Shown here piece by piece: positions 1 to 64,000 of a stretch of 64,000 bases of DNA. Numbering within the stretch: the first letter of the stretch is position 1; every line of letters starts with the position of its first letter. The position numbers and the translations under genes were made by a program. Origin of the DNA: Paramicrobacterium chengjingii (lineage in GTDB: Bacteria > Actinomycetota > Actinomycetes > Actinomycetales > Microbacteriaceae); contig NZ_CP061169.1 in assembly GCF_011751765.2 (NCBI RefSeq), positions 62,001 to 126,000 on the forward strand, read 5' to 3'. A model generated the notes under the pieces. The model was not told where the DNA came from, made no database searches, and saw only the letters and a program-made list of their open reading frames with translations.

Positions 1-636
1 CGGCGACGCGCTGACGACGCGACCGTGCTCGAGACGGACGATCCGGTCGGCCGCCCCGATCGCGTCGTCGTCATGGGTGACGCAGACGACCGCGGCACCC
101 CGCGATGCCTCTTCCGCGAGGATGGCTTGGGTACGCGCACGGCTGTGGGCGTCGAGGCCGGCGGCCGGCTCGTCGAGCAGAAGTAATGCCGGGCGCCTGA
201 CGATGCCCTGAGCGACGAGCGCTCGCTGACGCTGACCGCCCGACAACGAGGTCAGCGGCCGGGACGCGAGTGCGGTGAGGCCGACGCGCTCGATCGCCTC
301 GGCGACAGCTGCCCGGGTGGCAGCTCCGCGAAGGCGGTGCCCGCGCGCCCACGTGCCCATGGTGACGACGTCGCGCACGGTTACGGGCAGGGCTTCTGGA
401 GCCTGCGGACGTTGCACGACAAGGGCGATGTTGCCGGAACGCTCGATGCTGCCCCGTCGCGGGGCCAGCACGCCGGCGAGAAGCTCGACGAGCGTTGATT
501 TGCCCGAGCCGTTGGCCCCTGTCAGGGCCGTGACCTCGCCGCGCGCGAGCTCGACGGAGACGTCGTGCAGAACATCGCTCTGCTGGTAGGCGAAGCAGAC
601 AGACTCGGCACGGACAGCGTGGTGTGAGGGAAGCAT
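1..636 (-). CDS. aztA: Zinc ABC transporter ATP-binding protein AztA (3' end beyond window)
   Basis: This is the ATPase of a zinc import system. Translating the minus strand from the ATG at 634-636 gives 212 uninterrupted codons to the window edge. Visible motifs are a Walker A GANGSGKST at residues 40-48, the ABC signature LSGGQRQ at 131-137, Walker B LLLLDEP at 151-157 and the switch histidine in VTHDD near 188. The partner genes (ABC-3 permease, zinc-binding lipoprotein, AztD chaperones) lie divergently at 690-4990 and identify the system. A TATAGT -10 element lies 6 nt before the ATG, so the mRNA is probably leaderless, and a Zur-like box lies just upstream. The C-terminus is not in the window. 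Confidence 0.88.
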   Translation of the reverse strand, partial: MLPSHHAVRAESVCFAYQQSDVLHDVSVELARGEVTALTGANGSGKSTLVELLAGVLAPRRGSIERSGNIALVVQRPQAPEALPVTVRDVVTMGTWARGHRLRGAATRAAVAEAIERVGLTALASRPLTSLSGGQRQRALVAQGIVRRPALLLLDEPAAGLDAHSRARTQAILAEEASRGAAVVCVTHDDDAIGAADRIVRLEHGRVVSASP

Positions 637-642
637 CGATCC

Positions 643-682
643 ACTATAGCAATTGATAATCGTTCTCATTCTCGACTAGTGT
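643..682. promoter_or_regulatory. Divergent leaderless -10 elements of aztA and aztB
   Basis: On the minus strand TATAGT (complement of 643-648) sits 6 nt before the aztA ATG. On the plus strand TAGTGT (677-682) sits 7 nt before the aztB GTG at 690. Neither start has a Shine-Dalgarno sequence. This spacing fits transcription starting at the start codon. Confidence 0.55.
654..673. promoter_or_regulatory. Zur-like zinc box shared by aztA and aztB
   Basis: The sequence TGATAATCGTTCTCATTCTC contains the dyad TGAtAA-N3-TTcTCA (654-668) and resembles actinobacterial Zur operators of the TGAAAATnATTTTCA type. It lies in the 53-bp gap between the divergent aztA and aztB starts, about where it would cover the -35 regions of both promoters. 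Zur repression of both arms in zinc-replete cells is the natural inference. Confidence 0.75.
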
Positions 683-689
683 CTGTTCT

Positions 690-1640
690 GTGTCCTGGCT
701 CATTGATCCCCTCACCGCCGATTTCGTCGTGCGCGCCGCCGTCGGAGGCCTGCTCGTCGCGGCAATCTGCGGCGTTGTCGGAACCTGGGTCGTTATTCGG
801 GGGATGGCGTTTCTTGGCGAGGCCATCGGGCACGGGATGCTGCCGGGCGTCGCTCTCGCAAGTCTGCTGGGCTTCCCTCTCGTCGCCGGCGCCGCGGTGA
901 GCGCGATCGCGATGAGCACGGCCATCGGACTACTTCAGCGACGTGGCCGCTTGTCGTACGACACGAGCATCGGCCTGCTGTTCGTCGGGATGCTCTCGCT
1001 CGGCGTGATCATCGTCTCTCATTCGCGCACTTTCGCAACTGACGCGACGGCGATGCTGTTCGGTGACATTCTCGCCATCGGTGCCGGTGACATCGCGATC
1101 CTCGCTGTCGCCCTCGCCGCGACACTCGTCGTCGCTGGCGTGCTCCATCGGGCATTCGTCGTCGCCGCGTTCGACGGGCGGATTGCGACGACCCTCGGCC
1201 TCGCCCCTCAGGTCGCTCACGGTGCGCTCGTGGGCCTCGTGACGCTTGCCGTTGTAGCGTCGTACCAGGCAGTGGGATCGCTGCTCGTCGTCGGACTTCT
1301 GATCGCTCCCGCCGTCGCCGCCCGGGTCTGGGCCGATCGCATCCCCGCGATCATGGCGCTCGCCGCCGCAGTGGGTGCTGTCGCCGTGCTGACCGGCCTA
1401 CTCCTGTCGTGGCACTTCGGCACCGCGGCCGGGGCATCCATCGCTCTGTCCGCCATCGTGCTCGCCGCGGCATCCTCGCTGGCCCGCACTGCCGCCGAGC
1501 GGCTGCGCCGAGAGGCGACTCCCCACGACAGCATCCGGCCCCAGACGCCGCCAGAGTCCACGTCACCTGCGGCCCCCTTCGCACAGACAACATCTCGTGC
1601 ACCCGCATCGCCCGTTTCATCGATCCTCGAAAGGTCCTGA
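690..1640 (+). CDS. aztB: Zinc ABC transporter permease AztB (ABC-3 family)
   Basis: This 316-residue integral membrane protein is the permease of the zinc importer. It has the typical ABC-3/ZnuB sequence near the N-terminus (GMAFLGEAIGHGMLPG) and some seven to eight hydrophobic segments up to about residue 265. The last 50 residues form a Pro/Ser/Thr-rich hydrophilic tail. Translation starts at GTG 690 without a ribosome binding site. The stop overlaps the next gene (TGATG at 1638-1642), so aztB, the first aztD-like gene and aztC form one transcript. The family assignment is firm; the role of the tail is unknown. Confidence 0.88.
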   Translation: MSWLIDPLTADFVVRAAVGGLLVAAICGVVGTWVVIRGMAFLGEAIGHGMLPGVALASLLGFPLVAGAAVSAIAMSTAIGLLQRRGRLSYDTSIGLLFVGMLSLGVIIVSHSRTFATDATAMLFGDILAIGAGDIAILAVALAATLVVAGVLHRAFVVAAFDGRIATTLGLAPQVAHGALVGLVTLAVVASYQAVGSLLVVGLLIAPAVAARVWADRIPAIMALAAAVGAVAVLTGLLLSWHFGTAAGASIALSAIVLAAASSLARTAAERLRREATPHDSIRPQTPPESTSPAAPFAQTTSRAPASPVSSILERS

Positions 1641-2860
1641 TGTCGCTTCGCCGTCCACTCCTTCTCGCTTCGACCGTCGTGCTGCTTCTCGCCACGTCGG
1701 CATGCTCTGCCGCAACATCCGACGCGAAGGCCCCACCGGGGAAATCAGATGACGGCCACGGCGCTGTCGCCGGAGCCGTCGAAGCCGCCGAGCCCCCACT
1801 GCAGCTCGTGTCGATCGATGAGTCGGGAGCCGCTGGCGTGCTCGACCTCCTTGACGGGGAGACGACGATGCTCGGAGAGATCGGAGCACCGCACGAGACG
1901 GCGACAGACGGCCGGTACGTATTTGCCACGACAGATGCGGGCATTGAGGTAATCGACAGCGGCGTCTGGACGTGGGATCACGTCGACCACTTTCACTACT
2001 ACCGGGGCACCCCGACGATAGTCGGCACGGTTAAGGGCAAAGGGCCCGTGACGGTTGCAACGGGGATGCTGTCAACGGCTGGTGGCACGGTTTTGCGGTT
2101 CGACGGGTCGAGCGAGGTGGTTCTGATCGACAATGACGCTCTTTCGAAGGGTGAAATCGAGGAGACGTTCCGTCTCGATACAGGGTCGACGAGCGGTATC
2201 GCCGCACCCGTGGGCTCCGGTGCGATCGTGTCAGACGGCGACACGCTTCGCTTCTACGAGGCTGACGGAACGGCGACCGACGTCGGTGCCCCGTGCATCG
2301 ACCCTGTGGGCACGATCACGACGCGGGTGGGCCTTGCCATCGGGTGCGCCGATGGTGCCGTGATCGCCACAGCAGATGACGGCCAGCCGGAATTCGAACG
2401 GGCACCGTACCCCGAGGGCGTTGAAGCCGAGCGGGCCACGGCATTTGACGGCCGCAAGGGAAGACCGACGGTGGCTGCAATCGCCGGGAATACCGGGTTC
2501 TGGCTTCTCGACACTCGCGAAGCTTCGTGGAAGCTGGTCGAGACGGATGCTGCGCTCGTGCGCGTGACGGCAGTCGACGACGAGGAGGGCCACGTCATCG
2601 CCTTAGACGAGGGCGGTCGCGTGCTCGTTTACCAGGCCGAATCCGGTGAGCAGATCTCGGCAACCGAGCCGCTGCTCTCCGAGGCATTCGAGCGTGAGCA
2701 GTTCGCGACCGTGACGCTCGTCGTCGATGGGCAACGGGCGTACCTGAACGCTCCCGTCGACGGGGTAGTCCACGAGATTGCCTACGCCGACGGAGCTCGC
2801 ATCGCTCGCACTCTCGAGACCCCGACACATCCCGTGCACATGGCAGAGGTGGGCCGATGA
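1640..2860 (+). CDS. aztD: AztD-like zinc metallochaperone, beta-propeller lipoprotein (copy 1)
   Basis: This 406-residue secreted protein starts at the ATG overlapping the aztB stop. A signal peptide runs to about residue 21 and ends at Cys22 (sequence ATSAC, a slightly atypical lipobox), so it is probably a lipoprotein. The rest is a repeat-rich fold expected to be a beta-propeller, as in AztD, which hands zinc to AztC. A histidine cluster, H114, H117 and H119 in DHVDHFHYY, is a likely zinc site. It precedes aztC and overlaps it by 4 nt (ATGA). It is distinct from the second AztD-like protein downstream, whose histidine motifs differ. The function is inferred from family and context. Confidence 0.75.
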   Translation: MSLRRPLLLASTVVLLLATSACSAATSDAKAPPGKSDDGHGAVAGAVEAAEPPLQLVSIDESGAAGVLDLLDGETTMLGEIGAPHETATDGRYVFATTDAGIEVIDSGVWTWDHVDHFHYYRGTPTIVGTVKGKGPVTVATGMLSTAGGTVLRFDGSSEVVLIDNDALSKGEIEETFRLDTGSTSGIAAPVGSGAIVSDGDTLRFYEADGTATDVGAPCIDPVGTITTRVGLAIGCADGAVIATADDGQPEFERAPYPEGVEAERATAFDGRKGRPTVAAIAGNTGFWLLDTREASWKLVETDAALVRVTAVDDEEGHVIALDEGGRVLVYQAESGEQISATEPLLSEAFEREQFATVTLVVDGQRAYLNAPVDGVVHEIAYADGARIARTLETPTHPVHMAEVGR

Positions 2861-3777
2861 GGGCAGCCACAGGCCTCGGTGCCGCCGCTCTTCTGCTCAC
2901 GACGCTGGGACTCACCTCGTGCGCTGAGACTGACGTGGCCGCGAGCGATGTGCAGATCGTCGTCACCACCAACATCCTGGGCGACGTCGTCGAAAATATC
3001 GCGGGCGATGAGGCACAGGTCACGACGCTCATGAAGCCGAACGCGGACCCGCACTCGTTCGAGATCTCCGCTCAAGAAGCGGCGCAGCTGAGGGACGCCG
3101 ACCTCGTTGTGTCGAACGGCCTTGGGCTCGAGGAAGGGCTGCAGCGGCACCTCGACGCCGCGGTGTCATCTGGCACAGAGCTCGATGCCGCGGGCGACAT
3201 GATCGACGTGCTTCCATATGATTCGGGTGACGCCGCCGGCGCACCGGATCCTCACTTCTGGACCGACCCCGCGCGCATGATCGACGTCGTCGACGCACTG
3301 ACGGAGAAAATTGGTGCGGTGAGCGGCGTCGACGCTGCCGCGATCGCAGCGAATGCCAACGCATACCGGGAGCAGCTTGTCGAGCTCGACGCCGACATGG
3401 CCGCTGCGTTTGACTCCATCGAAAAGCATGACCGCGCGCTGGTGACTAACCACCACGTTTTCGGGTATCTCGCCGACCGCTTCGACTTCCGCATCGTCGG
3501 CGCGGTCATTCCCGGGGGCACGACGCTTGCCGCACCAAGTGCGTCCGACCTGCAGGAGCTCGCCGACGCGATAGCGGATGCCGGCGTACAGACGATCTTC
3601 GCCGAGTCCTCGCAACCCGACCGCCTCGTTCAGGCGCTCGCAAGCGAGGTCGGAGTTGATGTCGACGTGGTTGAGCTCTACACGGAATCCCTCACCGAGC
3701 CGGGCGAGGGAGCCGACACCTATCTCACGATGATGCGCGCGAACACCGAGCGCATCGCAGAGGGCCTCGCAGAGTGA
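2857..3777 (+). CDS. aztC: Zinc ABC transporter substrate-binding lipoprotein AztC
   Basis: This 306-residue protein is the extracytoplasmic zinc-binding component (ZnuA/TroA fold). The N-terminal signal sequence ends in the lipobox LTSC with Cys22. Likely zinc ligands are His66 (ADPHSFE), His133 (PDPHFW) and His199 or His200 (VTNHH), with a C-terminal acidic residue. The long His-rich loop of ZnuA is absent, as is typical for AztC, which receives zinc from AztD instead. The start overlaps the stop of the first aztD-like gene (ATGA), and the second aztD follows 22 bp downstream. Confidence 0.88.
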   Translation: MRAATGLGAAALLLTTLGLTSCAETDVAASDVQIVVTTNILGDVVENIAGDEAQVTTLMKPNADPHSFEISAQEAAQLRDADLVVSNGLGLEEGLQRHLDAAVSSGTELDAAGDMIDVLPYDSGDAAGAPDPHFWTDPARMIDVVDALTEKIGAVSGVDAAAIAANANAYREQLVELDADMAAAFDSIEKHDRALVTNHHVFGYLADRFDFRIVGAVIPGGTTLAAPSASDLQELADAIADAGVQTIFAESSQPDRLVQALASEVGVDVDVVELYTESLTEPGEGADTYLTMMRANTERIAEGLAE

Positions 3778-3799
3778 GGCCACCATGGAAGGGAAACAG

Positions 3800-4990
3800 A
3801 TGAAAAGACACAGGCGATTGATGACAGGAGCAGCCGCGCTCGCCGGATTCTCACTGCTGCTGACGGGTTGCGCGAACGGCAGCGAGGGCGCAGCGAATGC
3901 TGAGGGCGGCACCGAGGCCGAGGAGGGCAGGATCGCCGTCTCGTATGACGGCGGAATCGCCGTGCTTGACGGCGAGACGCTGGAGGTCATCGAGCAATTC
4001 GACACTGAGCAGTTCACGCGACTGAACGCCTTCGGCGATGGGCAGCACGTGGTCGTGACGACCTCGAAGGGCTTCCAAGTTCTCGACACCGCGGCCCCGG
4101 AACTCACTGACGTGGTGATCGAGGCGACTGCGGGCGGCCATGTCGTGCGTCACGACGGAAAGACAGTGCTGTTCGACGACGGCACAGGTACGACGACGAT
4201 GCTCGACACCAAAGCGCTGCTCGAGAGCGACGGCGAATTGCCCGAGGTTGAAACGCACACAGCGGATTCACCGCACCATGGCGTGTCAATCGTGCTGGAG
4301 GATGGCACGCTTGTGACGACGGTGGGTACTGAGGAATCTCGCACGGGAGCTGTGGCACTTCACCCGCACGATGACCACTGGCACGAAGCCGCGTCGAGCG
4401 ACGAATGCCCCGGAATCCACGGTGAGGGCACTGCGGCCGAAGAGGCAGTGATCTTTGGCTGCGAAAACGGTGCGCTCCTGTTCAAAGACGGCGAATTCAC
4501 GAAGTTCACCGCGCCGGACGAATACGGCCGCATGGGAAATGCCTTTGTCTCCGAGACGAGCCCCATCGTCGTCGGCGACTACACGAGCGACCCTGACGCC
4601 GAGGGGTACCTGCTGAACGCCGTGACGCTCATCGACACGGCGGCCGGCACCTACGACGTCGTCGACCTCCCCGACGAGGTTCAGTACACGTTCCGCGATG
4701 TCGTGCGCGGGCCAGACGACAACGCATACATCCTGTCGTCCGACGGTTCGATCCACGTTCTCGATCCCGCATCTGGCGAGATCATCGATGCATTTCCCGT
4801 CGTCGAAACATGGGAGGGCCCCAGCGATTGGCAGGACGCACACCCCGCGATCGTGACCGACGGCGAAGTCGCCTATGTGACTGAGCCTGGGTCGAATGCG
4901 ATTCATGTCGTCGACCTGGCGACCGGGGACGTGCAGACGTCGGCAGAGTTCGACTTCACGCCGAACGAGATTGCCGTCGCCGCAGTGTGA
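3800..4990 (+). CDS. aztD: Zinc metallochaperone AztD, beta-propeller lipoprotein (copy 2)
   Basis: This is a 396-residue secreted AztD protein that would deliver zinc to AztC outside the membrane. I chose ATG 3800 over the in-frame ATG at 3785 because GAAGGGAA lies just upstream of 3800. The signal peptide ends at the lipobox LTGC with Cys24. Several His motifs are visible: ETHTADSPHH (H153, H159, H160) and HPHDDHWHE (H188, H190, H193, H195), then GIHGEG near 207. Repeated beta-propeller blades with aspartate-rich turns follow. It is the last gene of the azt operon and is followed by a strong hairpin. Confidence 0.85.
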   Translation: MKRHRRLMTGAAALAGFSLLLTGCANGSEGAANAEGGTEAEEGRIAVSYDGGIAVLDGETLEVIEQFDTEQFTRLNAFGDGQHVVVTTSKGFQVLDTAAPELTDVVIEATAGGHVVRHDGKTVLFDDGTGTTTMLDTKALLESDGELPEVETHTADSPHHGVSIVLEDGTLVTTVGTEESRTGAVALHPHDDHWHEAASSDECPGIHGEGTAAEEAVIFGCENGALLFKDGEFTKFTAPDEYGRMGNAFVSETSPIVVGDYTSDPDAEGYLLNAVTLIDTAAGTYDVVDLPDEVQYTFRDVVRGPDDNAYILSSDGSIHVLDPASGEIIDAFPVVETWEGPSDWQDAHPAIVTDGEVAYVTEPGSNAIHVVDLATGDVQTSAEFDFTPNEIAVAAV

Positions 4991-4998
4991 CGCACGGC

Positions 4999-5042
4999 GC
5001 GGATGCTGTGACCGACGAGTGAGCGATGGTCACAGCATCCGC
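4999..5042. terminator. Bidirectional hairpin terminator after azt operon
   Basis: A perfect 15-bp inverted repeat, GCGGATGCTGTGACC and GGTCACAGCATCCGC, encloses a 14-nt loop between the convergent aztD and tetR genes. There is no clear T-tract, which is common in high-GC actinobacteria. Confidence 0.8.
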
Positions 5043-5046
5043 CCTA

Positions 5047-5634
5047 TCAGGCGGAGCCGCGAAGCAGCTCCGGAAGTGCGCGGAGGAAGTCGTCGTCGTC
5101 GAAATTGTCGGTCAGGGTCGTCTGCATGACGTAACCGGGCACGAGCGCGAGCAAGGTCGGTGTCACGTGCTGTGCCCAAGCGGCAGGGTCGTCGATGGTC
5201 TGCTGGGTGTGCGCCCAGATCTCCAACTGCTGGCAGATGGTCGTGCGCACCCTCCCGATGACGTCGTTGAGCACGACGCGGAGCTCAGAGTCGACGGAGG
5301 CCTCAGACCACACCTGCAGCAGCGCGGAAATCGGGGCGTGTGCGCGAAGCCCGCGGATCAGCGTGATTGCAATCTCTGCCGGCTCCAGCACGTGATCTTC
5401 GCCCGCTGAATCAAGCTCGTGCTCCCGGCCCTCGAGTACTGAACCGGCGACGGAACGGATCAGCTCCTTCTTGCTGGCGAAGTAACTGTAGATCGCGCCG
5501 GCCGAGAGCTGGGACTCGGCGATGATGTCGGCCATCGACGTCCCCCGGTAGCCGTTTCTCGCGAAACAGCGCAGTGCCGCGGCCATAATCTCGGCGCGGC
5601 GAGCCTGGCGGCGCGCTTCGCTGATCTTCGGCAT
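5047..5634 (-). CDS. TetR family transcriptional regulator
   Basis: This 195-residue regulator begins MPKISEARRQARR at the ATG complementary to 5632-5634; the upstream part of the open frame is antisense to the next gene. Residues 10-60 form a TetR helix-turn-helix (IMAAALRCFARNGYRGTSMADI, then SAGAIYSYFASKKEL). The C-terminal part is an unassigned ligand-binding domain. It is divergent from the membrane protein at 5711, and an AACGAA-CA-TTCGTT dyad between them is the likely operator. The ligand cannot be told from the sequence. Confidence 0.88.
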   Translation of the reverse strand: MPKISEARRQARRAEIMAAALRCFARNGYRGTSMADIIAESQLSAGAIYSYFASKKELIRSVAGSVLEGREHELDSAGEDHVLEPAEIAITLIRGLRAHAPISALLQVWSEASVDSELRVVLNDVIGRVRTTICQQLEIWAHTQQTIDDPAAWAQHVTPTLLALVPGYVMQTTLTDNFDDDDFLRALPELLRGSA

Positions 5635-5648
5635 CGGTCCTCCTCGTC

Positions 5649-5695
5649 TTGACAACACTACCGACTCCACAAATAATAAAGAACGAACATTCGTT
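5649..5695 (+). promoter_or_regulatory. Promoter of the 5711 gene with TetR-type operator
   Basis: A consensus -35 TTGACA (5649-5654) is followed after 17 nt by AATAAT (5672-5677). The predicted start of transcription falls in the inverted repeat AACGAA-CA-TTCGTT (5682-5695). A repressor bound there would block the promoter, most simply the TetR protein at 5047-5634. Confidence 0.7.
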
Positions 5696-5710
5696 TTCTT
5701 TGGAGTCCCC

Positions 5711-6865
5711 ATGAGCATACCCGCCGATCCGCCTGCCCCCACCACGTGGCCGAGGCTCGTCATCATTTCGTGTGCCCTCTCAGTAGTCGTGGGAGTAGTT
5801 CTTCTCGCCTTCTCTTGGCCAGCGATCACTGCCGCGCCGCGCGATCTTCCCGTCGGAATCGTGGGCTCGGAGAAGCAGGTCGACCAGCTTGCTGATGCGA
5901 TTGAAGATGGCTCAGACGGCGCGATCGAGCTCACTCGCTTTGACGACAGGGATGCCGCCGTCGCGGCGATCACGCAGCGGAGTGTCTCTGGTGCAGTCGT
6001 TCTGGGGCAGACGCCCATGGATGCGCCCGAGGTGCTGTCGGCAACGGCAGCCAGCACCCAGGTCTCACAGATGATGGATGGGCTGAGCAGCACACTGCAA
6101 GCTCAGATCGATGCCCAGGTCAGGGCCACCGTTGAGCAGCAGGTTCAAGCGGCGATGTCGGGGCAAAAGGCTCCGCCAGCCTCGGGCGAGACGCCACAGA
6201 AGTTTGAGTTCCCCGTCGTCACGGTCGAGACGACTGACGTCGTTCCGCTCAGCGAAGACGACCCTCGCGGAGCGGGACTGAGCGCATCGATGTTCCCGCT
6301 CGTCATCGGCGGAATTCTCGGCGGAGTTGTGATCACCCTCGTGCTCAAGGGGTCCGGCGTGCGCCGGCTCATAGCGCTTCTGATCTATGCGGGAGCAGCG
6401 GGCCTTGTGCTGACCGGTGTTCTGCAGGGGCTGTACGGAGCGTTGCAGGGCGACTATTGGGCGAACGCGGGTGCGATGGCGCTGTCGATCGCTGCCATCT
6501 CGGGAACGATCACCGGACTCGCTGGGTTGGTCGGTGCTGCGGGCGCGGGGATCGGCGCGGCATTCACGATGCTCATTGCCAATCCTCTCTCGGGTGCCAT
6601 GGTGCCAGCGGAGTTCATCGTGCAGCCGTGGGGTGCCGTCGGCCAATGGTTCCCGCCCGGAGCTGCAGGAACGCTGATTCGCGACCTGTCGTACTTTTCC
6701 GATGCCAACACAACATTTCCGTGGATGCTGTTGGCGATCTGGGTGTGCGTCGGAGCGGTGTTCACGGTAATCAACCTGCCAGGGCGCCAATCACCGAGGT
6801 CCGCGGATCACGCACAGCTCGGTGCGGGTAAGGAGGCTGCTGCGCCAGCACACGCTGCCCTCTGA
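5711..6865 (+). CDS. YhgE/Pip-like (ABC-2/DUF3533-type) membrane protein
   Basis: This 384-residue membrane protein has one N-terminal transmembrane helix (about residues 14-36), a large extracytoplasmic domain to about 195, and five to six further hydrophobic segments up to about 365. This is the arrangement of YhgE/Pip and ABC-2 permease-like export proteins. A GGAG ribosome binding site precedes the ATG. It sits under a TetR-controlled promoter, which suggests inducible export of a toxic or amphiphilic compound. No ATPase is encoded beside it. The substrate is unknown. Confidence 0.7.
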   Translation: MSIPADPPAPTTWPRLVIISCALSVVVGVVLLAFSWPAITAAPRDLPVGIVGSEKQVDQLADAIEDGSDGAIELTRFDDRDAAVAAITQRSVSGAVVLGQTPMDAPEVLSATAASTQVSQMMDGLSSTLQAQIDAQVRATVEQQVQAAMSGQKAPPASGETPQKFEFPVVTVETTDVVPLSEDDPRGAGLSASMFPLVIGGILGGVVITLVLKGSGVRRLIALLIYAGAAGLVLTGVLQGLYGALQGDYWANAGAMALSIAAISGTITGLAGLVGAAGAGIGAAFTMLIANPLSGAMVPAEFIVQPWGAVGQWFPPGAAGTLIRDLSYFSDANTTFPWMLLAIWVCVGAVFTVINLPGRQSPRSADHAQLGAGKEAAAPAHAAL

Positions 6866-6896
6866 CGTCGAACCCGTTCTGACGCGCGGTGCGCAG

Positions 6897-7559
6897 CTAT
6901 TGCCTCGAGTCGTGCAGGTAGGTCAGCACCGCCTTGACGCGGCGGTTCTCTTCGACAGGACCGAGTCCGAGCTTCGCGAAGATATTGCCGACATGCTTGC
7001 GCACTGAGGCATCGCTCACCACGAGGCTCGCGGCGATCTCCGAGTTCGACTTGCCGTCAGCCATGAGTTCAAGCACGTCGCGTTCGCGTGGGGTGAGCGT
7101 CGCGAGCGGCCCGCGATCGCGCGGCCGCAGCAGATGCTGCACAACGTCAGGGTCGATGACGGTGCCACCCTCCTGAACGGTCACAAGGGACCGCGCGAAA
7201 TCGTTCACGCGGCTGATGCGGTCTTTGAGCAAGTAACCGATCGCGCCCCCGGGAAGCGTCAGCAGATCGCGCGCATACCGGTCGGCAATGTACTGCGAGA
7301 GCACGAGAACGGGCTGCGTCGGAGACTGGCGACGGATGCTGAGGGCCGCGGCCAAGCCATCGTCGCGGTTCTGCGGCGGCATCCTCACGTCGGTGACGAT
7401 GAGATCCGGTCGGTCACAGCCGGCATCCATTCGCCCATAGACGCGACGAAGCTCATCTGCATCGTGCGCTGTCGCCACCACAGAATGACCGAGTCGCTCG
7501 ACGAGAGCGGTGAGTGCCTCGCGCAAAAGCGTCGAATCTTCAGCCAGCAGAATCCGCAC
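6897..7559 (-). CDS. NarL/FixJ (LuxR-HTH) response regulator
   Basis: This 220-residue response regulator has a receiver domain (residues 1-120) with acidic residues EDS near position 7, phosphoacceptor Asp57 in IVTDVRM and the conserved lysine in LLKDR. A C-terminal LuxR helix-turn-helix starts at LTPRERDVLELMADGKSN. Its start overlaps the 3' end of the histidine kinase gene by 20 nt, so the two are translationally coupled. The pair is divergent from an ABC transporter, as in systems that sense cell-envelope stress or antimicrobial compounds. The dyad at 8868-8885 is a candidate target site. Confidence 0.9.
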   Translation of the reverse strand: MRILLAEDSTLLREALTALVERLGHSVVATAHDADELRRVYGRMDAGCDRPDLIVTDVRMPPQNRDDGLAAALSIRRQSPTQPVLVLSQYIADRYARDLLTLPGGAIGYLLKDRISRVNDFARSLVTVQEGGTVIDPDVVQHLLRPRDRGPLATLTPRERDVLELMADGKSNSEIAASLVVSDASVRKHVGNIFAKLGLGPVEENRRVKAVLTYLHDSRQ

Positions 7560-8817
7560 GCGCGGCCTCCCGTTCAGGCAGCGGCAGGTGCAGGCGCAGA
7601 GTTGTGGGGCCGCCGACCGGACTGTCGATCATGAACGTGCCGCCGAGGGTCTCCGCGCGTTCCGCGAGTCCGCGCAACCCGGTGCCCGCGTCTGGGTCTG
7701 CGCCGCCATTGCCGTTGTCGAGGATCATCATGTCGAAGCCGTGCTCACCCGATCGCGCCCGAACCGTCAGTCGTGTCGCCGTCGTGTGCTTCGCGGCATT
7801 CGTGATCGCCTCGGTCACGACGTAGTAGGCGGCGGTCTCGACGCCGGAGAGCATGCGGTCGTCGACATCGACGTCGAGCCGCAGCTCGACCGGCGCGCGT
7901 TCGGCGAGCTCATCAAGCGCCGCAGCGAGCCCGTGGTCGGTGAGCACAGCGGGGTGAATGCCGCGCACGGTGTTGCGCAGCGTCGCCATGGCGTGCTCGG
8001 CCTGATCCTGCGCCGTGGCGAGGGCTGCCCTCGCGGCATCCGTTTCTGCCCCCTTCTCGGCGAGCTGGTCAAGGTCGAGGCTTACCATGCCCAGGCGCGT
8101 GGCGAGGGTAACGAGTTCTTGCTGCACGCCATCGTGAAGATCGCGCTCGATGCGCCGCCGCTCGGCCTCGAAGCCCGCGACCAGCGCGGCGCGCGACCGC
8201 GAGAGCCTCTCGACGTTGCGTTCGAGCTCCTCCTGCCGTGGGCCGCAGAGCAGCCGCAGAAGGTACGCGTGTCCCGAGGTGATCAGGGCATTGATGTAGC
8301 AAAACAACGCGAGCAAGACGGCGGCGACGGGTACGGCCGGCCACCAGTTTCCCGGCGTCACGGTGACGTAGACGTTGCCGAACAGATTGAGCTCGCGTGG
8401 CCCCTGGATCGCGGCAATGACGATCGCGACAGGAAGGGCAAGTGCCGCGAACTCGACGAAGAGCACGGCGAGCGACAGCATCCCGAGAACGATATCGACC
8501 AACAGTGCTGCCGTTTCACGCCACGTTGCCGTTTCGACGAGCCGGATGCTCAGCCAGTGTGGGCGTTGGTCGCGGCCGAGCCGAACGTGTCCCGTCGGCA
8601 GTCGGGCGAAGCCGAGAAGCCGCGTGCGCCGCCGCTCGAGTGCGCCGAGCGCGATTCCCCACAGCGGCAGCAGCACGAGGGTGAGAACGGTCACGGCGAG
8701 CAGCAGCACACCGAGCAGGGCACTGGTCAGCAGAAACAACAGCGAGCGACATGGCCACCAGCTGCCGAAAAACGACACGGGCGACCGCCGAAGCGCGCCC
8801 CACGCCGTGTTCGTCAT
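7540..8817 (-). CDS. Sensor histidine kinase (HisKA_3 type)
   Basis: This 425-residue membrane kinase has four or more hydrophobic segments in the first 190 residues (an actinobacterial putative-sensor type N-terminus). A dimerisation/phosphoacceptor helix follows with His228 in RDLHDGVQQE. The HATPase domain shows the N-box EAITNAAKH and the G-box DNGNGGADPDAGTGLRGL. It is cotranscribed with the response regulator and divergent from the transporter at 8942. The absence of a large extracellular loop suggests sensing within the membrane or through the transporter (inference). Confidence 0.9.
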   Translation of the reverse strand: MTNTAWGALRRSPVSFFGSWWPCRSLLFLLTSALLGVLLLAVTVLTLVLLPLWGIALGALERRRTRLLGFARLPTGHVRLGRDQRPHWLSIRLVETATWRETAALLVDIVLGMLSLAVLFVEFAALALPVAIVIAAIQGPRELNLFGNVYVTVTPGNWWPAVPVAAVLLALFCYINALITSGHAYLLRLLCGPRQEELERNVERLSRSRAALVAGFEAERRRIERDLHDGVQQELVTLATRLGMVSLDLDQLAEKGAETDAARAALATAQDQAEHAMATLRNTVRGIHPAVLTDHGLAAALDELAERAPVELRLDVDVDDRMLSGVETAAYYVVTEAITNAAKHTTATRLTVRARSGEHGFDMMILDNGNGGADPDAGTGLRGLAERAETLGGTFMIDSPVGGPTTLRLHLPLPEREAARADSAG

Positions 8818-8844
8818 GGTTCTACAGTACGGATGCCGCGAGGC

Positions 8845-8885
8845 GCGGTACCGCTGAGACGGCGAAAGGTAGAGCCAGGTCTACC
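8845..8885. promoter_or_regulatory. Candidate response-regulator operator
   Basis: Between the kinase and the ABC transporter lie the perfect palindrome GCGGTACCGC (8845-8854) and the inverted repeat GGTAGA-N6-TCTACC (8868-8885). The latter has the size and geometry of a NarL/LiaR-type site. The position suits control of the divergent transporter, of the two-component genes, or of both. Confidence 0.5.
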
Positions 8886-8941
8886 GAAAGAGTAGAGGCG
8901 GGCCGATCGCGCGCACTGCGCATGCGCGGTGGACTCAAACG

Positions 8942-9679
8942 GTGAACATTCCACGTGTCAGCGCACACAATCTACAGAAATCCTTTCCCGGGGGCCGGAA
9001 GCAGCCTCCGGTACCCGTTCTTCGCGGCATCTCGATCGAGGTGGGTGACGGGGAGATGGTGAGCATTGTCGGCCCGAGTGGCTCGGGCAAGTCGACGCTG
9101 CTGTACTGCCTCTCGGGGCTCGAGCCATACAACTCGGGGTCTGTGCGGGTGGAGGGCCACGAGCTGGGAGAACTGGGTCGCTCCGCGCTGGCGAGCCTGC
9201 GGCGCGACCACGTGGGCTTTGTGTTTCAGTCGTACAACCTCATTCCGTCTCTGAGCGCTCGAGAAAATGTGGCGCTGCCCGCGCGACTCGCACGCCGCGG
9301 AGCTCGTCGCACAGACGTGACCGCAGCGCTCGCCGCCGTAGGGCTGGGCGATCGCGCACGGCATAAGCCGGGACAGTTGTCGGGAGGCCAGCAGCAACGT
9401 GTGGCGATTGCTCGCGCGCTCGCGATGAAGCCGCACATCGTCTTTGCGGACGAGCCGACCGGATCACTTGACACCGCGTCTGGCGATGGCGTGCTGCAGC
9501 GGCTTCGGCGGGTCACCCGTGAGGGCCGCTCGGTTGTGATGGTCACGCACGATCTCGAGGCTGCGGCACGCGCAGACAGGGTGCTTGTGCTGCGCGACGG
9601 TGTGATTCACTCAGAGCTTCGTGAACCGACGCCGGAGCAGGTGCTTGACGCCGTCAGTCTGGCAGGAGCGGCGGCATGA
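8942..9679 (+). CDS. ABC transporter ATP-binding protein (MacB/LolD type)
   Basis: This 245-residue ATPase starts at GTG 8942. It has Walker A GPSGSGKST, the Q-loop in FVFQSYNL, signature LSGGQQQR, Walker B VFADEPTGSLD and the switch histidine MVTHD. The sequence family is the MacB/LolD/BceA group that pairs with FtsX-like permeases. It overlaps the permease gene by 4 nt (ATGA at 9676-9679). With the divergent two-component system this is most likely an antimicrobial-compound efflux or release system. Confidence 0.9.
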   Translation: MNIPRVSAHNLQKSFPGGRKQPPVPVLRGISIEVGDGEMVSIVGPSGSGKSTLLYCLSGLEPYNSGSVRVEGHELGELGRSALASLRRDHVGFVFQSYNLIPSLSARENVALPARLARRGARRTDVTAALAAVGLGDRARHKPGQLSGGQQQRVAIARALAMKPHIVFADEPTGSLDTASGDGVLQRLRRVTREGRSVVMVTHDLEAAARADRVLVLRDGVIHSELREPTPEQVLDAVSLAGAAA

Positions 9680-11016
9680 TTCGCCTCGTCGTGAGTGATC
9701 TGGGTTGGCACGCACGCGAGTGGGTCGGAATTCTCGTGGTGACGATTGCAGCAGGTTTTGTCGGGGCCATCGCCGCTGGGCTCCTGGAAACCGGGGCATC
9801 GAACGGGGGCGATGTGCAGGTGGCCATGATCGGCGGCAGCGGGGTGGTGCTCACCTTCAGCTCAGTGACAGCGCTCATCGTACTCAGCTCAAGCGCCAAT
9901 CTTACTGTCACGTTGCAGCAGCGCAGCTACGCACTGTGGCAGCTTGCGGGCATTCGACCACGGCAGGTCGGCCGCGTTGTTCTGGGCCAGCTGGTCGTCG
10001 TCGGTATTCTCGGCGCGGTGAGCGGCAGCATCCTCGCTCGTGCGCTTTTTCGCTCGGTCTTCGAGTTTGCCTTCGCTGACTGGCAGGGTATGAGCGGGCT
10101 GCCTTTGCACCTCGGCGCCGCGAGCGTGGGCTGTGTGGTTGTCGCCGTTGTCGGCACGATTGTGCTCGGCGGGCTCAGAGGGGTGCGCCGTGCGAGCAGG
10201 GTGGCTCCGATCGAGGCGCTTCGTGAACCTGAACCGCCGTCGGTGAGGCTCACCTGGTTTCGGATGCTGCTGGCTGCTGCGACCGCGACCGGCATTGTGT
10301 GGATGGCACTGGCGATGAACAGCGGCGACTTCGATCTCATTATGAACTCATCGATTTTTGTCACCCCCATGATCGCGGCGCTGATTGCCGCGCTCGGCCC
10401 CGTGCTCTTTTCACTTGTGCTGCGCGCATGGACAGCGTGCGTTCCGAGCAGGGCATCAGCGGCGTGGTATCTCGCACGGCACTCGGCCGCGCACCGTCTG
10501 AGCCGCAGCACCGCCGCGATCAGTCCCCTGATGGTTGCCGTCGCACTCACCGGTGGTCTCTACACCACAGTCGCGGTGCTGAAGCAATCGTTCATCGAGA
10601 GAACCGGTGACGCGTCGGGCTTCGGCATTGAGTTCGCGAGCGTTGTGCTGATGCTCGGTGGGCCGCTTCTGCTCTCGGGCATTGCGGCGGCGGCCACAGT
10701 CTTCATCTCGAGCCACGCCCGAGAACGAGAGTTTGCCCTTGTGCAGGCCGCAGGGTCGACGCGACGCACAATCGTCTGGATGTCCGTTTTCGAAGCGGTG
10801 ATCTATGCGATCACGGCGACGATTCTGGGGCTCGTCGCCATTGTCTCCGGCGGCATCATCACGGTGTTGGCACTTGAGCTGAACACGCTGCCGATCTCAT
10901 TCGCGAGTGTGAGCCTTGTGGCAGCAGGAGGCCTCGCCCTGTTGCTTGTTGCGACGCTGGTGCCAACGCTCGCCGCGTTGCGCACCGAGATTCCACGAAC
11001 GCTCGCTGTCGAGTGA
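9676..11016 (+). CDS. FtsX-like ABC transporter permease
   Basis: This 446-residue permease has an FtsX/MacB-type arrangement: an N-terminal helix, a block of hydrophobic segments up to about residue 170, a soluble stretch, and a second block to the C-terminus. It is coupled to its ATPase by an ATGA overlap. BceB proteins (about 650 residues, with a large extracellular loop) are longer, so this is a smaller subtype. It ends 24 bp before the convergent MFS gene. Confidence 0.85.
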   Translation: MIRLVVSDLGWHAREWVGILVVTIAAGFVGAIAAGLLETGASNGGDVQVAMIGGSGVVLTFSSVTALIVLSSSANLTVTLQQRSYALWQLAGIRPRQVGRVVLGQLVVVGILGAVSGSILARALFRSVFEFAFADWQGMSGLPLHLGAASVGCVVVAVVGTIVLGGLRGVRRASRVAPIEALREPEPPSVRLTWFRMLLAAATATGIVWMALAMNSGDFDLIMNSSIFVTPMIAALIAALGPVLFSLVLRAWTACVPSRASAAWYLARHSAAHRLSRSTAAISPLMVAVALTGGLYTTVAVLKQSFIERTGDASGFGIEFASVVLMLGGPLLLSGIAAAATVFISSHAREREFALVQAAGSTRRTIVWMSVFEAVIYAITATILGLVAIVSGGIITVLALELNTLPISFASVSLVAAGGLALLLVATLVPTLAALRTEIPRTLAVE

Positions 11017-11040
11017 CGCGGCTGTGGCTGCCGTACGTGA

Positions 11041-12516
11041 TCAGTGCGTGGGCGCGGTCCGCGGCTCGGGAGCTTCGGCGACAGCATCCGTCTGATTTTT
11101 CTGCCTGCGGATGCAGAGAGTGATGCCCGCGCCGGCGAGAGCGGCCAGCGCTCCGATCGCGAAGCACGTCGTGAACGCCGATTCGGCAGGAACCGACGTC
11201 TCACCAACGGGCACTGTCTGGCTTGTGAGCACGATTGCCATCACAGCGCCGGCAACTGTCGTGCCCATCGAGCGCATGAGAGAGTTGACGCCCACCGCTG
11301 CGCCCGCTTCGTCGCGTGGTGAGTTCTGCATCACCAGAGTCGGCATTGCTGCATAGCCGATTCCCACACCGGCCGAAGCGATGCACGTTGCGATCATCAG
11401 CTGCCAGGGCGCCGCAGTGAGGAAGAACGCGAAGACGTACCCGCCGGCAAGTACTGTTGCGCCGATGGCGAGGGTGCTGCGGCCGCCGAGGCGAGTGAGC
11501 AGGCGACTCGAAATGGGAGTGAACGCCAGCATCATCACGCCGCCCGGAGCCATCCAGAGCCCGGCTTCCAGCATGGTCTGCCCCAGCCCGTAGTCGATGC
11601 TCGCGGGCATCTCAAGCAGCTGCGGCACAACGATCGACTGGGCCATCATGCCGAACCCGATCAGAAGCGCCGCAAGGTTTGTGAGCAGAACGGGGCGCCT
11701 CGCGGTCGCCCGCAGGTCGACGAGTGGATCTTTGTGCCGCAACTCATACAGGCCCCAGCCAATCAAAACGACGACGCCGCCACTGATGGCGATGAGAGTT
11801 TCCAACGATGACCAGCCCCACTCGTTGCCCTTCGATACGCCAACGAGCACGGAGACAACGCCGGCGGCGAGTCCAAGCGCCCCGACGACGTCAAGGCGTG
11901 CCGTGCGTTTTGGTGCACGGTAGGGAAGTAGCGTTGCAGAGAGAACGGTGACGATTACCGCGAGCACGCTCGAAAGAGCGAAGAGCGCCTGCCAGTTGAA
12001 CTCCTCGGCGATCCACGCGGCGATCGGGAGGCCGAGCGCGCCTCCGACGCCGAGGGTTGCGCTGATTCCGGCGACAGCCGAGTTCTTCATCTTTGTCGGC
12101 ACGAGCTCACCGACGTAGCTGATTGCGACGGGGATGTAGCCCATGGCGATGCCCTGCAGGACGCGGCCGATGAGCACCGGAAGCAGCGTTGTGGAGAGCG
12201 CGCAAATGAGCGAGCCGACGAGAAGAATGATGGCGGATACGACGAGCACGGGCTTCTTGCCCTTGATGTCGGCGATTCTTCCTGCGACGGGCATGGCAAC
12301 GGCACCGCCGAGCAGTGTGGCCGTCACAACCCACGACGCGTTGCCCGGTGACGTCGAAAGAATTTCGGGGAGCACCGGCTGAATGGGAATGACCAGAGAT
12401 TGCATGAGCGCGGCGCAGAGGCTCGCGAAGCCGAGCACCGCGACGGCGGCGAAGGGATGCTTCGCCGCCGGCTCTGGACTGAGCGCAGGAGGGGAGGAGG
12501 GGGATGCTGTCGTCAC
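11041..12516 (-). CDS. MFS drug efflux transporter (EmrB/DHA2-like)
   Basis: This multidrug efflux pump of about 491 residues has 12-14 hydrophobic segments and the MFS motif in GRIADIKGKKPVLV. The open frame extends to a TTG at 12564, but that TTG lies inside the operator region. I prefer the GTG at 12514-12516, which follows an AAAGGA sequence about 14 nt upstream. The product then begins MTTASPSSPPALSP. It is divergent from a MarR regulator, and palindromes in the gap suggest repression by it. The drug is unknown. Confidence 0.87.
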   Translation of the reverse strand: MTTASPSSPPALSPEPAAKHPFAAVAVLGFASLCAALMQSLVIPIQPVLPEILSTSPGNASWVVTATLLGGAVAMPVAGRIADIKGKKPVLVVSAIILLVGSLICALSTTLLPVLIGRVLQGIAMGYIPVAISYVGELVPTKMKNSAVAGISATLGVGGALGLPIAAWIAEEFNWQALFALSSVLAVIVTVLSATLLPYRAPKRTARLDVVGALGLAAGVVSVLVGVSKGNEWGWSSLETLIAISGGVVVLIGWGLYELRHKDPLVDLRATARRPVLLTNLAALLIGFGMMAQSIVVPQLLEMPASIDYGLGQTMLEAGLWMAPGGVMMLAFTPISSRLLTRLGGRSTLAIGATVLAGGYVFAFFLTAAPWQLMIATCIASAGVGIGYAAMPTLVMQNSPRDEAGAAVGVNSLMRSMGTTVAGAVMAIVLTSQTVPVGETSVPAESAFTTCFAIGALAALAGAGITLCIRRQKNQTDAVAEAPEPRTAPTH

Positions 12517-12548
12517 AGGCTGTGCCGGATTCCTTTGTGTGTGTACGT

Positions 12549-12579
12549 TACATATCGACGTCAATATGTAGAATACATA
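12549..12579. promoter_or_regulatory. MarR operator pair
   Basis: Two overlapping dyads lie between the MFS and marR genes: TACATAT-N8-ATATGTA (12549-12570) and TATGTA-GAA-TACATA (12565-12579). They share the central ATATGTA. This is a good candidate for dual-site autorepression by the MarR protein encoded downstream. Confidence 0.65.
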
Positions 12580-12620
12580 CTGTTTCGTAATTCGACAAAA
12601 TCGAACCGTGCGGAGGAATG

Positions 12621-13106
12621 ATGGCGAGCGACGTGACCCGAGGGGATCGCGCGAGTGGTGCGCGGCGTCTTGCTGGAATTCTGACGAGACTTGACCTTCA
12701 TCGTCGCCACCAAGAACATCAGGCCGAACTTGGTGTCGCCGACCTGCGCATTCTCTGGATGTTCACCGATCGCAAGCCGCGTACGCTTGCCGACATTGCG
12801 TCGGCACTTCGGCTTGAACAGTCAACAGTCAATCGGCAGGTGAACGCTGCGTTCGCTGATGGTCTGCTGACGCGCGAACGGTCGTCGGCGGGCGCGGCTT
12901 ACGAGTTTTCGCCGACCTCCGAGGGGCTTGCGGCGTTCGAGCGCGACGTCACCGCGAGCCTCGGCGCGTACGAATCAGCACTCGCAGCACTCGGCGATGC
13001 CGAAGCATCCCAGTTTCTCGACCTGATGCAGAGATTTCTCGACGAATACGGCGCGGTCGTGGCGAGCACCGGTGCCAGTGCCTGCCACGACCGCGGATCA
13101 CAGTAG
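12621..13106 (+). CDS. MarR family transcriptional regulator
   Basis: This regulator of about 161 residues has a winged helix between residues 40 and 105 (DLRILWMFTDRKPRTLADIASALRL, recognition helix EQSTVNRQVNAA, wing around RERSSAGAAY). Tandem ATGs occur at 12618 and 12621. The GGAGG at 12612-12616 is better spaced for 12621. It probably represses the divergent MFS pump and itself through the dyads upstream. Its stop lies only 7 bp from the convergent tricorn gene. Confidence 0.88.
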   Translation: MASDVTRGDRASGARRLAGILTRLDLHRRHQEHQAELGVADLRILWMFTDRKPRTLADIASALRLEQSTVNRQVNAAFADGLLTRERSSAGAAYEFSPTSEGLAAFERDVTASLGAYESALAALGDAEASQFLDLMQRFLDEYGAVVASTGASACHDRGSQ

Positions 13107-13113
13107 CGCGGGG

Positions 13114-16100
13114 TCAGCGCCTCACCCTCGGTTCGGGAAGCGGAGGCGCCGTCGCGGCCGGCGTGCGCTCAAGACGCGTCAGAGCCTCGTCGATTGCGCG
13201 GTCAAGCTGTGGGTCGTCTGCCTCGAACAGCTGCGACGGAGTGTGCACCACCTCGATGTCGGGATCGACGCCATGGTTCTCGACGCTCCAATCCTTTCCC
13301 TCCAGCCAGGTTGCGTAGCGCGGCTGCGTGATGCCGGTGCCGTCGACCAGCTCGAAACGGCCGTCGATGCCGACGACGCCACCCCACGTGCGCACGCCGA
13401 TGACCGGGCCGACGCCAAGGGCCTGCGCCCGAGCGTTGACGATGTCGCCGTCGGAACCGGAATTCTCGTTTGCGACAAGCACCACGGGGCCGCGCGGTGC
13501 CCGGTCTGGATCAGGAATCGGCTTTGCATACTGCCTCGCCCACGCCCATCCAACGACGCGGGACGCAAGTCTCTCGATAACGAGCTGGCTGGTGTGTCCA
13601 CCGCGGTTGTACCGCACGTCGGCGATCACCGCCTCGGCCTCGGTCGCGACGCGCAAATCGCGATTCAGCTGTGCCCAGCCGCTGCTCACCATGTCGGGAA
13701 CGTGAAGATACCCGATTCGACCTCCGCTTCGCTCTGCGACGTAATCACGGCGCGACCGCACCCAGTCCTGGTAGCGCAGAGTCTCTTCATCACCGAGAGG
13801 AATGACAACGACGCGGCGATCGTCACCGCCCGGCCTGCGGAGCGTGAGCTCAACGGGCTTGTCTGCCGCGCCGATCAGATGGGCTGCAGGTCCCACCACC
13901 GGGTCGACCGCTGCGCCGTTCACGGCGACAATGATGTCGCCCTCGCGAGCTCCGACGCCCGCCTGTCGCAACGGTGAGCGCGCGGCGGGCTCACTCGACT
14001 CGCCAGGCAGGATGCGGTCAATGCACCAGCCTTCCGCCGCGGCAGAGAGGTCCGCGCCGAGGAACCCGAGTTTGCGAGATGCATCGCCCAGTGGGTTCGT
14101 TGGTGTGACGTATGCGTGGGAGGTGTTGAGCTCGCCGACGGTCTCCCACAGCACATCGACGAGATCGTCATGGGTGCGCACGGCATCGACCACCGAGCGC
14201 CAGCGCTCTGTGACAGCATCCCAATCGACGCCGTTCATGTCTTCACGCCAATAGTGATCACGCATGATGCGGGAGTTCTCGTCGAACATCTGCCGCCACT
14301 CGGCGCTCGTGTCGAGCTGAAAACGCAGGCGACTCATATCGACGGAGATGCGAGCGCTGTCGTCGTCATCAGTCTTGCGCGTGGCGGGCAGCACTGTGAC
14401 GTCGTCTTTGTGCTGCACGACGATGCGCTCGCCGTCGCCCGAAACGGCAAAATGGTCAGCCTCGTCGGCAACGGTGATGAGCGTGCGGTCGGGGAATGAC
14501 CAGCGCTCCACCCGATCAGGAGTCTTGTCGCCCGCGACGCCGGCGCGCCGGGACCCGAGCTCGCCCTGCTCGTCAGAGGCAACGCGAATCCAGAGCACAC
14601 CGTCTTTCGCCGCCACCACATCGCGGTAGTCAGCAGAGGGCACGGGAAACGGCGTAATGCGCTCTTCTGCACCCTCGGCATCGAGATCGGGGCATGTGAG
14701 TGCGGCAGCATCCTTCGCCTCTGGGTTGCTAGCCTCGGGGCCGCCCGCCGAGAGATGCCACCCTTCGGAGCTCGGCCCGAAGGGGGCGGGCTCTGTCGCC
14801 GAGAGGGGAATGAGCCACGGTCGTGTGGCCCCCGAGAACGCGAGGTCGAATGCGTGCTGGTTGTAATGCGGGTCGAACGTGCGGTCGGAGAGAAACACGA
14901 TGTGCTTACCGTCGCGCGTGAACGCGGGGGAGTGGTCATGGTACTTGCCGGTTGTCAGCGCGGCCGAATCGTTGTTCGTCGTGGTGTCGAGCACGCGGAT
15001 CTGATGCAGTTCCGACTCGCCGGCGGTCGGCTGCGACCACGCGAGATAGCGTCCGTCGGGAGAGAACGTCGGCGAGAGCGCCTCCCCGGCCAGCGATCTT
15101 CCCACGTCGCGCGCGGTGCCTTTCTCGACATCAATCAGGCGCACGGCGCCGTCGTGCGAGATTGCGGCAAGCCGCGTGCCTTCGGGATCTGCGGCAAGAT
15201 GCAGCACTCGACCGAGAGTCCCCGTGAGCAGTCGCCTGCCCTCGGCAGACGCATCGGCGCGTCGTACCTCGATCGCGTCTTCGCCGTCGGCATCCGTCAC
15301 GTACGCGACGGAACCCGTCTTTCCGAGCACGACGGGCTCGCGCGTTCTGACGCCGGATGCCGCAGCGATGGCGCGCGCCGGACCTTCACGGTGCGCGAGC
15401 CAGAAGGTCTTGCCGCGCCAGCAGACGAGGCTCGCGTCGCCACCGTGATCGGGGCTCAGCGCCGTGACGTTCTTCTTTGGGTCAAGACTCACGGGCCCCG
15501 ATCCGGTTCCAGGCAGCCGCACCTCGACGGTGCGCGGCTCGGCGTCGATGTCATCGAGCATCCGAATCTGCCCTCGACTGTGCCAGATGACGCGCGTGCC
15601 GTCCGTTGCGGCGTCGCGCACGTAGCCGTCATCTTCGGTCTGGAAGGTCAGCTGGCGGGGTTCGCCGTCGCCCGGAGCATCCCAGACCCACAGGTTTGCC
15701 TGCTCGTGTGCGCGGTCCGGGAACCGCGCGGCGCGATCAGAGACAAAGAGCAGCTTGTCGTCCACCCACATCGGGTCGACGAGTCCTGCGTGCTCGTCGG
15801 GGAGCAGCTGAGTCCACGAGCCGGTGCCGCTGGCATCAAACCACAGCCGCGGAGCGGTGCCGCCACGGTAGCGCTTCCACCACGCCGGCGGGCGACTGCC
15901 TGGGGTGCTGAGGGCGAGCGCGCCGTCTGAGCGGATAGCAAGACCGGATGCGGTTCCGTAGCGCAGCCGCTCGAAGCTGCCGTCAAGCGACACTGCCTTC
16001 ACGACGGCGTGGCGCATGTTTGCCTCGCCCGCGTTCGAGGCGACGAGGATGCTGTCGTTCGACGCCCACCCGAGAACAGTCGTCACGCTGCCACCCCACC

Positions 16101-16350
16101 AGGTGAGGCGTCGCACGGCACCCGTCGTGACGTCAGCGAGCATGAGCTCGGGGTGGCCGTCTCGGTGTGAGACGAAGGCGACGTGTGTGGCGTCGGGTGA
16201 GAGTCGGGGCTGACGCACGGGAGCGTGGTCGGCTGTCAGTCGCCACGCTCTGCCGCCGTCGGAGCCGACGAGCCAGACGTCGTCGTCTGCGACGAAGGCG
16301 ATGAGGTCGTTCGAAATGTGTGGATAGCGAAGGTACGTCATTGTGCTCAC
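13114..16350 (-). CDS. Tricorn protease homologue (S41 family)
   Basis: This 1078-residue cytosolic peptidase matches the archaeal tricorn core in length (about 1070). The N-terminal half forms WD/TolB-like beta-propeller repeats (for example LSPDATHVAF, FSPDGRYLAW). Next come the C1, PDZ and C2 domains. The catalytic tetrad is visible at almost the same positions as in Thermoplasma: Ser744-His745 in NTSHAYV, nucleophile Ser966 in NSGSDGD, and Glu1024 in ENHGVDPD. It starts at GTG 16350 (an in-frame ATG lies three codons later). It degrades oligopeptides. A proline iminopeptidase, the type of enzyme that partners tricorn as factor F1, lies 1.2 kb away. Confidence 0.93.
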   Translation of the reverse strand: MSTMTYLRYPHISNDLIAFVADDDVWLVGSDGGRAWRLTADHAPVRQPRLSPDATHVAFVSHRDGHPELMLADVTTGAVRRLTWWGGSVTTVLGWASNDSILVASNAGEANMRHAVVKAVSLDGSFERLRYGTASGLAIRSDGALALSTPGSRPPAWWKRYRGGTAPRLWFDASGTGSWTQLLPDEHAGLVDPMWVDDKLLFVSDRAARFPDRAHEQANLWVWDAPGDGEPRQLTFQTEDDGYVRDAATDGTRVIWHSRGQIRMLDDIDAEPRTVEVRLPGTGSGPVSLDPKKNVTALSPDHGGDASLVCWRGKTFWLAHREGPARAIAAASGVRTREPVVLGKTGSVAYVTDADGEDAIEVRRADASAEGRRLLTGTLGRVLHLAADPEGTRLAAISHDGAVRLIDVEKGTARDVGRSLAGEALSPTFSPDGRYLAWSQPTAGESELHQIRVLDTTTNNDSAALTTGKYHDHSPAFTRDGKHIVFLSDRTFDPHYNQHAFDLAFSGATRPWLIPLSATEPAPFGPSSEGWHLSAGGPEASNPEAKDAAALTCPDLDAEGAEERITPFPVPSADYRDVVAAKDGVLWIRVASDEQGELGSRRAGVAGDKTPDRVERWSFPDRTLITVADEADHFAVSGDGERIVVQHKDDVTVLPATRKTDDDDSARISVDMSRLRFQLDTSAEWRQMFDENSRIMRDHYWREDMNGVDWDAVTERWRSVVDAVRTHDDLVDVLWETVGELNTSHAYVTPTNPLGDASRKLGFLGADLSAAAEGWCIDRILPGESSEPAARSPLRQAGVGAREGDIIVAVNGAAVDPVVGPAAHLIGAADKPVELTLRRPGGDDRRVVVIPLGDEETLRYQDWVRSRRDYVAERSGGRIGYLHVPDMVSSGWAQLNRDLRVATEAEAVIADVRYNRGGHTSQLVIERLASRVVGWAWARQYAKPIPDPDRAPRGPVVLVANENSGSDGDIVNARAQALGVGPVIGVRTWGGVVGIDGRFELVDGTGITQPRYATWLEGKDWSVENHGVDPDIEVVHTPSQLFEADDPQLDRAIDEALTRLERTPAATAPPLPEPRVRR

Positions 16351-16525
16351 CCGCCACAGCCTACGTCGCCAGCTCTATCAACGTGCAGCAATTTCGGAGA
16401 AATGAGGTGCCCTAGCGACTGGCTCAGCGGCAACATGCGGAACCGACTAATCGATGGTCGGAGGTCTCTGAAATTGTGCACGGATGCCCGGCGTACGCTG
16501 AGAAGACGACGAATGAGGAGAACAC

Positions 16526-17548
16526 ATGCGCGGAGTGATTATGCACGGCCCAGGCGACGTGCGCGTCGAGGAGCGCGAGAAGCCCACGATCACGGTGCCG
16601 ACAGACGCCGTCATCAAGATTGCGGCGACATGCGTGTGCGGCTCGGACCTGTGGCCGTACCGTGGCATCGACACCTCAGACAAGCCGATGCCGATGGGGC
16701 ACGAGTACGTGGGAGTGGTCGAAACGGTGGGGAGCGCCGTCACAACGGTGAAGCCCGGAGACTTCGTCGTCGGCTCGTTCATGGCAAGCGACAACACCTG
16801 CGAGATCTGCGCCGCCGGCTACCAGAGCCGTTGTGTGCACGTTGTGCCGATGGGCGGGATCGGCACACAGGCGGAATACGCGCGCATTCCGCTGGCCGAC
16901 GGCACGCTCGTCGCGACGTCGCGCCAGCCCACGGCCGCCGAGATTCCCGGGCTGCTCGCGGCATCCGATGTTCTGGGCACCGGCTGGTTTGCTGCCGTCG
17001 CAGCGGAGGCAGGGCCGGGCAAGACCGTGGTTGTCGTCGGTGACGGCGCTGTCGGGTTGCTCGGCGTGCTCGCGGCACGTCGCCTGGGCGCGGAGCGCGT
17101 CATCGCCATGAGCAGGCATGCCGACCGTCAGGAGTTGGCGCGAAAGTTCGGTGCGACAGACATCGTTGACGAGCGAGGGGATGCCGGCGCTCGCCGGATT
17201 CGCGAGCTGACGGACGGACTCGGTGCGCACTCGACAATCGAGGCGGTGGGAACGCAGGAGTCGATGATGCAGGCGATCCGCTCTACGCGCGCCGGTGGCC
17301 ACGTGGGCTTTGTCGGAGTGTCGCACGGTGTGGAGCTGCCCGGGCACAAGCTCTTTTTCTCTGCCGTGCACCTGCATGGCGGGCCGGCGCCGGTGCGGCG
17401 GTTTCTGCCCGAGCTCATCGAGCTGGTCATGAGCGGCGCCATCACTCCGGGAGACGTGTTCGACATGACACTGCCGCTCAACCGTGCTGCCGAGGGCTAT
17501 GCGGCTATGGACGAGCGGCGTGCGACGAAGGTTCTGCTGACCGTGTGA
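16526..17548 (+). CDS. Zinc-dependent alcohol dehydrogenase (MDR family)
   Basis: This 340-residue medium-chain dehydrogenase has catalytic zinc ligands in CVCGSDLWPY and MGHEYVG. A structural-zinc loop DNTCEICAAGYQSRC shows three rather than four cysteines, which occurs in some members of this group. The NAD(P) motif is VVGDGAVGLLG. A GAGGAG ribosome binding site precedes the ATG. It is divergent from the tricorn gene and 50 bp upstream of the iminopeptidase on the same strand. The substrate is unknown; members of this group are often annotated as NADPH-dependent aldehyde or quinone reductases. Confidence 0.88.
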   Translation: MRGVIMHGPGDVRVEEREKPTITVPTDAVIKIAATCVCGSDLWPYRGIDTSDKPMPMGHEYVGVVETVGSAVTTVKPGDFVVGSFMASDNTCEICAAGYQSRCVHVVPMGGIGTQAEYARIPLADGTLVATSRQPTAAEIPGLLAASDVLGTGWFAAVAAEAGPGKTVVVVGDGAVGLLGVLAARRLGAERVIAMSRHADRQELARKFGATDIVDERGDAGARRIRELTDGLGAHSTIEAVGTQESMMQAIRSTRAGGHVGFVGVSHGVELPGHKLFFSAVHLHGGPAPVRRFLPELIELVMSGAITPGDVFDMTLPLNRAAEGYAAMDERRATKVLLTV

Positions 17549-17598
17549 CGTCGCGCCGCTCGCCCCGTGCCGACCGCGCCGCCGCGTAGGCTTGTAGC

Positions 17599-18846
17599 AT
17601 GACCGTGACGACGCGACGCATGCTGGATCTGACCGTTCACGAGCACACGCTCACCGTTCCGCTGGTGTGGGACGACACCGCCGATTCGCGCACGATCGAC
17701 GTGTTCGCCGCCGTGGTGTCGCGTGACGGTGGTGAGCACCTGCCGTACCTGGTCTTCTTGCAAGGCGGTCCCGGCAGTGAGGCGCCGCGACCGTTCCGCG
17801 ACCCCGTCGGGCCGTCGTGGCTCGACGATGCGCTGAAGGACTACCGTGTCGTCATGCTCGACCAGCGCGGAACGGGCCGCTCGACACCGATCGGCGATGG
17901 AGATCTGCAGCGCCCCGCAGCATCCCTCGCCGAGCACATCACGCACCTGCGGGCGGACTCCATCGTGCGCGACTGCGAAGCGGTGCGCGAACACCTGGGC
18001 GCCGAGACCTGGAGCGTGCTTGGGCAGTCGTTCGGCGGATTCACGACACTGACGTACCTCTCGACGCACGCGTCGTCGATCGAGCACGCATACTTCACGG
18101 GAGGCGTGAGCGCCGTCGGGCATCACCCAGACGAGCCCTATGCGCTCACATACGACACGGTGCGCGACGCGACGTTGCAGTACTATCGGCGATTCCCCGA
18201 GCATCGTGACGCGTTCCGGCGCCTGGCAGAGCGGGCGGATGCTGGTGAGATCGTGCTCCCGGACGGCGAAGTGGTGTCGGTCTCGCGACTGCGATCTCTC
18301 GGGATGCTGCTCGGCACCAACGAGGGGTGGCAGACGCTGTGGAGCCTGCTGGAGCGGGATCCGGCAACGAACGCGTTCCGCTATGATCTTGCGTCCGCGT
18401 TGCCGTTCTCGGGCCGCAATCCTCTCTACTACGTGTTCCACGAGTCCTGCTACGCGGACGGTGTGGTGACGAACTGGTCGGCCGAGCGCGCCATGCCGGA
18501 GGAGTTCCAGAGCGACGTGACGCTGCTCACGGGTGAGCACGTTCGGCGCGAGTGGGCAGATACGGTGCCGGCGTTGCAGCCGTGGCGGGAGGTCGTGGAC
18601 ATCCTCGCGCATGTGGAGTGGCCTCGCCTGTACGACGAGGCGGCGCTGACAGCATCCGGGGCCCGCGGCGCTGCGGCAGTGTACGCGAATGACATCTATG
18701 TTCCGATGGAGTACTCGCTCGAAACATTGCGGATGCTGCCAGGTGTGACGCCGTTCATCTCGAGCGAGAACGAGCACAACGGTCTGCGTTCGGGCGACGT
18801 GCTGCCGCATCTGATCGACCTCGCGCACGGCCGTCGCGTGCGCTGA
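17599..18846 (+). CDS. Proline iminopeptidase-type alpha/beta hydrolase (S33)
   Basis: This 415-residue hydrolase has the S33 oxyanion motif FLQGGPGSE, the strand motif LDQRGTGRSTP and the nucleophile elbow GQSFGG. The catalytic His lies in the C-terminal EHNGLR, as in actinobacterial proline iminopeptidases. The enzyme removes N-terminal proline or other residues from short peptides in the cytosol. It lies close to the tricorn gene, and in Thermoplasma the tricorn partner F1 is a proline iminopeptidase. The gene abuts a convergent oxidoreductase, with no space between the stops. Confidence 0.87.
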   Translation: MTVTTRRMLDLTVHEHTLTVPLVWDDTADSRTIDVFAAVVSRDGGEHLPYLVFLQGGPGSEAPRPFRDPVGPSWLDDALKDYRVVMLDQRGTGRSTPIGDGDLQRPAASLAEHITHLRADSIVRDCEAVREHLGAETWSVLGQSFGGFTTLTYLSTHASSIEHAYFTGGVSAVGHHPDEPYALTYDTVRDATLQYYRRFPEHRDAFRRLAERADAGEIVLPDGEVVSVSRLRSLGMLLGTNEGWQTLWSLLERDPATNAFRYDLASALPFSGRNPLYYVFHESCYADGVVTNWSAERAMPEEFQSDVTLLTGEHVRREWADTVPALQPWREVVDILAHVEWPRLYDEAALTASGARGAAAVYANDIYVPMEYSLETLRMLPGVTPFISSENEHNGLRSGDVLPHLIDLAHGRRVR

Positions 18847-19827
18847 TCACGGAATGATTACCATGCGCTCGCCGGATGCAGTCGCCTGCGTCCACGCAGA
18901 TTCGACCTGATCGAGGGGCATCGTGCGAGTCTCGAGCGTGAGGGTTCCGGCACTGAGCATGTCGAAGAGCGCCGGAAGAATCTCGGTCATGACGCGTCCG
19001 AACGCCTCGCGCGGAACGCTGCCGCCGCCCTGCCCCACGAGCTCGATCCCCGCGCTGCGCATCACAGACGCAGGCAGGGTCAGCGTCGGCCCAGCCGTCT
19101 CCCCGATCTGCACAAAACGAGTGCGATGGAAAGTCGCCGCGAGGTCGTCGTTTGCCAGCGCGCGCAGCGTCTGTTCGGCTGGAGACCCCCACAGATAGTC
19201 CAGAACGAGGTCGAAGGGATGCTCGGCATGGAGAGCCCTGACAGCATCTGCCAGCCCGGTGGCCTCATTGTCGATGCGAATGACGTTGTCAGCACCGCGT
19301 GTGCGCAGCTGTTCGAGTCGCGCTTCGTCGCGCCCGACGGCAACGACGTGGTCCGCGCCGAATTGCTGTGTAGCCAGCTGTACGGCGAGGCCACCGGTCA
19401 CTCCCGTAGCGCCGAGAACGAGCACGGATTGCCCCGTCTGAATCTGTCCGGCGTACTCCAGAGCAAACCAGGCGGAGATTGCCGCGTTCGGCAACGCGGC
19501 TGCTACGGCATCATCAACGCTGGTGGGAACCTCGATGACCTGTGCAGGGTTCACGGCCATCCGTTCAGCCATCGCTCCGGCGGGCGGTGTCGCGCCAGTG
19601 TAGACACGGTGACCGTCCGGGAGCTCGACGACGGCATCGAGTCCAATCTGTGCGGGCAGAGCCATATGCCCACTTCCATAGTGTGTGCCCGCTGCCAGCA
19701 TCCGTTCGATGTTCTTGATCGCCGCGGCGCGCACGCGACCGACAACCCAACCCTCGGGCGCCGAGGGTTCCTCGACCTCGCGGCATACGGGCGTGTGGCC
19801 GAGAGCATCGATGACTGCTGCCTTCAT
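18847..19827 (-). CDS. Quinone oxidoreductase-like zinc-type alcohol dehydrogenase
   Basis: This is a 326-residue MDR-family NADPH oxidoreductase. I chose the ATG at 19825-19827 (MKAAVIDALG) because AAGGAGA lies just upstream; the open frame runs 13 codons further. The Rossmann motif VLGATGVTGGLAVQLA is clear. Zinc-binding cysteines are absent, which points to a quinone oxidoreductase-type enzyme. It is divergent from a MarR-type regulator, and two GGTTT/AAACC dyads lie between or over their starts. Confidence 0.85.
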   Translation of the reverse strand: MKAAVIDALGHTPVCREVEEPSAPEGWVVGRVRAAAIKNIERMLAAGTHYGSGHMALPAQIGLDAVVELPDGHRVYTGATPPAGAMAERMAVNPAQVIEVPTSVDDAVAAALPNAAISAWFALEYAGQIQTGQSVLVLGATGVTGGLAVQLATQQFGADHVVAVGRDEARLEQLRTRGADNVIRIDNEATGLADAVRALHAEHPFDLVLDYLWGSPAEQTLRALANDDLAATFHRTRFVQIGETAGPTLTLPASVMRSAGIELVGQGGGSVPREAFGRVMTEILPALFDMLSAGTLTLETRTMPLDQVESAWTQATASGERMVIIP

Positions 19828-19850
19828 AGGACTGTCTCCTTGAACTTTTG

Positions 19851-19911
19851 GTTTCCAAAGAAACAATAAGTCACTGTGAGCGAGATGGCAAGATGGTTTT
19901 CATGAAAACCA
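19851..19911. promoter_or_regulatory. MarR-type operators over the divergent promoter
   Basis: An 18-bp perfect palindrome, TGGTTTTCATGAAAACCA (19894-19911), overlaps the start of the regulator gene and contains one of its candidate ATGs. A related dyad, GTTTC-N4-GAAAC (19851-19864), lies closer to the oxidoreductase gene. Both share GTTTyC/GrAAAC halves, so they are probably two sites for one regulator. Confidence 0.7.
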
Positions 19912-20420
19912 AAGGCGAGTCGATCGAACAGATCGGAGAGCTCGTCGAGAAGCTCAGCGCTCGTTTCAGCGAAGAAGACATTGATGAGCAGAAGTGGATG
20001 CGCGACCAGTGCTCACCTGAGGCTCAGCAGGTTCTCGCCACGATCACCGTGCAGGCGCTGCATTTGATCGCCCGGATTCCTGACGACGCTGGCGAGTCGG
20101 TGAACATCGTCGGCATTTCCCGGGCGACCGGTGTTCCGAAGGGGACGGTGTCGAAGATCGTGCAGCGACTTGTCGACGGGGGAGCCGTCGTGCGCCATCG
20201 ACGGGAAGGCAACCGCAAAGAAGTGCATCTGCGTTTGACCGAAGTGGGAGAGGAAATTCAGCGCGCGCACCGCAGTCTGCATGAGCAGATGGGTGACGGG
20301 CTGGCAACGCTGCTCATGCGCTACTCGGAGAGCGATCTGGCCGTGATCACGCGTGTACTCAGCGATCTGCTACGCATGCCCCGTGAGGGTGTGCGGTTTC
20401 GGCCGGACCTGCTCAACTGA
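19893..20420 (+). CDS. MarR-type winged-helix transcriptional regulator
   Basis: This regulator has about 175 residues. Residues 60-125 form a winged helix (VNIVGISRATGVPKGTVSKIVQRLVDGGAVVRHR, wing NRKEVHLRLT). Candidate starts are ATG 19893 and ATG 19902; neither has a good ribosome binding site, and both lie at or within the 18-bp palindrome, so repressor binding would also hide the translation start. It likely controls the divergent quinone oxidoreductase. The effector may be an electrophile or quinone, by analogy with similar gene pairs (inference). Confidence 0.8.
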   Translation: MVFMKTKGESIEQIGELVEKLSARFSEEDIDEQKWMRDQCSPEAQQVLATITVQALHLIARIPDDAGESVNIVGISRATGVPKGTVSKIVQRLVDGGAVVRHRREGNRKEVHLRLTEVGEEIQRAHRSLHEQMGDGLATLLMRYSESDLAVITRVLSDLLRMPREGVRFRPDLLN

Positions 20421-20437
20421 GGCATGAGGCAAACGCC

Positions 20438-21331
20438 CTACTCGTCGAAGATTTTGCCGACAGGTTCGCGCTTCTCTGCCTGGAAGCCGTCTTCGGCGCG
20501 TCCGAGTGCCCAATATGCTGAGAGCGACAGCGCACGGCGATCGATGCCCCACTCGTTGTGCAGAAGTCGGCGCAGCTGCTTCATGGCAGCGCGCTCCCCG
20601 TGGGCGAAGACCTCGATCACAGCATCCGGGTCAGTGGTCGCCTCGGGCCGGGGAAGGGACTGGGCAGCCTCAATAAGCGGGATGCCGTGCTCGGCACCAG
20701 CGCGGTGAAGCCACGTCACCTCGACCCCCGCCGGATGCGTGAGCGCGATCTCGTCGCGCGCGTCGCCGACCTCGATGATTGCGCGCCCGACAGCATCCGC
20801 CGGCATGGCCTCGAGTGCTGCGGCGATCGCGGGAACCGCGGAGTCGTCGCCCAGAATGAGGCGCTGTACCGACGGATCTTGGCTCGGCAAGAACTGCCCG
20901 CCCGGGCTGGACAGCGACACGACGTCGCCCGGCATCGCCGCTGCGGCCCACGGGCCGGCGATGCCGTCGCTGCCGTGCACGACGAAGTCGATGGCGAGTG
21001 TCTTCGCGGCTTCATCGATCGAACGGATCGTGTAGGTGCGGCGGACAGGAAGATCTTCGAGGGGAAGCGTCTCGCGCAACTGCTCAAGATCGTACGGCGG
21101 TGTCAGCCCGAGCTCCGGCTTGGCGAAGAGCAGTTTCGAGTAGGTGTCGGTGGCGGCGAGTCGTGCCGGATCCGCGTCGGAAATGTAGGCGTCAAAACCG
21201 TCGCCGCCCAGGTGCACGCGCACGAGGTGCGGAGTGAGCTGCTCGGTGCGAACGACGGTGAGTGCGTGCTGAATTCCGCGACGACGCGCTGCGGGAGTCG
21301 TATCCGTGGCTGAATTGGGAGGAGTCGTCAT
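20438..21331 (-). CDS. Siderophore-interacting protein (SIP family ferric-siderophore reductase)
   Basis: This 297-residue FAD protein reduces ferric siderophores in the cytosol to release iron. The start MTTPPNSATD at 21329-21331 is chosen because the upstream 32 codons are low-complexity and antisense. The FAD-binding motif RRTYTIRS and the N-terminal strands LTPHLVRVHLGGDGF are typical. The SIP C-terminal domain includes LILGDDSAVPAIAAAL and AHGERAAMKQLRR. It would serve the siderophore ABC importer at 28-32 kb although it is not beside it. I saw no convincing iron box upstream. Confidence 0.9.
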   Translation of the reverse strand: MTTPPNSATDTTPAARRRGIQHALTVVRTEQLTPHLVRVHLGGDGFDAYISDADPARLAATDTYSKLLFAKPELGLTPPYDLEQLRETLPLEDLPVRRTYTIRSIDEAAKTLAIDFVVHGSDGIAGPWAAAAMPGDVVSLSSPGGQFLPSQDPSVQRLILGDDSAVPAIAAALEAMPADAVGRAIIEVGDARDEIALTHPAGVEVTWLHRAGAEHGIPLIEAAQSLPRPEATTDPDAVIEVFAHGERAAMKQLRRLLHNEWGIDRRALSLSAYWALGRAEDGFQAEKREPVGKIFDE

Positions 21332-21433
21332 GGTTCCATTCTTGTCTCTGTTGGTCAGTGGACACTGAGCACGCGTGCTTAAACCTCTGGTAAGGCCGGC
21401 GAGCAATGTGCCCCGTGTCGGTAGCATGATCGC

Positions 21434-21904
21434 ATGGAGGCGCTGCGAAGGTATTGGGCCATCATGGTCATCGCGCTGCCGCTGGGCGCGGTACTTGGTG
21501 TGGTCACCTACCTTGCACTCTTCGCGTCGATCGGGGTGGCATTATTCGGAGCGGCTATGTACGGGACGATCGGTGCGGTTGTTGCACTTTCGGCGGTACT
21601 CGGAGCGCTGGTTTCGGGCTTCGCGTTAGAGCGGCACGTGAGAAAGTCAGAGACTGTGCGGATCGGGGTGGGCGCTCTCGGCGCGGCTGCCGGGGTCTTC
21701 GTGCTCGGAGTCGTGGTGACAATCGTCGACAAGCTCACGTCGTCTGGATCTACAGGGGGAGAGGCCTTTATTTTCGTCGGCACCGTCTTGGCGATTCCAG
21801 CTAGCATTGTGGCTGCCATCATGATCAGCTGTGTTGAAGCGAGACTGCGGTCGCGGTCGGAGAAGGCCACTGCCCGGAGTTGGCAGGACTTCAACGGCCT
21901 GTGA
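21434..21904 (+). CDS. Small four-helix membrane protein of unknown function
   Basis: This 156-residue protein has four hydrophobic segments (about residues 7-30, 36-62, 75-97 and 112-133) and a charged C-terminus. I do not recognise a family. The general plan resembles the protein at 63287-63772 (same length, same four-helix layout, Arg-rich tail). Its 3' end overlaps the convergent TetR gene by 14 bp. No promoter or partner gene suggests a job. Confidence 0.6.
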   Translation: MEALRRYWAIMVIALPLGAVLGVVTYLALFASIGVALFGAAMYGTIGAVVALSAVLGALVSGFALERHVRKSETVRIGVGALGAAAGVFVLGVVVTIVDKLTSSGSTGGEAFIFVGTVLAIPASIVAAIMISCVEARLRSRSEKATARSWQDFNGL

Positions 21905-22448
21905 AGCGGCGGGCGACCGACAGCATCCGCTCGGCGAAGTCTGACGCCGAGCCGCGGTCGATCGCGGGGTAGGACTCAGGGTTGGCGCTGGCGAGATACA
22001 AACCGTCACTCATGAAGATCAGGGCGGATGCCGCATCGGCGTCGTTCACCTCCGGCATGAGTGCGGCGTGCCAGCGCGCCCGGGTCTCGGCGATCGCGGC
22101 AGTCGCCGACGAATCACCGCTTTGAGCCAGAGCCACCGTGGCGTTATACGCCGAATCGAACGCCGTTCCCGTCTCGGTTGACGTGCGAATGAAGAAGGCG
22201 ACGGGGCCCTCGGGGTCGGCGGCCATTGCCGCGACGTCCTCGTCGACAAACCTGGCGAGGCGGTCGATGACCCCCCGCGCGAGAGCGTCTTTCGAGCCGA
22301 AGTGGTAGAGCAGCCCGCCTTTCGAGACCCCGGCACGCGCGGCGGCAGCATCCAGAGTCGCTGCTTTCTCGCCGCCCTCGATGAGCAGGGCGGAGTACGC
22401 GTCGAGCAGTCGGTCGGCTGTGTGAGCGCTGTCAGTCGAGGAGGACAT
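21891..22448 (-). CDS. TetR family repressor
   Basis: This 185-residue regulator begins MSSSTDSAHTADRLL at the ATG complementary to 22446-22448. The helix-turn-helix is KAATLDAAAARAGVSKGGLLYHFGSKDALARG. It is divergent from the MFS pump at 22497. A near-perfect 24-bp operator sits between the two starts, so it should repress both. The C-terminal ligand domain resembles those of TetR regulators linked to QacA-like pumps, though the ligand is unknown. Confidence 0.9.
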   Translation of the reverse strand: MSSSTDSAHTADRLLDAYSALLIEGGEKAATLDAAAARAGVSKGGLLYHFGSKDALARGVIDRLARFVDEDVAAMAADPEGPVAFFIRTSTETGTAFDSAYNATVALAQSGDSSATAAIAETRARWHAALMPEVNDADAASALIFMSDGLYLASANPESYPAIDRGSASDFAERMLSVARRFTGR

Positions 22449-22454
22449 ATTGTC

Positions 22455-22478
22455 ACTGTACCGTCCAGACGGTACAGT
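22455..22478. promoter_or_regulatory. TetR operator
   Basis: This is a perfect 11-bp inverted repeat, arms ACTGTACCGTC and GACGGTACAGT with a 2-nt CA spacer, in the 48-bp gap between the tetR and MFS starts. It is one of the strongest dyads in the window and matches the geometry of TetR sites. Confidence 0.82.
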
Positions 22479-22496
22479 TGTCGATCGGAGGATGAC

Positions 22497-24011
22497 ATGA
22501 TGACTGCAGAGCTGAACGTCGAGCCGCGGGCCGGGGCCCGCGAGTGGCTCGGTCTTGCCGTGCTCATGCTGCCCGTGCTGCTCATCTCTGTGGACAACAC
22601 GATCCTCAATTTCGCGCTGCCGCAGATCTCCGAGGCGCTGCTGCCGACGGGCACGCAACTGCTGTGGATCATCGACGTCTATCCGCTCGTGCTCGCGGGA
22701 CTGCTTGTCTCTATGGGGAGCCTCGGCGACCGCGTCGGCCGCCGCAAGCTGTTGCTCATCGGTGCCGCAGGATTCGGTCTCATGTCGATTCTGGCCGCCT
22801 ATTCGCCCTCTGCTGAAGCGTTGATTGCCGCGCGGGCTGCGCTCGGCCTCTTCGGCGCGACGCTGATGCCGTCGACACTCTCTCTGCTGCGCAACCTCTT
22901 CGTCAACCGAGAACAGCGACGCCTCGCTGTAGCGATATGGGGAAGTGCGTTCGCGGGAGGCGGTGCCCTCGGCCCCATCGCTGGCGGGTTTTTGCTCGAA
23001 CACTTCTGGTGGGGGTCGATCTTTCTGCTCTCGGTGCCCGTGCTGCTTCCGCTGTTCATTCTTCTTCCGATCATCGTGCGCGAATCAAAAGACCCCGTCG
23101 ACACACCAATCGACCTGCTGAGCGCCCTCCTCGTGCTGCTCACGATGGTGCCGTTCGTGTGGTCGATCAAGCACGCGGCGGATGCTGGAATCGACGCGTT
23201 TGCGGTCGGCACCATCATCTGCGCGTCCGTGTTCGGATTGCTCTTCGTACGCCGCCAGCTGCGGCTCAAGCATCCGATGCTCGACGTCTCGCTGTTCAGA
23301 ATCCCGGCGTTCAGTGGGGCAATCGTCATTAACCTGTTCAGCATCATCGCTTTCGTCGGCGGGCTGTTCTTCATCACCCAGCATCTGCAGCTCGTGCTGG
23401 GAATGTCGCCGATGAACGCGGGCCTCGTGCTTGTGCCCGGGCTCGCCGTCATGATCACGGCGGGGCTCCTTGTGGTGCCGATCGCGCGTCGCGTGCGCCC
23501 GAGCATCGTCATCGCGTGCGCACTCGTCTTCTCCGTGCTCTGCTACGGCAGCATCGCCGTGCAGGGCGGCAGCGTGAGCGCACTGGGCATTGCGCTCGCC
23601 GTCGTGGCGCTCGGCATCGGCGTCGGCGCGGCCGAGACGGTGTCGAACGACCTCATTCTCGCGAATGCGCCCGCGTCGAAGGCCGGCGCGGCATCGGGGT
23701 TGTCCGAGACGGCGTACGAGCTCGGCTCCGTGTTGGGCGTTGCAACGCTCGGCACAGTTCTCACGGCGTCGTACAGCAATCACATCGTCATTCCGGCGGG
23801 GGTGCCAGGGGCGGATGCCGCGGCAGCGACCGAGACCCTCGGTGGAGCCATGAAGGTGGCCGAACAGCTGCCCGCGAAACTGGGCGATGCCCTGAGCCAG
23901 GCCGCGATCACGGCGTTTAGCAGTGGTGCGTCGATCACGGCGTGGCTGGGTGCCGGGCTCGTTGTCGTGGCGATCATTGTTTCGCTCACGACGTTGCGCA
24001 ACGCAAAATAG
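22497..24011 (+). CDS. MFS multidrug efflux transporter (DHA2/QacA-like, 14 TM)
   Basis: This 504-residue exporter starts MMTAELNVEP at ATG 22497 (an ATG follows directly at 22500) behind CGGAGGA. The length and hydrophobic profile give 14 helices. Motif A is present in LGDRVGRRKLLL, the membrane-embedded acidic residue is in VDNTILNFALPQI, and motif C-like GSAFAGGGALGPIAGG is clear. It is controlled by the divergent TetR. The related QacA/SmvA pumps export quaternary ammonium and other cationic compounds; the actual substrate here is unknown. Confidence 0.9.
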   Translation: MMTAELNVEPRAGAREWLGLAVLMLPVLLISVDNTILNFALPQISEALLPTGTQLLWIIDVYPLVLAGLLVSMGSLGDRVGRRKLLLIGAAGFGLMSILAAYSPSAEALIAARAALGLFGATLMPSTLSLLRNLFVNREQRRLAVAIWGSAFAGGGALGPIAGGFLLEHFWWGSIFLLSVPVLLPLFILLPIIVRESKDPVDTPIDLLSALLVLLTMVPFVWSIKHAADAGIDAFAVGTIICASVFGLLFVRRQLRLKHPMLDVSLFRIPAFSGAIVINLFSIIAFVGGLFFITQHLQLVLGMSPMNAGLVLVPGLAVMITAGLLVVPIARRVRPSIVIACALVFSVLCYGSIAVQGGSVSALGIALAVVALGIGVGAAETVSNDLILANAPASKAGAASGLSETAYELGSVLGVATLGTVLTASYSNHIVIPAGVPGADAAAATETLGGAMKVAEQLPAKLGDALSQAAITAFSSGASITAWLGAGLVVVAIIVSLTTLRNAK

Positions 24012-24051
24012 TCCGTCGCGCAGCCACCTGTCGCGCCGGAGTGCGTGTCGG

Positions 24052-24519
24052 CTACGCGGGCGGAACGTCCTTCGTCATGTCGTCGACGGTCGTGTTCTCG
24101 GCACCGAGCAGGCGCACAAGAGCGCTCTGCAGATCGGTGATGCGGTCGCTACCGACGAGCGCTTCCCACTCCGAGCGGAGTTCGTCGAACACCGCTTCGC
24201 CCTCGCTCATGAGCGAATTCCCGCGATCGGTCACGGTCAATCGTGCGCGTCTGCGATCTCGGGGATCGGGAGTGCGACGGACGTAGCCGCTCTCTTCCAG
24301 AAACGCTACGGTCTTGGCCGCGGCCTGTTTGGAAACCGATGTGCGTCGTCCCACCTCTGAGACGGACCCGGCACCCGCAGCAATGGCACGCAATGCGAAA
24401 TCATGTGCGGGCCTCACGCCGGCGTGCCCTCGCTCGGCAAGTCGATCCGTAGCTGTATCTGCCATAAACCGAAAACCGCCGAGCAGCAGAAGAGCGAGAT
24501 CAGCACCACCTCGAGACAT
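24052..24519 (-). CDS. MarR family transcriptional regulator
   Basis: This regulator of 155 residues begins MSRGGADLALLLLGG at 24517-24519. The open frame extends 11 codons upstream, but that part runs towards the operators. The winged helix includes VSEVGRRTSVSKQAAAKTVAFLEESGYV and wing DPRDRRRARLTVT, typical of MarR. It is divergent from the epoxide hydrolase-like gene at 24624, with two copies of a GACAAC/GTTGTC dyad between them. Confidence 0.88.
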   Translation of the reverse strand: MSRGGADLALLLLGGFRFMADTATDRLAERGHAGVRPAHDFALRAIAAGAGSVSEVGRRTSVSKQAAAKTVAFLEESGYVRRTPDPRDRRRARLTVTDRGNSLMSEGEAVFDELRSEWEALVGSDRITDLQSALVRLLGAENTTVDDMTKDVPPA

Positions 24520-24547
24520 GCATCCATCGTAGCGAGGGAAATAAATC

Positions 24548-24593
24548 GACAACCTCGTTGTTTACTTTCATGAAAGATGACAACCTAGTTGTC
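24548..24593. promoter_or_regulatory. Two MarR operators
   Basis: GACAAC-CTC-GTTGTT (24548-24562) and the perfect dyad GACAAC-CTA-GTTGTC (24579-24593) are repeated 31 bp apart, about three helical turns. They lie between the marR gene and the divergent hydrolase. Two dimers on the same DNA face are likely. Confidence 0.8.
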
Positions 24594-24623
24594 GTATTGA
24601 ATGCGCTCTCGAAGGAGAAAATC

Positions 24624-25502
24624 ATGAATTCTGACAAGGCATCCATCGCCGGTGTTCGACACGCAACGGCAGCCGTGAACGGCTCGCATCTGCACTACGT
24701 CACGGCCGGCGACGAGGGCACCCCGGTGCTACTCATTCACGGATTCCCCGAAACATGGTGGGCATTTCGCGCGCTCATCCCGCTTCTTGCGGCCACACAC
24801 CGTGTTTTCGCTGTGGATCTACGAGGCTTCGGCGACTCAGATGTCGCAAACGACAGCTATTCGAGCGCGGTCGCCGCTGCCGATCTTCACGCCCTGATCG
24901 AGCATCTGTCTGTCGGTCCGATGCATGTCGTCGGGCAAGACCTCAGCGGCAGTACGGTGTTCCGGCTTGCCGCCACTCACCCCGAGAATGTCTCGAGTCT
25001 CACGGCAATCGAGGCGGGGCTTGCCGGCTTCGGCGCTGAGGGACTGGCAGACGTCACACACGGGGGTGCCTGGTATATCGGTGCCCTTGCGGCTCCCGGC
25101 ATTGCCAGTCTGCTCTTCGAGCAGCACGCCGAAGCCTTTATCGGGGAGTATCTCTACCCTTTCTACGGAGCTGCCGAAGCGGCGGTGACCTCCGATGACG
25201 CCGCAGAGTATGCCCGCAGTTATGGGCGCCCAGGCGGATTTTCTGGCGCGGCGGGCCTGTATCGCGGAATGCTCACCGAGGGCGACGAGCTGCGTACGCT
25301 CGCGCAGCACGCGCCGCTGCCGATGCCCGTGACGGCGATTGGCTCAGCTGGCGGTAGCTTTACGCATGGAGCGTTCAACAGCGTCGCCACAGGAGACGTT
25401 GCCTCCGTTCGGTTTGATGACGTCGGCCACTACGTCGCGCAACAGGCTCCGCACATGCTCGCCAAGGCCCTCGTCACGGCCTTCGCCGCGAGTGCCCCGT
25501 GA
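24624..25502 (+). CDS. Epoxide hydrolase-like alpha/beta hydrolase
   Basis: This 292-residue enzyme starts at ATG 24624 (MNSDKASIAG) behind GAAGGAGA; the open frame extends upstream through the operators. The epoxide-hydrolase motif HGFPETWW is present, and the nucleophile position is aspartate (VVGQDLSGS), as in epoxide hydrolases and haloalkane dehalogenases. The catalytic His is in DDVGHYVAQQAP near the C-terminus. It would detoxify an epoxide or related electrophile and is controlled by the divergent MarR. Confidence 0.83.
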   Translation: MNSDKASIAGVRHATAAVNGSHLHYVTAGDEGTPVLLIHGFPETWWAFRALIPLLAATHRVFAVDLRGFGDSDVANDSYSSAVAAADLHALIEHLSVGPMHVVGQDLSGSTVFRLAATHPENVSSLTAIEAGLAGFGAEGLADVTHGGAWYIGALAAPGIASLLFEQHAEAFIGEYLYPFYGAAEAAVTSDDAAEYARSYGRPGGFSGAAGLYRGMLTEGDELRTLAQHAPLPMPVTAIGSAGGSFTHGAFNSVATGDVASVRFDDVGHYVAQQAPHMLAKALVTAFAASAP

Positions 25503-25562
25503 CGCGTGACGTTATCTCCCGCTGACCTCCGGGTAGCGCGTGCCGACGCAGGTGGTCGGCGC

Positions 25563-26381
25563 TCAGCGTGATGGGGCCGCACCAACGGTGTCATCGATGA
25601 CGAAAGCACGGATGCTTTCCGCCAGTGTGGCGTCATCGACCCCGTGCCACTCGCCGGGCAAGACAGCGCGCTGCGCGTGAGGAAGCGTGGCTTCCAATTC
25701 GCGGGCCCAGACGTGCATCTCGGGAACCGTCGCATCCGAGGCGATCAGCAGCGTTGGTTGGCTCACCGAGGCGAACCTCGTCGCCGGGGTGCCAGGGAGG
25801 AACGTGAGCTCGTGCAGCAGCGAGGGGGCGTCCTTGAGAACGGCCTCTGGGGCGGGGAGCATGTCGGCGAGGATGTCTTCGGGCACCCCGACCACGTCGG
25901 TTTGGAACCATCGATGGAGCTCGTCGTTTCCGGCAGCGAGCCGTCGTTCGCCTTCGGCCCTGAACTCGTGGTCGGGATCCGGTTCATCATAAAGCGGCGG
26001 TTCCAGCAGAGTGAGGCGCTCGATCGGGGCCCCTGCTTCAGCGGCAATGAGCGCGAGGGTAGCCCCTGACGAAAAGCCGTAGACGGCGGCGGGGCCGCTC
26101 GCTAGGCCGATGATCGCCGTGAGGTCTTCCACCTCGCGCTGCACGTCGTAGCTCGGGGCATTGCCGCTCTCGCCTTTGCCTCTGCGGTCATAGCTCCACA
26201 CGGTGAAGTGCGTCGCGAGAGCATCGACGAGCGTGGGCTGGGGTGTCGTCTCCCGCGATACGCCCACACAGTGCACCATCACGAGGTCGGGCCCGGAGCC
26301 GAGTCTGCTCCAGGCGATGGGAGTGCCATCGGCCGAGTCGATGACACCGTGAGCGTGGTCAGAATCACGTGCTTGAGTCAT
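25563..26381 (-). CDS. Alpha/beta hydrolase
   Basis: This 272-residue hydrolase starts at the ATG complementary to 26379-26381 (MTQARDSDHAHG), preceded by AAGGAAG. The upstream part of the open frame lies in the promoter region. The nucleophile elbow is GFSSGA (serine), the strand motif is YDRRGKGES, and the catalytic His is in GEWHGVD. The substrate is unknown. It is divergent from an HxlR regulator at 26491, which probably controls it. Confidence 0.83.
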   Translation of the reverse strand: MTQARDSDHAHGVIDSADGTPIAWSRLGSGPDLVMVHCVGVSRETTPQPTLVDALATHFTVWSYDRRGKGESGNAPSYDVQREVEDLTAIIGLASGPAAVYGFSSGATLALIAAEAGAPIERLTLLEPPLYDEPDPDHEFRAEGERRLAAGNDELHRWFQTDVVGVPEDILADMLPAPEAVLKDAPSLLHELTFLPGTPATRFASVSQPTLLIASDATVPEMHVWARELEATLPHAQRAVLPGEWHGVDDATLAESIRAFVIDDTVGAAPSR

Positions 26382-26440
26382 TGAGCTTCCTTGCTTGTGA
26401 GCGGATCGGCAGTGATAGGCGAGGCCGTTGCCTTCTGCAG

Positions 26441-26455
26441 CTATGTTTATCATAG
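26441..26455. promoter_or_regulatory. Candidate HxlR operator
   Basis: The dyad CTATG-TTTAT-CATAG lies between the divergent hydrolase and hxlR genes. A further CATAG occurs at 26472-26476. The arms are short, so the assignment rests on position. Confidence 0.4.
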
Positions 26456-26490
26456 TTCGCACTTCGTTGTACATAGTGAAATGATGGAGT

Positions 26491-27207
26491 ATGCCAACAT
26501 CACGCACCTATGCGTCTCACGGAGATGCGTGTGCCACCTCGCACGCGATGGAACTGCTGGGAGATCGATGGACCTACCCTGTGCTGCGAGAACTGATGTT
26601 GTCGCCCAAGCGCTTCGCCGAGCTTCAGGGGGCAGTGCACGGCATCACTCCAGCTGTTCTGACGGCTAGGCTTCGGCACCTCGAAGCATCCGGACTGGTC
26701 AACCGTGAGACGTTGCCCGCACCGGCGAGTGCAACGGTGTATGAACTGACCGACTGGGCTAAAGAGCTGCAGCCTCTCTTCGAGCCACTGGGGCGATGGG
26801 CGCTGAGGTCACCGGTGCGCGACGTCTCCGGGTGCGGGCTCACGCCCGACGCGATCATCCAGTCCATGCTCACGATGGCGCCGAAGATTGCCATGGACCC
26901 GTCGCTGAACATCGAGCTCCGCCTTGTCGATGCGCGCACCCCCCGAGTGAGCGAGCCGTACGTTTACCGGCTTCACTGGGGGCGAGATCTCTCGATCGAG
27001 CGTGGCAACTCGAGTCAGGCGCAAGCCACGGTGTCGGGGGACTCGTCTGACCTGGCCAACGTGCTTTATCAGAACGCCGAGCTGCGCGGCATGGACATCG
27101 TCGGGAACCGGGCAGCACTCGAGCGGCTCATCACCGCGTTCGACGGAGTCATTGACGACGCGATGTCGCACGCCGAGACATCCTCGCACTCGGCATCGAC
27201 GACCTGA
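26491..27207 (+). CDS. HxlR family transcriptional regulator
   Basis: This 238-residue regulator has an HxlR winged helix in the first 110 residues. It begins with the conserved segment DACATSHAMELLGDRWTYPVLRELML and the recognition region TPAVLTARLRHLEASGLV. The C-terminal 120 residues form an SCP2-like extension, as in longer HxlR proteins. One conserved cysteine (DACATSH) is present; HxlR proteins often sense oxidants or electrophiles through such a cysteine. It is divergent from the hydrolase gene and followed by a strong hairpin. Confidence 0.87.
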   Translation: MPTSRTYASHGDACATSHAMELLGDRWTYPVLRELMLSPKRFAELQGAVHGITPAVLTARLRHLEASGLVNRETLPAPASATVYELTDWAKELQPLFEPLGRWALRSPVRDVSGCGLTPDAIIQSMLTMAPKIAMDPSLNIELRLVDARTPRVSEPYVYRLHWGRDLSIERGNSSQAQATVSGDSSDLANVLYQNAELRGMDIVGNRAALERLITAFDGVIDDAMSHAETSSHSASTT

Positions 27208-27214
27208 CACGCGA

Positions 27215-27247
27215 GGCGGGTACCGGAAAAGCGTTCCGGCGCCCGCC
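27215..27247. terminator. Hairpin terminator between hxlR and FBP-domain gene
   Basis: The arms GGCGGG-TA-CCGGAA and TTCCGG-CG-CCCGCC pair around an AAGCG loop (14 positions, two mismatched). It lies between convergent genes and can serve both directions. Confidence 0.7.
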
Positions 27248-27260
27248 CGCAGGACTCTCG

Positions 27261-27752
27261 TCAGCTGCCGTCGCGCACCGACGTCACGAATCGCGTGACA
27301 TTGCTGCGCAGAGCCTCAATGCGTTGAAGACGCGCGCCCTCGACGTCGAACCCCACGTACGCAGTTCGCGGCAGCCGGCGCACGTTCGCGTTGCACTCGA
27401 AGTTGGCGCACGACAGCGTTCCGATGGTGTCGCCCTTTCGCCCGGCGTCACCGGCGCGCTTCGCGACGAAGAATACGACGTCGTTGGGAAGGTGCACGTC
27501 TTCGCACCACGAACATTGCGGGCGGCTGAGCGTTCGTCCCTCGGCCAGTCGCAGCATGATGCCGATCGGTTCGTCGTCGATTAGCGCGACGACATAGCCA
27601 AGTTTGGGGAATTTGCGGTCGCGCCAGCCGAGAAAGTCGAGCGAATCCCAGTCGAGTGAGTCGACGTTCTCGGGCAGCGTCAGCGCCGTGCGTTCACGCT
27701 TTGACGCATTAATGAATGATGAGCGAATCTGCTTTTCCGTGATCGAGTGCAT
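27261..27752 (-). CDS. FBP (elongation factor G-binding, FusB-like) zinc-finger protein
   Basis: This 163-residue protein has the C-terminal FBP treble-clef zinc finger. Cysteine pairs are CSWC and SCANFEC, followed by the NVRRLPRTAYVGFD segment typical of the family. The N-terminal half is helical (MHSITEKQIRSSFINASKRE). FusB-type proteins bind EF-G and rescue it from fusidic acid; actinobacterial FBP proteins are widespread and mostly uncharacterised. The gene stands alone, so the role is inferred only from the domain. Confidence 0.8.
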   Translation of the reverse strand: MHSITEKQIRSSFINASKRERTALTLPENVDSLDWDSLDFLGWRDRKFPKLGYVVALIDDEPIGIMLRLAEGRTLSRPQCSWCEDVHLPNDVVFFVAKRAGDAGRKGDTIGTLSCANFECNANVRRLPRTAYVGFDVEGARLQRIEALRSNVTRFVTSVRDGS

Positions 27753-28108
27753 AAAAGAGCCCTACTGTGTATTGACGACGCCGACGGGCGCTCGCCTGTT
27801 TATCTGTCAATGGTGTACCCGGATGCCGCGGCAATCAGCCGCGCCCGGCGCGCTGTGCGTCGACGGGCCCAGTGTCACAACGTGCAGTGTCAACATCTGC
27901 ACTGCCAGCATTACGCGATGGCAGTAAACACACTGGTGCCCCGACGCGAGGGCAGCACTATCTCGAACCGGCGGACAGAACGCCGGCAACCTCCAAACGC
28001 CCGACGGGCGGAGTGAACGAGAAACTTAACACGCGCCCGAGTATACGCCCCCGCGCGACACAGATTTCCCCTCGCGCTGGATAAAGGTTTAGGTTAGGCT
28101 CAGCTAAC
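27753..28108. other. Intergenic region, 356 bp, no gene recognised
   Basis: This gap holds the promoter of the FBP-domain gene on the left and the IdeR-type box of the iron importer at its right end. Short inverted repeats, GCAGTG-N10-CACTGC and CTGCCA-N11-TGGCAG, lie near 27890-27930. An open frame here (27747-28016) gives a Cys/His-rich peptide with no family resemblance, and I do not accept it. Confidence 0.5.
28089..28107. promoter_or_regulatory. IdeR/DmdR-type iron box
   Basis: TTAGGTTAGGCTCAGCTAA matches the actinobacterial consensus TTAGGTTAGGCTAACCTAA at 17 of 19 positions. It ends one base before the GTG start of the ATPase gene at 28109. Iron-dependent repression of the importer is the clear inference. 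Confidence 0.88.
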
Positions 28109-28927
28109 GTGGAAGCGATTGAACTTGCAGCCGAGCATCTCGAGCTGAGCTACGAGCGTGAGGCCGTTGTGCACGACGTGTCTCTGGAAATCACGCCGGG
28201 AGCCGTCACTGCGTTGATCGGCCCGAATGGCAGCGGTAAATCCACTGTGCTCCGTTCGATGGCACGGCTGCACCCGGTGACGTCAGGCACCGTGCGGCTC
28301 CGGGTGGGAGACGATCAGAGCGAAGTCCGCGCCGTGAGCGCACGAGAGTTCGCCCGTCGGGTCACGCTGCTTTCCCAATCGCGGCCTCATCCGTCTGGCC
28401 TCAGCGTGCGGGATGTCGTCGCCTACGGCCGTCACCCCCATCGTCGCCGCTTCGCCGCCCTGACCGAGGCCGATGGCGCCGCGATCGACAAAGCACTGCT
28501 GCTGACAGGCACCGAGCGCATGGCCGATCGCGCCGTTGATCAACTGTCCGGTGGCGAACTGCAGCGCGTCTGGCTTGCCACCTGTCTCGCGCAAGACACC
28601 GGTGTTCTGCTTCTTGACGAACCGACGAACCACCTCGATCTTCGCTACCAGGTCGAGATTCTCGACCTCATGCGTGAGCTCGCCGACGACCACGGCACCG
28701 CAGTGGGCGTGGTGCTGCACGATCTCAACCACGCTGCAGCGGTCGCCGACCACGTTGTGCTGCTGAGCGCGGGGCGCGTGCGTGCCACAGGCTCGCCTGC
28801 AGAGGTGTTCGGCGCCGGAGTGCTCTCTGAGGTGTACGGCATTCCGATCGTGTCGCGCCTCGATGACGATTCGGGGCTCATGCGCGTCGAGTCGCTGCCC
28901 CGTCGCTGCCTGGCTCGCGCGCTTTAA
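28109..28927 (+). CDS. Iron-siderophore ABC transporter ATP-binding protein (FecE-like)
   Basis: This 272-residue ATPase has Walker A GPNGSGKST, signature LSGGELQR, Walker B LLLDEPTNHLD and a switch His in VVLHDLNHA. The subfamily is FepC/FecE. The GTG at 28109 is the first possible start, because an in-frame TAG lies inside the iron box, and it has no ribosome binding site. It is the first gene of an importer operon: ATPase, lipoprotein, fused permease. It acts at the inner face of the membrane. Confidence 0.92.
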   Translation: MEAIELAAEHLELSYEREAVVHDVSLEITPGAVTALIGPNGSGKSTVLRSMARLHPVTSGTVRLRVGDDQSEVRAVSAREFARRVTLLSQSRPHPSGLSVRDVVAYGRHPHRRRFAALTEADGAAIDKALLLTGTERMADRAVDQLSGGELQRVWLATCLAQDTGVLLLDEPTNHLDLRYQVEILDLMRELADDHGTAVGVVLHDLNHAAAVADHVVLLSAGRVRATGSPAEVFGAGVLSEVYGIPIVSRLDDDSGLMRVESLPRRCLARAL

Positions 28928-28986
28928 GTCACGCTGCCGCCGCAGCATCCGCCCCACACCCCTCCCATTTCACGGAAAGTAGATCC

Positions 28987-30024
28987 ATGCCACGGCGAAT
29001 CACCACAGCATCCGTCACCACCTTTGCGGCTCTCACCGCCCTCGCGCTCACCGGCTGCGGCACGACGACGGTCGAAGCGGACGGCGCCGACGCCGCACAG
29101 GATCCGGTCTCACAGTCGTGTGACAACGACACGACAGAAACGACGACGGATGCTGTGTCGCTGACCGACGATCTCGGTCGCACTGTTGAGCTCGACAAAC
29201 CGGCTGAGCGCGTTGCCGTTCTCGAGTGGCAGCAGACCGAAGATTTGCTGAGCCTGTGCGTGACGCCCGTTGCTGTGGCCGATGCCGAGGGCTACTCCAC
29301 GTGGGACACTGCCGAAGCCTTGCCCAAGGGTGTTGCCGACGTCGGCACGCGGCAAGAGCCCAACCTCGACGCCATCTTCGGCGCCGATCCCGACCTGGTG
29401 ATCGTTGAGGTGTCGTCGCCGGATGACGAGATCGTCTCGCAGCTTGAGGCATACGACGTGCCGGTGCTTGCGACGGTGGGGGCGGATGCTGCTGACCCCA
29501 TCCAGCACATGAAAGACACATTCTCGCTCATCGCAGATGCGACGGGCCGTAGTGAGCGCGCCGCCGCCGTGCTTGACGACTTCGACACGGCGCTCGCCGA
29601 CGCGAAGGCCGCGGTCGGCGACGCCGACCTGGCGACGACGGACTTCGTCTACTTCGACGGTTGGGTTCAGGGTGGCAACGTCGCCATCAGACCGTTCGGC
29701 CAGGGTTCGCTCTTTGGCGAGCTGGGTGAGAAGCTCGGACTCACAAACGTCTGGGAGGGCGAGGTCGACCCGACCTACGGGCTCGGTCAGACCGACGTCG
29801 AGGGTCTCGTCGAGGTGGGCGACGCACTGATGTTCTACACCGGAACGGACGACGCCGAGTCAGACAGCATCGTCGATCTGCTCGCGGACAACGAGATCTG
29901 GACGTCGCTTCCCTCTGTTGAGAACGGCGACACCTATGCGTTCCCCGCGGGCATTTGGACATTTGGCGGACCGCGTTCTGCTGAGCAGGCAATCGACGCC
30001 TACGTCGAGCTGCTCACGGCATAG
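28987..30024 (+). CDS. Iron-siderophore ABC transporter substrate-binding lipoprotein
   Basis: This 345-residue extracytoplasmic protein has a signal peptide ending in the lipobox LTGC with Cys24. A periplasmic-binding-protein type 2 (FecB/FhuD) domain begins around residue 60: VSLTDDLGRTVELDKPAERVAVLEW is typical. A GGAAAG ribosome binding site precedes the ATG. It lies between the ATPase and the permease genes and would capture a ferric siderophore; the siderophore itself cannot be told. Only 6 bp separate it from the permease gene. Confidence 0.92.
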   Translation: MPRRITTASVTTFAALTALALTGCGTTTVEADGADAAQDPVSQSCDNDTTETTTDAVSLTDDLGRTVELDKPAERVAVLEWQQTEDLLSLCVTPVAVADAEGYSTWDTAEALPKGVADVGTRQEPNLDAIFGADPDLVIVEVSSPDDEIVSQLEAYDVPVLATVGADAADPIQHMKDTFSLIADATGRSERAAAVLDDFDTALADAKAAVGDADLATTDFVYFDGWVQGGNVAIRPFGQGSLFGELGEKLGLTNVWEGEVDPTYGLGQTDVEGLVEVGDALMFYTGTDDAESDSIVDLLADNEIWTSLPSVENGDTYAFPAGIWTFGGPRSAEQAIDAYVELLTA

Positions 30025-30030
30025 GCCCCC

Positions 30031-32139
30031 GTGCAGCGCACCGACACAGCACCGTCCGCCGCGCAGTCGCCGGGCAGTGCACGGCGTGCGGGTGCTCTGG
30101 CCCGCGGGTTCAGCGCCGCAGGAGCCCTCGTCGGCCTCGCTGTGCTCGTTGCGCTCGCCGCAGTGTGGCACATGACGCAGGGAACGTCTGCCGTCGGCTT
30201 TGCCGACATGATCCGGATGCTTTCGGGCGGCGTCGCCGACAGCAGCGTGAGCACAGCGGACGTGCTGCTCGGGTCTCGCCTGCCGCGCGTCGCAGCGGGC
30301 ATCCTCGTGGGAATCGCCCTCGGAGTTGCCGGTGCGCTTTTCCAGTCGCTTGCGCGCAACGCGCTTGCCTCACCGGACACGCTCGCGGTCACGGCCGGGT
30401 CATACTTCGCGGTCACCGCCGTCGCCGCGTTCGGCATCGCCGTTCCGTTGTGGGCCTCCGGCGGCGTCGCCTTCGTCGGCGGTCTGCTCGCGGCGGCACT
30501 CGTGATGAGCCTCGCCGGCGGCGCCGGGGCATCGACAACTCGGCTCATCCTGGCCGGAACCGCCACAGCACTTGCCGTTCAGGCCGGCACGTCGACGTTG
30601 CTCATTCTCTTTGCCGAAGAGACGACGAGCCTGTTCGCGTGGGGCAGCGGGTCGCTCAGCCAACTCGGCCTCGATAACGCCGGGCGCTGCGCACCGGTCA
30701 TCATTGTGGCAACGGGTCTCGCGATGCTGCTGGCGAGACGACTCGACCTGCTGGGGCTCGGCGACGACGCTGCCTCTGTGCTCGGCGTGCCGATTCGCAC
30801 GACTCGGTCCGTCGGCATCCTGATCGCCGTCGTACTCACGGCCACCGCCGTCACACTCGCGGGCCCGATCGGTTTTGTCGGCCTATGTGCTCCCGTTGTG
30901 ACACGGCTTATTGCCCGGGTCGTCCCTGTTCTGCACAGGCACGTCGTCATGATTCCCGCGTCCGGGCTCGTGGGCGCGCTCATTGTGATCGTCTCGGATG
31001 CTGTTTTGCGCGCGATCATCGGGGCGGATGCCGCAATCGCGGTGCCGACCGGAGTGACGACGACGCTGCTCGGCGCACTTGTGCTCGTGCTCCTAGCCCG
31101 GCGTGCCCGCGACTCCGGGCCGACGCGACAGCCCCGTGCAGCTCGCACAATCGTGCACGGATCTCGTCGAACCGCGGTCATTGCCATTACGCTCGCAGTG
31201 CTCGTCGTTGTCGCCGTCGTCCTCGCGCTGCTGGCGGGCGAACGGTGGCTGCTGACCGGCGACATCGCGCTCTGGCTGCAGAACAACGCGGCTCCCGTGA
31301 TCGCCCACGCGCTCGATGGGCGCGCACCGCGGGTGACTGCAGCCCTTCTCGCAGGAGCGGCACTCGCGCTCGCCGGAACGTTCGTGCAGGCGAGCGCTCG
31401 CAACCCCCTCGCCGAGCCCGGCATTCTCGGCATCACGGGCGGTGCGGGGCTGGGCGCTGTCATCATCGTGACGTTGGTCTCGGGCGGCGGCGGCGTCGTC
31501 ATGACGGCTGCGGCTATCGGCGGGGCCCTGCTGGCGTTCGCCCTCGTCTACACGCTCTCGTGGCGCGGTGGCATGAACACCGATCGGCTCGTGCTCATCG
31601 GAATCGGGCTCTGGTACGGATTCACCGCCCTCACCACGTTCATCCTGGTGCGCGCGAACCCGTGGGATACGCCGGCGATCTTCACGTGGCTGTCGGGTTC
31701 GACGTATGGGCGGGGCTGGGCAGAGGTTCTCCCGGTGGGCATTGCTCTTGTCGCTGCAATTCCGCTTGCCGTTGTGTGGCGGCGCGAACTCGACCTGCTC
31801 TCACTCGACGACGACACGCCACGCCTTGTCGGCGTCGCGCGGGAGCGTGTGCGATTCGGGGTGCTCATCACAGCTGCCGTGCTTGCTGCGCTGAGCGTGT
31901 CAGCGGTCGGCGTCGTCGGATTCGTCGGCCTCGTCGCACCGCATGCGGCTCGAGCCCTTGTGGGCAGCCGCCATGCGCGTGTTGCCCCTGTCGCCATGAT
32001 GCTTGGCGCGCTGCTTCTCGTGGTGGCGGATGCGCTCGGGCGCACGATCATCGCGCCAGCGCAGATCCCCGCGGGACTCATTGTGGCGATCATCGGTGCG
32101 CCGTACTTCGTGTACCTCCTCGCGCGCTCGCGTGCGTGA
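30031..32139 (+). CDS. Fused double FecCD-type permease (FhuB-like)
   Basis: This 702-residue protein carries two FecCD permease units in tandem, about residues 30-355 and 385-700. Each has the typical sequence (ARNALASPDTLAVTAG and ARNPLAEPGILGITGG) and the C-terminal GPIGFVGLCAP or GVVGFVGLVAP. One polypeptide therefore forms the whole membrane channel, as in FhuB. It starts at GTG 30031, 6 bp after the binding-protein gene. It completes the iron importer operon. Confidence 0.93.
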   Translation: MQRTDTAPSAAQSPGSARRAGALARGFSAAGALVGLAVLVALAAVWHMTQGTSAVGFADMIRMLSGGVADSSVSTADVLLGSRLPRVAAGILVGIALGVAGALFQSLARNALASPDTLAVTAGSYFAVTAVAAFGIAVPLWASGGVAFVGGLLAAALVMSLAGGAGASTTRLILAGTATALAVQAGTSTLLILFAEETTSLFAWGSGSLSQLGLDNAGRCAPVIIVATGLAMLLARRLDLLGLGDDAASVLGVPIRTTRSVGILIAVVLTATAVTLAGPIGFVGLCAPVVTRLIARVVPVLHRHVVMIPASGLVGALIVIVSDAVLRAIIGADAAIAVPTGVTTTLLGALVLVLLARRARDSGPTRQPRAARTIVHGSRRTAVIAITLAVLVVVAVVLALLAGERWLLTGDIALWLQNNAAPVIAHALDGRAPRVTAALLAGAALALAGTFVQASARNPLAEPGILGITGGAGLGAVIIVTLVSGGGGVVMTAAAIGGALLAFALVYTLSWRGGMNTDRLVLIGIGLWYGFTALTTFILVRANPWDTPAIFTWLSGSTYGRGWAEVLPVGIALVAAIPLAVVWRRELDLLSLDDDTPRLVGVARERVRFGVLITAAVLAALSVSAVGVVGFVGLVAPHAARALVGSRHARVAPVAMMLGALLLVVADALGRTIIAPAQIPAGLIVAIIGAPYFVYLLARSRA

Positions 32140-32191
32140 GCGGCATCCGGGCGATCGTCCAGGCTGCGGGTCTTGATAGCGTCAGTGAACT

Positions 32192-32587
32192 ATGGAGCGC
32201 ACACGAACGCGTCGCCGCGGGCTGGTCACCGTATTGATGATTGTGGTGTGCGCACTACTACTTGTCTATGTGGGACGGGTCTTCTGGCTGTACGCGGGTG
32301 CCACCGAAGGGGATGTTCCCTCATCCTCTTCGATTCCGCTCCCTGGCGGCAGCCAAGTCGTCAACGTGATCACCGACTGCGGGTCGGGCGGATGCTGGTC
32401 GCTCATCGAAGTGCGCCCGCCGGACGGTTCGACGCCAGAGGATCTCGCTCGTGAGCTCGGAGCAGATCCTCAAGCGAAGATCGCCGGCAACCTGATTGAT
32501 CCTCGAACCATCTGGTTGTGGGCGGAGCCGAAGGGCGACCTCCTCAGCATCCGGGCCGACTACTGGTCGTCAGAATGGGTCCCCTGA
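32192..32587 (+). CDS. Small membrane-anchored protein of unknown function
   Basis: This 131-residue protein has one N-terminal transmembrane helix (about residues 11-32) after a positively charged start (MERTRTRRR), so the remaining 100 residues are probably outside. The exposed part has two cysteines (TDCGSGGCWSL) that could form a disulphide. I recognise no family. A membrane protein of similar plan lies at 37331-37906. It starts 52 bp after the permease gene but has no clear link to iron uptake. Confidence 0.55.
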   Translation: MERTRTRRRGLVTVLMIVVCALLLVYVGRVFWLYAGATEGDVPSSSSIPLPGGSQVVNVITDCGSGGCWSLIEVRPPDGSTPEDLARELGADPQAKIAGNLIDPRTIWLWAEPKGDLLSIRADYWSSEWVP

Positions 32588-32837
32588 GCCTCGAGGTGCG
32601 TCGGGGGACCCAGCGCTCAAGTGCAGCGAATTGGGCGGGGCACAAAATCAAGTGACTCCAACTCTCGATCGAGATATGCTGATCGGTGAAGTCCCCGGCG
32701 TACGCCTCTGTCTAACTAGAATCGGCAAGCAGTCGGGGTTTTTCTTTGCCGAACCTGCTTCACCACTTCCAAGGTTGGAGTTAGATCGGCACCGAAGACC
32801 TTGTGCCGCTACAGCGTTCGAACGCCGAGCCGAATCG
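32588..32837. other. Intergenic region, 250 bp, nested inverted repeats
   Basis: I see no gene here. An 8-bp inverted repeat (ACTCCAAC 32655-32662, GTTGGAGT 32774-32781) encloses the palindrome TCTCGATCGAGA (32663-32674) and a second repeat TCGGCAA/TTGCCGA (32722-32728, 32746-32752). It could be a structured RNA or a remnant of mobile DNA beside the toxin-antitoxin genes. Confidence 0.4.
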
Positions 32838-33242
32838 TCAGACGCGAATCACAGTAACGCCATGAGCGCCCTCAAGTGGATCGAAGTCGTCGTCTTGCGT
32901 CACGATGGGAACCCCGTTGGCGGCCGCTGTCGCCGCGATCCAGAGGTCATTGACGTTGACGCGGCGGCCGCTCTCGGCGAGATGTACTCTCAGGCGCGCC
33001 CAATGAGCTGCAACTTCGGCATCAATCGCGAGCAATTCGATGTCCATCGTGGACTCTAGCGTGGACAGCCGTCGCGCGCGAACGTCGACGTCGGCGATAC
33101 TCAGCACACCGGCCTGCAACTCAGCGATCGTCACCGGACAGATAACACTCTGGTCTGGCAGCATCTCGGCATTCATTGGTCGACCTGACTCAAGGGCTAT
33201 GAACACGCTCGTGTCGAGAAGGCCTTTCGCAGCAGGACGCAT
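32838..33242 (-). CDS. vapC: VapC toxin, PIN-domain ribonuclease
   Basis: This 134-residue PIN-domain protein is a probable endoribonuclease toxin. Conserved acidic residues are visible: Asp10 in LLDTSVFIALE, the Glu in TIAELQAGV, the Asp of NVNDLWIAATA and Asp near 117 in VTQDDDFDPL. Its ATG overlaps the stop of the antitoxin gene by one base (TGATG on the minus strand), so the two are translated together. The length is normal for the family and the active site appears intact. Confidence 0.92.
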   Translation of the reverse strand: MRPAAKGLLDTSVFIALESGRPMNAEMLPDQSVICPVTIAELQAGVLSIADVDVRARRLSTLESTMDIELLAIDAEVAAHWARLRVHLAESGRRVNVNDLWIAATAAANGVPIVTQDDDFDPLEGAHGVTVIRV

Positions 33243-33502
33243 CAGCGGATCGGGCCGAGGTCGTCAGTGGTCTCGCCAGCCAACAACGCCAAATCTTCGC
33301 GAAGTCCAGAATCGGCCTGCGTTCGGCTCAGGCGCCGTGTGAGGTCTGCGCGTGAAATTGGCCTTCGACGCGCCGAACGCACCGGTGTGAGCTCTGCGAC
33401 TGGACGACCGCGGGAGGTGATTGTCACGGGCTCACCTGCTTCTACTCGTCGCAGGACTTCGGCGGTGCTATTCCGGAGTTCTCGTGCTGCTATCTCAGCC
33501 AT
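33242..33502 (-). CDS. vapB: VapB antitoxin (Phd/YefM type)
   Basis: This 86-residue antitoxin starts at the ATG complementary to 33500-33502. The N-terminal part, MAEIAARELRNSTAEVLRRVEAGE followed by VTITSRGRPVAEL, is the Phd/YefM DNA-binding fold. The C-terminal tail should wrap the VapC toxin. The open frame continues 41 codons upstream, but the operator at 33501-33518 overlaps the chosen start, as expected for autoregulation. Confidence 0.9.
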   Translation of the reverse strand: MAEIAARELRNSTAEVLRRVEAGEPVTITSRGRPVAELTPVRSARRRPISRADLTRRLSRTQADSGLREDLALLAGETTDDLGPIR

Positions 33503-33518
33503 GCTACAAGTGTAGCAT
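33501..33518. promoter_or_regulatory. VapBC autoregulatory operator
   Basis: The 18-bp dyad ATGCTACA-AG-TGTAGCAT overlaps the vapB start codon. A third half-site, ATGTAGC, follows at 33521-33527. This is typical of conditional autorepression by the toxin-antitoxin complex. Confidence 0.75.
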
Positions 33519-33584
33519 TTATGTAGCCGTTTACTGGGGTGTGCGGCGCTATCTGCACGCTCACGTGCTTCAGAAGCGTCCGTA

Positions 33585-33611
33585 ATATTCTGCAGGTTTG
33601 CTTCAGAATAT
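33585..33611. promoter_or_regulatory. Inverted repeat upstream of putA
   Basis: Perfect 8-bp arms ATATTCTG and CAGAATAT are separated by 11 nt, about 110 bp before the putA start. A GCTTCAGAA sequence is also present twice (near 33568 and 33600). It is a candidate site for a proline-responsive regulator, inferred from position only. Confidence 0.45.
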
Positions 33612-33720
33612 GAGTGAAAAAACATCGCTTTACTTCATGCTTGCGCGGGGCGAGACTGGCAGTCTGACGTCCGTAATCACCTGCGAGCATCGCCGCTCGC
33701 ACGCTCGTGAAAGGCACATC

Positions 33721-36700
33721 GTGAGCTCCTCAAAAACTTCCGCATCGCACGAAGCGCAGGCCATGGCTCGCCCTCAAGATCTCGCCGACGAAGCGATCGC
33801 GCTTGTTCATCGGTGGTTGAAAGAGGCAGAGGAGATTCCCAAGGATGCCGCAGGCGAGAGGCTCGCCGGAGTGCTCAGTGACCCCAACGGCCTGGCGTTC
33901 ACTGTCGGCTTCGTCGACGGCGTCATTCGTCCGGAAGATCGGCGTGCCGCTGCGAAAAAGCTCAGCGAGCTGACGCCGCTCACTCCGCAGTTTCTTCCGG
34001 CGGCGCTGCGCGGAGCGATCGGCCTCGGTGGCGTCTTTGCCAAGCCGCTGCCCGACATCGTCGTTCCCATTGCGCGTCGGGTGCTGCGCGAGATGGTCAG
34101 CCACCTCATCATCGACGCGACCGATTCAAAACTCGGCCCGGCCATCGCGAAGATTAAGAAACACGACGTCGGTCTCAACATCAATCTCTTGGGCGAGGCG
34201 ATTCTCGGCGAACACGAGGCCGAGAGGCGCATCGCGGGCACAAAGGAGCTGCTCGCGCGACCCGACGTCAACTACGTATCGATCAAGGTGTCGTCCACCG
34301 TCGCGCCGCACAACCACTGGGCCTTCGACGAGGCCGTCGAGCGCATTCAGAATCACCTTTCTCCGCTACTCGAGCAGGCAAAGGCCGCGAGTCCTCAGAA
34401 ATTCATCAACTTCGACATGGAGGAGTACAAAGACCTCGACCTCACCCTTGCCGTCTTCACGGGAATGCTCGACCGCCCCGAGTTTAAGCAGCTCGAAGCC
34501 GGAATCGTGCTGCAGGCATACCTACCGGATGCCCTTGACGCGATGATGCATCTGCAGGACTGGTCAGCGCGCCGCGTCGCCGACGGCGGAGCACCGATCA
34601 AGGTGCGCGTCGTGAAGGGCGCGAACCTGCCGATGGAGCACGTCGACGCAGCAATCCACGGCTGGCCGGCAGCCATCTGGGACTCGAAGCAGGGCTCAGA
34701 CACCAGCTACAAGGCGGTGCTTGACTACGCGCTGCACGCCGACCGCGTGAAGAACGTGCACATCGGCGTTGCCGGTCACAACCTCTTCGACGTTGCGCTT
34801 GCCTGGCTGCTGGCGAAGAAGCGCGGCGCTGAGCAGGGCGTCGAGTTCGAGATGCTCCTCGGCATGGCCACGGGCCAAGCGGAGGTTGTGAAGCGCGACG
34901 TCGGATCGCTTCTGCTCTACACGCCGGTCGTGCATCCTCAGGAGTTCGATGTCGCCATCTCGTATCTGATTCGCCGACTCGAAGAAGGCGCAAGCCACGA
35001 GAACTTCATGTCTGCCGTCTTCGAGCTCAACGAAAGCGAGACGCTGTTCGAACGCGAGAAGCAGCGTTTCCTCGCCTCGCTCGCCGACCTTGAGGCAATC
35101 ACCGGTGACGGCAACGTCGAATCATTCGATGTGCCGAAGCCCAATCGCCAGCAGGACCGCCGCTCGTACGACGCCGAGGGTGCCGAGACACGCATCGAGG
35201 CGCGTATCGCAGCCGGTCGGAAGGGCGAGTTCGACAACACTCCAGACACCGACCCCGACCTCGTCGGAAACCGCACGTGGGGGCGCGCGATTGCGAACCG
35301 CATGGTGGAGTCGACACTGGGAACGGATGCCGTTGAGGCGTCGCGCATCGGCGACGAAGCCGCGCTCAACGACGCGATCGAGCGCGGAGTTTCGGCGGCC
35401 GACGCCTGGCAGGAACTGGGGGCAGACGAGCGCGCGCGCATCCTCTACCGCGCGGCCGAGAAGCTCGAAGAACACAGGGCGGACCTTCTCGAGGTCGCCG
35501 GATCCGAGGCGGGTAAAACCCTCGACCAGGGCGACCCCGAGGTTTCGGAAGCAATTGACTTCGCCAACTACTATGCGATGCTCGGTCAGCAGCTGGAACA
35601 GGTGGATGGCGCGACCCACACGTCGAAGAAGCTCGTCGCCGTGATTCCGCCGTGGAACTTTCCGATTGCGATTCCCGCGGGCGGCACACTTGCGGCTCTC
35701 GCCTCCGGTGCATCCGTCATCATCAAGCCCGCGTCCAACTCCGCCCGAACTGGCGCGGTGATGGTGGAGGCGCTGTGGGAGGCGGGTGTTCCCCGCGATG
35801 TCTTGCAGCTCGCGCAGTTTACCGACCGTGAGCTGGGTTCGAAGCTCGTTGCAGACGAGCGCGTCGACCGGCTGATCCTGACCGGTTCGTACGAGACGGC
35901 AGAGACCTTCCGCGCGCTGCGACAGGATCTGCCGATCCTTGCCGAGACCAGCGGCAAGAACGCGATCATCGTTACACCGAACGCCGACCTCGACCTTGCA
36001 GCGAAAGACGTCGCGCAATCGGCCTTCGGGCACGCAGGGCAGAAGTGCTCCGCGGCATCCCTCGTGATTCTCGTCGGCTCTGTCGCGAAATCACGCCGAT
36101 TCCGCAGCCAGCTGATCGATGCCGTGCAGTCCCTCACGGTCGGTACTCCCGAGCACCTCGACACGCAGATGGGACCCGTGATCACGGCGCCGTCCGGCAA
36201 GCTGCTGCGCGGGCTCACAACGCTCGGCCCCGGCGAGAGCTGGGCGATCAAGCCCGAGCCGCTCGCAAGCGACAGCCCTCTCGCTCTCGACAAGAACGGC
36301 GAGAACAAGCTGTGGAGCCCCGGGGTGCGTGACGGCGTGCGCCGCGGTTCCGAGTACCACCTCACGGAGTATTTCGGGCCGATCCTCGGCATCATGACCG
36401 CTGACACGCTCGACGAGGCGATCGATATCGTGAATGACATCGAGTACGGACTCACGACCGGGCTGCACTCGCTCGACAGCGACGAGCTCGCGACGTGGCT
36501 CGACCGCATCCAGGCAGGCAACCTCTACGCAAACCGGGGGATCACGGGAGCGATCGTGCGACGCCAGTCGTTCGGCGGCTGGAAGAAGTCCGCGATCGGC
36601 GCCGGCACCAAGGCAGGCGGCCCCAACTACCTACATGGCCTTGTTGACTGGTCGGATGCCGCGCCCGCGGACTCGTCGCATTCACCCCGTGTGCCGGCAG

Positions 36701-37308
36701 CCGCCCTGCTCGGTGCAGCGGAGCGTTCCGGAGTCACCGGTGACGACCTCAACTGGCTGACGGCGGCGCTCGGCACTGACGCGACAGCGTGGGCGAACGA
36801 GTTCGGCATCGCGCGCGACGCCTCTCAGCTCGGAGTCGAACGCAATATGCTGCGCTACTGCCCCGTCAACGTGACGATCCGCGTCGCCGCTGACGCCCCG
36901 CTGCACCACGTTGTGCGCGCGGTTGCGGCGGGTCTCGCCGCTGAGGCGACTCCGACGGTGAGCACCCCGATCGCGCTTCCCGAGCGGATCATGAATGCGA
37001 TGCGCGCCAGCGGCGTGACCATCAACTTCGAAGACAATGCGGCGTGGCAGAAGCGCGTCGCCGACCTCGCTGCGAAGCAGGGACCCTCGGCAAGCGAGCG
37101 CATTCGCATCGTGGCCGGAGCATCACGTGAGTCAGAGGTAGCCGCCGTCTATGCCGCATCGAAGGGTAAGCCCGACGTCGCGGTCTACGGCGGTGAGGTC
37201 GTGTCGGCCGGCCGCGTCGAGATGCTTCCGCATCTGCACGAGCAGGCTGTGTCGATCACGGCGCACCGCTTCGGAACCCCGAACACGCTCTCAGACGGCG
37301 TTATCTAG
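33721..37308 (+). CDS. putA: Bifunctional proline dehydrogenase / L-glutamate gamma-semialdehyde dehydrogenase PutA
   Basis: This 1195-residue enzyme oxidises proline to glutamate in two steps. I chose GTG 33721 behind GAAAGG; the open frame runs 41 codons further upstream through promoter DNA. The proline dehydrogenase barrel covers about residues 90-430 (VRVVKGANLPMEHVDA, FAD site). The aldehyde dehydrogenase domain covers about 500-1000, with WNFPIAIPAGG, catalytic Glu in LAETSGKNAIIV and catalytic Cys776 in GHAGQKCSAAS. A C-terminal domain of some 180 residues ends RFGTPNTLSDGVI. A diverged second copy of this tail lies at 40868-40984. No DNA-binding N-terminal domain is present, so it is not a self-regulating PutA. 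Confidence 0.95.
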   Translation: MSSSKTSASHEAQAMARPQDLADEAIALVHRWLKEAEEIPKDAAGERLAGVLSDPNGLAFTVGFVDGVIRPEDRRAAAKKLSELTPLTPQFLPAALRGAIGLGGVFAKPLPDIVVPIARRVLREMVSHLIIDATDSKLGPAIAKIKKHDVGLNINLLGEAILGEHEAERRIAGTKELLARPDVNYVSIKVSSTVAPHNHWAFDEAVERIQNHLSPLLEQAKAASPQKFINFDMEEYKDLDLTLAVFTGMLDRPEFKQLEAGIVLQAYLPDALDAMMHLQDWSARRVADGGAPIKVRVVKGANLPMEHVDAAIHGWPAAIWDSKQGSDTSYKAVLDYALHADRVKNVHIGVAGHNLFDVALAWLLAKKRGAEQGVEFEMLLGMATGQAEVVKRDVGSLLLYTPVVHPQEFDVAISYLIRRLEEGASHENFMSAVFELNESETLFEREKQRFLASLADLEAITGDGNVESFDVPKPNRQQDRRSYDAEGAETRIEARIAAGRKGEFDNTPDTDPDLVGNRTWGRAIANRMVESTLGTDAVEASRIGDEAALNDAIERGVSAADAWQELGADERARILYRAAEKLEEHRADLLEVAGSEAGKTLDQGDPEVSEAIDFANYYAMLGQQLEQVDGATHTSKKLVAVIPPWNFPIAIPAGGTLAALASGASVIIKPASNSARTGAVMVEALWEAGVPRDVLQLAQFTDRELGSKLVADERVDRLILTGSYETAETFRALRQDLPILAETSGKNAIIVTPNADLDLAAKDVAQSAFGHAGQKCSAASLVILVGSVAKSRRFRSQLIDAVQSLTVGTPEHLDTQMGPVITAPSGKLLRGLTTLGPGESWAIKPEPLASDSPLALDKNGENKLWSPGVRDGVRRGSEYHLTEYFGPILGIMTADTLDEAIDIVNDIEYGLTTGLHSLDSDELATWLDRIQAGNLYANRGITGAIVRRQSFGGWKKSAIGAGTKAGGPNYLHGLVDWSDAAPADSSHSPRVPAAALLGAAERSGVTGDDLNWLTAALGTDATAWANEFGIARDASQLGVERNMLRYCPVNVTIRVAADAPLHHVVRAVAAGLAAEATPTVSTPIALPERIMNAMRASGVTINFEDNAAWQKRVADLAAKQGPSASERIRIVAGASRESEVAAVYAASKGKPDVAVYGGEVVSAGRVEMLPHLHEQAVSITAHRFGTPNTLSDGVI

Positions 37309-37330
37309 ATCCCGTTCCGGGGCGGTTCGC

Positions 37331-37906
37331 TCACGGTTCCACGTGCGACCTGATGTATACCCACACCGTGCCTTCGTCGTCATGACCGAAACTGATAATC
37401 GTGCCTGAACGTTGATCATCTTTGTCGGCAAAGCTGCGGTCCCGGGTGAGGTCGCGTGATTCGAAATACTCCCGTTCGTCGTCTGACAGGCAGGTTGTTG
37501 AGGGGTACAGGCACTGTGCGTATCCAGAACCTAGCTCGACGTCCGTGTCAGGCGGGAGCGTCACGAGTGCGGACATGCCGGTGCTGAAGAAGTCCTCCGA
37601 GGAGGCCGACTCGACAATCGTCGACCCTTCTGGCAACTGCAGGTTGGCCTTTTCCTCAATCCACGCCTCGGATCGAGACACGCACCACGTGGGCCACAGT
37701 ACGAAGCATCGCCCCGAGTCGAACGGTGGAAAGGTCACGAATCGGAAGACGAAGCCTCCGCCCCACACGAGAATCACGATGGCAAGCACGGCACCACCCA
37801 CGAGGGACAAACGAGCGGGAAGTGAACGCCGCCTTCTGTGGGGCTCTTCAGGCAAAGGCAGTCCCAGCTCGGACGCGCTGACAATCTCGTAACGTCGACG
37901 TGTCAT
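37331..37906 (-). CDS. Membrane-anchored protein of unknown function
   Basis: This 191-residue protein has a cytoplasmic N-terminus of about 30 residues (MTRRRYEIVSASELGLPLPEE), one transmembrane helix (about 33-54) and an exposed domain of 135 residues with four cysteines. I recognise no family. The general plan is like the 32192-32587 protein. It lies at the left edge of the segment bounded by the two putA tails, so it may have been acquired with it. Confidence 0.55.
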   Translation of the reverse strand: MTRRRYEIVSASELGLPLPEEPHRRRRSLPARLSLVGGAVLAIVILVWGGGFVFRFVTFPPFDSGRCFVLWPTWCVSRSEAWIEEKANLQLPEGSTIVESASSEDFFSTGMSALVTLPPDTDVELGSGYAQCLYPSTTCLSDDEREYFESRDLTRDRSFADKDDQRSGTIISFGHDDEGTVWVYIRSHVEP

Positions 37907-37938
37907 CGGCGCTCATCCAAGATCACGGAACTCCCCCT

Positions 37939-38577
37939 CTAGGTTTCGTTCAACTGATGCCCGGGCGCTCTTGCCGCCGGAAGGATCTTTCCGGTGGTCG
38001 CCCAGTCACTCAGCCAATCGACGAGCAGCTTCTTCTCAGCGAGCTGGACTCTCCCGCGCAATGACGAAACATCATCGCTTGCGAGAACGTGGACAGGTAC
38101 CTGCGCCAGAACCGGTCCCGCGTCATATTCTTCGGTCACAAGATGAACGGTCGCACCTGTAGTTGGTGCCCTGTCGTGTAGAACGGCTTCATGGACACGG
38201 TCGCCGTACATACCGGTTGAGCCGTAGGCGGGCAGCAGTGCCGGATGCGTGTTGACGATCCGATGCTCATACGCACGAAGAACGCGGGGGCCGATCTTCT
38301 TCATGTATCCGGCCAGCACGATCAGATCGACCTGTGCTTCACTCAACGCGTCGAGCATCGAAGAGTCCCGGAGGACAGGATCGGGATGGGTAACACCGCT
38401 GAGATGGACGTTTTGGATACCGTGCCGAGCCGCGACGTCGAAGATGCCTGATTTGCTGTTGTTGCCGATGATGATCGCTACTTCGGCTTCGATCGCTGTT
38501 GCGGTCGCGACAGCATCGGCAGTGGTGCCAGACCCTGAGCCGATCAGAGCCAGGCGTTTAATCGAGGGCATGAACAC
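37939..38577 (-). CDS. purN: Phosphoribosylglycinamide formyltransferase-like protein (PurN family)
   Basis: This 212-residue protein has the formyltransferase fold of PurN. A phosphate-binding loop GSGSGTTADA lies near residue 13. The catalytic segment is IVNTHPALLPAYGSTGMYGDRVHEAVL with the conserved Asn and His, and the conserved aspartate is in VTEEYDAGPVLAQ. PurN makes formyl-GAR in purine synthesis. No other purine gene is nearby, and the gene lies in the putA-tail-bounded segment, so it may be a second or specialised formyltransferase rather than the housekeeping enzyme. The start could also be the ATG two codons later. Confidence 0.75.
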   Translation of the reverse strand: MFMPSIKRLALIGSGSGTTADAVATATAIEAEVAIIIGNNSKSGIFDVAARHGIQNVHLSGVTHPDPVLRDSSMLDALSEAQVDLIVLAGYMKKIGPRVLRAYEHRIVNTHPALLPAYGSTGMYGDRVHEAVLHDRAPTTGATVHLVTEEYDAGPVLAQVPVHVLASDDVSSLRGRVQLAEKKLLVDWLSDWATTGKILPAARAPGHQLNET

Positions 38578-38628
38578 AGTCTAGATTTGCTCAGAATCAT
38601 CGGTCGGGCTGAGACCTGGCAAAGACAT

Positions 38629-39096
38629 TCAGAGAAGTCTTCGCTCGAAGACCACGTTGAGTGGCGCGAAGCCTTCTGACTCGAAGAACGTGTGAGCGTC
38701 GTGGTTGAAGGACCACGAATCGAGTCTCACAGCATCAACGTTCTCTGCGCGCCCGATAGTGACTGCAGCGTCCATTAGCTGCTTACCGATGCCCCGCCGC
38801 TGCATGGCAGGGTCAACCGCGATGTGGTGCACGTACAGGCTCTTGGACGCATGGCGGAACGGATTCGCGGGCCGCGCACTGATTTCTGCGAGTAGGTAGC
38901 CGGCGGCCGTGCCGTCGAGGTCCGCGATGAGGACTATCGCTCCGCTTGCCAGCTGATCGGCGAGGAACGTGCGCAGTGCCTCGCGATCAGGCGCTCTGAA
39001 AAGGTCGGGTCTTCCTTCCGCGTGCAGCTGTTGGATTCCAACGCTGAGGGCACTCAACCGATCGAGGTCTGACTCTGCTGCTCTTCGAACCGACAT
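38629..39096 (-). CDS. GNAT family N-acetyltransferase
   Basis: This 155-residue acetyltransferase has the acetyl-CoA motif VDPAMQRRGIGKQLMDAA preceded by the strand LYVHHIA. The C-terminal part AHTFFESEGFAPLNVVFERRLL is typical GNAT. The acceptor substrate is unknown. It is in the segment between putA and the putA-tail remnant. The start MSVRRAAESDLDRLS at 39094-39096 fits the normal GNAT N-terminus. Confidence 0.82.
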   Translation of the reverse strand: MSVRRAAESDLDRLSALSVGIQQLHAEGRPDLFRAPDREALRTFLADQLASGAIVLIADLDGTAAGYLLAEISARPANPFRHASKSLYVHHIAVDPAMQRRGIGKQLMDAAVTIGRAENVDAVRLDSWSFNHDAHTFFESEGFAPLNVVFERRLL

Positions 39097-39278
39097 GACC
39101 GAAGCCTATCTACTAAGCACAGCCCGTCGGTCGGTCACTGATCGAGCCATTGCCTGCCGAAAACGATTGTTTACGGCAGGTGTCCGATGCGCTCGCGCAA
39201 CTGGATGTTGCTCCAGCGTTACGCCTCCAGAGTCTCGATACGAGAGCGGTCACGACTCGCTGTCGCTACGATTATCAG

Positions 39279-39817
39279 ATGCACACTGTGCGCGAGCCTT
39301 TTCGTCGGGGGATGCTCGCCAGGCCGCACGGCACGCAAGTATATTGGGAAATGTCAGGAAACCCGACCGTTACCTGGTTGTCGGACTCGATCAGCGAGGT
39401 TGTGGACGCAGCACACCGTGGCGATCGACGACCTCGACAACATCGATGAAAACAACACCGCTGCGGTTATCGCCGACATCGAGGCGCTGCGCGAGCATCT
39501 AGGAATCTCAGCGTGGCGGCCCGGGCAACTTCACGAAGATCCGCGAGCGCGGGAGAACTTCGCTCACCCACTATTGGGCCCATGACTGCTTCTTGACAGG
39601 CGACGATCGCATCCTCGAGTGCGCAAGTCAGCTCACGGGCATCCAGGGATACCTCATTCACGGACGACGGGACGTGAATTCTCCGTCCGTCACGCCGTGG
39701 CGACTGCACAAGACATGGCCGGGAAGCCGGCTACAGATCGTGGAGTCCGAAGGACACGGCGGAAAAATCGCCAAGCAGCTGGCTACCGAGGCAATCGAGT
39801 CGGCATTAGCGCGCTGA
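39279..39817 (+). pseudogene. Decayed proline iminopeptidase (S33)
   Basis: Fragments of one proline iminopeptidase are recognisable in three frames. The N-terminal part is EPFRRGMLARPHGTQVYWEMSGNP (from 39279). Next is VVGLDQRGCGRSTPW in another frame (about 39372-39420), then IADIEALREHLGISAW in a third (to about 39520). The nucleophile elbow and cap are deleted. The C-terminal part THYWAHDCFLTGDDRIL, then IQGYLIHGRRDVNSP to ESEGHGG, closes it at 39817. Two frameshifts and a large internal deletion make it non-functional. An intact S33 enzyme is encoded at 17599-18846. Confidence 0.82.
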
Positions 39818-40152
39818 CACACGGTGGCTCTGCCGAGTGCCGCGAAGAGAATCGAGAGCCTCGAAGTAGACATCCGCTCCTCGGCCGAAAACTCCTGCCG
39901 TATAACGATTGTGACGAGCGTTTGTGGCGGTCGTCCAGTGCGCTATGCAAGGACCGGGCTAGAAACGGTCCATTTCGAGGCTATTTAGGCATGTTTTGGG
40001 CCTAGATGAATGAGTCCTATTAGCGTTTGACTGCGTGGAGGCTGTTAAACCCTGTTTGTGAAGACAGATTTGAACACCCTCCTGACCACACTTTAGGTAG
40101 CCTGCTTGACTAGTACGCACCAGCCGACAGGATGAGCGAGAAGGGGGCAGTG
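39818..40152. other. Intergenic region, 335 bp, no gene recognised
   Basis: This stretch is visibly richer in A and T than its surroundings (about 39960-40110). It contains a short inverted repeat, GGACCG-N9-CGGTCC, near 39953-39973, and possible -35 elements TTGACT at 40027 and 40106. I see no open frame with family resemblance. It probably includes the promoter of the lipoprotein gene. Confidence 0.4.
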
Positions 40153-40833
40153 ATGCCACGCTCCGCGAGCACCGTGGGAGCCGTTGTGGCTCTCCTCAGC
40201 CTCATTGCCGTTACGGGATGCGGCGCTGGTTCTGCTGAACGCGCGGACGGAGCCGCATCTGCAGAGTCTGGCGCGCCAGTGGAAACGCCGACACCGACGC
40301 CCACGATCGAACCGGTCGAGACCATTGCCACAACGCCAATCTCTGTCGAGGATTATCTCAGTCTCACCGAGGAGCGCAGTGCCGACGGCGGAGTCAAACT
40401 CGAAGGCGTGCAAGACGATTATCGTGCGCTCGCAGCGGTATTTCCTCTTGCTCTGCCGAACGTGTACGCGTTCCCGGTTGAATCACGCGCCGCCAATAAC
40501 CTCGATGACGAAAAGAAGGTACAGTTCAGTGCCACGTATGGCGAGAACGAAGTCTTCCACTTCTGGCTCGACTCAACGGCGACTGCTGCCTACGCCTCGC
40601 ATCTTCGTGGCGACAGCACGGCAGCGAACCGGTACCTCGATGCCATCGAGGACGGATACGCAACACCTATCCGTCGCCACACCATCGAAGATCCCGAAAA
40701 TGGATACATCGCAGATGTCGTCGACTCCGCGCGCCGAGGAATCTTCGGGCAGATGATTCTTCAGAACGTCAACCCGTTCCTCGAGATTGAACAGTACGAG
40801 GCGGTCGCAGCACAGGCGGGCGACGTCTTCTAG
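40153..40833 (+). CDS. Lipoprotein of unknown function
   Basis: This 226-residue secreted protein has a signal peptide ending in the lipobox VTGC (MPRSASTVGAVVALLSLIAVTGC). A Thr/Pro-rich linker (ETPTPTPTIEP) follows and then a soluble domain of about 160 residues. ATG 40153 is chosen because AAGGGGG lies 7 nt upstream; the frame is open from 40132. I recognise no family. It ends 35 bp before the putA-tail remnant, and therefore within the segment that may have been inserted. Confidence 0.65.
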   Translation: MPRSASTVGAVVALLSLIAVTGCGAGSAERADGAASAESGAPVETPTPTPTIEPVETIATTPISVEDYLSLTEERSADGGVKLEGVQDDYRALAAVFPLALPNVYAFPVESRAANNLDDEKKVQFSATYGENEVFHFWLDSTATAAYASHLRGDSTAANRYLDAIEDGYATPIRRHTIEDPENGYIADVVDSARRGIFGQMILQNVNPFLEIEQYEAVAAQAGDVF

Positions 40834-40867
40834 CCCCGCAGGTGGCGCGCCTAACGCAGTATTGAGC

Positions 40868-40984
40868 GACCTCGCACTGTACGGAGGCCGCGTCGAGATG
40901 CTGCCGCACCTGCGCGAGCAGGCGGTTTCGATCACCGCGCACCGGTTCGGAACGCCGAGCACACTGTCGGACGTCGCCATCTAG
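40868..40984 (+). pseudogene. 3'-terminal fragment of a second putA
   Basis: The frame ending at TAG 40982-40984 reads DLALYGGRVEMLPHLREQ then AVSITAHRFGTPSTLSDVAI, which matches the last residues of PutA (37170-37308) nearly residue for residue apart from a five- to six-residue gap after YGG. Third-codon positions differ often, so it is not a recent copy. No other part of putA is present. It is a truncated remnant and not a gene of its own. Confidence 0.85.
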
Positions 40985-40990
40985 CGCGAG

Positions 40991-42232
40991 TCAGTTGAGG
41001 CGCTGCGCCTTGCCGCGCAGCACTTCGGCCTCGCGCTCGTTGCCCGTGAGTGCGGCGGCGGACTCGAACTCCGCCCGCGCCTCGTCGTGCCTGCCCAGCT
41101 GAGCGAGCAGCTCTCCGCGTACGCTCGGCAGCAGATGTGTGCCCGCAAGGGAGCCTGCCGCAGCAAGATCGTCGACGATCTGCAAAGCTGACGCCGGCCC
41201 TGTCGCCATCGAAACGGCGACTGCGCGATTGAGATCGACGATCGGGTTGGGTGCGAGGCGCCCGAGCGCTTCGTAGAGCACGACGACGCGATCCCAATCG
41301 GTGTCGTCGATGCTTGGCGCACGAGAATGGCACTCGGCGATCGCAGCTTGGAGCGCGTAGGCACCGCGCCCTCGACCGAGCGCATCAGCGCGCTTAAGAG
41401 CATCGCTGCCGCGGCGAATCTGCGCGTGATCCCACCGCGCCCGGTCTTGGTCGGCAAGTAAGACCGGCTGCCCGGCAGCATCCGTTCTGCTGGCGAATCG
41501 CGAGGACTGAAATTCCATGAGCGCGACAAGGGCGAACACCTCGGGCTCGCGAGGCATGAGCCCAGCCAGGGTGCGGCCGAGCCGTAGAGCCTCGCGGGCG
41601 AGATCACGGCGCATCCACGTGTCGCCGGTTGTTGCGGCGTAGCCCTCGGTGAAGATCAGGTAGACAACGCTCAGCACTCCGGCGAGCCGCTCCCGCAGCT
41701 CGGTGGGTTCGGGCGATTCGAACGGCACGTGCGCCTCGGCGAGCGTGCGCTTCGCCCGAGTGATTCGCGCCTGCACCGTCGCGACGGGGGCGAGCAGCAT
41801 CCGCCCGATCTCCGTCGTGGTGAGCCCGGCAACAATGCGCAGCGTGAGTGCAACCTGCGATTCGCGCGAGAGCACCGGGTGGCAGGCGATGAACACCAGC
41901 CGCAGCACGTCGTCGTCGACTGCCTCCAGCGCGTCGGCAGGGTTATCCGGATGCTGGTCGTCGAGCTCTTGCGCCATTGCGGCGTACCGCTCGGCCAACC
42001 GGGCATCGCGCCGCCAGGAGTCGATCGCGCGGCGCTTGGCGACAGCGGTCAACCACGCCGCCGGGTTGCGTGGCACACCAGCATCCGGCCATGTCGCGAG
42101 CGCCTCGAGTGTCGCATCGCTCACCAGGTCTTCGGCGCGCCCGACGTCACCCGTGAATCGGGCGAGCGCCGCAATGATGCGTGCTCCCTCGATTCGCCAG
42201 GTGACGTCGAGCGTGCTCTGAGTGCTGGTCAT
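40991..42232 (-). CDS. RNA polymerase ECF sigma factor, ECF42 type
   Basis: This 413-residue sigma factor begins MTSTQSTLDVTWR at 42230-42232; the frame upstream is antisense-like sequence. It has a region 2 (AARIIAALARFTGDVGRAEDLVSDA-like segment and RNPAAWLTAVAKRRAIDSWRR), region 4 (LTTTEIGRMLLAPVATVQARITRAKRTL) and a long C-terminal TPR-like extension of some 220 residues that marks ECF42. No anti-sigma factor is nearby. Instead, as is typical of ECF42, a DGPF-domain protein is encoded just upstream. The two genes are 29 bp apart. Confidence 0.92.
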   Translation of the reverse strand: MTSTQSTLDVTWRIEGARIIAALARFTGDVGRAEDLVSDATLEALATWPDAGVPRNPAAWLTAVAKRRAIDSWRRDARLAERYAAMAQELDDQHPDNPADALEAVDDDVLRLVFIACHPVLSRESQVALTLRIVAGLTTTEIGRMLLAPVATVQARITRAKRTLAEAHVPFESPEPTELRERLAGVLSVVYLIFTEGYAATTGDTWMRRDLAREALRLGRTLAGLMPREPEVFALVALMEFQSSRFASRTDAAGQPVLLADQDRARWDHAQIRRGSDALKRADALGRGRGAYALQAAIAECHSRAPSIDDTDWDRVVVLYEALGRLAPNPIVDLNRAVAVSMATGPASALQIVDDLAAAGSLAGTHLLPSVRGELLAQLGRHDEARAEFESAAALTGNEREAEVLRGKAQRLN

Positions 42233-42261
42233 CAGCCATCCCGGTTTTCGTCGGTCGGCCG

Positions 42262-42699
42262 CTATGACTGGGCTGCGCGCTCCTCCTGCTCCTTGCGCCA
42301 GCCCTTCTCTTTCTCGATGTACTCGTTGCCGGCGAAGTCGTCGAAGTCGCTCTCGTCGGTGACACGGCGCACTTCGAGCTTGCTTCCGCGGCCGAGCGGG
42401 GCACGGCGCGCCCACTCCACGGCTTCGTCTTTGCTCGCAACCTCGATGATCCAGAACCCGTTGAAGAGCTCGTGCGTTTCGCCGTAGGGGCCGTCGGTGA
42501 CGATCGGGGTCTCAGAGTTGAAGTCGACGACGAAACCTTCGGAGGCGTCGCTGAGTCCTTCTCCGGCGAGCAGCACGCCAGCTTTCATCATCGATTCGTT
42601 ATAGCGCCCCATGGCGTTGATGACCTCTTCGAAGTTTGTCTCCTCGTACTCGTGGATCGCTGCGTCGCTCGTGTTGCGCATGATCAGCATGTATTTCAC
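42262..42699 (-). CDS. YCII/DGPF-domain protein
   Basis: This 145-residue protein has the DGPF motif in TDGPYGETHELFNGFWIIEV and the YCII fold. I chose the GTG at 42697-42699 (MKYMLIMRN) because AAGGAG lies 6 nt upstream and the family typically starts MKYML; the track-length frame begins five codons earlier at an ATG. DGPF proteins are the usual partners and often targets of ECF42 sigma factors. Their biochemical role is not established. Confidence 0.88.
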   Translation of the reverse strand: MKYMLIMRNTSDAAIHEYEETNFEEVINAMGRYNESMMKAGVLLAGEGLSDASEGFVVDFNSETPIVTDGPYGETHELFNGFWIIEVASKDEAVEWARRAPLGRGSKLEVRRVTDESDFDDFAGNEYIEKEKGWRKEQEERAAQS

Positions 42700-42916
42700 G
42701 GTTTTCTCCTTCATTGTGAGGGTGCCGTTTGCTCCCTCTTACTATGACGTCGAACGGCAACCGTGTAAATCGACATCCTGCACGAAATTGTTGAGCGCTA
42801 CGGACAACGTGCAGCGGCGTGCCCATGCACAATGTCCGCATCTACCTGTGTTGTCGGGCTGTGAGGGTGGCGCTGCCGACGTGGCGTGGACGTTGAGGCC
42901 CGGCCAAAATGAAACG

Positions 42917-43456
42917 CTACTCGCCGATTTCGCCGTCGATTGACTCGCGCAGCAGATCGGCGTGGCCGTTGTGGCGCGCGTATTCCTCGATCAGATGCAC
43001 GAGGATCCAGCGCAGTGACACGTGCGAACCGTCGCGCAGTGCGCCCACGGCGGGCGTGTCGAGACCGTCGCGCTCGAGCGCCGTCGCCACGCACGCACGC
43101 GAGTGTGTGACAGCATCCGCCCACAACCGACGCAGGCGCTCGGGACTGTCATCGGCGGCCGAATGCCACTCCCAGTCCATATCGGTGTCCCAGTCGACGT
43201 CGGCCCACTCGTCCGCCGGGTCTCTGCCGAGAAGTCGTTCCGAGAACCAGGAGTCCTCGTTGAGGGCGAGGTGCTTCATCATGCCGCCGAGAGTCATCGA
43301 CGACGATGCTGTCGTGGCGTTCAGCCCCGCGGAGTTGAGCCCGGCGCACTTCCACTCGAACGTGGCGCGCTGATACTCGAGGAAGCCCACAAGTGTGTCG
43401 AGTTCTGTCGCGGCGATCGGCGGTTCCGGGCGCCCCTGGTCATCGATGACGGTCAT
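42917..43456 (-). CDS. DinB-like DUF664 family protein
   Basis: This 179-residue protein belongs to the DUF664/DinB four-helix-bundle group. Typical segments are TLGGMMKHLALNEDSWF near residue 55 and SLRWILVHLIEEYARHNGHADLLRE at the C-terminus, with histidines in positions that bind metal in DinB-fold enzymes (HLALNE, HLIEEYARH). The start MTVIDDQGRPEPP is at 43454-43456. Some relatives are thiol-dependent metalloenzymes; the function here is unknown. Confidence 0.85.
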   Translation of the reverse strand: MTVIDDQGRPEPPIAATELDTLVGFLEYQRATFEWKCAGLNSAGLNATTASSSMTLGGMMKHLALNEDSWFSERLLGRDPADEWADVDWDTDMDWEWHSAADDSPERLRRLWADAVTHSRACVATALERDGLDTPAVGALRDGSHVSLRWILVHLIEEYARHNGHADLLRESIDGEIGE

Positions 43457-43537
43457 TCGTCGAGTGTACGCGGTCACCGACGGTTGAATCGCGTCGCCGC
43501 GCGCCGTCGTCCTGCATGGCGCGCGTCGTCGCCCTGG

Positions 43538-43611
43538 CAACCGCCAAAGAGGGCGGCCCCGCGCGTCGAGAACCTCGCCACTTTTGGCGGTTGGTCGATG
43601 GCCGTGGCGAG
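43538..43611. repeat. Two interleaved inverted repeats downstream of an MFS gene
   Basis: A perfect 11-bp pair, CAACCGCCAAA (43538-43548) and TTTGGCGGTTG (43583-43593), interleaves with a perfect 8-bp pair, CTCGCCAC (43574-43581) and GTGGCGAG (43604-43611). The two stems interlock, so an RNA could form either fold or a pseudoknot. The site lies 44 bp after the MFS stop on the minus strand and may act as a terminator. Confidence 0.5.
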
Positions 43612-43654
43612 ATGCCAGTTGCGGAGGTTTGCTGGCAGCACAGCACAGCACAGC

Positions 43655-44881
43655 TCAGCGCACCGAGCGGATGCGGTACACCGTGATGCCGCCCGCGACG
43701 ATGATCACCGCCGTCACCGCGTAGAGCTCCGTGTACCCGGCGACGCCCAGCACCAGCCACCCCACGACCGGCGCGATCGGCAGGTACTGCGCCGAGTTGA
43801 TGATGCCGAGGTCGCGGGCACGTGACTCCGGGCGAGGCAGCACGTCGGTGATCAGCGCCTGGTCGACGGCGAGGAACGTGCCGAATCCGAAGCCGAGCAG
43901 TACAGCGGCGACCATGGCGCTCTCCCACGTGGGCACGAACGCGAGGCACAGCGCGGCGGCGGCCTGCAGTGCAGCCGACGCGGCGACGAAGTGGCGGCGC
44001 ATCTGCCACCGATCAGACAGGATGCCGCTCAGCCACGATGCGGCAGCGCATGCTCCGAGGTACACGAAGATCAGCGTCGTGAGCGCTTCGTCTGGATCGG
44101 GCACGTGCAGCACATCGGCGAGGAAATATAGCAGGTACGTCGTGCCCGTGAGGTTGCCGGCGTTGATCAGCACACGCGAAAGCATCGCCCACGAGAAGTC
44201 CCTGTACCCGTGCAGATCGCTGCGGCGCAGCATCCGAAATCGTGCTCGTGGCAGCAGCGGCCCGGGCTCGGTGTCGCGCAGCATGACCAGAAACGGGATG
44301 CTCGATGCCAGCGCGAGTGCGGCGATGACGAACCAGCTCTGCGCCACGTCTGTGACGAGCATCGTGACTATGACCATTCCGCCCGCGAGCGCAATCACCT
44401 GAGGAACGCCCATCGCGGCGGAGGCACGACCGCGCTGCTCCCGCGGCACCTGGTCGGCGATCACCGCAGAAAGCGCGACGAGCACTGCCGCCTGCCCGAG
44501 CGAGACCACGGCGAGCAGCAATGCGGCCAGGGGCCAGGATGCTTGCGCGCCGACAAACGCGAACGGCACCGTTGCGGTGACGAAGCCGCCGAGAATCCAG
44601 GCGCGGCGCCGGCCGAAGCGCGTGCGTGTGCGGTCGCACGCCACGCCGATGAACGGAACAGACACCACGATCACGACGGACATCTCGGCGATCATGAACG
44701 AGCTCGACGCCACTTTGCCCATCGGGTCGAGAACGCTCGCGAGCTTGAGCACCATGAACTGCCCAGGCAGCACGATGAGCAGCCAGAAGCCGAACCAGGC
44801 GAGGGCGAACGCGAGGAGCCACCCGATGCTGACGCGTTTCGTCGGCTCGGAGAGCTGCGCGCTCGCGGCATCCGGAATCAT
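43655..44881 (-). CDS. MFS transporter
   Basis: This 408-residue transporter has 12 hydrophobic segments. It carries a motif-A-like loop CDRTRTRFGRRRAWILGGF, which resembles the sugar/cation symporter and related MFS groups. A second cytoplasmic loop is SDRWQMRRHFVAA. The product starts MIPDAASAQLSEPTKRV. The substrate is unknown. Neighbouring genes on the same strand do not define a pathway. Confidence 0.83.
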   Translation of the reverse strand: MIPDAASAQLSEPTKRVSIGWLLAFALAWFGFWLLIVLPGQFMVLKLASVLDPMGKVASSSFMIAEMSVVIVVSVPFIGVACDRTRTRFGRRRAWILGGFVTATVPFAFVGAQASWPLAALLLAVVSLGQAAVLVALSAVIADQVPREQRGRASAAMGVPQVIALAGGMVIVTMLVTDVAQSWFVIAALALASSIPFLVMLRDTEPGPLLPRARFRMLRRSDLHGYRDFSWAMLSRVLINAGNLTGTTYLLYFLADVLHVPDPDEALTTLIFVYLGACAAASWLSGILSDRWQMRRHFVAASAALQAAAALCLAFVPTWESAMVAAVLLGFGFGTFLAVDQALITDVLPRPESRARDLGIINSAQYLPIAPVVGWLVLGVAGYTELYAVTAVIIVAGGITVYRIRSVR

Positions 44882-45081
44882 GATCTACCCGGGCATTCGC
44901 TCATGCTGCACCATGTCGCTCACGAAGCGCAGGTTGGAATGTGCACGCGTGCGGTGTGGCGTTGGCCGGGGTGGTGTCGAGTGGCATTGGGCTCCAAGCT
45001 GACGTCGTTGTCTGCTGCCTCAAGTATCGCCCTCGGCCCCGGTTTGCAGAGCACGACAGGCCACACGCTGTGGGCGCGGGC

Positions 45082-46278
45082 TCAGAGCATGGAGCGGCGG
45101 GCGCGAGCCACGCGCAGCGCATCCGTCGACACGCTCAGCACAAGGCCGACGGCGAAGAGGGCGATCGCCGCAAGAGGCAGCGCGGTCAGGTCGAAGCCGT
45201 CGAGAATGAGGCTGCCGAGCAGGGCTCCGCCGCCGATGCCGATGTTGAACGCTGTCGTCTGCAGCGCGGCGGCGAGGTCGCGCAGCCGAAACGATGCTGT
45301 ATGCAGCATCCGGGTCTGCATCATTGCCGGGATGCCGCCGAAGGTAACGCCCCACACCACGAACGCCGCTGTCACGACGATCTGACTTTCAGTGAACAGG
45401 GCAAGTACGGTGATCGCTGCCATGAGAGCGAGCACGGCGATGGCAAAGCCCCGCTTGGGGAAGCGGTCGGTGGTGAAGCCGGCGATCACGAGGCCAATAG
45501 CGCCGGCGCCGCCGAAGAGGAACAACAGAAAGGCGACGCTGTCTCCGGGGAAACCCGCAACGTTGATGAGCCAGGGAGCGATGTAGGTGTAGAAGGTGTT
45601 GTGCGCGGTAAGTACGAGCAGAATCACGATGCACACGATGATGACGCCGGGCAGGCTGCGGTCTCGGCGCGCGGGAATCGGAATCTCTCCCGTGCGCAGC
45701 GGCACCTTGTGTTGCACCGCGGGCAGAAACCTGATGACGACGAGGGCAAGCACCACCACGATGCCGCCGATGATCAGGAAGGCGGCGCGCCAACTCAGAA
45801 CGTGACCGAGGGCTGTGCCGACGGGTACGCCGAGAACGAATGCGGCAGAGCCGCCGCCCGACGTAATGGCAACGGCACGTCCGAGCTGGTGCGGGGGAAC
45901 GAGGTGGGCCGAGTACGCGGCGACGACGGCCCAGAACAGCCCGTGGGCGAGCCCGCCGAGTATGCGTGCCCCGACAAGTAGCTCGTAGCTGGGCGCGATG
46001 GCAGCGAGCACGTTGGCGAGGGCAATCACGAGCAGAACGAAGACCACGAGCGCCTTGCGCGACACGTTGCGTGTCAGAGCGGCGAGCGGCGTTGTCGCAA
46101 TGACGACCGTTCCCGCGAACACGGTCACGAGAAGTCCGGCTGTCGACAGGCTGACATCGAGGTCGCGAGCCATGTCGGGCAGCAGGCCGGTCGGCAGAAA
46201 CTCGCTGGTCACCGAGACGAATATGGCACCGGCGAGAGTGAGAAGGCCGACCCAGGGAAAGCGTGTTTCGTCGGGCAC
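45082..46278 (-). CDS. MFS efflux transporter (AraJ/DHA1-like)
   Basis: This 398-residue transporter has 12 hydrophobic segments and DHA1 features (SVTSEFLPTGLLPDMARDL, motif A region LAALTRNVSRKAL, and GGLAHGLFWAVVAAYSA). I chose the GTG at 46276-46278 (MPDETRFPWVGLL); a TAGTGT -10 sequence lies 7 nt upstream, so the mRNA is probably leaderless. AraJ-like pumps export sugars or drugs; the substrate here is unknown. It is divergent from the small membrane protein at 46317. Confidence 0.85.
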   Translation of the reverse strand: MPDETRFPWVGLLTLAGAIFVSVTSEFLPTGLLPDMARDLDVSLSTAGLLVTVFAGTVVIATTPLAALTRNVSRKALVVFVLLVIALANVLAAIAPSYELLVGARILGGLAHGLFWAVVAAYSAHLVPPHQLGRAVAITSGGGSAAFVLGVPVGTALGHVLSWRAAFLIIGGIVVVLALVVIRFLPAVQHKVPLRTGEIPIPARRDRSLPGVIIVCIVILLVLTAHNTFYTYIAPWLINVAGFPGDSVAFLLFLFGGAGAIGLVIAGFTTDRFPKRGFAIAVLALMAAITVLALFTESQIVVTAAFVVWGVTFGGIPAMMQTRMLHTASFRLRDLAAALQTTAFNIGIGGGALLGSLILDGFDLTALPLAAIALFAVGLVLSVSTDALRVARARRSML

Positions 46279-46285
46279 CCAGACA

Positions 46286-46310
46286 ACACTAGAGCACCCA
46301 TGCCTATCCT
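46286..46310. promoter_or_regulatory. Compact divergent leaderless promoters
   Basis: On the minus strand TAGTGT (complement of 46286-46291) lies 7 nt before GTG 46278. On the plus strand TATCCT (46305-46310) lies 6 nt before ATG 46317. Only 38 bp separate the two start codons. Neither gene has a ribosome binding site. Confidence 0.5.
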
Positions 46311-46316
46311 TGGCGC

Positions 46317-46874
46317 ATGATGCGAGCTCTCGAACGCGACCCGTGGCTGCGCATGGGGGTATCCATCGGCGTGATACCTCTTTTTCTCCTGCTCGCTCAC
46401 GTGTTGGCCGGCATCGTCTACCGGGCGATGTCTGTCGAACTCGCACTCGGCGACCGCATTGCGTCCGCCGTTATCTGGGCTGTGGCCGGCGCAGTTATTG
46501 TGGGCGGGTTCGCCTGGCTTGTGACCTGGCGCACCGGCGAGGGCAAGCCGATGCTGCAGTGGTGGATATCCCCGATCGTCGGCGTTGTCACCCTCGTCGA
46601 GTTGATTGTCGTCGTGCTGGCTCTTGTGATTCCGCACGGAGAACAGGATGCCGCCTGGGGCGCCCTCCTTCTCGAGCAGCTCGCGTCGCCGCGGTTCTGG
46701 GCTGTGTCACTGTGGCTGCCCTTCACCACCTGGATCTGCATCACGGCGACCGTTCGCATTCGCTGGTTTCGGCCGCGCCGCATGGTGCTGATCGGCATCG
46801 TGCCATACGTCGTTGCTGGCGTCGTGTTCGTGGGGCTTCTGAGCGGCGGCGTGTATGGGGGTGCAGAAGTTTGA
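46317..46874 (+). CDS. Multi-pass membrane protein of unknown function
   Basis: This 185-residue protein has about five hydrophobic segments (near residues 12-35, 47-67, 82-103, 121-143 and 153-176). I recognise no family. It appears leaderless and is divergent from an MFS pump. A sequence TTGACA overlaps its stop codon and could be part of the promoter of the ectoine cluster that follows. Confidence 0.6.
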   Translation: MMRALERDPWLRMGVSIGVIPLFLLLAHVLAGIVYRAMSVELALGDRIASAVIWAVAGAVIVGGFAWLVTWRTGEGKPMLQWWISPIVGVVTLVELIVVVLALVIPHGEQDAAWGALLLEQLASPRFWAVSLWLPFTTWICITATVRIRWFRPRRMVLIGIVPYVVAGVVFVGLLSGGVYGGAEV

Positions 46875-47097
46875 CAGACGAAACCGGGAGTTGCTGTCAC
46901 GTTATGTCTCGGTTTGGTTACGATTGCGTTATCAGCTGGACACGTTCTGAATAGGGCGGTTTCAGAGGGGCCGCGATCCCTGAGATGCCAACGATTTCCG
47001 GGCCTTATCACGGGGGTTGAGGCTTATCTGTGGGCTCTCCGGGTATTGCGCAAACAGGTTGAAGGAGTGTCAGAGCCTCGGTAACCTCGGAAGCCAT
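46875..47097 (+). promoter_or_regulatory. Long leader/promoter region of the ectoine cluster
   Basis: The 223-bp gap before ectA holds repeated GTyAC/GTTAT words (GTCAC-GTTAT at 46896-46905, GTTAC-N6-GTTAT at 46917-46932) like direct-repeat sites of the osmotic-stress regulator MtrA. Further down are several complementary G- and C-rich blocks, ending in TAACCTCGGAAGCC before the ATG. The last block resembles the 3' part of ydaO (c-di-AMP) riboswitches, but I cannot fold the whole motif, so this stays a suggestion. Confidence 0.35.
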
Positions 47098-47691
47098 ATG
47101 TCTGCGACTCAAGCCATTACGAATGTCCAAGTCGAGAGTGACTCCACGGAGCGCATTGTCGCTCCCGGACCCGAACACGCTGCCGAGATGTGGCGCATTG
47201 CGCGCGACTCGGTCACGCTCGATCTCAACCCCTCCTACGCATACCTCGTGTACTGCCGCGACTTCAGCAACACCAGCCGTGTTGCCGTCGTCGACGGCAA
47301 AGTCGTCGGGTACATCATGGGTCATTTGAGACCCGAGAAGCCGCACCACCTTTTCGTCTGGCAGGTCGCTGTCGACGAGAGCTACCGCGGGCGAGGACTC
47401 GCCGGCCGGATGCTTGATGAGCTGTTCGGTGGTGTCGCGGCATCCGATGACGTTCACACCGTCGAGACGACGATCACCGATGACAATGAGGCGTCGCAGA
47501 AGCTGTTCGCCTCGTTCGCCAGGCGCTGGCAGAAGGCGCCGATGACCGTTGACCCGCTGTTCGAGGAGGCGCATTTCCCCGACGGCCACGACGCCGAAAA
47601 GCTCTACGAGATTGGCCCGATCTTCTTTCTCGACGACGAGCTTCTCGCCGAGGTCGAGGAAAAGCGCGAACGCGCGGAATCTCTCGGCTAA
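47098..47691 (+). CDS. ectA: L-2,4-diaminobutyrate acetyltransferase EctA
   Basis: This 197-residue GNAT enzyme acetylates diaminobutyrate to N-gamma-acetyldiaminobutyrate in ectoine synthesis. It begins [11 protein letters not shown] at ATG 47098; the earlier frame is untranslated leader. EctA hallmarks are [25 protein letters not shown], the acetyl-CoA motif [15 protein letters not shown] and [18 protein letters not shown]. It is first in the ectABCD cluster, with ectB 117 bp downstream. Confidence 0.95.
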
Positions 47692-47807
47692 CCACAATCG
47701 ACGAGGGCGACCACCGTTGCCCTCCGCCGCGTGCAGGATCACCCGTGACGCCTGCGTTCGATGTCAATACAAAGATTCACGGCATCCTCATGAAGGAAGG
47801 AATCGTG

Positions 47808-49124
47808 ATGTCCCCCATTTCAGACGCCATCATCGCTCTTGAGTCAGAGGTCCGGAGCTATTCACGCTCGTGGCCCGCTGAGTTCGATCGCGCCGTCGGC
47901 AGCCACATGTACGACGTGGACGGCCGCGAGTATATCGACTTCTTCGCCGGAGCCGGAGCGCTTAACTACGGCCACAACAACCCGATCCTCAAGAAGGTGC
48001 TGATCGACTACATCAGCGACGACCGGGTGATGCACTCCCTCGACATGTTCACGACGTCGCGCCAGGAGTTCATCGAGACGTTCAATGACGTGATCTTGAA
48101 GCCGCGCGGCTACGATTACAAGCTCGCGTTCCCCGGGCCCGGCGGAACGCAGGCCACTGAGGCAGCACTTAAGCTCGCCCGCAAGTACACGGGCCGTGAG
48201 TCGGTAATCAGCTTCACGAACGGCTTCCACGGCATGACGCTCGGCGCCCTGTCCGTGACCGGAAACTCGCTCAAGCGCGGCGGCGCCGGCATTCCGCTCG
48301 TGCACGCCACCCCGATGCCGTACGACGATTACTTCGACGGCGACTACCCGGACTTCTTCTACCTTGAGCGTCTGCTCACCGACAGCGGCAGCGGGCTGAA
48401 CAAGCCCGGCGCCGTCATCGTCGAGACGGTGCAGGGTGAAGGTGGCATCAACCCCGCCCGCTATGAGTGGCTGCAGAACCTCTCGAAGCTCTGCAAGAAG
48501 CACGACATTCTGCTGATCATCGATGATGTTCAGATGGGATGCGGTCGCACCGGCACCTTCTTCAGCTTTGAAGAGGCCGGTATCGAGCCCGACATGGTCT
48601 GCCTGTCGAAGTCGATCTCGGGCTACGGCATCCCCATGGCCCTCACACTGCTCAAGCCAGAGCTCGATGTGTGGGAGCCAGGCGAACACAACGGCACGTT
48701 CCGCGGAATCAGCGCTGGTTTCGCCACAGCCACCGCGGCGATCCGCGAGTACTGGTCAGACGACACATTCACAACGTCCATCAAAGACAAGGGTGAGACA
48801 GTCGCCAAGCGCTTCCAGTCGATCGTCGACGTGACGCCGGGCATCACCGTTGCCGCAAAGGGCCGTGGGCTCGCGCGCGGCATCGAGATGGCCAGCGGAG
48901 AGCTTGCGGACGCGGTTTGCGAGGAAGCCTTCAAGAACGGGCTTCTCGTCGAGACCGCTGGCCCGAGCGGCGAGGTCGTCAAGTTGCTTGCCGCCCTCAC
49001 CATTCCCGAGGATGTCCTCAACGCCGGTCTCGACATTCTGGAGAGCGCAGTCGCGACTGTCGCCTCCGGAGAGCTGGCGGATTCAGCATCCACCATTCCG
49101 AACAACGAGGAGAGCTACGCATGA
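47808..49124 (+). CDS. ectB: Diaminobutyrate-2-oxoglutarate transaminase EctB
   Basis: This 438-residue PLP-dependent class III aminotransferase makes L-2,4-diaminobutyrate from aspartate semialdehyde, the first step of ectoine synthesis. ATG 47808 is chosen because AGGAAGGA lies 7-14 nt upstream. The PLP-lysine is Lys268 in [10 protein letters not shown]. The cofactor segments [23 protein letters not shown] and [13 protein letters not shown] are clear. The stop overlaps the ectC start (ATGA). Confidence 0.96.
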
Positions 49125-49522
49125 TCGTTCGTAGTGTAGAAGACGTCGAGGGCACAGACTCCGACATCAAGAGCGAGAACTGGCGCAGCAAGCGCATCAT
49201 TCTTGCCAAGGAGGGCGTGGGCTTCTCCGTTCACGAGACCACGCTGTACGCCGGAACCGAGAGCGAGTTCTGGTACGCCAACCACATCGAGGCAGTGTTC
49301 ATCACGCAGGGTGAGGGCACCATCACCGATAAGGCAACGGGCGAGACCCACGAGCTGAAGCCGGGAACGGTGTACCTGCTGAACGACCACGACAAGCACA
49401 TCGTGCGCCCGCGCACCGAGATCAAGTGCGTGTGCGTTTTCAACCCGCCGGTAACAGGCCGCGAGGTGCACGACGAGAACGGCGTGTACCCGCTCGTTAT
49501 CGAAGAACCAGCGGGCGCGTAA
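49121..49522 (+). CDS. ectC: Ectoine synthase EctC
   Basis: This 133-residue cupin enzyme closes the ring of N-gamma-acetyldiaminobutyrate to give ectoine. It begins [16 protein letters not shown] at ATG 49121, overlapping the ectB stop, with GAGGAG upstream. Typical EctC segments are [36 protein letters not shown] and [12 protein letters not shown]. It is followed by a strong hairpin before ectD. Confidence 0.96.
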
Positions 49523-49533
49523 AGCTCCCAATC

Positions 49534-49571
49534 ACAACAGCCGAGTCAGCGAAAGCTGACCCGGCTGTTGT
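49534..49571 (+). terminator. Hairpin between ectC and ectD
   Basis: A 17-position stem with one A-C mismatch (ACAACAGCCGaGTCAGC pairing with the downstream arm at 49555-49571) is closed by a GAAA tetraloop. No strong U-tract follows. It may end part of the ectABC transcripts and lower ectD expression, or stabilise the ectABC mRNA. Confidence 0.75.
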
Positions 49572-49620
49572 CGTTTGGGTGATCCATGCAAGAACGAACA
49601 AAACCGTTAAGGAGGAGTAC

Positions 49621-50520
49621 GTGACTGCAACCCAGACAGTCCAGGCCGATGTTTACCCGACGCGCACAGGTGGCGCCGAGAGGGTGCTCGACCGCGAGGA
49701 TCCCACACTCTATGGCGCGGCCGACGACGGCCCCATGGATGCTGACACGCTCAGCGGTTACGACCGCAACGGGTATCTGGCGATCGACGAGCTGATCAGT
49801 TCCGACGAGGTCGCCGCGCTGACGGAAGAACTCGAGCGCCTGTCCGCCGATGAGAGCGTGCGGCGCGATGAGCGCACCGTGGTCGAAGCCGCGAGTGACG
49901 AGGTGCGCTCGATCTTCGAGATCCACAAAGTCAGCGACGTATTTGCGAAGATCGCACATGACCCGCGAGTTGTGGGCAGAGCCAAGCAGTTGCTCGGCTC
50001 AGACGTCTACATCCATCAGTCGCGCGTGAACTTCAAGCCAGGTTTCGAGGGCAAGGAGTTCATGTGGCACTCGGATTTCGAGACGTGGCACGCAGAAGAT
50101 GGCCTGCCGCGCATGCGCACGGTAAGCATCTCGATCTCGTTGACCGACAACTACTCGTACAACGGGCCGCTCATGATCATGCCCGGCTCGCACAAGAAGT
50201 TCGTGTCGTGCGGGGGTGATACTCCGGAAGACAACTACAAGAAGTCCCTCATCATGCAGGGCGCGGGTACTCCTGAGAAGGAGACCCTCACGACGTTCGC
50301 CGACACCTACGGCATCGACGTGCTCGAGGGCGCGGCCGGAGGTGCGATCATGTTCGACTGCAACTGTATGCACGCATCGAACGGCAACGTGACGCCCTTC
50401 GCGCGGTCCAACGTGTTCATTGTGTTCAACAGTGTGGAGAACACCGCTGTCGAACCGTTCTCGACGAGCAGTCCTCGCCCCGAGTTTGCGGGAGCTCGCG
50501 ACTTCACGCCTGCGGGCTGA
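49621..50520 (+). CDS. ectD: Ectoine 5-hydroxylase EctD
   Basis: This 299-residue Fe(II)/2-oxoglutarate dioxygenase converts ectoine to 5-hydroxyectoine. It starts at GTG 49621 behind the strong site AAGGAGG; the open frame continues upstream through the hairpin and ectC. The iron ligands are His150 and Asp152 in FMWHSDFETWH and His251 in CNCMHASNG. The EctD signature region EDGLPRMRTVSISISLTDN is present. It is separated from ectC by a hairpin, which suggests a separate level of expression. Confidence 0.96.
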   Translation: MTATQTVQADVYPTRTGGAERVLDREDPTLYGAADDGPMDADTLSGYDRNGYLAIDELISSDEVAALTEELERLSADESVRRDERTVVEAASDEVRSIFEIHKVSDVFAKIAHDPRVVGRAKQLLGSDVYIHQSRVNFKPGFEGKEFMWHSDFETWHAEDGLPRMRTVSISISLTDNYSYNGPLMIMPGSHKKFVSCGGDTPEDNYKKSLIMQGAGTPEKETLTTFADTYGIDVLEGAAGGAIMFDCNCMHASNGNVTPFARSNVFIVFNSVENTAVEPFSTSSPRPEFAGARDFTPAG

Positions 50521-50545
50521 CCTCGCGGTCACACTTTCGGGAAAT

Positions 50546-50579
50546 GCTGGCGGCGCGCCGATCTGGGCGTGCCGCCAGC
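50546..50579. terminator. Hairpin terminator after ectD
   Basis: The arms GCTGGCGGCGCGCC and GGCGTGCCGCCAGC form a 14-bp stem (one G-T pair) with a 6-nt loop, 25 bp after the ectD stop and before the convergent small gene. Confidence 0.78.
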
Positions 50580-50643
50580 GGCGTGTCGGGGAGAGTCTCC
50601 GGTTGGCCGAGCACTGTGTCGCCCTCTCTCCGGTCGCGCCCCG

Positions 50644-50865
50644 TCAGCCCTCGTCGTCTTCGTCGCGCATTCGGATGACAGCCAGGGCATAGCCGATGGC
50701 CACTCCCGCGCAGACAAGCGCAAGCCCTGCCACGATCCCGAGGGCGACGCGAGCGATGATGGGCAGGTCGCCGACCACGATGATCACGGCGAGCACGATC
50801 GTGATGAGTGTGAAGGCGATGCCGATAAGGGCGGAGCGCGCAGCGGAACGACCTGACTGTGTCAT
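50644..50865 (-). CDS. Small two-helix membrane protein
   Basis: This 73-residue protein begins MTQSGRSAARSAL at the ATG complementary to 50863-50865. Two hydrophobic segments (about residues 12-33 and 37-63) and an acidic C-terminus (RMRDEDDEG) are visible. I recognise no family. The frame is open further upstream, but that part runs into the promoter of the divergent GyrI-like gene. No functional context is evident. Confidence 0.5.
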   Translation of the reverse strand: MTQSGRSAARSALIGIAFTLITIVLAVIIVVGDLPIIARVALGIVAGLALVCAGVAIGYALAVIRMRDEDDEG

Positions 50866-50968
50866 TGCGTACAGCGTAACCTTTCTTCCGGACCCGAAAC
50901 CGAGCTCCAAATATCGTTGGCGCAAGCACCCGCGCGTCGCGTGAGCGACGATGCGGTAAAGGACATAT

Positions 50969-51586
50969 ATGCAGAACCACGACATCAAGAAGCAGCACCG
51001 AGCCCTCTACGCGCCGAAGCCGGGTGTGTTCGCTCTTGTCGAGGTGCCGACCATCTCGTACCTCATTGTCGATGGGCACGGCGACCCCAATACGTCAGAT
51101 GACTACGCGGATGCTGTTGTCGCGCTCTTCTCGCTCTCGTACGGCATCCGGGCACTCGCCAAGCGGAATCTCGAGCGCGTGCACACCGTCGCGCCGCTCG
51201 AAGGCCTGTGGTCGGCCGACGAGATGGAAGCCTTCACAACGAGACGAAAATCTGACTGGGACTGGACGATGATGATCGCGCAGCCTGAGTGGATCGACGA
51301 GGACGTTGTGGCCGAAGCGACACGGACAGTGCGTCGAAAGAAAAATCCGGCGGCGCTCGAGCAGGTGCGCTTCGCGCAGCATCCTGGTCACCTGGCGGCG
51401 CAGGTGCTTCATGTTGGGTCATACGACGACGAGGGCCCCGTGATCGCAGAGATGCATGACACTTTCATTGCGAACGAAGGCTGCACACTCGCAGGCCACC
51501 ACCACGAGATCTACCTGTCTGACGTGCGCAAGACGGTGCCCGAGAAGCTGCGCACCATCATTCGGCAGCCTGTCGAGCGTCTCTGA
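50969..51586 (+). CDS. GyrI-like small-molecule binding domain protein
   Basis: This 205-residue protein has a GyrI-like (SbmC) domain. Typical segments are FALVEVPTISYLIVDGHGDPNTSDDYADAVVALFSLSYGIR at the start and EIYLSDVRKTVPEKLRTIIRQPV at the end. An AAAGGA ribosome binding site precedes ATG 50969. Proteins of this group bind or hydrolyse small molecules; stand-alone members in actinobacteria are not characterised. It lies upstream of gapB but is separated from it by 140 bp with its own hairpin. Confidence 0.83.
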   Translation: MQNHDIKKQHRALYAPKPGVFALVEVPTISYLIVDGHGDPNTSDDYADAVVALFSLSYGIRALAKRNLERVHTVAPLEGLWSADEMEAFTTRRKSDWDWTMMIAQPEWIDEDVVAEATRTVRRKKNPAALEQVRFAQHPGHLAAQVLHVGSYDDEGPVIAEMHDTFIANEGCTLAGHHHEIYLSDVRKTVPEKLRTIIRQPVERL

Positions 51587-51644
51587 CGGCTATCAGGCAG
51601 CCTGCCTGTCGCGGTCGGTAAACTGAACACACGCCCCGTTCTTC

Positions 51645-51660
51645 CACGTCTATCGACGTG
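51645..51660. promoter_or_regulatory. Dyad upstream of gapB
   Basis: CACGTC-TATC-GACGTG is a perfect 6-bp inverted repeat with a 4-nt spacer, 66 bp before the gapB start. It could be an operator or a small hairpin. Confidence 0.35.
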
Positions 51661-51726
51661 CCCAAAATTCACTTACGACAACGCCGTCTGCTCACGAGGC
51701 AGAGCGGCAGAAGGAGCGCTAGCGCT

Positions 51727-53214
51727 GTGAACAGCACTGCAGAGGCCCACCGCACACACTGGATTGCCCGGGAGGAGCAGGCGGAGCGACTTATTCCGCT
51801 GGTGGGCGGTCTGTACCGCAACCACGGAGTGGTGACATCGATTCATGGTCGTCGGCTGATCGGGCTGTCGACGATCGACCTCATCAAGGCGCACAAGTTC
51901 GCGCGGCAGGTCGGTGCACAGACAATGTCGATGGATGCCTCGACGGCTGTGCTTGAAGCGCTCACGGCACTCAAACCGGCACCGGCATCTCTCGACATCG
52001 CCCGCCTGCACGCCGCCCACCGCGACCGCGGCGCAGACATGAGCCTTCTCGACTTTCTGCGGCAGGAGCTTGCCGACATTGTGGCCGATGACGCCGCAGA
52101 GTCCGAGCCACGAGACGTCGTGCTGTATGGGTTCGGCCGCATCGGACGACTCGTTGCCCGTCTGCTCATTGCTCACTCGGGCGGAGGCGCCGGGCTGAGG
52201 CTGCGCGCGATCGTCGTGCGCAAGGGCAGCGATGACGACATCATCAAGCGAGCGAGTCTTCTGCGCCGTGATTCCGTGCACGGGCCGTTCGCCGGAACTC
52301 TGACCGTTGACGACGAGAACAACACGATTCTCGCCAACGGAACCCTCATCCAGGTGATCTACTCACACGACCCGGCGACCATTGACTACACCGAATACGG
52401 GATTGAGAACGCGATCGTCGTTGACAACACCGGGCGCTGGCGCGACAGGGCCGGGCTCGAGCAGCACCTCCGCTCGACGGGGGTTTCGCGTGTGTTGCTC
52501 ACGGCACCGGGCAAGGGCGATCTGAAGAACATCGTGTACGGCATCAATCACGACGACATTTCGGCTGGCGACAGCATCCTCTCTGCTGCCTCATGCACCA
52601 CGAACGCCATCACTCCCGTGCTCGCCGCGATCGACGAGGCCTACGGCATTGTCCGGGGACACGTCGAGACCGTTCATTCTTACACGAACGATCAGAACCT
52701 GATCGACAACTTCCACAAGGGCGAGCGTCGAGGCCGGTCGGCTGCACTCAATATGGTGATCACCGAGACGGGCGCTGCCAAGGCCGTGGCGAAGGCATTG
52801 CCAGGGCTCGCGGGCAAACTGACGGGAAGCTCTATTCGTGTGCCGACGCCCGATGTCTCTCTCGCGATACTGAACCTGACGCTTGAGAACCACGCGGATC
52901 GAGACGAACTCAATGCGTACCTGCGTGCCGTGTCGCTGCACTCGAAGCTGCGGCAGCAGGTCGACTACATCGAATCGCCCGAGATCGTATCGACGGACTT
53001 CGTCGGCTCGCACCGAGCGGGAATCGTCGACGGGCTCGCGACCATCGCGGATGACGAGAACGTGGTTCTGTATGTCTGGTACGACAACGAGTTCGGGTAC
53101 AGCTGCCAGGTTCTGCGGGTGATCGAGGAGATGGCGGGGACGCACCCCGCGGTCGTGCCGCCGCGTGAGAAGGTCACCCTCGAGTCGATGCGTGAGCTCG
53201 GTATCGGCGTCTGA
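51727..53214 (+). CDS. gapB: Glyceraldehyde-3-phosphate dehydrogenase, GapB type with N-terminal extension
   Basis: This 495-residue GAPDH starts at GTG 51727 behind AAGGAG. The Rossmann motif YGFGRIGRLVARLL comes only at about residue 130, so a 120-residue N-terminal extension is present, as in corynebacterial GapB (about 480 residues). The catalytic Cys is in SAASCTTNAITPV, the His in VHSYTNDQNLID, and the C-terminal WYDNEFGYSCQV is standard. GapB enzymes usually work in the gluconeogenic direction, often with NADP; that is inferred from the family. The gene stands alone. Confidence 0.92.
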   Translation: MNSTAEAHRTHWIAREEQAERLIPLVGGLYRNHGVVTSIHGRRLIGLSTIDLIKAHKFARQVGAQTMSMDASTAVLEALTALKPAPASLDIARLHAAHRDRGADMSLLDFLRQELADIVADDAAESEPRDVVLYGFGRIGRLVARLLIAHSGGGAGLRLRAIVVRKGSDDDIIKRASLLRRDSVHGPFAGTLTVDDENNTILANGTLIQVIYSHDPATIDYTEYGIENAIVVDNTGRWRDRAGLEQHLRSTGVSRVLLTAPGKGDLKNIVYGINHDDISAGDSILSAASCTTNAITPVLAAIDEAYGIVRGHVETVHSYTNDQNLIDNFHKGERRGRSAALNMVITETGAAKAVAKALPGLAGKLTGSSIRVPTPDVSLAILNLTLENHADRDELNAYLRAVSLHSKLRQQVDYIESPEIVSTDFVGSHRAGIVDGLATIADDENVVLYVWYDNEFGYSCQVLRVIEEMAGTHPAVVPPREKVTLESMRELGIGV

Positions 53215-53265
53215 CCGTGCCGGTGTCGTGCCGAGCAGCGCGAAACTGAATCTGGTGTACAGGCG

Positions 53266-53421
53266 AGCAGTGACTCGCTTGTTTGTCCCGACGCCGACAT
53301 CTTCGACCTCGCAGAACTCGTCAAGGAGCTCAAGAATCTGACAGGCATCCACGTGGATGTTGTTTCCGAGGGAGGCCTGCGCCTCGGAAACCCGATTTCC
53401 TCGGAAGCGGTGTCGATATGA
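53266..53421 (+). pseudogene. C-terminal remnant of an MntA-type nucleotidyltransferase antitoxin
   Basis: In the frame ending at TGA 53419-53421 the sequence SSDSLVCPDADIFDLAELV, then KELKNLTGIHVDVVSEGGLR to the end resembles the C-terminal half of MntA/MNT-domain nucleotidyltransferases. The catalytic GSxAxG motif that should precede it is missing, and there is no start codon between the gapB stop and this segment. The stop overlaps the hepT start (ATGA), as in intact hepT/mntA operons. It is a truncated gene. Confidence 0.7.
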
Positions 53422-53762
53422 CGGATATGCCTGAGAGGACGCGGAGGGTGCTGCCTGACCTTCTTTCGTTCGCGGGTGCTGCCGAGAGGCTGGTGGCGAG
53501 AGGGCACGACGCATACGCAAACGACGAAGTGCTGAGGCTGGCTTCGGAAGCCCTTCTTCACAAGATCGGGGAGGCCGTGGGGAAACTGCCGGACGACTTC
53601 GTGGATGCGCATCCAGACGTGCCGTGGCGGGCGATGAAGGCAACGCGCAATCTTGTCGCGCACGAGTATGAGCAGATCGATTATGCGATCATCTGGAACG
53701 CACTCGCGGTGAGGCTGCCGGCCAGCGCAGAGATCATCAGAGAGATTCTTAAGGTTCGCTGA
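53418..53762 (+). CDS. hepT: HepT-like toxin (HEPN domain)
   Basis: This 114-residue HEPN protein has the RX4-6HXY motif as RNLVAHEYEQ near residue 78, the RNase active site of HepT toxins. Length and flanking helices (LRLASEALLHKIGEAVGKLP) are normal. HepT is normally silenced by MntA, which attaches AMP to the tyrosine of this motif. Here only a truncated mntA remnant precedes it, so HepT may be unexpressed, inactive, or controlled in another way. Confidence 0.85.
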   Translation: MTDMPERTRRVLPDLLSFAGAAERLVARGHDAYANDEVLRLASEALLHKIGEAVGKLPDDFVDAHPDVPWRAMKATRNLVAHEYEQIDYAIIWNALAVRLPASAEIIREILKVR

Positions 53763-53777
53763 CGACTGAGGGTTGTC

Positions 53778-54026
53778 TCAGCTGAGGTTTTTCACGCGGC
53801 GATGCTCGAAAAGCGTGTGATCGGGGCGTTCATTGCGCTTGAGTGCACCATCGGCATGGAAGCCGTGACGTTCGTAGAAGAAGTCGGCGCGGTCGGCAAT
53901 GGACAGACCATCCAGAATTTCCTGGTCGATCAGACCGAAGTACCCGGTCTGCCAGGAGCGCACGTGCACGCCGGCGATCTGCTCGGCATCCGCCAACTCG
54001 GCTGCGCGGACAGCAAGATCATTCAT
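53778..54026 (-). pseudogene. GNAT acetyltransferase with internal deletion
   Basis: The 82-residue frame joins a normal GNAT N-terminus (MNDLAVRAAELADAEQIAGV followed by HVRSWQTGYFGLIDQEILDGL) directly to a normal C-terminus (FFYERHGFHADGALKRNE). The acetyl-CoA-binding core of about 75-80 residues is missing, with the frame kept. The product cannot be an active acetyltransferase. It lies beside the truncated mntA, in a small zone of gene decay. Confidence 0.78.
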
Positions 54027-54068
54027 AGACGGAACGCTACACGTCTGGTCGCCGCCGATGACGCACGT

Positions 54069-54998
54069 CTACGTCGTGATCACAACCTTGCCATGGACGT
54101 GTCGACCGGCCTGGAGCTCTACTGCTTCACGGAAATTCTCGAGAGGGAAGCTCGCTGCGATCGGCACGGTGATGGTGCCCGCGAGGATCGCATCGGTGAT
54201 CCGCTCAAGGGAGCCTGGCGCGGCATCGGTTCCTCCCGTCGCGCGCACGCCTCCCGGAGGGTTGGCGCCGACAGCGATTGTCGAGATGCGTTGCGCTGGC
54301 ACACCGAGTTCGAGTGCGGCCTCGGCGGTCTCTGCGCCGAACAGGTCGGCGGCCGCGGTCACGCCTTCGGGGGCGAGCGCACGGACTCGGCCAACAAGGC
54401 CTGTGCCGTACTCGACCGGCTCGACTCCGAGTGAGCGCAAGAACTCGAAGGTGCCAGGAGAGGCAGTTCCGATCACCCGCGCGTCGGCGAGCTTCGCCAG
54501 CTGAACGGCGAGGACGCCGACGCCGCCAGCAGCTCCTCCGATAAGAACGGTGTCTCCTGAACGGACGCCGATCGTGTCAAGGGCCGCGGCAGCGGTGAGA
54601 CCAGGAGTCGGCAGCGCCGCGCCTACTGCATCGCTGATGCCGTCCGGCAACGGAAGCAGCCGGTAGAAGGCGGACGGCCCCGTCTGCACAATGGCATAGT
54701 CAGCGACGGCCTGCGCGATCGCACCGCCGTACACGCGGTCGCCCTCTGCGTAGCCTTCGGCTCCTGCCCCGATCTCGTCGACGACGCCGACGAAGTCGCT
54801 GCCGAAACCCGCCGGCAGCGTGATGCCCCATTTGGCCGCACCTTCGGGCATGGAAGCGATGATCCAGTCCATGGGATTCAGTCCTGCAGCGGTGACGCGG
54901 ACGCGAACCTCGCCCGGCCCGGCGTGGGGCTCCGGAACTTCTTTGAGCTCAAGTACTTCGGGGCCACCGAACTTCTCGTAGATGACTGCGCGACTCAT
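54069..54998 (-). CDS. NADP-dependent quinone oxidoreductase-type enzyme (MDR family)
   Basis: This 309-residue zinc-independent MDR enzyme begins MSRAVIYEKFGGPEVLELKE. The Rossmann motif is VLIGGAAGGVGVLAVQLAKL, followed by ASPGTFEFLRSLGVEPVEY. Cysteine zinc ligands are absent. It probably reduces quinones or enals with NADPH. It is divergent from a TetR regulator at 55084, with two copies of a TGATGGGAC sequence between them. Confidence 0.88.
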   Translation of the reverse strand: MSRAVIYEKFGGPEVLELKEVPEPHAGPGEVRVRVTAAGLNPMDWIIASMPEGAAKWGITLPAGFGSDFVGVVDEIGAGAEGYAEGDRVYGGAIAQAVADYAIVQTGPSAFYRLLPLPDGISDAVGAALPTPGLTAAAALDTIGVRSGDTVLIGGAAGGVGVLAVQLAKLADARVIGTASPGTFEFLRSLGVEPVEYGTGLVGRVRALAPEGVTAAADLFGAETAEAALELGVPAQRISTIAVGANPPGGVRATGGTDAAPGSLERITDAILAGTITVPIAASFPLENFREAVELQAGRHVHGKVVITT

Positions 54999-55020
54999 AC
55001 TAACCTCCAGGGTGAGTGGG

Positions 55021-55070
55021 TGATGGGACTAAGTGCCATCACTATACACTCAATGATGGGACCAAGTCCT
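55021..55070. promoter_or_regulatory. Two repeated operator sequences for the TetR regulator
   Basis: TGATGGGACTAAGTGCC (55021-55037) and TGATGGGACCAAGTCCT (55054-55070) are direct copies 33 bp apart, each with an imperfect dyad GGGACyAAGTsC. The second ends at the TATAAG -10 sequence (55070-55075) of the tetR gene. Binding would block both divergent promoters. Confidence 0.7.
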
Positions 55071-55083
55071 ATAAGGTTGGAAC

Positions 55084-55653
55084 ATGCCCCGTTGGAAGCC
55101 AGACGCATACGCGCGACTCGTGGTCGCAGCTGTCGATCTGTTCGCCGAGCACGGCTACGAGAACACGACAGTGATAGAGATCGCTGAACGCGCCGGGCTG
55201 ACAAAGAGCACGTTCTTTCGGTACTTCTCAGACAAGCGTGAAGTTCTCTTCGGCGGGGGAGCCGTGGCCACGGTTCTAGCGGAGGCGATCGATGAGGTTG
55301 CGGCCGACCGCTCGCCGCGCGAGGTCATCGCCAGCGCGCTTGACGCGGTGGGGAGCCAGACGTTCACACCGGAGACGCGGGAGTTCTCTGCGCGTCGCCG
55401 CGCCGTCATTGCCGCCAGCCCAGAGTTGCAAGAGCGTGAGGCACTCAAGGGTCTAGCGCTCACCTCGGCGATGTGCGACGGTCTCGTGCGGCGAGGATTG
55501 CCCGAACTGACGGCGCGGATCGCTGCGGAGTTCGGCGCGCTCGCCATGGACATTGCCTATGAGCGATGGTCGGTTCCGACGTGTGACGAAGACTTCGGGC
55601 TCGTAGCGCGGCAAGCGCTGGACGACGTCTACGAGGCGAGCACAGGAAGCTGA
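55084..55653 (+). CDS. TetR family transcriptional regulator
   Basis: This 189-residue regulator has the helix-turn-helix VVAAVDLFAEHGYENTTVIEI then AGLTKSTFFRYFSDKREVLF in the first 60 residues. The TATAAG at 55070-55075 is 8 nt before the ATG, so the mRNA may be leaderless or nearly so. It very probably represses the divergent oxidoreductase and itself. The ligand is unknown. Confidence 0.9.
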   Translation: MPRWKPDAYARLVVAAVDLFAEHGYENTTVIEIAERAGLTKSTFFRYFSDKREVLFGGGAVATVLAEAIDEVAADRSPREVIASALDAVGSQTFTPETREFSARRRAVIAASPELQEREALKGLALTSAMCDGLVRRGLPELTARIAAEFGALAMDIAYERWSVPTCDEDFGLVARQALDDVYEASTGS

Positions 55654-55682
55654 CGCCAAGCGTCTCCGCCGGCACCGCGTCG

Positions 55683-56462
55683 TCACCAGGGAACGTCACC
55701 CTCGTCGCTGGTGAATGTGCCGGTCGAGCCATTCGTGCCGCGCATGGCAACCTCCACAATGTGGGCAGCCCCCTGCTCGACGGACTTGGTGCCCTGGAAG
55801 TCGTTCAACGCCGTGGCCGTCATGCCGGGGTCGACGATATTCACCGGAATGCCGTCCGGCTCGAGAGCCGTCGCGAACGCAAGGGTCACGGCGTGGAGGG
55901 CTGATTTCGACGCGGAGTAAAGGCCGAACATGCGGCGATGCGGATTCGTCGTGTCGGCGTTGGCATTCAACGAACCGCCCCCGCTGCCGACGGTGACGAT
56001 GCGTGAGCCATCAGTGGACCGAAGCAGCGGCAGCAGCGCCTGGGTCAGCGCGATGACGCCGAACACATTGATCTCGTACATCTGCCTGACGATGTCGAGC
56101 GGAGCGACGGTGAGAAGTCCGGAACTGGCGCGCACCTCAAGAGGGGTGTTCTGATCGCCGAGGAAGGAGACGCCGGCATTGTTGACCAGAATGTCTAGCC
56201 TCCCGAACTCGGACTGAATTCTCGAAGCAGCTGCCGCCACGGATTCGGCGTCCGAGACGTCCAGTTGAATGGCGACAGCATCCTTGCCGATCTCGGCGGC
56301 GGCCTCGCGGCCTCGCTCACGATTGCGTGAGCCGACAAGCACGGTGATTCCGCGAACGGCAAGATCGCTGGCGACCTGGAATCCGATTCCTCGGTTTGCG
56401 CCGCTGACGAGTGCGACGGGACGTGTGGCCGTGTGGTTCTGCGTGGTGTCTTTCTGAGTCAT
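55683..56462 (-). CDS. Short-chain dehydrogenase/reductase (SDR)
   Basis: This 259-residue SDR has the cofactor motif SGANRGIGFQ, NNAG in ILVNNAGVSF, and the catalytic YSASK with a serine before it (GSGGGS). The Arg after the glycine motif (GSRNRERG) suggests NADPH. It is of the carbonyl-reductase type. It is divergent from an AraC regulator at 56537 that likely controls it through the dyad at 56501. The substrate is unknown. Confidence 0.9.
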   Translation of the reverse strand: MTQKDTTQNHTATRPVALVSGANRGIGFQVASDLAVRGITVLVGSRNRERGREAAAEIGKDAVAIQLDVSDAESVAAAASRIQSEFGRLDILVNNAGVSFLGDQNTPLEVRASSGLLTVAPLDIVRQMYEINVFGVIALTQALLPLLRSTDGSRIVTVGSGGGSLNANADTTNPHRRMFGLYSASKSALHAVTLAFATALEPDGIPVNIVDPGMTATALNDFQGTKSVEQGAAHIVEVAMRGTNGSTGTFTSDEGDVPW

Positions 56463-56500
56463 GTCACTCAGTATTGTGCAGCGGATTTGTATGAGGAATA

Positions 56501-56513
56501 ACGAATCGTTCGT
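56501..56513. promoter_or_regulatory. Dyad between SDR and AraC genes
   Basis: ACGAA-TCG-TTCGT is a perfect 5-bp inverted repeat with a 3-nt spacer, upstream of the TATAGT -10 sequence (56525-56530) of the araC-type gene. It is a plausible regulator site, although AraC proteins more often bind direct repeats. Confidence 0.45.
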
Positions 56514-56536
56514 AATCTATGCTCTATAGTTCAAAC

Positions 56537-57475
56537 ATGAGTACCGATCGCCTGACCGAGATTCTGAACCTCATCGACGTTCGCGGCGTCGTGTCAGGCG
56601 GTGCAGCACTGACAGGGCGGTGGAGGGCACACGGGCACGTCGCCGAAGAGTTGAAGTTCTGCGCTGTCGCGCGCGGCGAAGCCCAGCTGATGACGGACGG
56701 CATCGACGAGCCGATCGAGCTCGTGGAGGGAGAGATCGTCGTGCTCAATGCGCGATCGTGGCTCGAACTGCGTGGCGGTTCCGGCGATGGTCCGATCGAC
56801 GACGTGGAGCAGCCATCGAACGGAACGATTGTGAGGCGTGACGGGGTCGATCTCGAACGCGCCGACGTGTTCATCGGCGGGCGCATCGACCTGAATGTCG
56901 AGGGGAGAGAGGTGCTCGCGGGCGCCCTGCCGCCGGTCGCCCACGTGCGTGCCGCTTCGTCGTCGGCTGCACGAATTCGGGGGCATGTGAACCAGATCTT
57001 CGCAGAGATCGTCGGGGATGATGCCGGGGCCGAGTTTGCCGTGCGGCAATACAGCCAGCTGCTCATTCTCGATGTGCTTCGCGCCTTCTCGGGCGGCATG
57101 GACATGCCCCCGGGCTGGCTGAAGCTGCTCGGTGACGAGCGTCTGCGACCAGCGCTCGACCTCATGCATGAGCATCCTGAAGTGTCGTGGAGCCTTGGCG
57201 ATCTTGCTCGCGCTGCCGCACTGTCGCGCACAGGGTTCGCCGTGCGATTTCGCGAGGTGGCGGGAATGCCGCCGCTCGCATATCTGGTGAGATGGCGGAT
57301 GCTGTTGGCACAGCGTGAACTGCGGGCTCCTGAATCCCGACTGCGTCCCATCGCATTCAAACTCGGCTATTCGTCAGAGAGCGCGTTCAGCACAGCGTTC
57401 AAACGCCATCTGGGGGAGTCGCCGCAGAACTATCGCACGAGAGTGCTTCAGCACGCTTCGCCCGCGGGCGTATAG
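56537..57475 (+). CDS. AraC family regulator with N-terminal cupin domain
   Basis: This 312-residue regulator has an AraC-type N-terminal cupin (cupin_6: GRWRAHGHVAEELKFCAVARGEAQL) and a C-terminal AraC double helix-turn-helix (WSLGDLARAAALSRTGFAVRF and LRPIAFKLGYSSESAFSTAFKRHLG). I chose ATG 56537; TATAGT ends 6 nt before it, so the mRNA is probably leaderless. Regulators of this type often control an adjacent SDR or oxidoreductase gene, here the divergent 55683-56462. Its stop codon lies in a 20-bp tandem repeat. Confidence 0.88.
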   Translation: MSTDRLTEILNLIDVRGVVSGGAALTGRWRAHGHVAEELKFCAVARGEAQLMTDGIDEPIELVEGEIVVLNARSWLELRGGSGDGPIDDVEQPSNGTIVRRDGVDLERADVFIGGRIDLNVEGREVLAGALPPVAHVRAASSSAARIRGHVNQIFAEIVGDDAGAEFAVRQYSQLLILDVLRAFSGGMDMPPGWLKLLGDERLRPALDLMHEHPEVSWSLGDLARAAALSRTGFAVRFREVAGMPPLAYLVRWRMLLAQRELRAPESRLRPIAFKLGYSSESAFSTAFKRHLGESPQNYRTRVLQHASPAGV

Positions 57476-57509
57476 CGCGCGCTCTACCAGTATAGCGCGC
57501 GCTCTACCA
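57470..57509. repeat. 20-bp tandem duplication at the araC/GNAT junction
   Basis: The unit GTATAGCGCGCGCTCTACCA occurs twice in direct tandem (57470-57489 and 57490-57509) with no mismatch. The first copy contains the araC stop codon. The second ends in the A of the next start codon. Each copy carries a TATAGC sequence that could serve as a -10 element. Confidence 0.95.
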
Positions 57510-58258
57510 TGGGCGTCATGGCATTGACGATCTCTGTGCTCGCTGAGCGCCTTGACCTGCTGCATGAGTTTCTCGAGATGGAGAGTCCCTGGCCGACATT
57601 CATGCGGCAGGATCCGATCGGCGCGCTGTACTACAACGCGCCCACGCTGACTCGCTTCGCCGAGCACATCCTTGTCTGCCAGGACGACGAGGGGCGGATC
57701 GTGGCGAAGGCCTATTCCATTCCGTTCCGATGTGAGAGCGATGAGCTTCCCGACGACGGGTGGGACGGTGCGATTCGACGCGGAGTGCGAACGAGTCTTG
57801 ATGGCGGGGTACCCAACACCGTGGCGGCACTCGAGATCGTCATCGCGCCGTTCATGCAGGGACACGGGCTCTCTGGCCAGATCGTCGAGGCTCTGCGCGA
57901 CAACGCGAAACGGCACGGGTATCGTGAGCTCGTCGTTCCGGTGCGACCGAATGGTAAGAAGGATGCTCGTGAGCCGATGTCGTCCTATGCATTCCGCACG
58001 CGAGACGATGGGCTGCCCGTCGACCCGTGGCTCCGCGTCCATGTGCGGGCGGGTGGGCGCATTGACAGGCTGGCTCCACGGGCAATGGTGATTCCGGGCA
58101 CGCTCGCCGAATGGCGCGACTGGACGAACCTGCCCTTTGACCAGTCGGGGCCCGTTGAGGTTCCGCAGGCGCTCACCTTGGTGCACTGTGACGTCGACAA
58201 TGGTACGGCCGTCTACATAGAGCCGAATGTGTGGGTTCGTCACCGCACAGGTGCGTAG
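57509..58258 (+). CDS. GNAT-like acetyltransferase
   Basis: This 249-residue protein has a GNAT core: ALEIVIAPFMQGHGLSGQIVEALRDNAKRHGYRELVVPVRPN includes the acetyl-CoA loop (QGHGLSGQ). The flanking parts are long for a simple GNAT. ATG 57509 comes directly after the tandem repeat; ATG 57518 (MALTISVLAER) is an equally good start. The substrate is unknown. It follows araC on the same strand by 33 bp. Confidence 0.72.
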   Translation: MGVMALTISVLAERLDLLHEFLEMESPWPTFMRQDPIGALYYNAPTLTRFAEHILVCQDDEGRIVAKAYSIPFRCESDELPDDGWDGAIRRGVRTSLDGGVPNTVAALEIVIAPFMQGHGLSGQIVEALRDNAKRHGYRELVVPVRPNGKKDAREPMSSYAFRTRDDGLPVDPWLRVHVRAGGRIDRLAPRAMVIPGTLAEWRDWTNLPFDQSGPVEVPQALTLVHCDVDNGTAVYIEPNVWVRHRTGA

Positions 58259-58317
58259 GTCACGCCGTCGTGGCGAGGCCTTGCCTGTAGTGTGAACAGC
58301 GACGAAGAGGCGGCGCA

Positions 58318-59025
58318 GTGATCATTCGGTTCGAGGAGCTTGACTGGCAGCCCACCGCGATGGGGGATCTCACCCTGCGGCGACGCACCGAGCCGTCGTC
58401 GGGTCAGGAGATCTTCGAGGTAAAACTTGGCGAGGAGTTCCTCATGTCGAGCCTCTTCACCGTTGCCGAGGAAGAGCTCGCGAGTCTTGGCCTCGCCGCC
58501 GTCGAGGGCGTCGAGCTGACTGTGTTGGTCGGCGGTCTCGGGCTCGGATACACAGCCGTCACGGCATTGCGAGACGAGCGGGTGCGCGGCCTCACAGTGG
58601 TCGACCGCCTGGCAACGGTGATCGACTGGCACGAGCGGAAGCTGCTGCCGGTGTCGGCGGAACTCGTCGACGACGCGCGCACGAATCTCGTCGAAGACGA
58701 CTTCTTCGCACTGATGCGTTCGAAGCCCGTGGGAGACCACAGTGGCTACTCCGCCATTCTGCTTGACGTCGATCATTCGCCACGTCATCAGCTGGACCCG
58801 ACCCACAGCGATCTCTACGCGGCTGACGGGCTGCGAGCGCTCGACAGGCATCTTGCGCCGCGAGGAGTCTTCGCGCTGTGGTCAGATGATCCGCCGGACG
58901 GCGACTTCATGGGAGAGCTGGATGCCGTTTTCGACGACGCAGCTGCACACATCGTCGACTTCGACAATCCGGTCACCGGAGGGGTGTCTTCGAACACCGT
59001 CTACGTCGCGCGCAGCCGCAGCTGA
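58318..59025 (+). CDS. Spermidine synthase-like methyltransferase-fold protein
   Basis: This 235-residue protein, starting at GTG 58318, belongs to the spermidine synthase-like group. The nucleotide motif LTVLVGGLGLGYTAVTAL, an acidic residue at the end of the next strand (LTVVDRL), and AILLDVDHSPRHQLDP are visible. Polyamine-synthase catalytic residues are not clearly conserved, so it may use an S-adenosyl ligand for another reaction. No polyamine genes lie nearby. Confidence 0.75.
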   Translation: MIIRFEELDWQPTAMGDLTLRRRTEPSSGQEIFEVKLGEEFLMSSLFTVAEEELASLGLAAVEGVELTVLVGGLGLGYTAVTALRDERVRGLTVVDRLATVIDWHERKLLPVSAELVDDARTNLVEDDFFALMRSKPVGDHSGYSAILLDVDHSPRHQLDPTHSDLYAADGLRALDRHLAPRGVFALWSDDPPDGDFMGELDAVFDDAAAHIVDFDNPVTGGVSSNTVYVARSRS

Positions 59026-59041
59026 TCCGCGTAACCCGGCG

Positions 59042-59875
59042 CTACAGCTCGTGCAGGCGCGCGAGGCGCTCGACGGCATCCGTCTCTGGCATCGGTGTGT
59101 AGACGACCACGTGGATTTCGGGGTGGTCAGAAAGCGCCAGCTGGTGGTGCTCCAGGTGCAGCAGGCCGACATCAGGATGCTGAAACTGCCGCTCTCGTGA
59201 GGCGAAACGCTGCACGTCGCGGCTGTCCCAGCCCTCGCGAAACTCCGCGCTCGCCTCTCGCAGCCGTTCGACGAGCATGCCGTGCGCGGGGTCGCCGAGC
59301 CGCGGCCCGGTCTCGGCTCGGAACTCGCTGAGAAAACGGCGGCTTGTGCGCTCCCAATCGGGAAGGAGTGCGCGCACGTACGGGTCGGTGAACACGAGCC
59401 AGAGGAGGTTGCGATCGGCGTCGTCGACTGTGGCGATGCCGGGGAAGAGCAGCCGATACGCGGTGTTCCATGCCAGCACACCCCAGTCGGGCGCGAGCGC
59501 GAACGCCGGGTCGGCCCACGAGTCGAGCAGTCGCTGCAGGTGCGCCGGTGCGGTCGGCACGGGGGAGGGGTGCGTGGGCAGCGGGCTCGAATAGCCCAGC
59601 AGCGCAAGAACATAGGAATGCGCCGAAGAGTCAAGGCGCAGCGTGCGAGCGACAGCATCCACCACCTGCCTCGACGGATTGATGTCGCGCCCCTGCTCCA
59701 GCCAGGTGTACCAGGTGCCGCTCACACCCGAGAGGTACGAGACCTCTTCGCGACGCAGCCCGGCATCGCCGCCGCGGGTACGCGGGGGCAGGCCCACCTC
59801 GCTGCGCGACAGCTGGTTGCGCCGGGCACGCAGAAACGCACCGAGTTCGCGACGTCTCTCAGCATCGTTGGTCAT
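59042..59875 (-). CDS. XRE-type regulator with MmyB-like ligand domain
   Basis: This 277-residue regulator has an N-terminal helix-turn-helix (ELGAFLRARRNQLSRSEVGL then LRREEVSYLSGVSGTWYTWLEQGRDI) typical of the MmyB/XRE group. The C-terminal MLTR-like domain may bind a ligand (DWGVLAWNTAYRLLFP). TAGTAT lies 6 nt before the ATG on the minus strand, so it may be leaderless. It is divergent from ilvD, with ACTAGT repeats between them. Such regulators often control a neighbouring SDR or oxidoreductase, which is not evident here. Confidence 0.87.
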   Translation of the reverse strand: MTNDAERRRELGAFLRARRNQLSRSEVGLPPRTRGGDAGLRREEVSYLSGVSGTWYTWLEQGRDINPSRQVVDAVARTLRLDSSAHSYVLALLGYSSPLPTHPSPVPTAPAHLQRLLDSWADPAFALAPDWGVLAWNTAYRLLFPGIATVDDADRNLLWLVFTDPYVRALLPDWERTSRRFLSEFRAETGPRLGDPAHGMLVERLREASAEFREGWDSRDVQRFASRERQFQHPDVGLLHLEHHQLALSDHPEIHVVVYTPMPETDAVERLARLHEL

Positions 59876-59882
59876 TGCTCAA

Positions 59883-59904
59883 TACTAGTAGTGACAGTAC
59901 TAGT
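59883..59904. promoter_or_regulatory. Repeated ACTAGT sites upstream of the MmyB-type gene
   Basis: TACTAGT occurs twice (59883-59889, 59898-59904), 15 bp apart, and each contains the palindrome ACTAGT. The first overlaps the TAGTAT -10 sequence of the regulator gene. Autoregulation is a reasonable inference. Confidence 0.5.
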
Positions 59905-59951
59905 GCCAGTGACAACTTCCGCGCACAGCATCCGTCGGCCATTCTGATGTC

Positions 59952-61871
59952 ATGCCAGCATTGCGTTCACGAACTGTCACTAACGGACGAAACATGGCCG
60001 GGGCCCGCGCACTGCTGCGCGCCGCCGGCGTCAAGGGGAGCGATTTCGGCAAACCGATCATCGCCGTCGCCAACAGCTTCACAGAGTTCGTGCCTGGCCA
60101 CACGCATCTGCAGCCGGTCGGGCGCATCGTCTCCCAGGCGATTCAGGATGCTGGCGGCATCGCGCGCGAGTTCAACAGCATCGCGGTCGACGACGGCATC
60201 GCTATGGGCCACTCCGGCATGCTCTACTCGCTGCCGAGCCGCGACCTGATCGCCGACTCAGTTGAGTACATGGTGAATGCTCACTGCGCCGACGCACTCG
60301 TGTGCATCTCGAACTGCGACAAGATCACCCCGGGCATGCTGATGGCCGCGCTGCGACTCAACGTGCCGACGGTGTTCGTCTCGGGCGGGCCCATGGAGTC
60401 GGGCCGTGCGACGCTCGTCGACGGCTCGGTGCGCTCACTCGATCTCGTCGATGCGATCTCGGATGCCGTGAACGAGAACATCTCGGATGCCGACATGCTG
60501 CGCATTGAAGAAAGCGCGTGCCCCACCTGCGGTTCGTGTTCCGGCATGTTCACCGCGAATTCCATGAACTGCCTCACCGAGGCGATGGGACTGTCGCTAC
60601 CGGGCAACGGCTCGGTGCTTGCGACGCACACGGCCCGCAAGGCGTTGTATGAGAACGCCGGTAAGACCGTCGTCGACATTGCGACCCGCTACTACGACGG
60701 CGACGACGCCTCGGTTCTGCCGCGCGCAATCGCCAGCCCGGCGGCCTTCGAGAACGCCATGGCCCTCGACATCGCGATGGGCGGCTCGACGAACACGATT
60801 CTGCATCTGCTTGCCGCAGCGCACGAGGCGGGCATCAAATTCGGGCTCGACGAGATCGACGCTGTATCGCGCCGAGTGCCGTGCTTGGCGAAGGTGGCGC
60901 CCAACGTGGCGAATGGCCGCACCTACTACATGGAAGACGTGCATCGCGCTGGCGGCATCCCCGCGATTCTCGGTGAGCTCCATCGAGGAGGGATGCTCAA
61001 CGAGAACGTGCACAGCGTGCACTCGCCCTCGCTCACAGAGTGGCTTGCCAAGTGGGACGTGCGTGGCGGCACCGCGTCTGACGAGGCTACCGATCTCTGG
61101 TTCGCGGCGCCCGGCGGCAAACGCTCGTCGACGGCGTTCAGCCAATCGGAGCGGTGGGCCGACCTCGACACCGATGCCGCCGAGGGCTGCATCCACGATG
61201 TTGCACACGCATATTCCGTCGACGGCGGCCTCGCCGTGCTGCGCGGCAATCTCGCTGTCGACGGTGCTGTTGTGAAAACAGCTGGTGTCGATGAGTCGAT
61301 CTGGAGGTTCTCGGGCCCCGCCGTCGTATGTGAGTCGCAAGACGAGGCGGTGCAGAAGATCCTGGCAAAGGAGGTGGGGGAGGGGGACGTCGTCGTGATT
61401 CGCTACGAGGGGCCCAAGGGCGGCCCCGGCATGCAGGAGATGCTGTACCCCACGTCGTTCCTCAAGGGACGCGGCCTCGGCAAGAAGTGCGCGCTCATCA
61501 CCGACGGACGCTTCTCGGGCGGAACCTCGGGTCTGTCGATCGGGCACGTCTCGCCCGAAGCGGCATCCGGTGGTGACATCGCGCTTGTGGAGGACGGCGA
61601 CACCATCTCGATCGATATTCCCAACCGGGTGATGACGCTCGACGTGCCCGACGAGGTGCTCGATGAACGCCGGCGTGCGCTGCTTGCCTCCGGCGGTTTC
61701 GTTCCCCGCGAGCGCGAGCGCATTGTCTCGCCCGCGCTTCGGGCCTATGCCGCAATGGCGCTGTCTGCCGACAAGGGCGCTGTGCGCGACGTCGACAAGG
61801 TCGAGCGCGCGCTGCGCCTCATGGAAGCACAGGATGCTCTGGGAGCAGACGCCGCTGCGGTGCAGAGCTGA
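59952..61871 (+). CDS. ilvD: Dihydroxy-acid dehydratase IlvD
   Basis: This 639-residue iron-sulphur dehydratase acts in isoleucine and valine (and pantothenate) synthesis, converting dihydroxy acids to 2-keto acids. Family marks are [21 protein letters not shown], cluster cysteines in [12 protein letters not shown] and [11 protein letters not shown], and [12 protein letters not shown] near the C-terminus. The length fits the longer E. coli-like subtype. It starts at ATG 59952 with no clear ribosome binding site. Other ilv genes are not nearby. Confidence 0.96.
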
Positions 61872-61920
61872 GCGGGACAGCTCTGGTGCGGAACTGAACT
61901 GAGAGCCGCGGCCTTCGCGC

Positions 61921-62003
61921 TCACACATTCGGAGCTGCCCCTGCGGTTTCGGCGTGGCGGGAGCCTCTCGACGGTGTGTCGTCACGGATCTCCGAATGCG
62001 TGA
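61921..62003. terminator. Long-loop inverted repeat between ilvD and SGNH hydrolase gene
   Basis: The arms TCACACATTCGGAG (61921-61934) and CTCCGAATGCGTGA (61990-62003) pair at 13 of 14 positions around a 55-nt loop. It lies between convergent genes and could end transcripts from both sides, though the loop is unusually long for a terminator. Confidence 0.5.
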
Positions 62004-62071
62004 ACAGCCCGTCACAATGAGCTGATCGTCTGCTCCGGGAGACTGTCGTGTCTGCGCTGCGCCTCCCGCGC

Positions 62072-63223
62072 TCAGCTGGGCCAGGCGACTGCGGCGAAGC
62101 GCTCGCCGATGAGGCGGTGCGTTGCGGCATCCGGGTGCAAATTGTCAGGGAGCGGATGCTCGTCGGCATCGCCGGGTCCGTACAGTTCGAGCCCGTCGAG
62201 GTAGTGCAGGTGTGGGTCGTCAGCGGCGCGCTCGGCGACGATGCGTGCCAGCTGCTCGCGAATCACGGTGAGCGTCAGCTTGCCCGCCGCCACGTCGGCG
62301 GGGTCGCCCAGCGCCGTGAATTTCAGCTCACCGTGCGCGAGAGCATCCGGATCGAACCCGCCAGGCCCGGGTGTGTGCTCTTGAATGGGGCACAGAATCG
62401 GAGAGATGACGAGCAGCGGCGTCTCAGGATGGCCGTCTCGAATGGTGTCGAGAAACCCGTGCACTGCCGGCCCGAAGGCGCGGAGCCGCATCAGGTCGCT
62501 GTTCACGAGGTTGATGCCCATCTTGACGCTGATGAGGTCGGCCGAGGCGTCCCTGATCGTTCGCGCCATGAACGGGTCGAGAAGCGCGCTGCCGCCGAAC
62601 CCAAGGTTCACGAGGTTGAGGTCTCGAGATCGGGCGACCAGTGCCGGCCAGATCTGTGTCGGACGCGTCGCGTTCGAGCCGTGACTGATCGAACTGCCGT
62701 GATGCAGCCAGACGGGGCGGTCGTCGGCGACAGGGTGCACGGGAGCATTGGTGTGCAGCGCAACGAGAGTGATCGCCTCGTTGTGCGGAAGCCAGAGCTC
62801 GACGCACTTGTCGCCCGCTGGAAGACTCGTGAAGCGGATGCGGTCGGGCGGGCTCGCCTCGACGCTGCGCTCACCCGTCTGCATGTCGATCGTGACGACA
62901 GTTGCATTCTTCAGCGAAGCCTGCGCGGTCACGTCGCCGTCGATGACGAAGTCAAAGATGCCGTGCGGTCGCGCCGGAACGCCGCGGAACCCGAAGCGAA
63001 CGGCGCCGGCCTCAAGCTCGATGCTAGTCGCCGCCGTTGTGAAGACGAGCCTCACGCCCGAGGGCTGAGACTCCGCCATGTCGATCTGCGGGTCGGCTGC
63101 CTGCCGCCGCGCCCATGCGGGCAGGCGATGCACCGTGAGGCCGTTGTCCGTTGACTCCAGGGAGTGTGCGCCGTGAACGAGCTGATCGGTGATGGTTGTG
63201 GTGAGTGAATCGTGAGTGGGCAT
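62072..63223 (-). CDS. SGNH/GDSL-type hydrolase
   Basis: This 383-residue esterase begins MPTHDSLTTTITDQL at the ATG complementary to 63221-63223; the much longer open frame upstream is antisense to the next gene. The N-terminal 160 residues form a jelly-roll-like domain. The SGNH blocks follow: GSSISHGS (nucleophile Ser), NLGFGGSALL (Gly), GINLVNSD (Asn) and DNLHPDAATH (Asp-x-x-His). No signal peptide is present, so it is probably cytosolic. The substrate is unknown; carbohydrate esters are likely in this architecture. Confidence 0.87.
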   Translation of the reverse strand: MPTHDSLTTTITDQLVHGAHSLESTDNGLTVHRLPAWARRQAADPQIDMAESQPSGVRLVFTTAATSIELEAGAVRFGFRGVPARPHGIFDFVIDGDVTAQASLKNATVVTIDMQTGERSVEASPPDRIRFTSLPAGDKCVELWLPHNEAITLVALHTNAPVHPVADDRPVWLHHGSSISHGSNATRPTQIWPALVARSRDLNLVNLGFGGSALLDPFMARTIRDASADLISVKMGINLVNSDLMRLRAFGPAVHGFLDTIRDGHPETPLLVISPILCPIQEHTPGPGGFDPDALAHGELKFTALGDPADVAAGKLTLTVIREQLARIVAERAADDPHLHYLDGLELYGPGDADEHPLPDNLHPDAATHRLIGERFAAVAWPS

Positions 63224-63286
63224 ATGCTCTTTTCCGTGGTTCCGAGTCTGCCACGGGTTGTCAGCCGCCGCCCACATACTTGAAGC

Positions 63287-63772
63287 ATGTGGCGGCCCGT
63301 GCGAATCGTGACGATGACGCTCGGCGCGATCATCGGTGGAGCAGTGGCGGCGGGGCTGTACGTGCTTGTCGGAACGCTCATCGAGAGCGCGATGCTGCAC
63401 GCCGAACTGGTGCCGGACATTGCGGTGATCTACGGATTGATCGGCGCTGTCGCCGGAGCGATAATCGGGCTTGTGTGCGGCGTCGCGGCAGCCGCCGTTG
63501 TTGTTTCGCTCCGCCGATCGCGTCGTTCTCGTGCGAGAATCTGGTGGGCGACGCTCGCCTCGGTAGTTGCCGGAACGAGCGTTTTGGCCTGGATGTTCGG
63601 AGCCCTGAGCTCCATCGAGCACAACCTGGCACTGATCGGAGCTGGAGCGATTCTCATCACTCTGCTCGCGTCCATCGGGCTGACATTGTGCGAGCGTCGG
63701 CAGCGGGCGCGGATCACGCGAGCACATGCGTCCCGGAGAGCCGCTCAAGCTGCTCCCAGACGCCCGCGCTGA
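63287..63772 (+). CDS. Small four-helix membrane protein of unknown function
   Basis: This 161-residue protein has four hydrophobic segments (about residues 9-31, 44-72, 84-104 and 112-133) and an Arg/Ala-rich tail. I recognise no family; the plan is like that of 21434-21904. Its last 59 bp overlap the 3' end of a convergent SDR gene. The tail in the overlap is low-complexity, so the true functional protein may end near residue 140. Confidence 0.58.
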   Translation: MWRPVRIVTMTLGAIIGGAVAAGLYVLVGTLIESAMLHAELVPDIAVIYGLIGAVAGAIIGLVCGVAAAAVVVSLRRSRRSRARIWWATLASVVAGTSVLAWMFGALSSIEHNLALIGAGAILITLLASIGLTLCERRQRARITRAHASRRAAQAAPRRPR

Positions 63773-64000
63773 CGCCCGGCTCCGGTGCGGCGGTTCTCGG
63801 CAGGGGTGCGATCGAAACAGGAAGCCCGCGGATGCCTTCGCGTGGCGCGTAGTACTCGCCGCCCGTCGCGGAGGGGTCAGTGAGCGCGCGCACAGCAGAC
63901 CACGCAGCCGCATCTTTCCCCTGTGCCCACGGCGTATAGGGGTTGCGCTGGTACGGGGTGGTCGCATCCCTGATGCCGGGTCGAAGCGGCGTCTTCGCGT
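63714..64000 (-). CDS. SDR family oxidoreductase, C-terminal part (5' end beyond window)
   Basis: Translation of the minus strand to the TGA at 63714-63716 gives 95 residues. They include AVRALTDPSATGGEYYAPRE then IRGLPVSIAPL, ending with VWEQLERLSGTHVLA. This is the C-terminal region of retinol dehydrogenase/protochlorophyllide reductase-like SDR enzymes, common in actinobacteria. The catalytic part is outside the window. It overlaps the convergent membrane-protein gene by 59 bp. Confidence 0.75.
   Translation of the reverse strand, partial: AKTPLRPGIRDATTPYQRNPYTPWAQGKDAAAWSAVRALTDPSATGGEYYAPREGIRGLPVSIAPLPRTAAPEPGVSAGVWEQLERLSGTHVLA

Follow-up and report, generated by a model that had tools for sequence, protein, structure and literature searches.

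Why should the last stretch of an intact gene stand a second time, on the same strand, some 3.6 kb beyond its own stop codon? The question arises at putA in a window of 64,000 nucleotides, positions 62001–126000 of the one-contig 3.62-Mb genome of Paramicrobacterium chengjingii (G000), whose numbering we use for this locus. A whole-genome search matched 37210–37308 to 40886–40984 with 85% identity over 99 nt (E 2.2e-25), and a gapped alignment lengthens the repeat to 37173–37308 (tail 1, 136 nt) against 40867–40984 (tail 2, 118 nt) with a single 18-nt in-frame gap. Both tails lie on the + strand and each frame is closed by a stop; the frame of tail 2 reads LALYGGRVEMLPHLREQAVSITAHRFGTPSTLSDVAI. 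The recurrence of the putA end in direct orientation, noted earlier in a sequence-only reading of the locus, is thereby borne out, and so are the many silent differences claimed there: 11 of the 15 differences in the 99 nt fall at third codon positions, and 10 of the changed codons are silent and 4 are not. A third match of the stretch 37000–37320 in the same genome lies at 350 kb (74%, E 6e-13), inside a second putA; the best match to the tail in the rest of the window is 25 nt long (E 0.02). The locus is made up as follows.

33670..37308, + strand: putA (proline utilisation protein), frame intact and ORF as listed, its own 3' end being tail 1
37173..37308, + strand: tail 1, the recurring stretch of putA (alignment)
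37331..37906, - strand: gene M, 191 aa, unknown membrane-type protein (by eye), first layer of the insert
37939..38577, - strand: PurN-like formyltransferase (PF00551, E 7e-34), second layer
38629..39096, - strand: GNAT acetyltransferase (PF00583, E 5e-15), second layer
39271..39814, + strand: prolyl aminopeptidase relic in two frames, middle missing (pieces of TIGR01249)
40019..40098, + strand: left-end relic of an insertion sequence (IS) with the first transposase codons (matches to transposase ORF starts)
40132..40833, + strand: lipoprotein-like ORF (by eye), second layer, best relatives 35% identical
40867..40984, + strand: tail 2, the stray end of putA, 118 nt, aligned to tail 1 with one 18-nt gap (genome search, genus comparison and alignment)
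40991..42415, - strand: ECF42-type sigma factor gene (PF04542, PF08281, PF20239), the convergent neighbour of putA in the genus

The genus set consisted of five genomes, G000 to G004, and in three of them, G001, G003 and G004, putA is 89–91% identical to the 1212-aa query over nearly its full length. G001 shows the site empty: a single putA tail is followed by the native spacer and then directly by ECF42. In G003 and G004, an insert of ~1.0 kb (gene M and about 0.4 kb more) stands between tail 1 and a 75-nt tail 2; from tail 2 the sequence runs on into the hairpin-bearing native spacer and ECF42, and the two genomes share their right junction. The duplication in G003 spans ~0.3 kb of tail, spacer and ECF42 3' end (6248–6559 versus 7583–7883), the two copies being 1023 bp apart. 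G002 has the other putA only, with its sole tail match inside that gene, and its ECF42 gene lies elsewhere. The DNA between the tails thus ranges from none in G001 through about 1.0 kb in G003 and G004 to 3.6 kb in G000. The junction of tail 1 and M in G000 is common to G004, the matching stopping at the start codon of M, and M itself recurs at the same site with 81% amino acid identity in G004 and 77% in G003; G001 and G002 lack any match to it, 8 further genomes among the 299 of the family match it weakly, and a Pfam scan gave no hit. Past M, the content of G000 (the PurN-like and GNAT genes, the aminopeptidase and IS relics and the lipoprotein-like ORF) is private at this site within the genus set. 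By this comparison, the patch in G000 is of at least two layers, M being shared with G003 and G004 and the rest private in the genus. The homology of ECF42 starts 12–19 nt after tail 2 in G000, as against 183–193 nt after the last tail in G001, G003 and G004.

The insertion at the putA end proposed in the sequence-only reading is supported by the single tail and directly following ECF42 of G001, and the two observations that were named there as speaking against it were not seen: there is no intact second putA at the stray tail, and gene content between the tails varies. The further suggestion, that the original end of the gene had been displaced beside ECF42, holds in part. The stray tail of G000 does adjoin ECF42, but its junction is unlike the one common to G003 and G004, and it diverges more than any other tail of the genus. 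That it is just the original end, displaced, is therefore improbable; more likely a second event brought it in or left it behind.

Several features of the surroundings deserve mention in their own right. Between the convergent putA and ECF42 of G001, G003 and G004 (loci L035, L036 and L034), a hairpin, GAAGTTTGCTCTA...TAGAGCAAACTTC, was recognised by eye; it is probably a two-way terminator and is missing in G000. The ECF42 ORF probably starts later than listed, since homologues align from about residue 52. Upstream of putA, a PIN-domain protein and a Phd/YefM-type antitoxin occupy 32838–33625 of the window; a G000 fragment taken from 33001 onwards begins to match G004 at 33255, inside the antitoxin ORF, and G001 and G003 only near 33590–33599, close to the start of that ORF. 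The second putA, 54–60% identical, lies on the same chromosome at G000:C1:347013–350729, and its 3' end resembles the tails with 74–83% identity over 66–113 nt. An Rfam scan of 37000–41500 gave one match only, far below threshold (25.6 versus 100 bits).

The presence of a second, more distant putA in these genomes could be taken to favour a tandem duplication of the gene, followed by the loss of nearly all of the second copy. Only the gene end is seen each time, however. In G000 an intact frame, that of the lipoprotein-like ORF, ends at 40833, 33 nt ahead of tail 2, and within 37901–41000 nothing but tail 2 matched putA, so that tail 2 does not terminate another putA copy. The sequence upstream of tail 2 that G003 and G004 have in common is likewise unrelated to putA, and the cargo differs between lineages. 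We hold such a duplication to be extremely improbable.

The genes enclosed by the tails are of diverse affinity. Two of the four named in the sequence-only reading, the PurN-like gene and the GNAT gene, have now been recognised by their Pfam domains, but the membrane protein and the lipoprotein ORF gave no hit. The sole close match of the PurN-like gene in the five genus genomes is G000 itself, other formyltransferases being 26–30% identical, and the lipoprotein-like ORF, with no Pfam hit, has no relative in the other four. The supposed dead iminopeptidase was confirmed as aminopeptidase pieces in two frames with the middle missing; they match positions 50–98 and 225–298 of the TIGR01249 profile, all far below the family cut-off. 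The GNAT block recurs with 88% DNA identity at a different place in G004 (G004:C1:909218–909807), beside an apparently broken resolvase-domain ORF, and short PurN–GNAT DNA remnants are found in G003:C10, beside ORFs read by eye as ArsR-like and arsenite-transporter-like; the patch is therefore a mosaic. When compared with the 299 family genomes, 37909–40870 gave scattered pieces only, with any match at all in 70 genomes. The stretch was also described as richer in A and T, and its GC content (0.58–0.61 in six 500-nt segments from 38000) is indeed lower than in most neighbouring segments (0.61–0.70), but the segments at 33500 (0.578) and 42500 (0.572), outside the insert, are equally low and the point carries little weight. 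GC3 of the four enclosed ORFs is 0.65–0.68, as against 0.74–0.86 in six neighbouring genes.

With the IS-end relic at 40019–40098 inside the G000 insert, and with the GNAT block lying beside a resolvase-domain ORF in G004, one may ask whether an insertion sequence brought in the genes along with a duplicate of the putA end. Matches to the relic lie at the beginning of transposase ORFs in G003 (PF01609) and G004, and near contig ends in other genomes. IS insertions, however, leave duplications of just a few base pairs, which do not compare with the tails, and no IS was noticed in an unsystematic look at the inserts of G003, G004 and G075, a genome of another genus described below. Movement of an IS may explain part of the second layer in G000 but not the tails, and as an account of the whole locus we find it very unlikely.

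The order of the events can be approached through the trees of the flanking genes. G000 and G004 group together both in the tree of the putA body (99% bootstrap) and in that of ECF42 (82%). Given this grouping and the right junction common to G003 and G004, the different tail 2 of G000 would be secondary, and we infer a second event in the G000 lineage; alternatively, one of the G003 and G004 lineages may have received the insert from the other. On G001 the trees disagree: it branches first in the putA body tree (76–80%, rooted on G017 and G008) and is joined to G003 in the ECF42 tree (96%, rooted on G002). According to the former tree its empty site may be ancestral; according to the latter it would need a loss or a transfer. 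A further ("down") tree, in which the G002 sequence was misplaced, was set aside.

The footprint is not confined to one genus. In G075 (genus g70), a 222-nt putA tail recurs with 93.7% identity beyond a hipBA pair, HipA (PF07804 and PF13657) and an HTH protein, and the corresponding sites of G246, G144, G287 and G198 are empty, the native neighbour beginning about 15–50 nt after putA. Judged from these alignments, G075 is an independent case in another genus. Between its stray tail and the native neighbour, G075 also carries a GNAT gene (9613–10455 of locus L139) that is absent from that place in the same four genomes; its position after tail 2 suggests that this site, too, took up DNA at least twice or received a larger piece.

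This was the one further genus with the footprint among the family matches listed, 299 genomes having been searched. The tail pattern matched in 169 of them, with three matches each in G000, G003 and G075; the places listed do not include both matches of some two-match genomes, such as G076, G199 and G288. In the order, 37 of 396 genomes matched, and pairs within 10 kb were found only in G000 and G075, G000 being the sole representative of its genus in that sample. Of 80 named loci, 16 lacked the motif; the remaining 64, some with short flanks, were examined for a downstream tail: that of L059 (G003) is real, and L096, L097 and L100 gave matches of 18–44 nt only, away from the gene end. Among 26 putA loci with up to about 1.5 kb of downstream sequence (29 less L012, L019 and L027, which had been read on the opposite strand), only L005 (G004) and L007 (G003) have a tail.

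The differences between the paired tails are concentrated at third codon positions throughout: 11/15 in G000, 4/4 in G003, 6/6 in G004 and 11/14 in G075, with probabilities of 0.0018, 0.012, 0.0014 and 0.0007, respectively, if all positions were equal. This bias suggests that the tails diverged as working gene ends, although constraint on tail 1 alone could account for part of it; at the sites peculiar to tail 2 of G000, the bias is weak (6/9, P 0.04). At four columns (6, 15, 18 and 36) in the first half of the 75-nt tails, G003 has one letter in both of its tails and G004 another in both of its own; column 24 in G004 is an exception to the within-genome agreement. The pattern points to exchange of sequence between the repeats since the two species parted. 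The assignment of native and incoming tail in G003 and G004 rests on one column (69), and it is on this single diagnostic column that duplication of the recipient's own target fits these two genomes. In G000, tail 2 has diverged too far from tail 1 to have been copied from it recently. Among the tails compared, which were those of plus-strand loci together with G001 and G003, the closest to tail 2 of G000 agree with it at 84–85 of 99 nt (G004, G003, G001 and Leucobacter sp. OLIS6).

The geometry of the locus is that of elements that integrate into the 3' ends of genes, restoring the gene end and leaving the displaced end beyond their cargo. An integrase-bearing element may thus have used the putA 3' end as its attachment site and later lost its integrase. 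No integrase, however, was recognised among the seven insert proteins of G000 and the three of G075 (Pfam), or by eye in the six frames of the G004 insert beside M; the duplications differ in length (75 nt, 118 nt, 222 nt and about 0.3 kb), and the junctions differ among inserts rather than sharing a constant attachment core. A 26-nt near-palindrome between the GNAT gene and the aminopeptidase relic (39154–39179) was tried as a serine-recombinase site and dropped because it is not repeated: in the five genus genomes its only matches are itself, on both strands, and one place with three mismatches each in G002 and G003. We regard site-specific integration as unlikely.

We consider it probable that foreign DNA joined the putA 3' end by homology-anchored recombination without an integrase, through a single crossover or illegitimate joining, leaving the stray tail as its footprint, and that the site has a layered history. 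The order of the events, the exact recombination route and the foreign donor are our reconstruction. The incoming fragment would have borne a putA 3' end related to the resident one, joined to other genes. After recombination in the end of the gene, the chromosomal putA would still have had its whole end, in part of incoming sequence, and a further copy of that end would have come to lie past the cargo. Most economically, this would be achieved by a single crossover of a circularised fragment, or by homologous joining on one side and illegitimate joining on the other. In a first event in the genus, an insert of about 1.0 kb with gene M would have come to lie between two tails; in the G000 lineage, one or more further events would then have added or exchanged the PurN-like and GNAT genes, the relics, the lipoprotein-like gene and the divergent tail 2, and removed the putA–ECF42 spacer with its hairpin. 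The direct repeats would keep exchanging sequence, as seen in G003 and G004, and crossing over between them could remove the insert. No donor was found among the tails compared or in a plasmid search; the latter gave one Arthrobacter plasmid record, unannotated at the matching place and matching in the tail only, where the tail is the end of an intact 1166-aa putA frame. A bolder and rather doubtful extension would make the putA 3' end a natural integrase-free capture site in the Microbacteriaceae, a low-rate "gene dock" at which fragments from relatives, bearing this conserved end together with passenger genes (a toxin–antitoxin pair among them), repeatedly join, stack and leave again via the repeats.

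The locus offers a readable natural example of how a gene end can admit foreign genes without the machinery of a mobile element: sister species show the site empty, simply filled and layered, and another case surrounds a toxin–antitoxin module. Should putA prove to be hit more often than genes of equal conservation, what decides the landing site would become a testable question.

The kind of event is known, and we propose no new mechanism; the putA examples are new to us, and a literature search for putA as such an insertion site found nothing relevant, the search being insensitive, as "puta" also matched "putative". In the available extracts of PMC5361080, the displacement of effector–immunity genes and the orphaned 3' regions of rhs in the type VI secretion system (T6SS) of Vibrio resemble our case in the conserved anchor, the shifted older gene and the stacked events, and a process akin to homology-facilitated illegitimate recombination is proposed for the shifted immunity genes. 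Functional modules are exchanged there, whereas in our case PutA retains its end and has no relation to the cargo. The extracts of PMC3240628 report a duplication-diagnostic product in 56 of 60 clones, with duplications of 109–950 bp in the 14 sequenced, and ascribe the gene-end duplications to a single crossover of a circular molecule. As here, part of the target gene end is duplicated beside the inserted DNA, but that is a laboratory event in E. coli with a selected marker, found when selecting for homology-facilitated illegitimate recombination, and ours is natural, old and known from comparison alone. Closest in form is insertion with long target duplication (Nobusato et al. 2000), outlined in extracts of PMC1643837, PMC3031569 and PMC3874152: foreign genes lie between target repeats of ~100 bp, a relative has the empty site, and no mobile-element gene accounts for the insertion. 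In our genomes, the direct repeats measure 118 nt (G000), 75 nt (G004), about 0.3 kb (G003) and 222 nt (G075); one-repeat, insert-free relatives are at hand in G001 for the genus and in G246, G144, G287 and G198 for G075; and no transposase or integrase among the ORFs looked at accounts for the insertions, the IS-end relic of G000 being the only trace of one. According to the same extracts, that system was first seen in Helicobacter and involves mostly restriction–modification genes, unlike the membrane-type and assorted genes, the Microbacteriaceae hosts and the 5–15% diverged repeats found here. The hipBA pair of G075 nevertheless resembles the addiction modules, restriction–modification systems, in which long target duplication was found.
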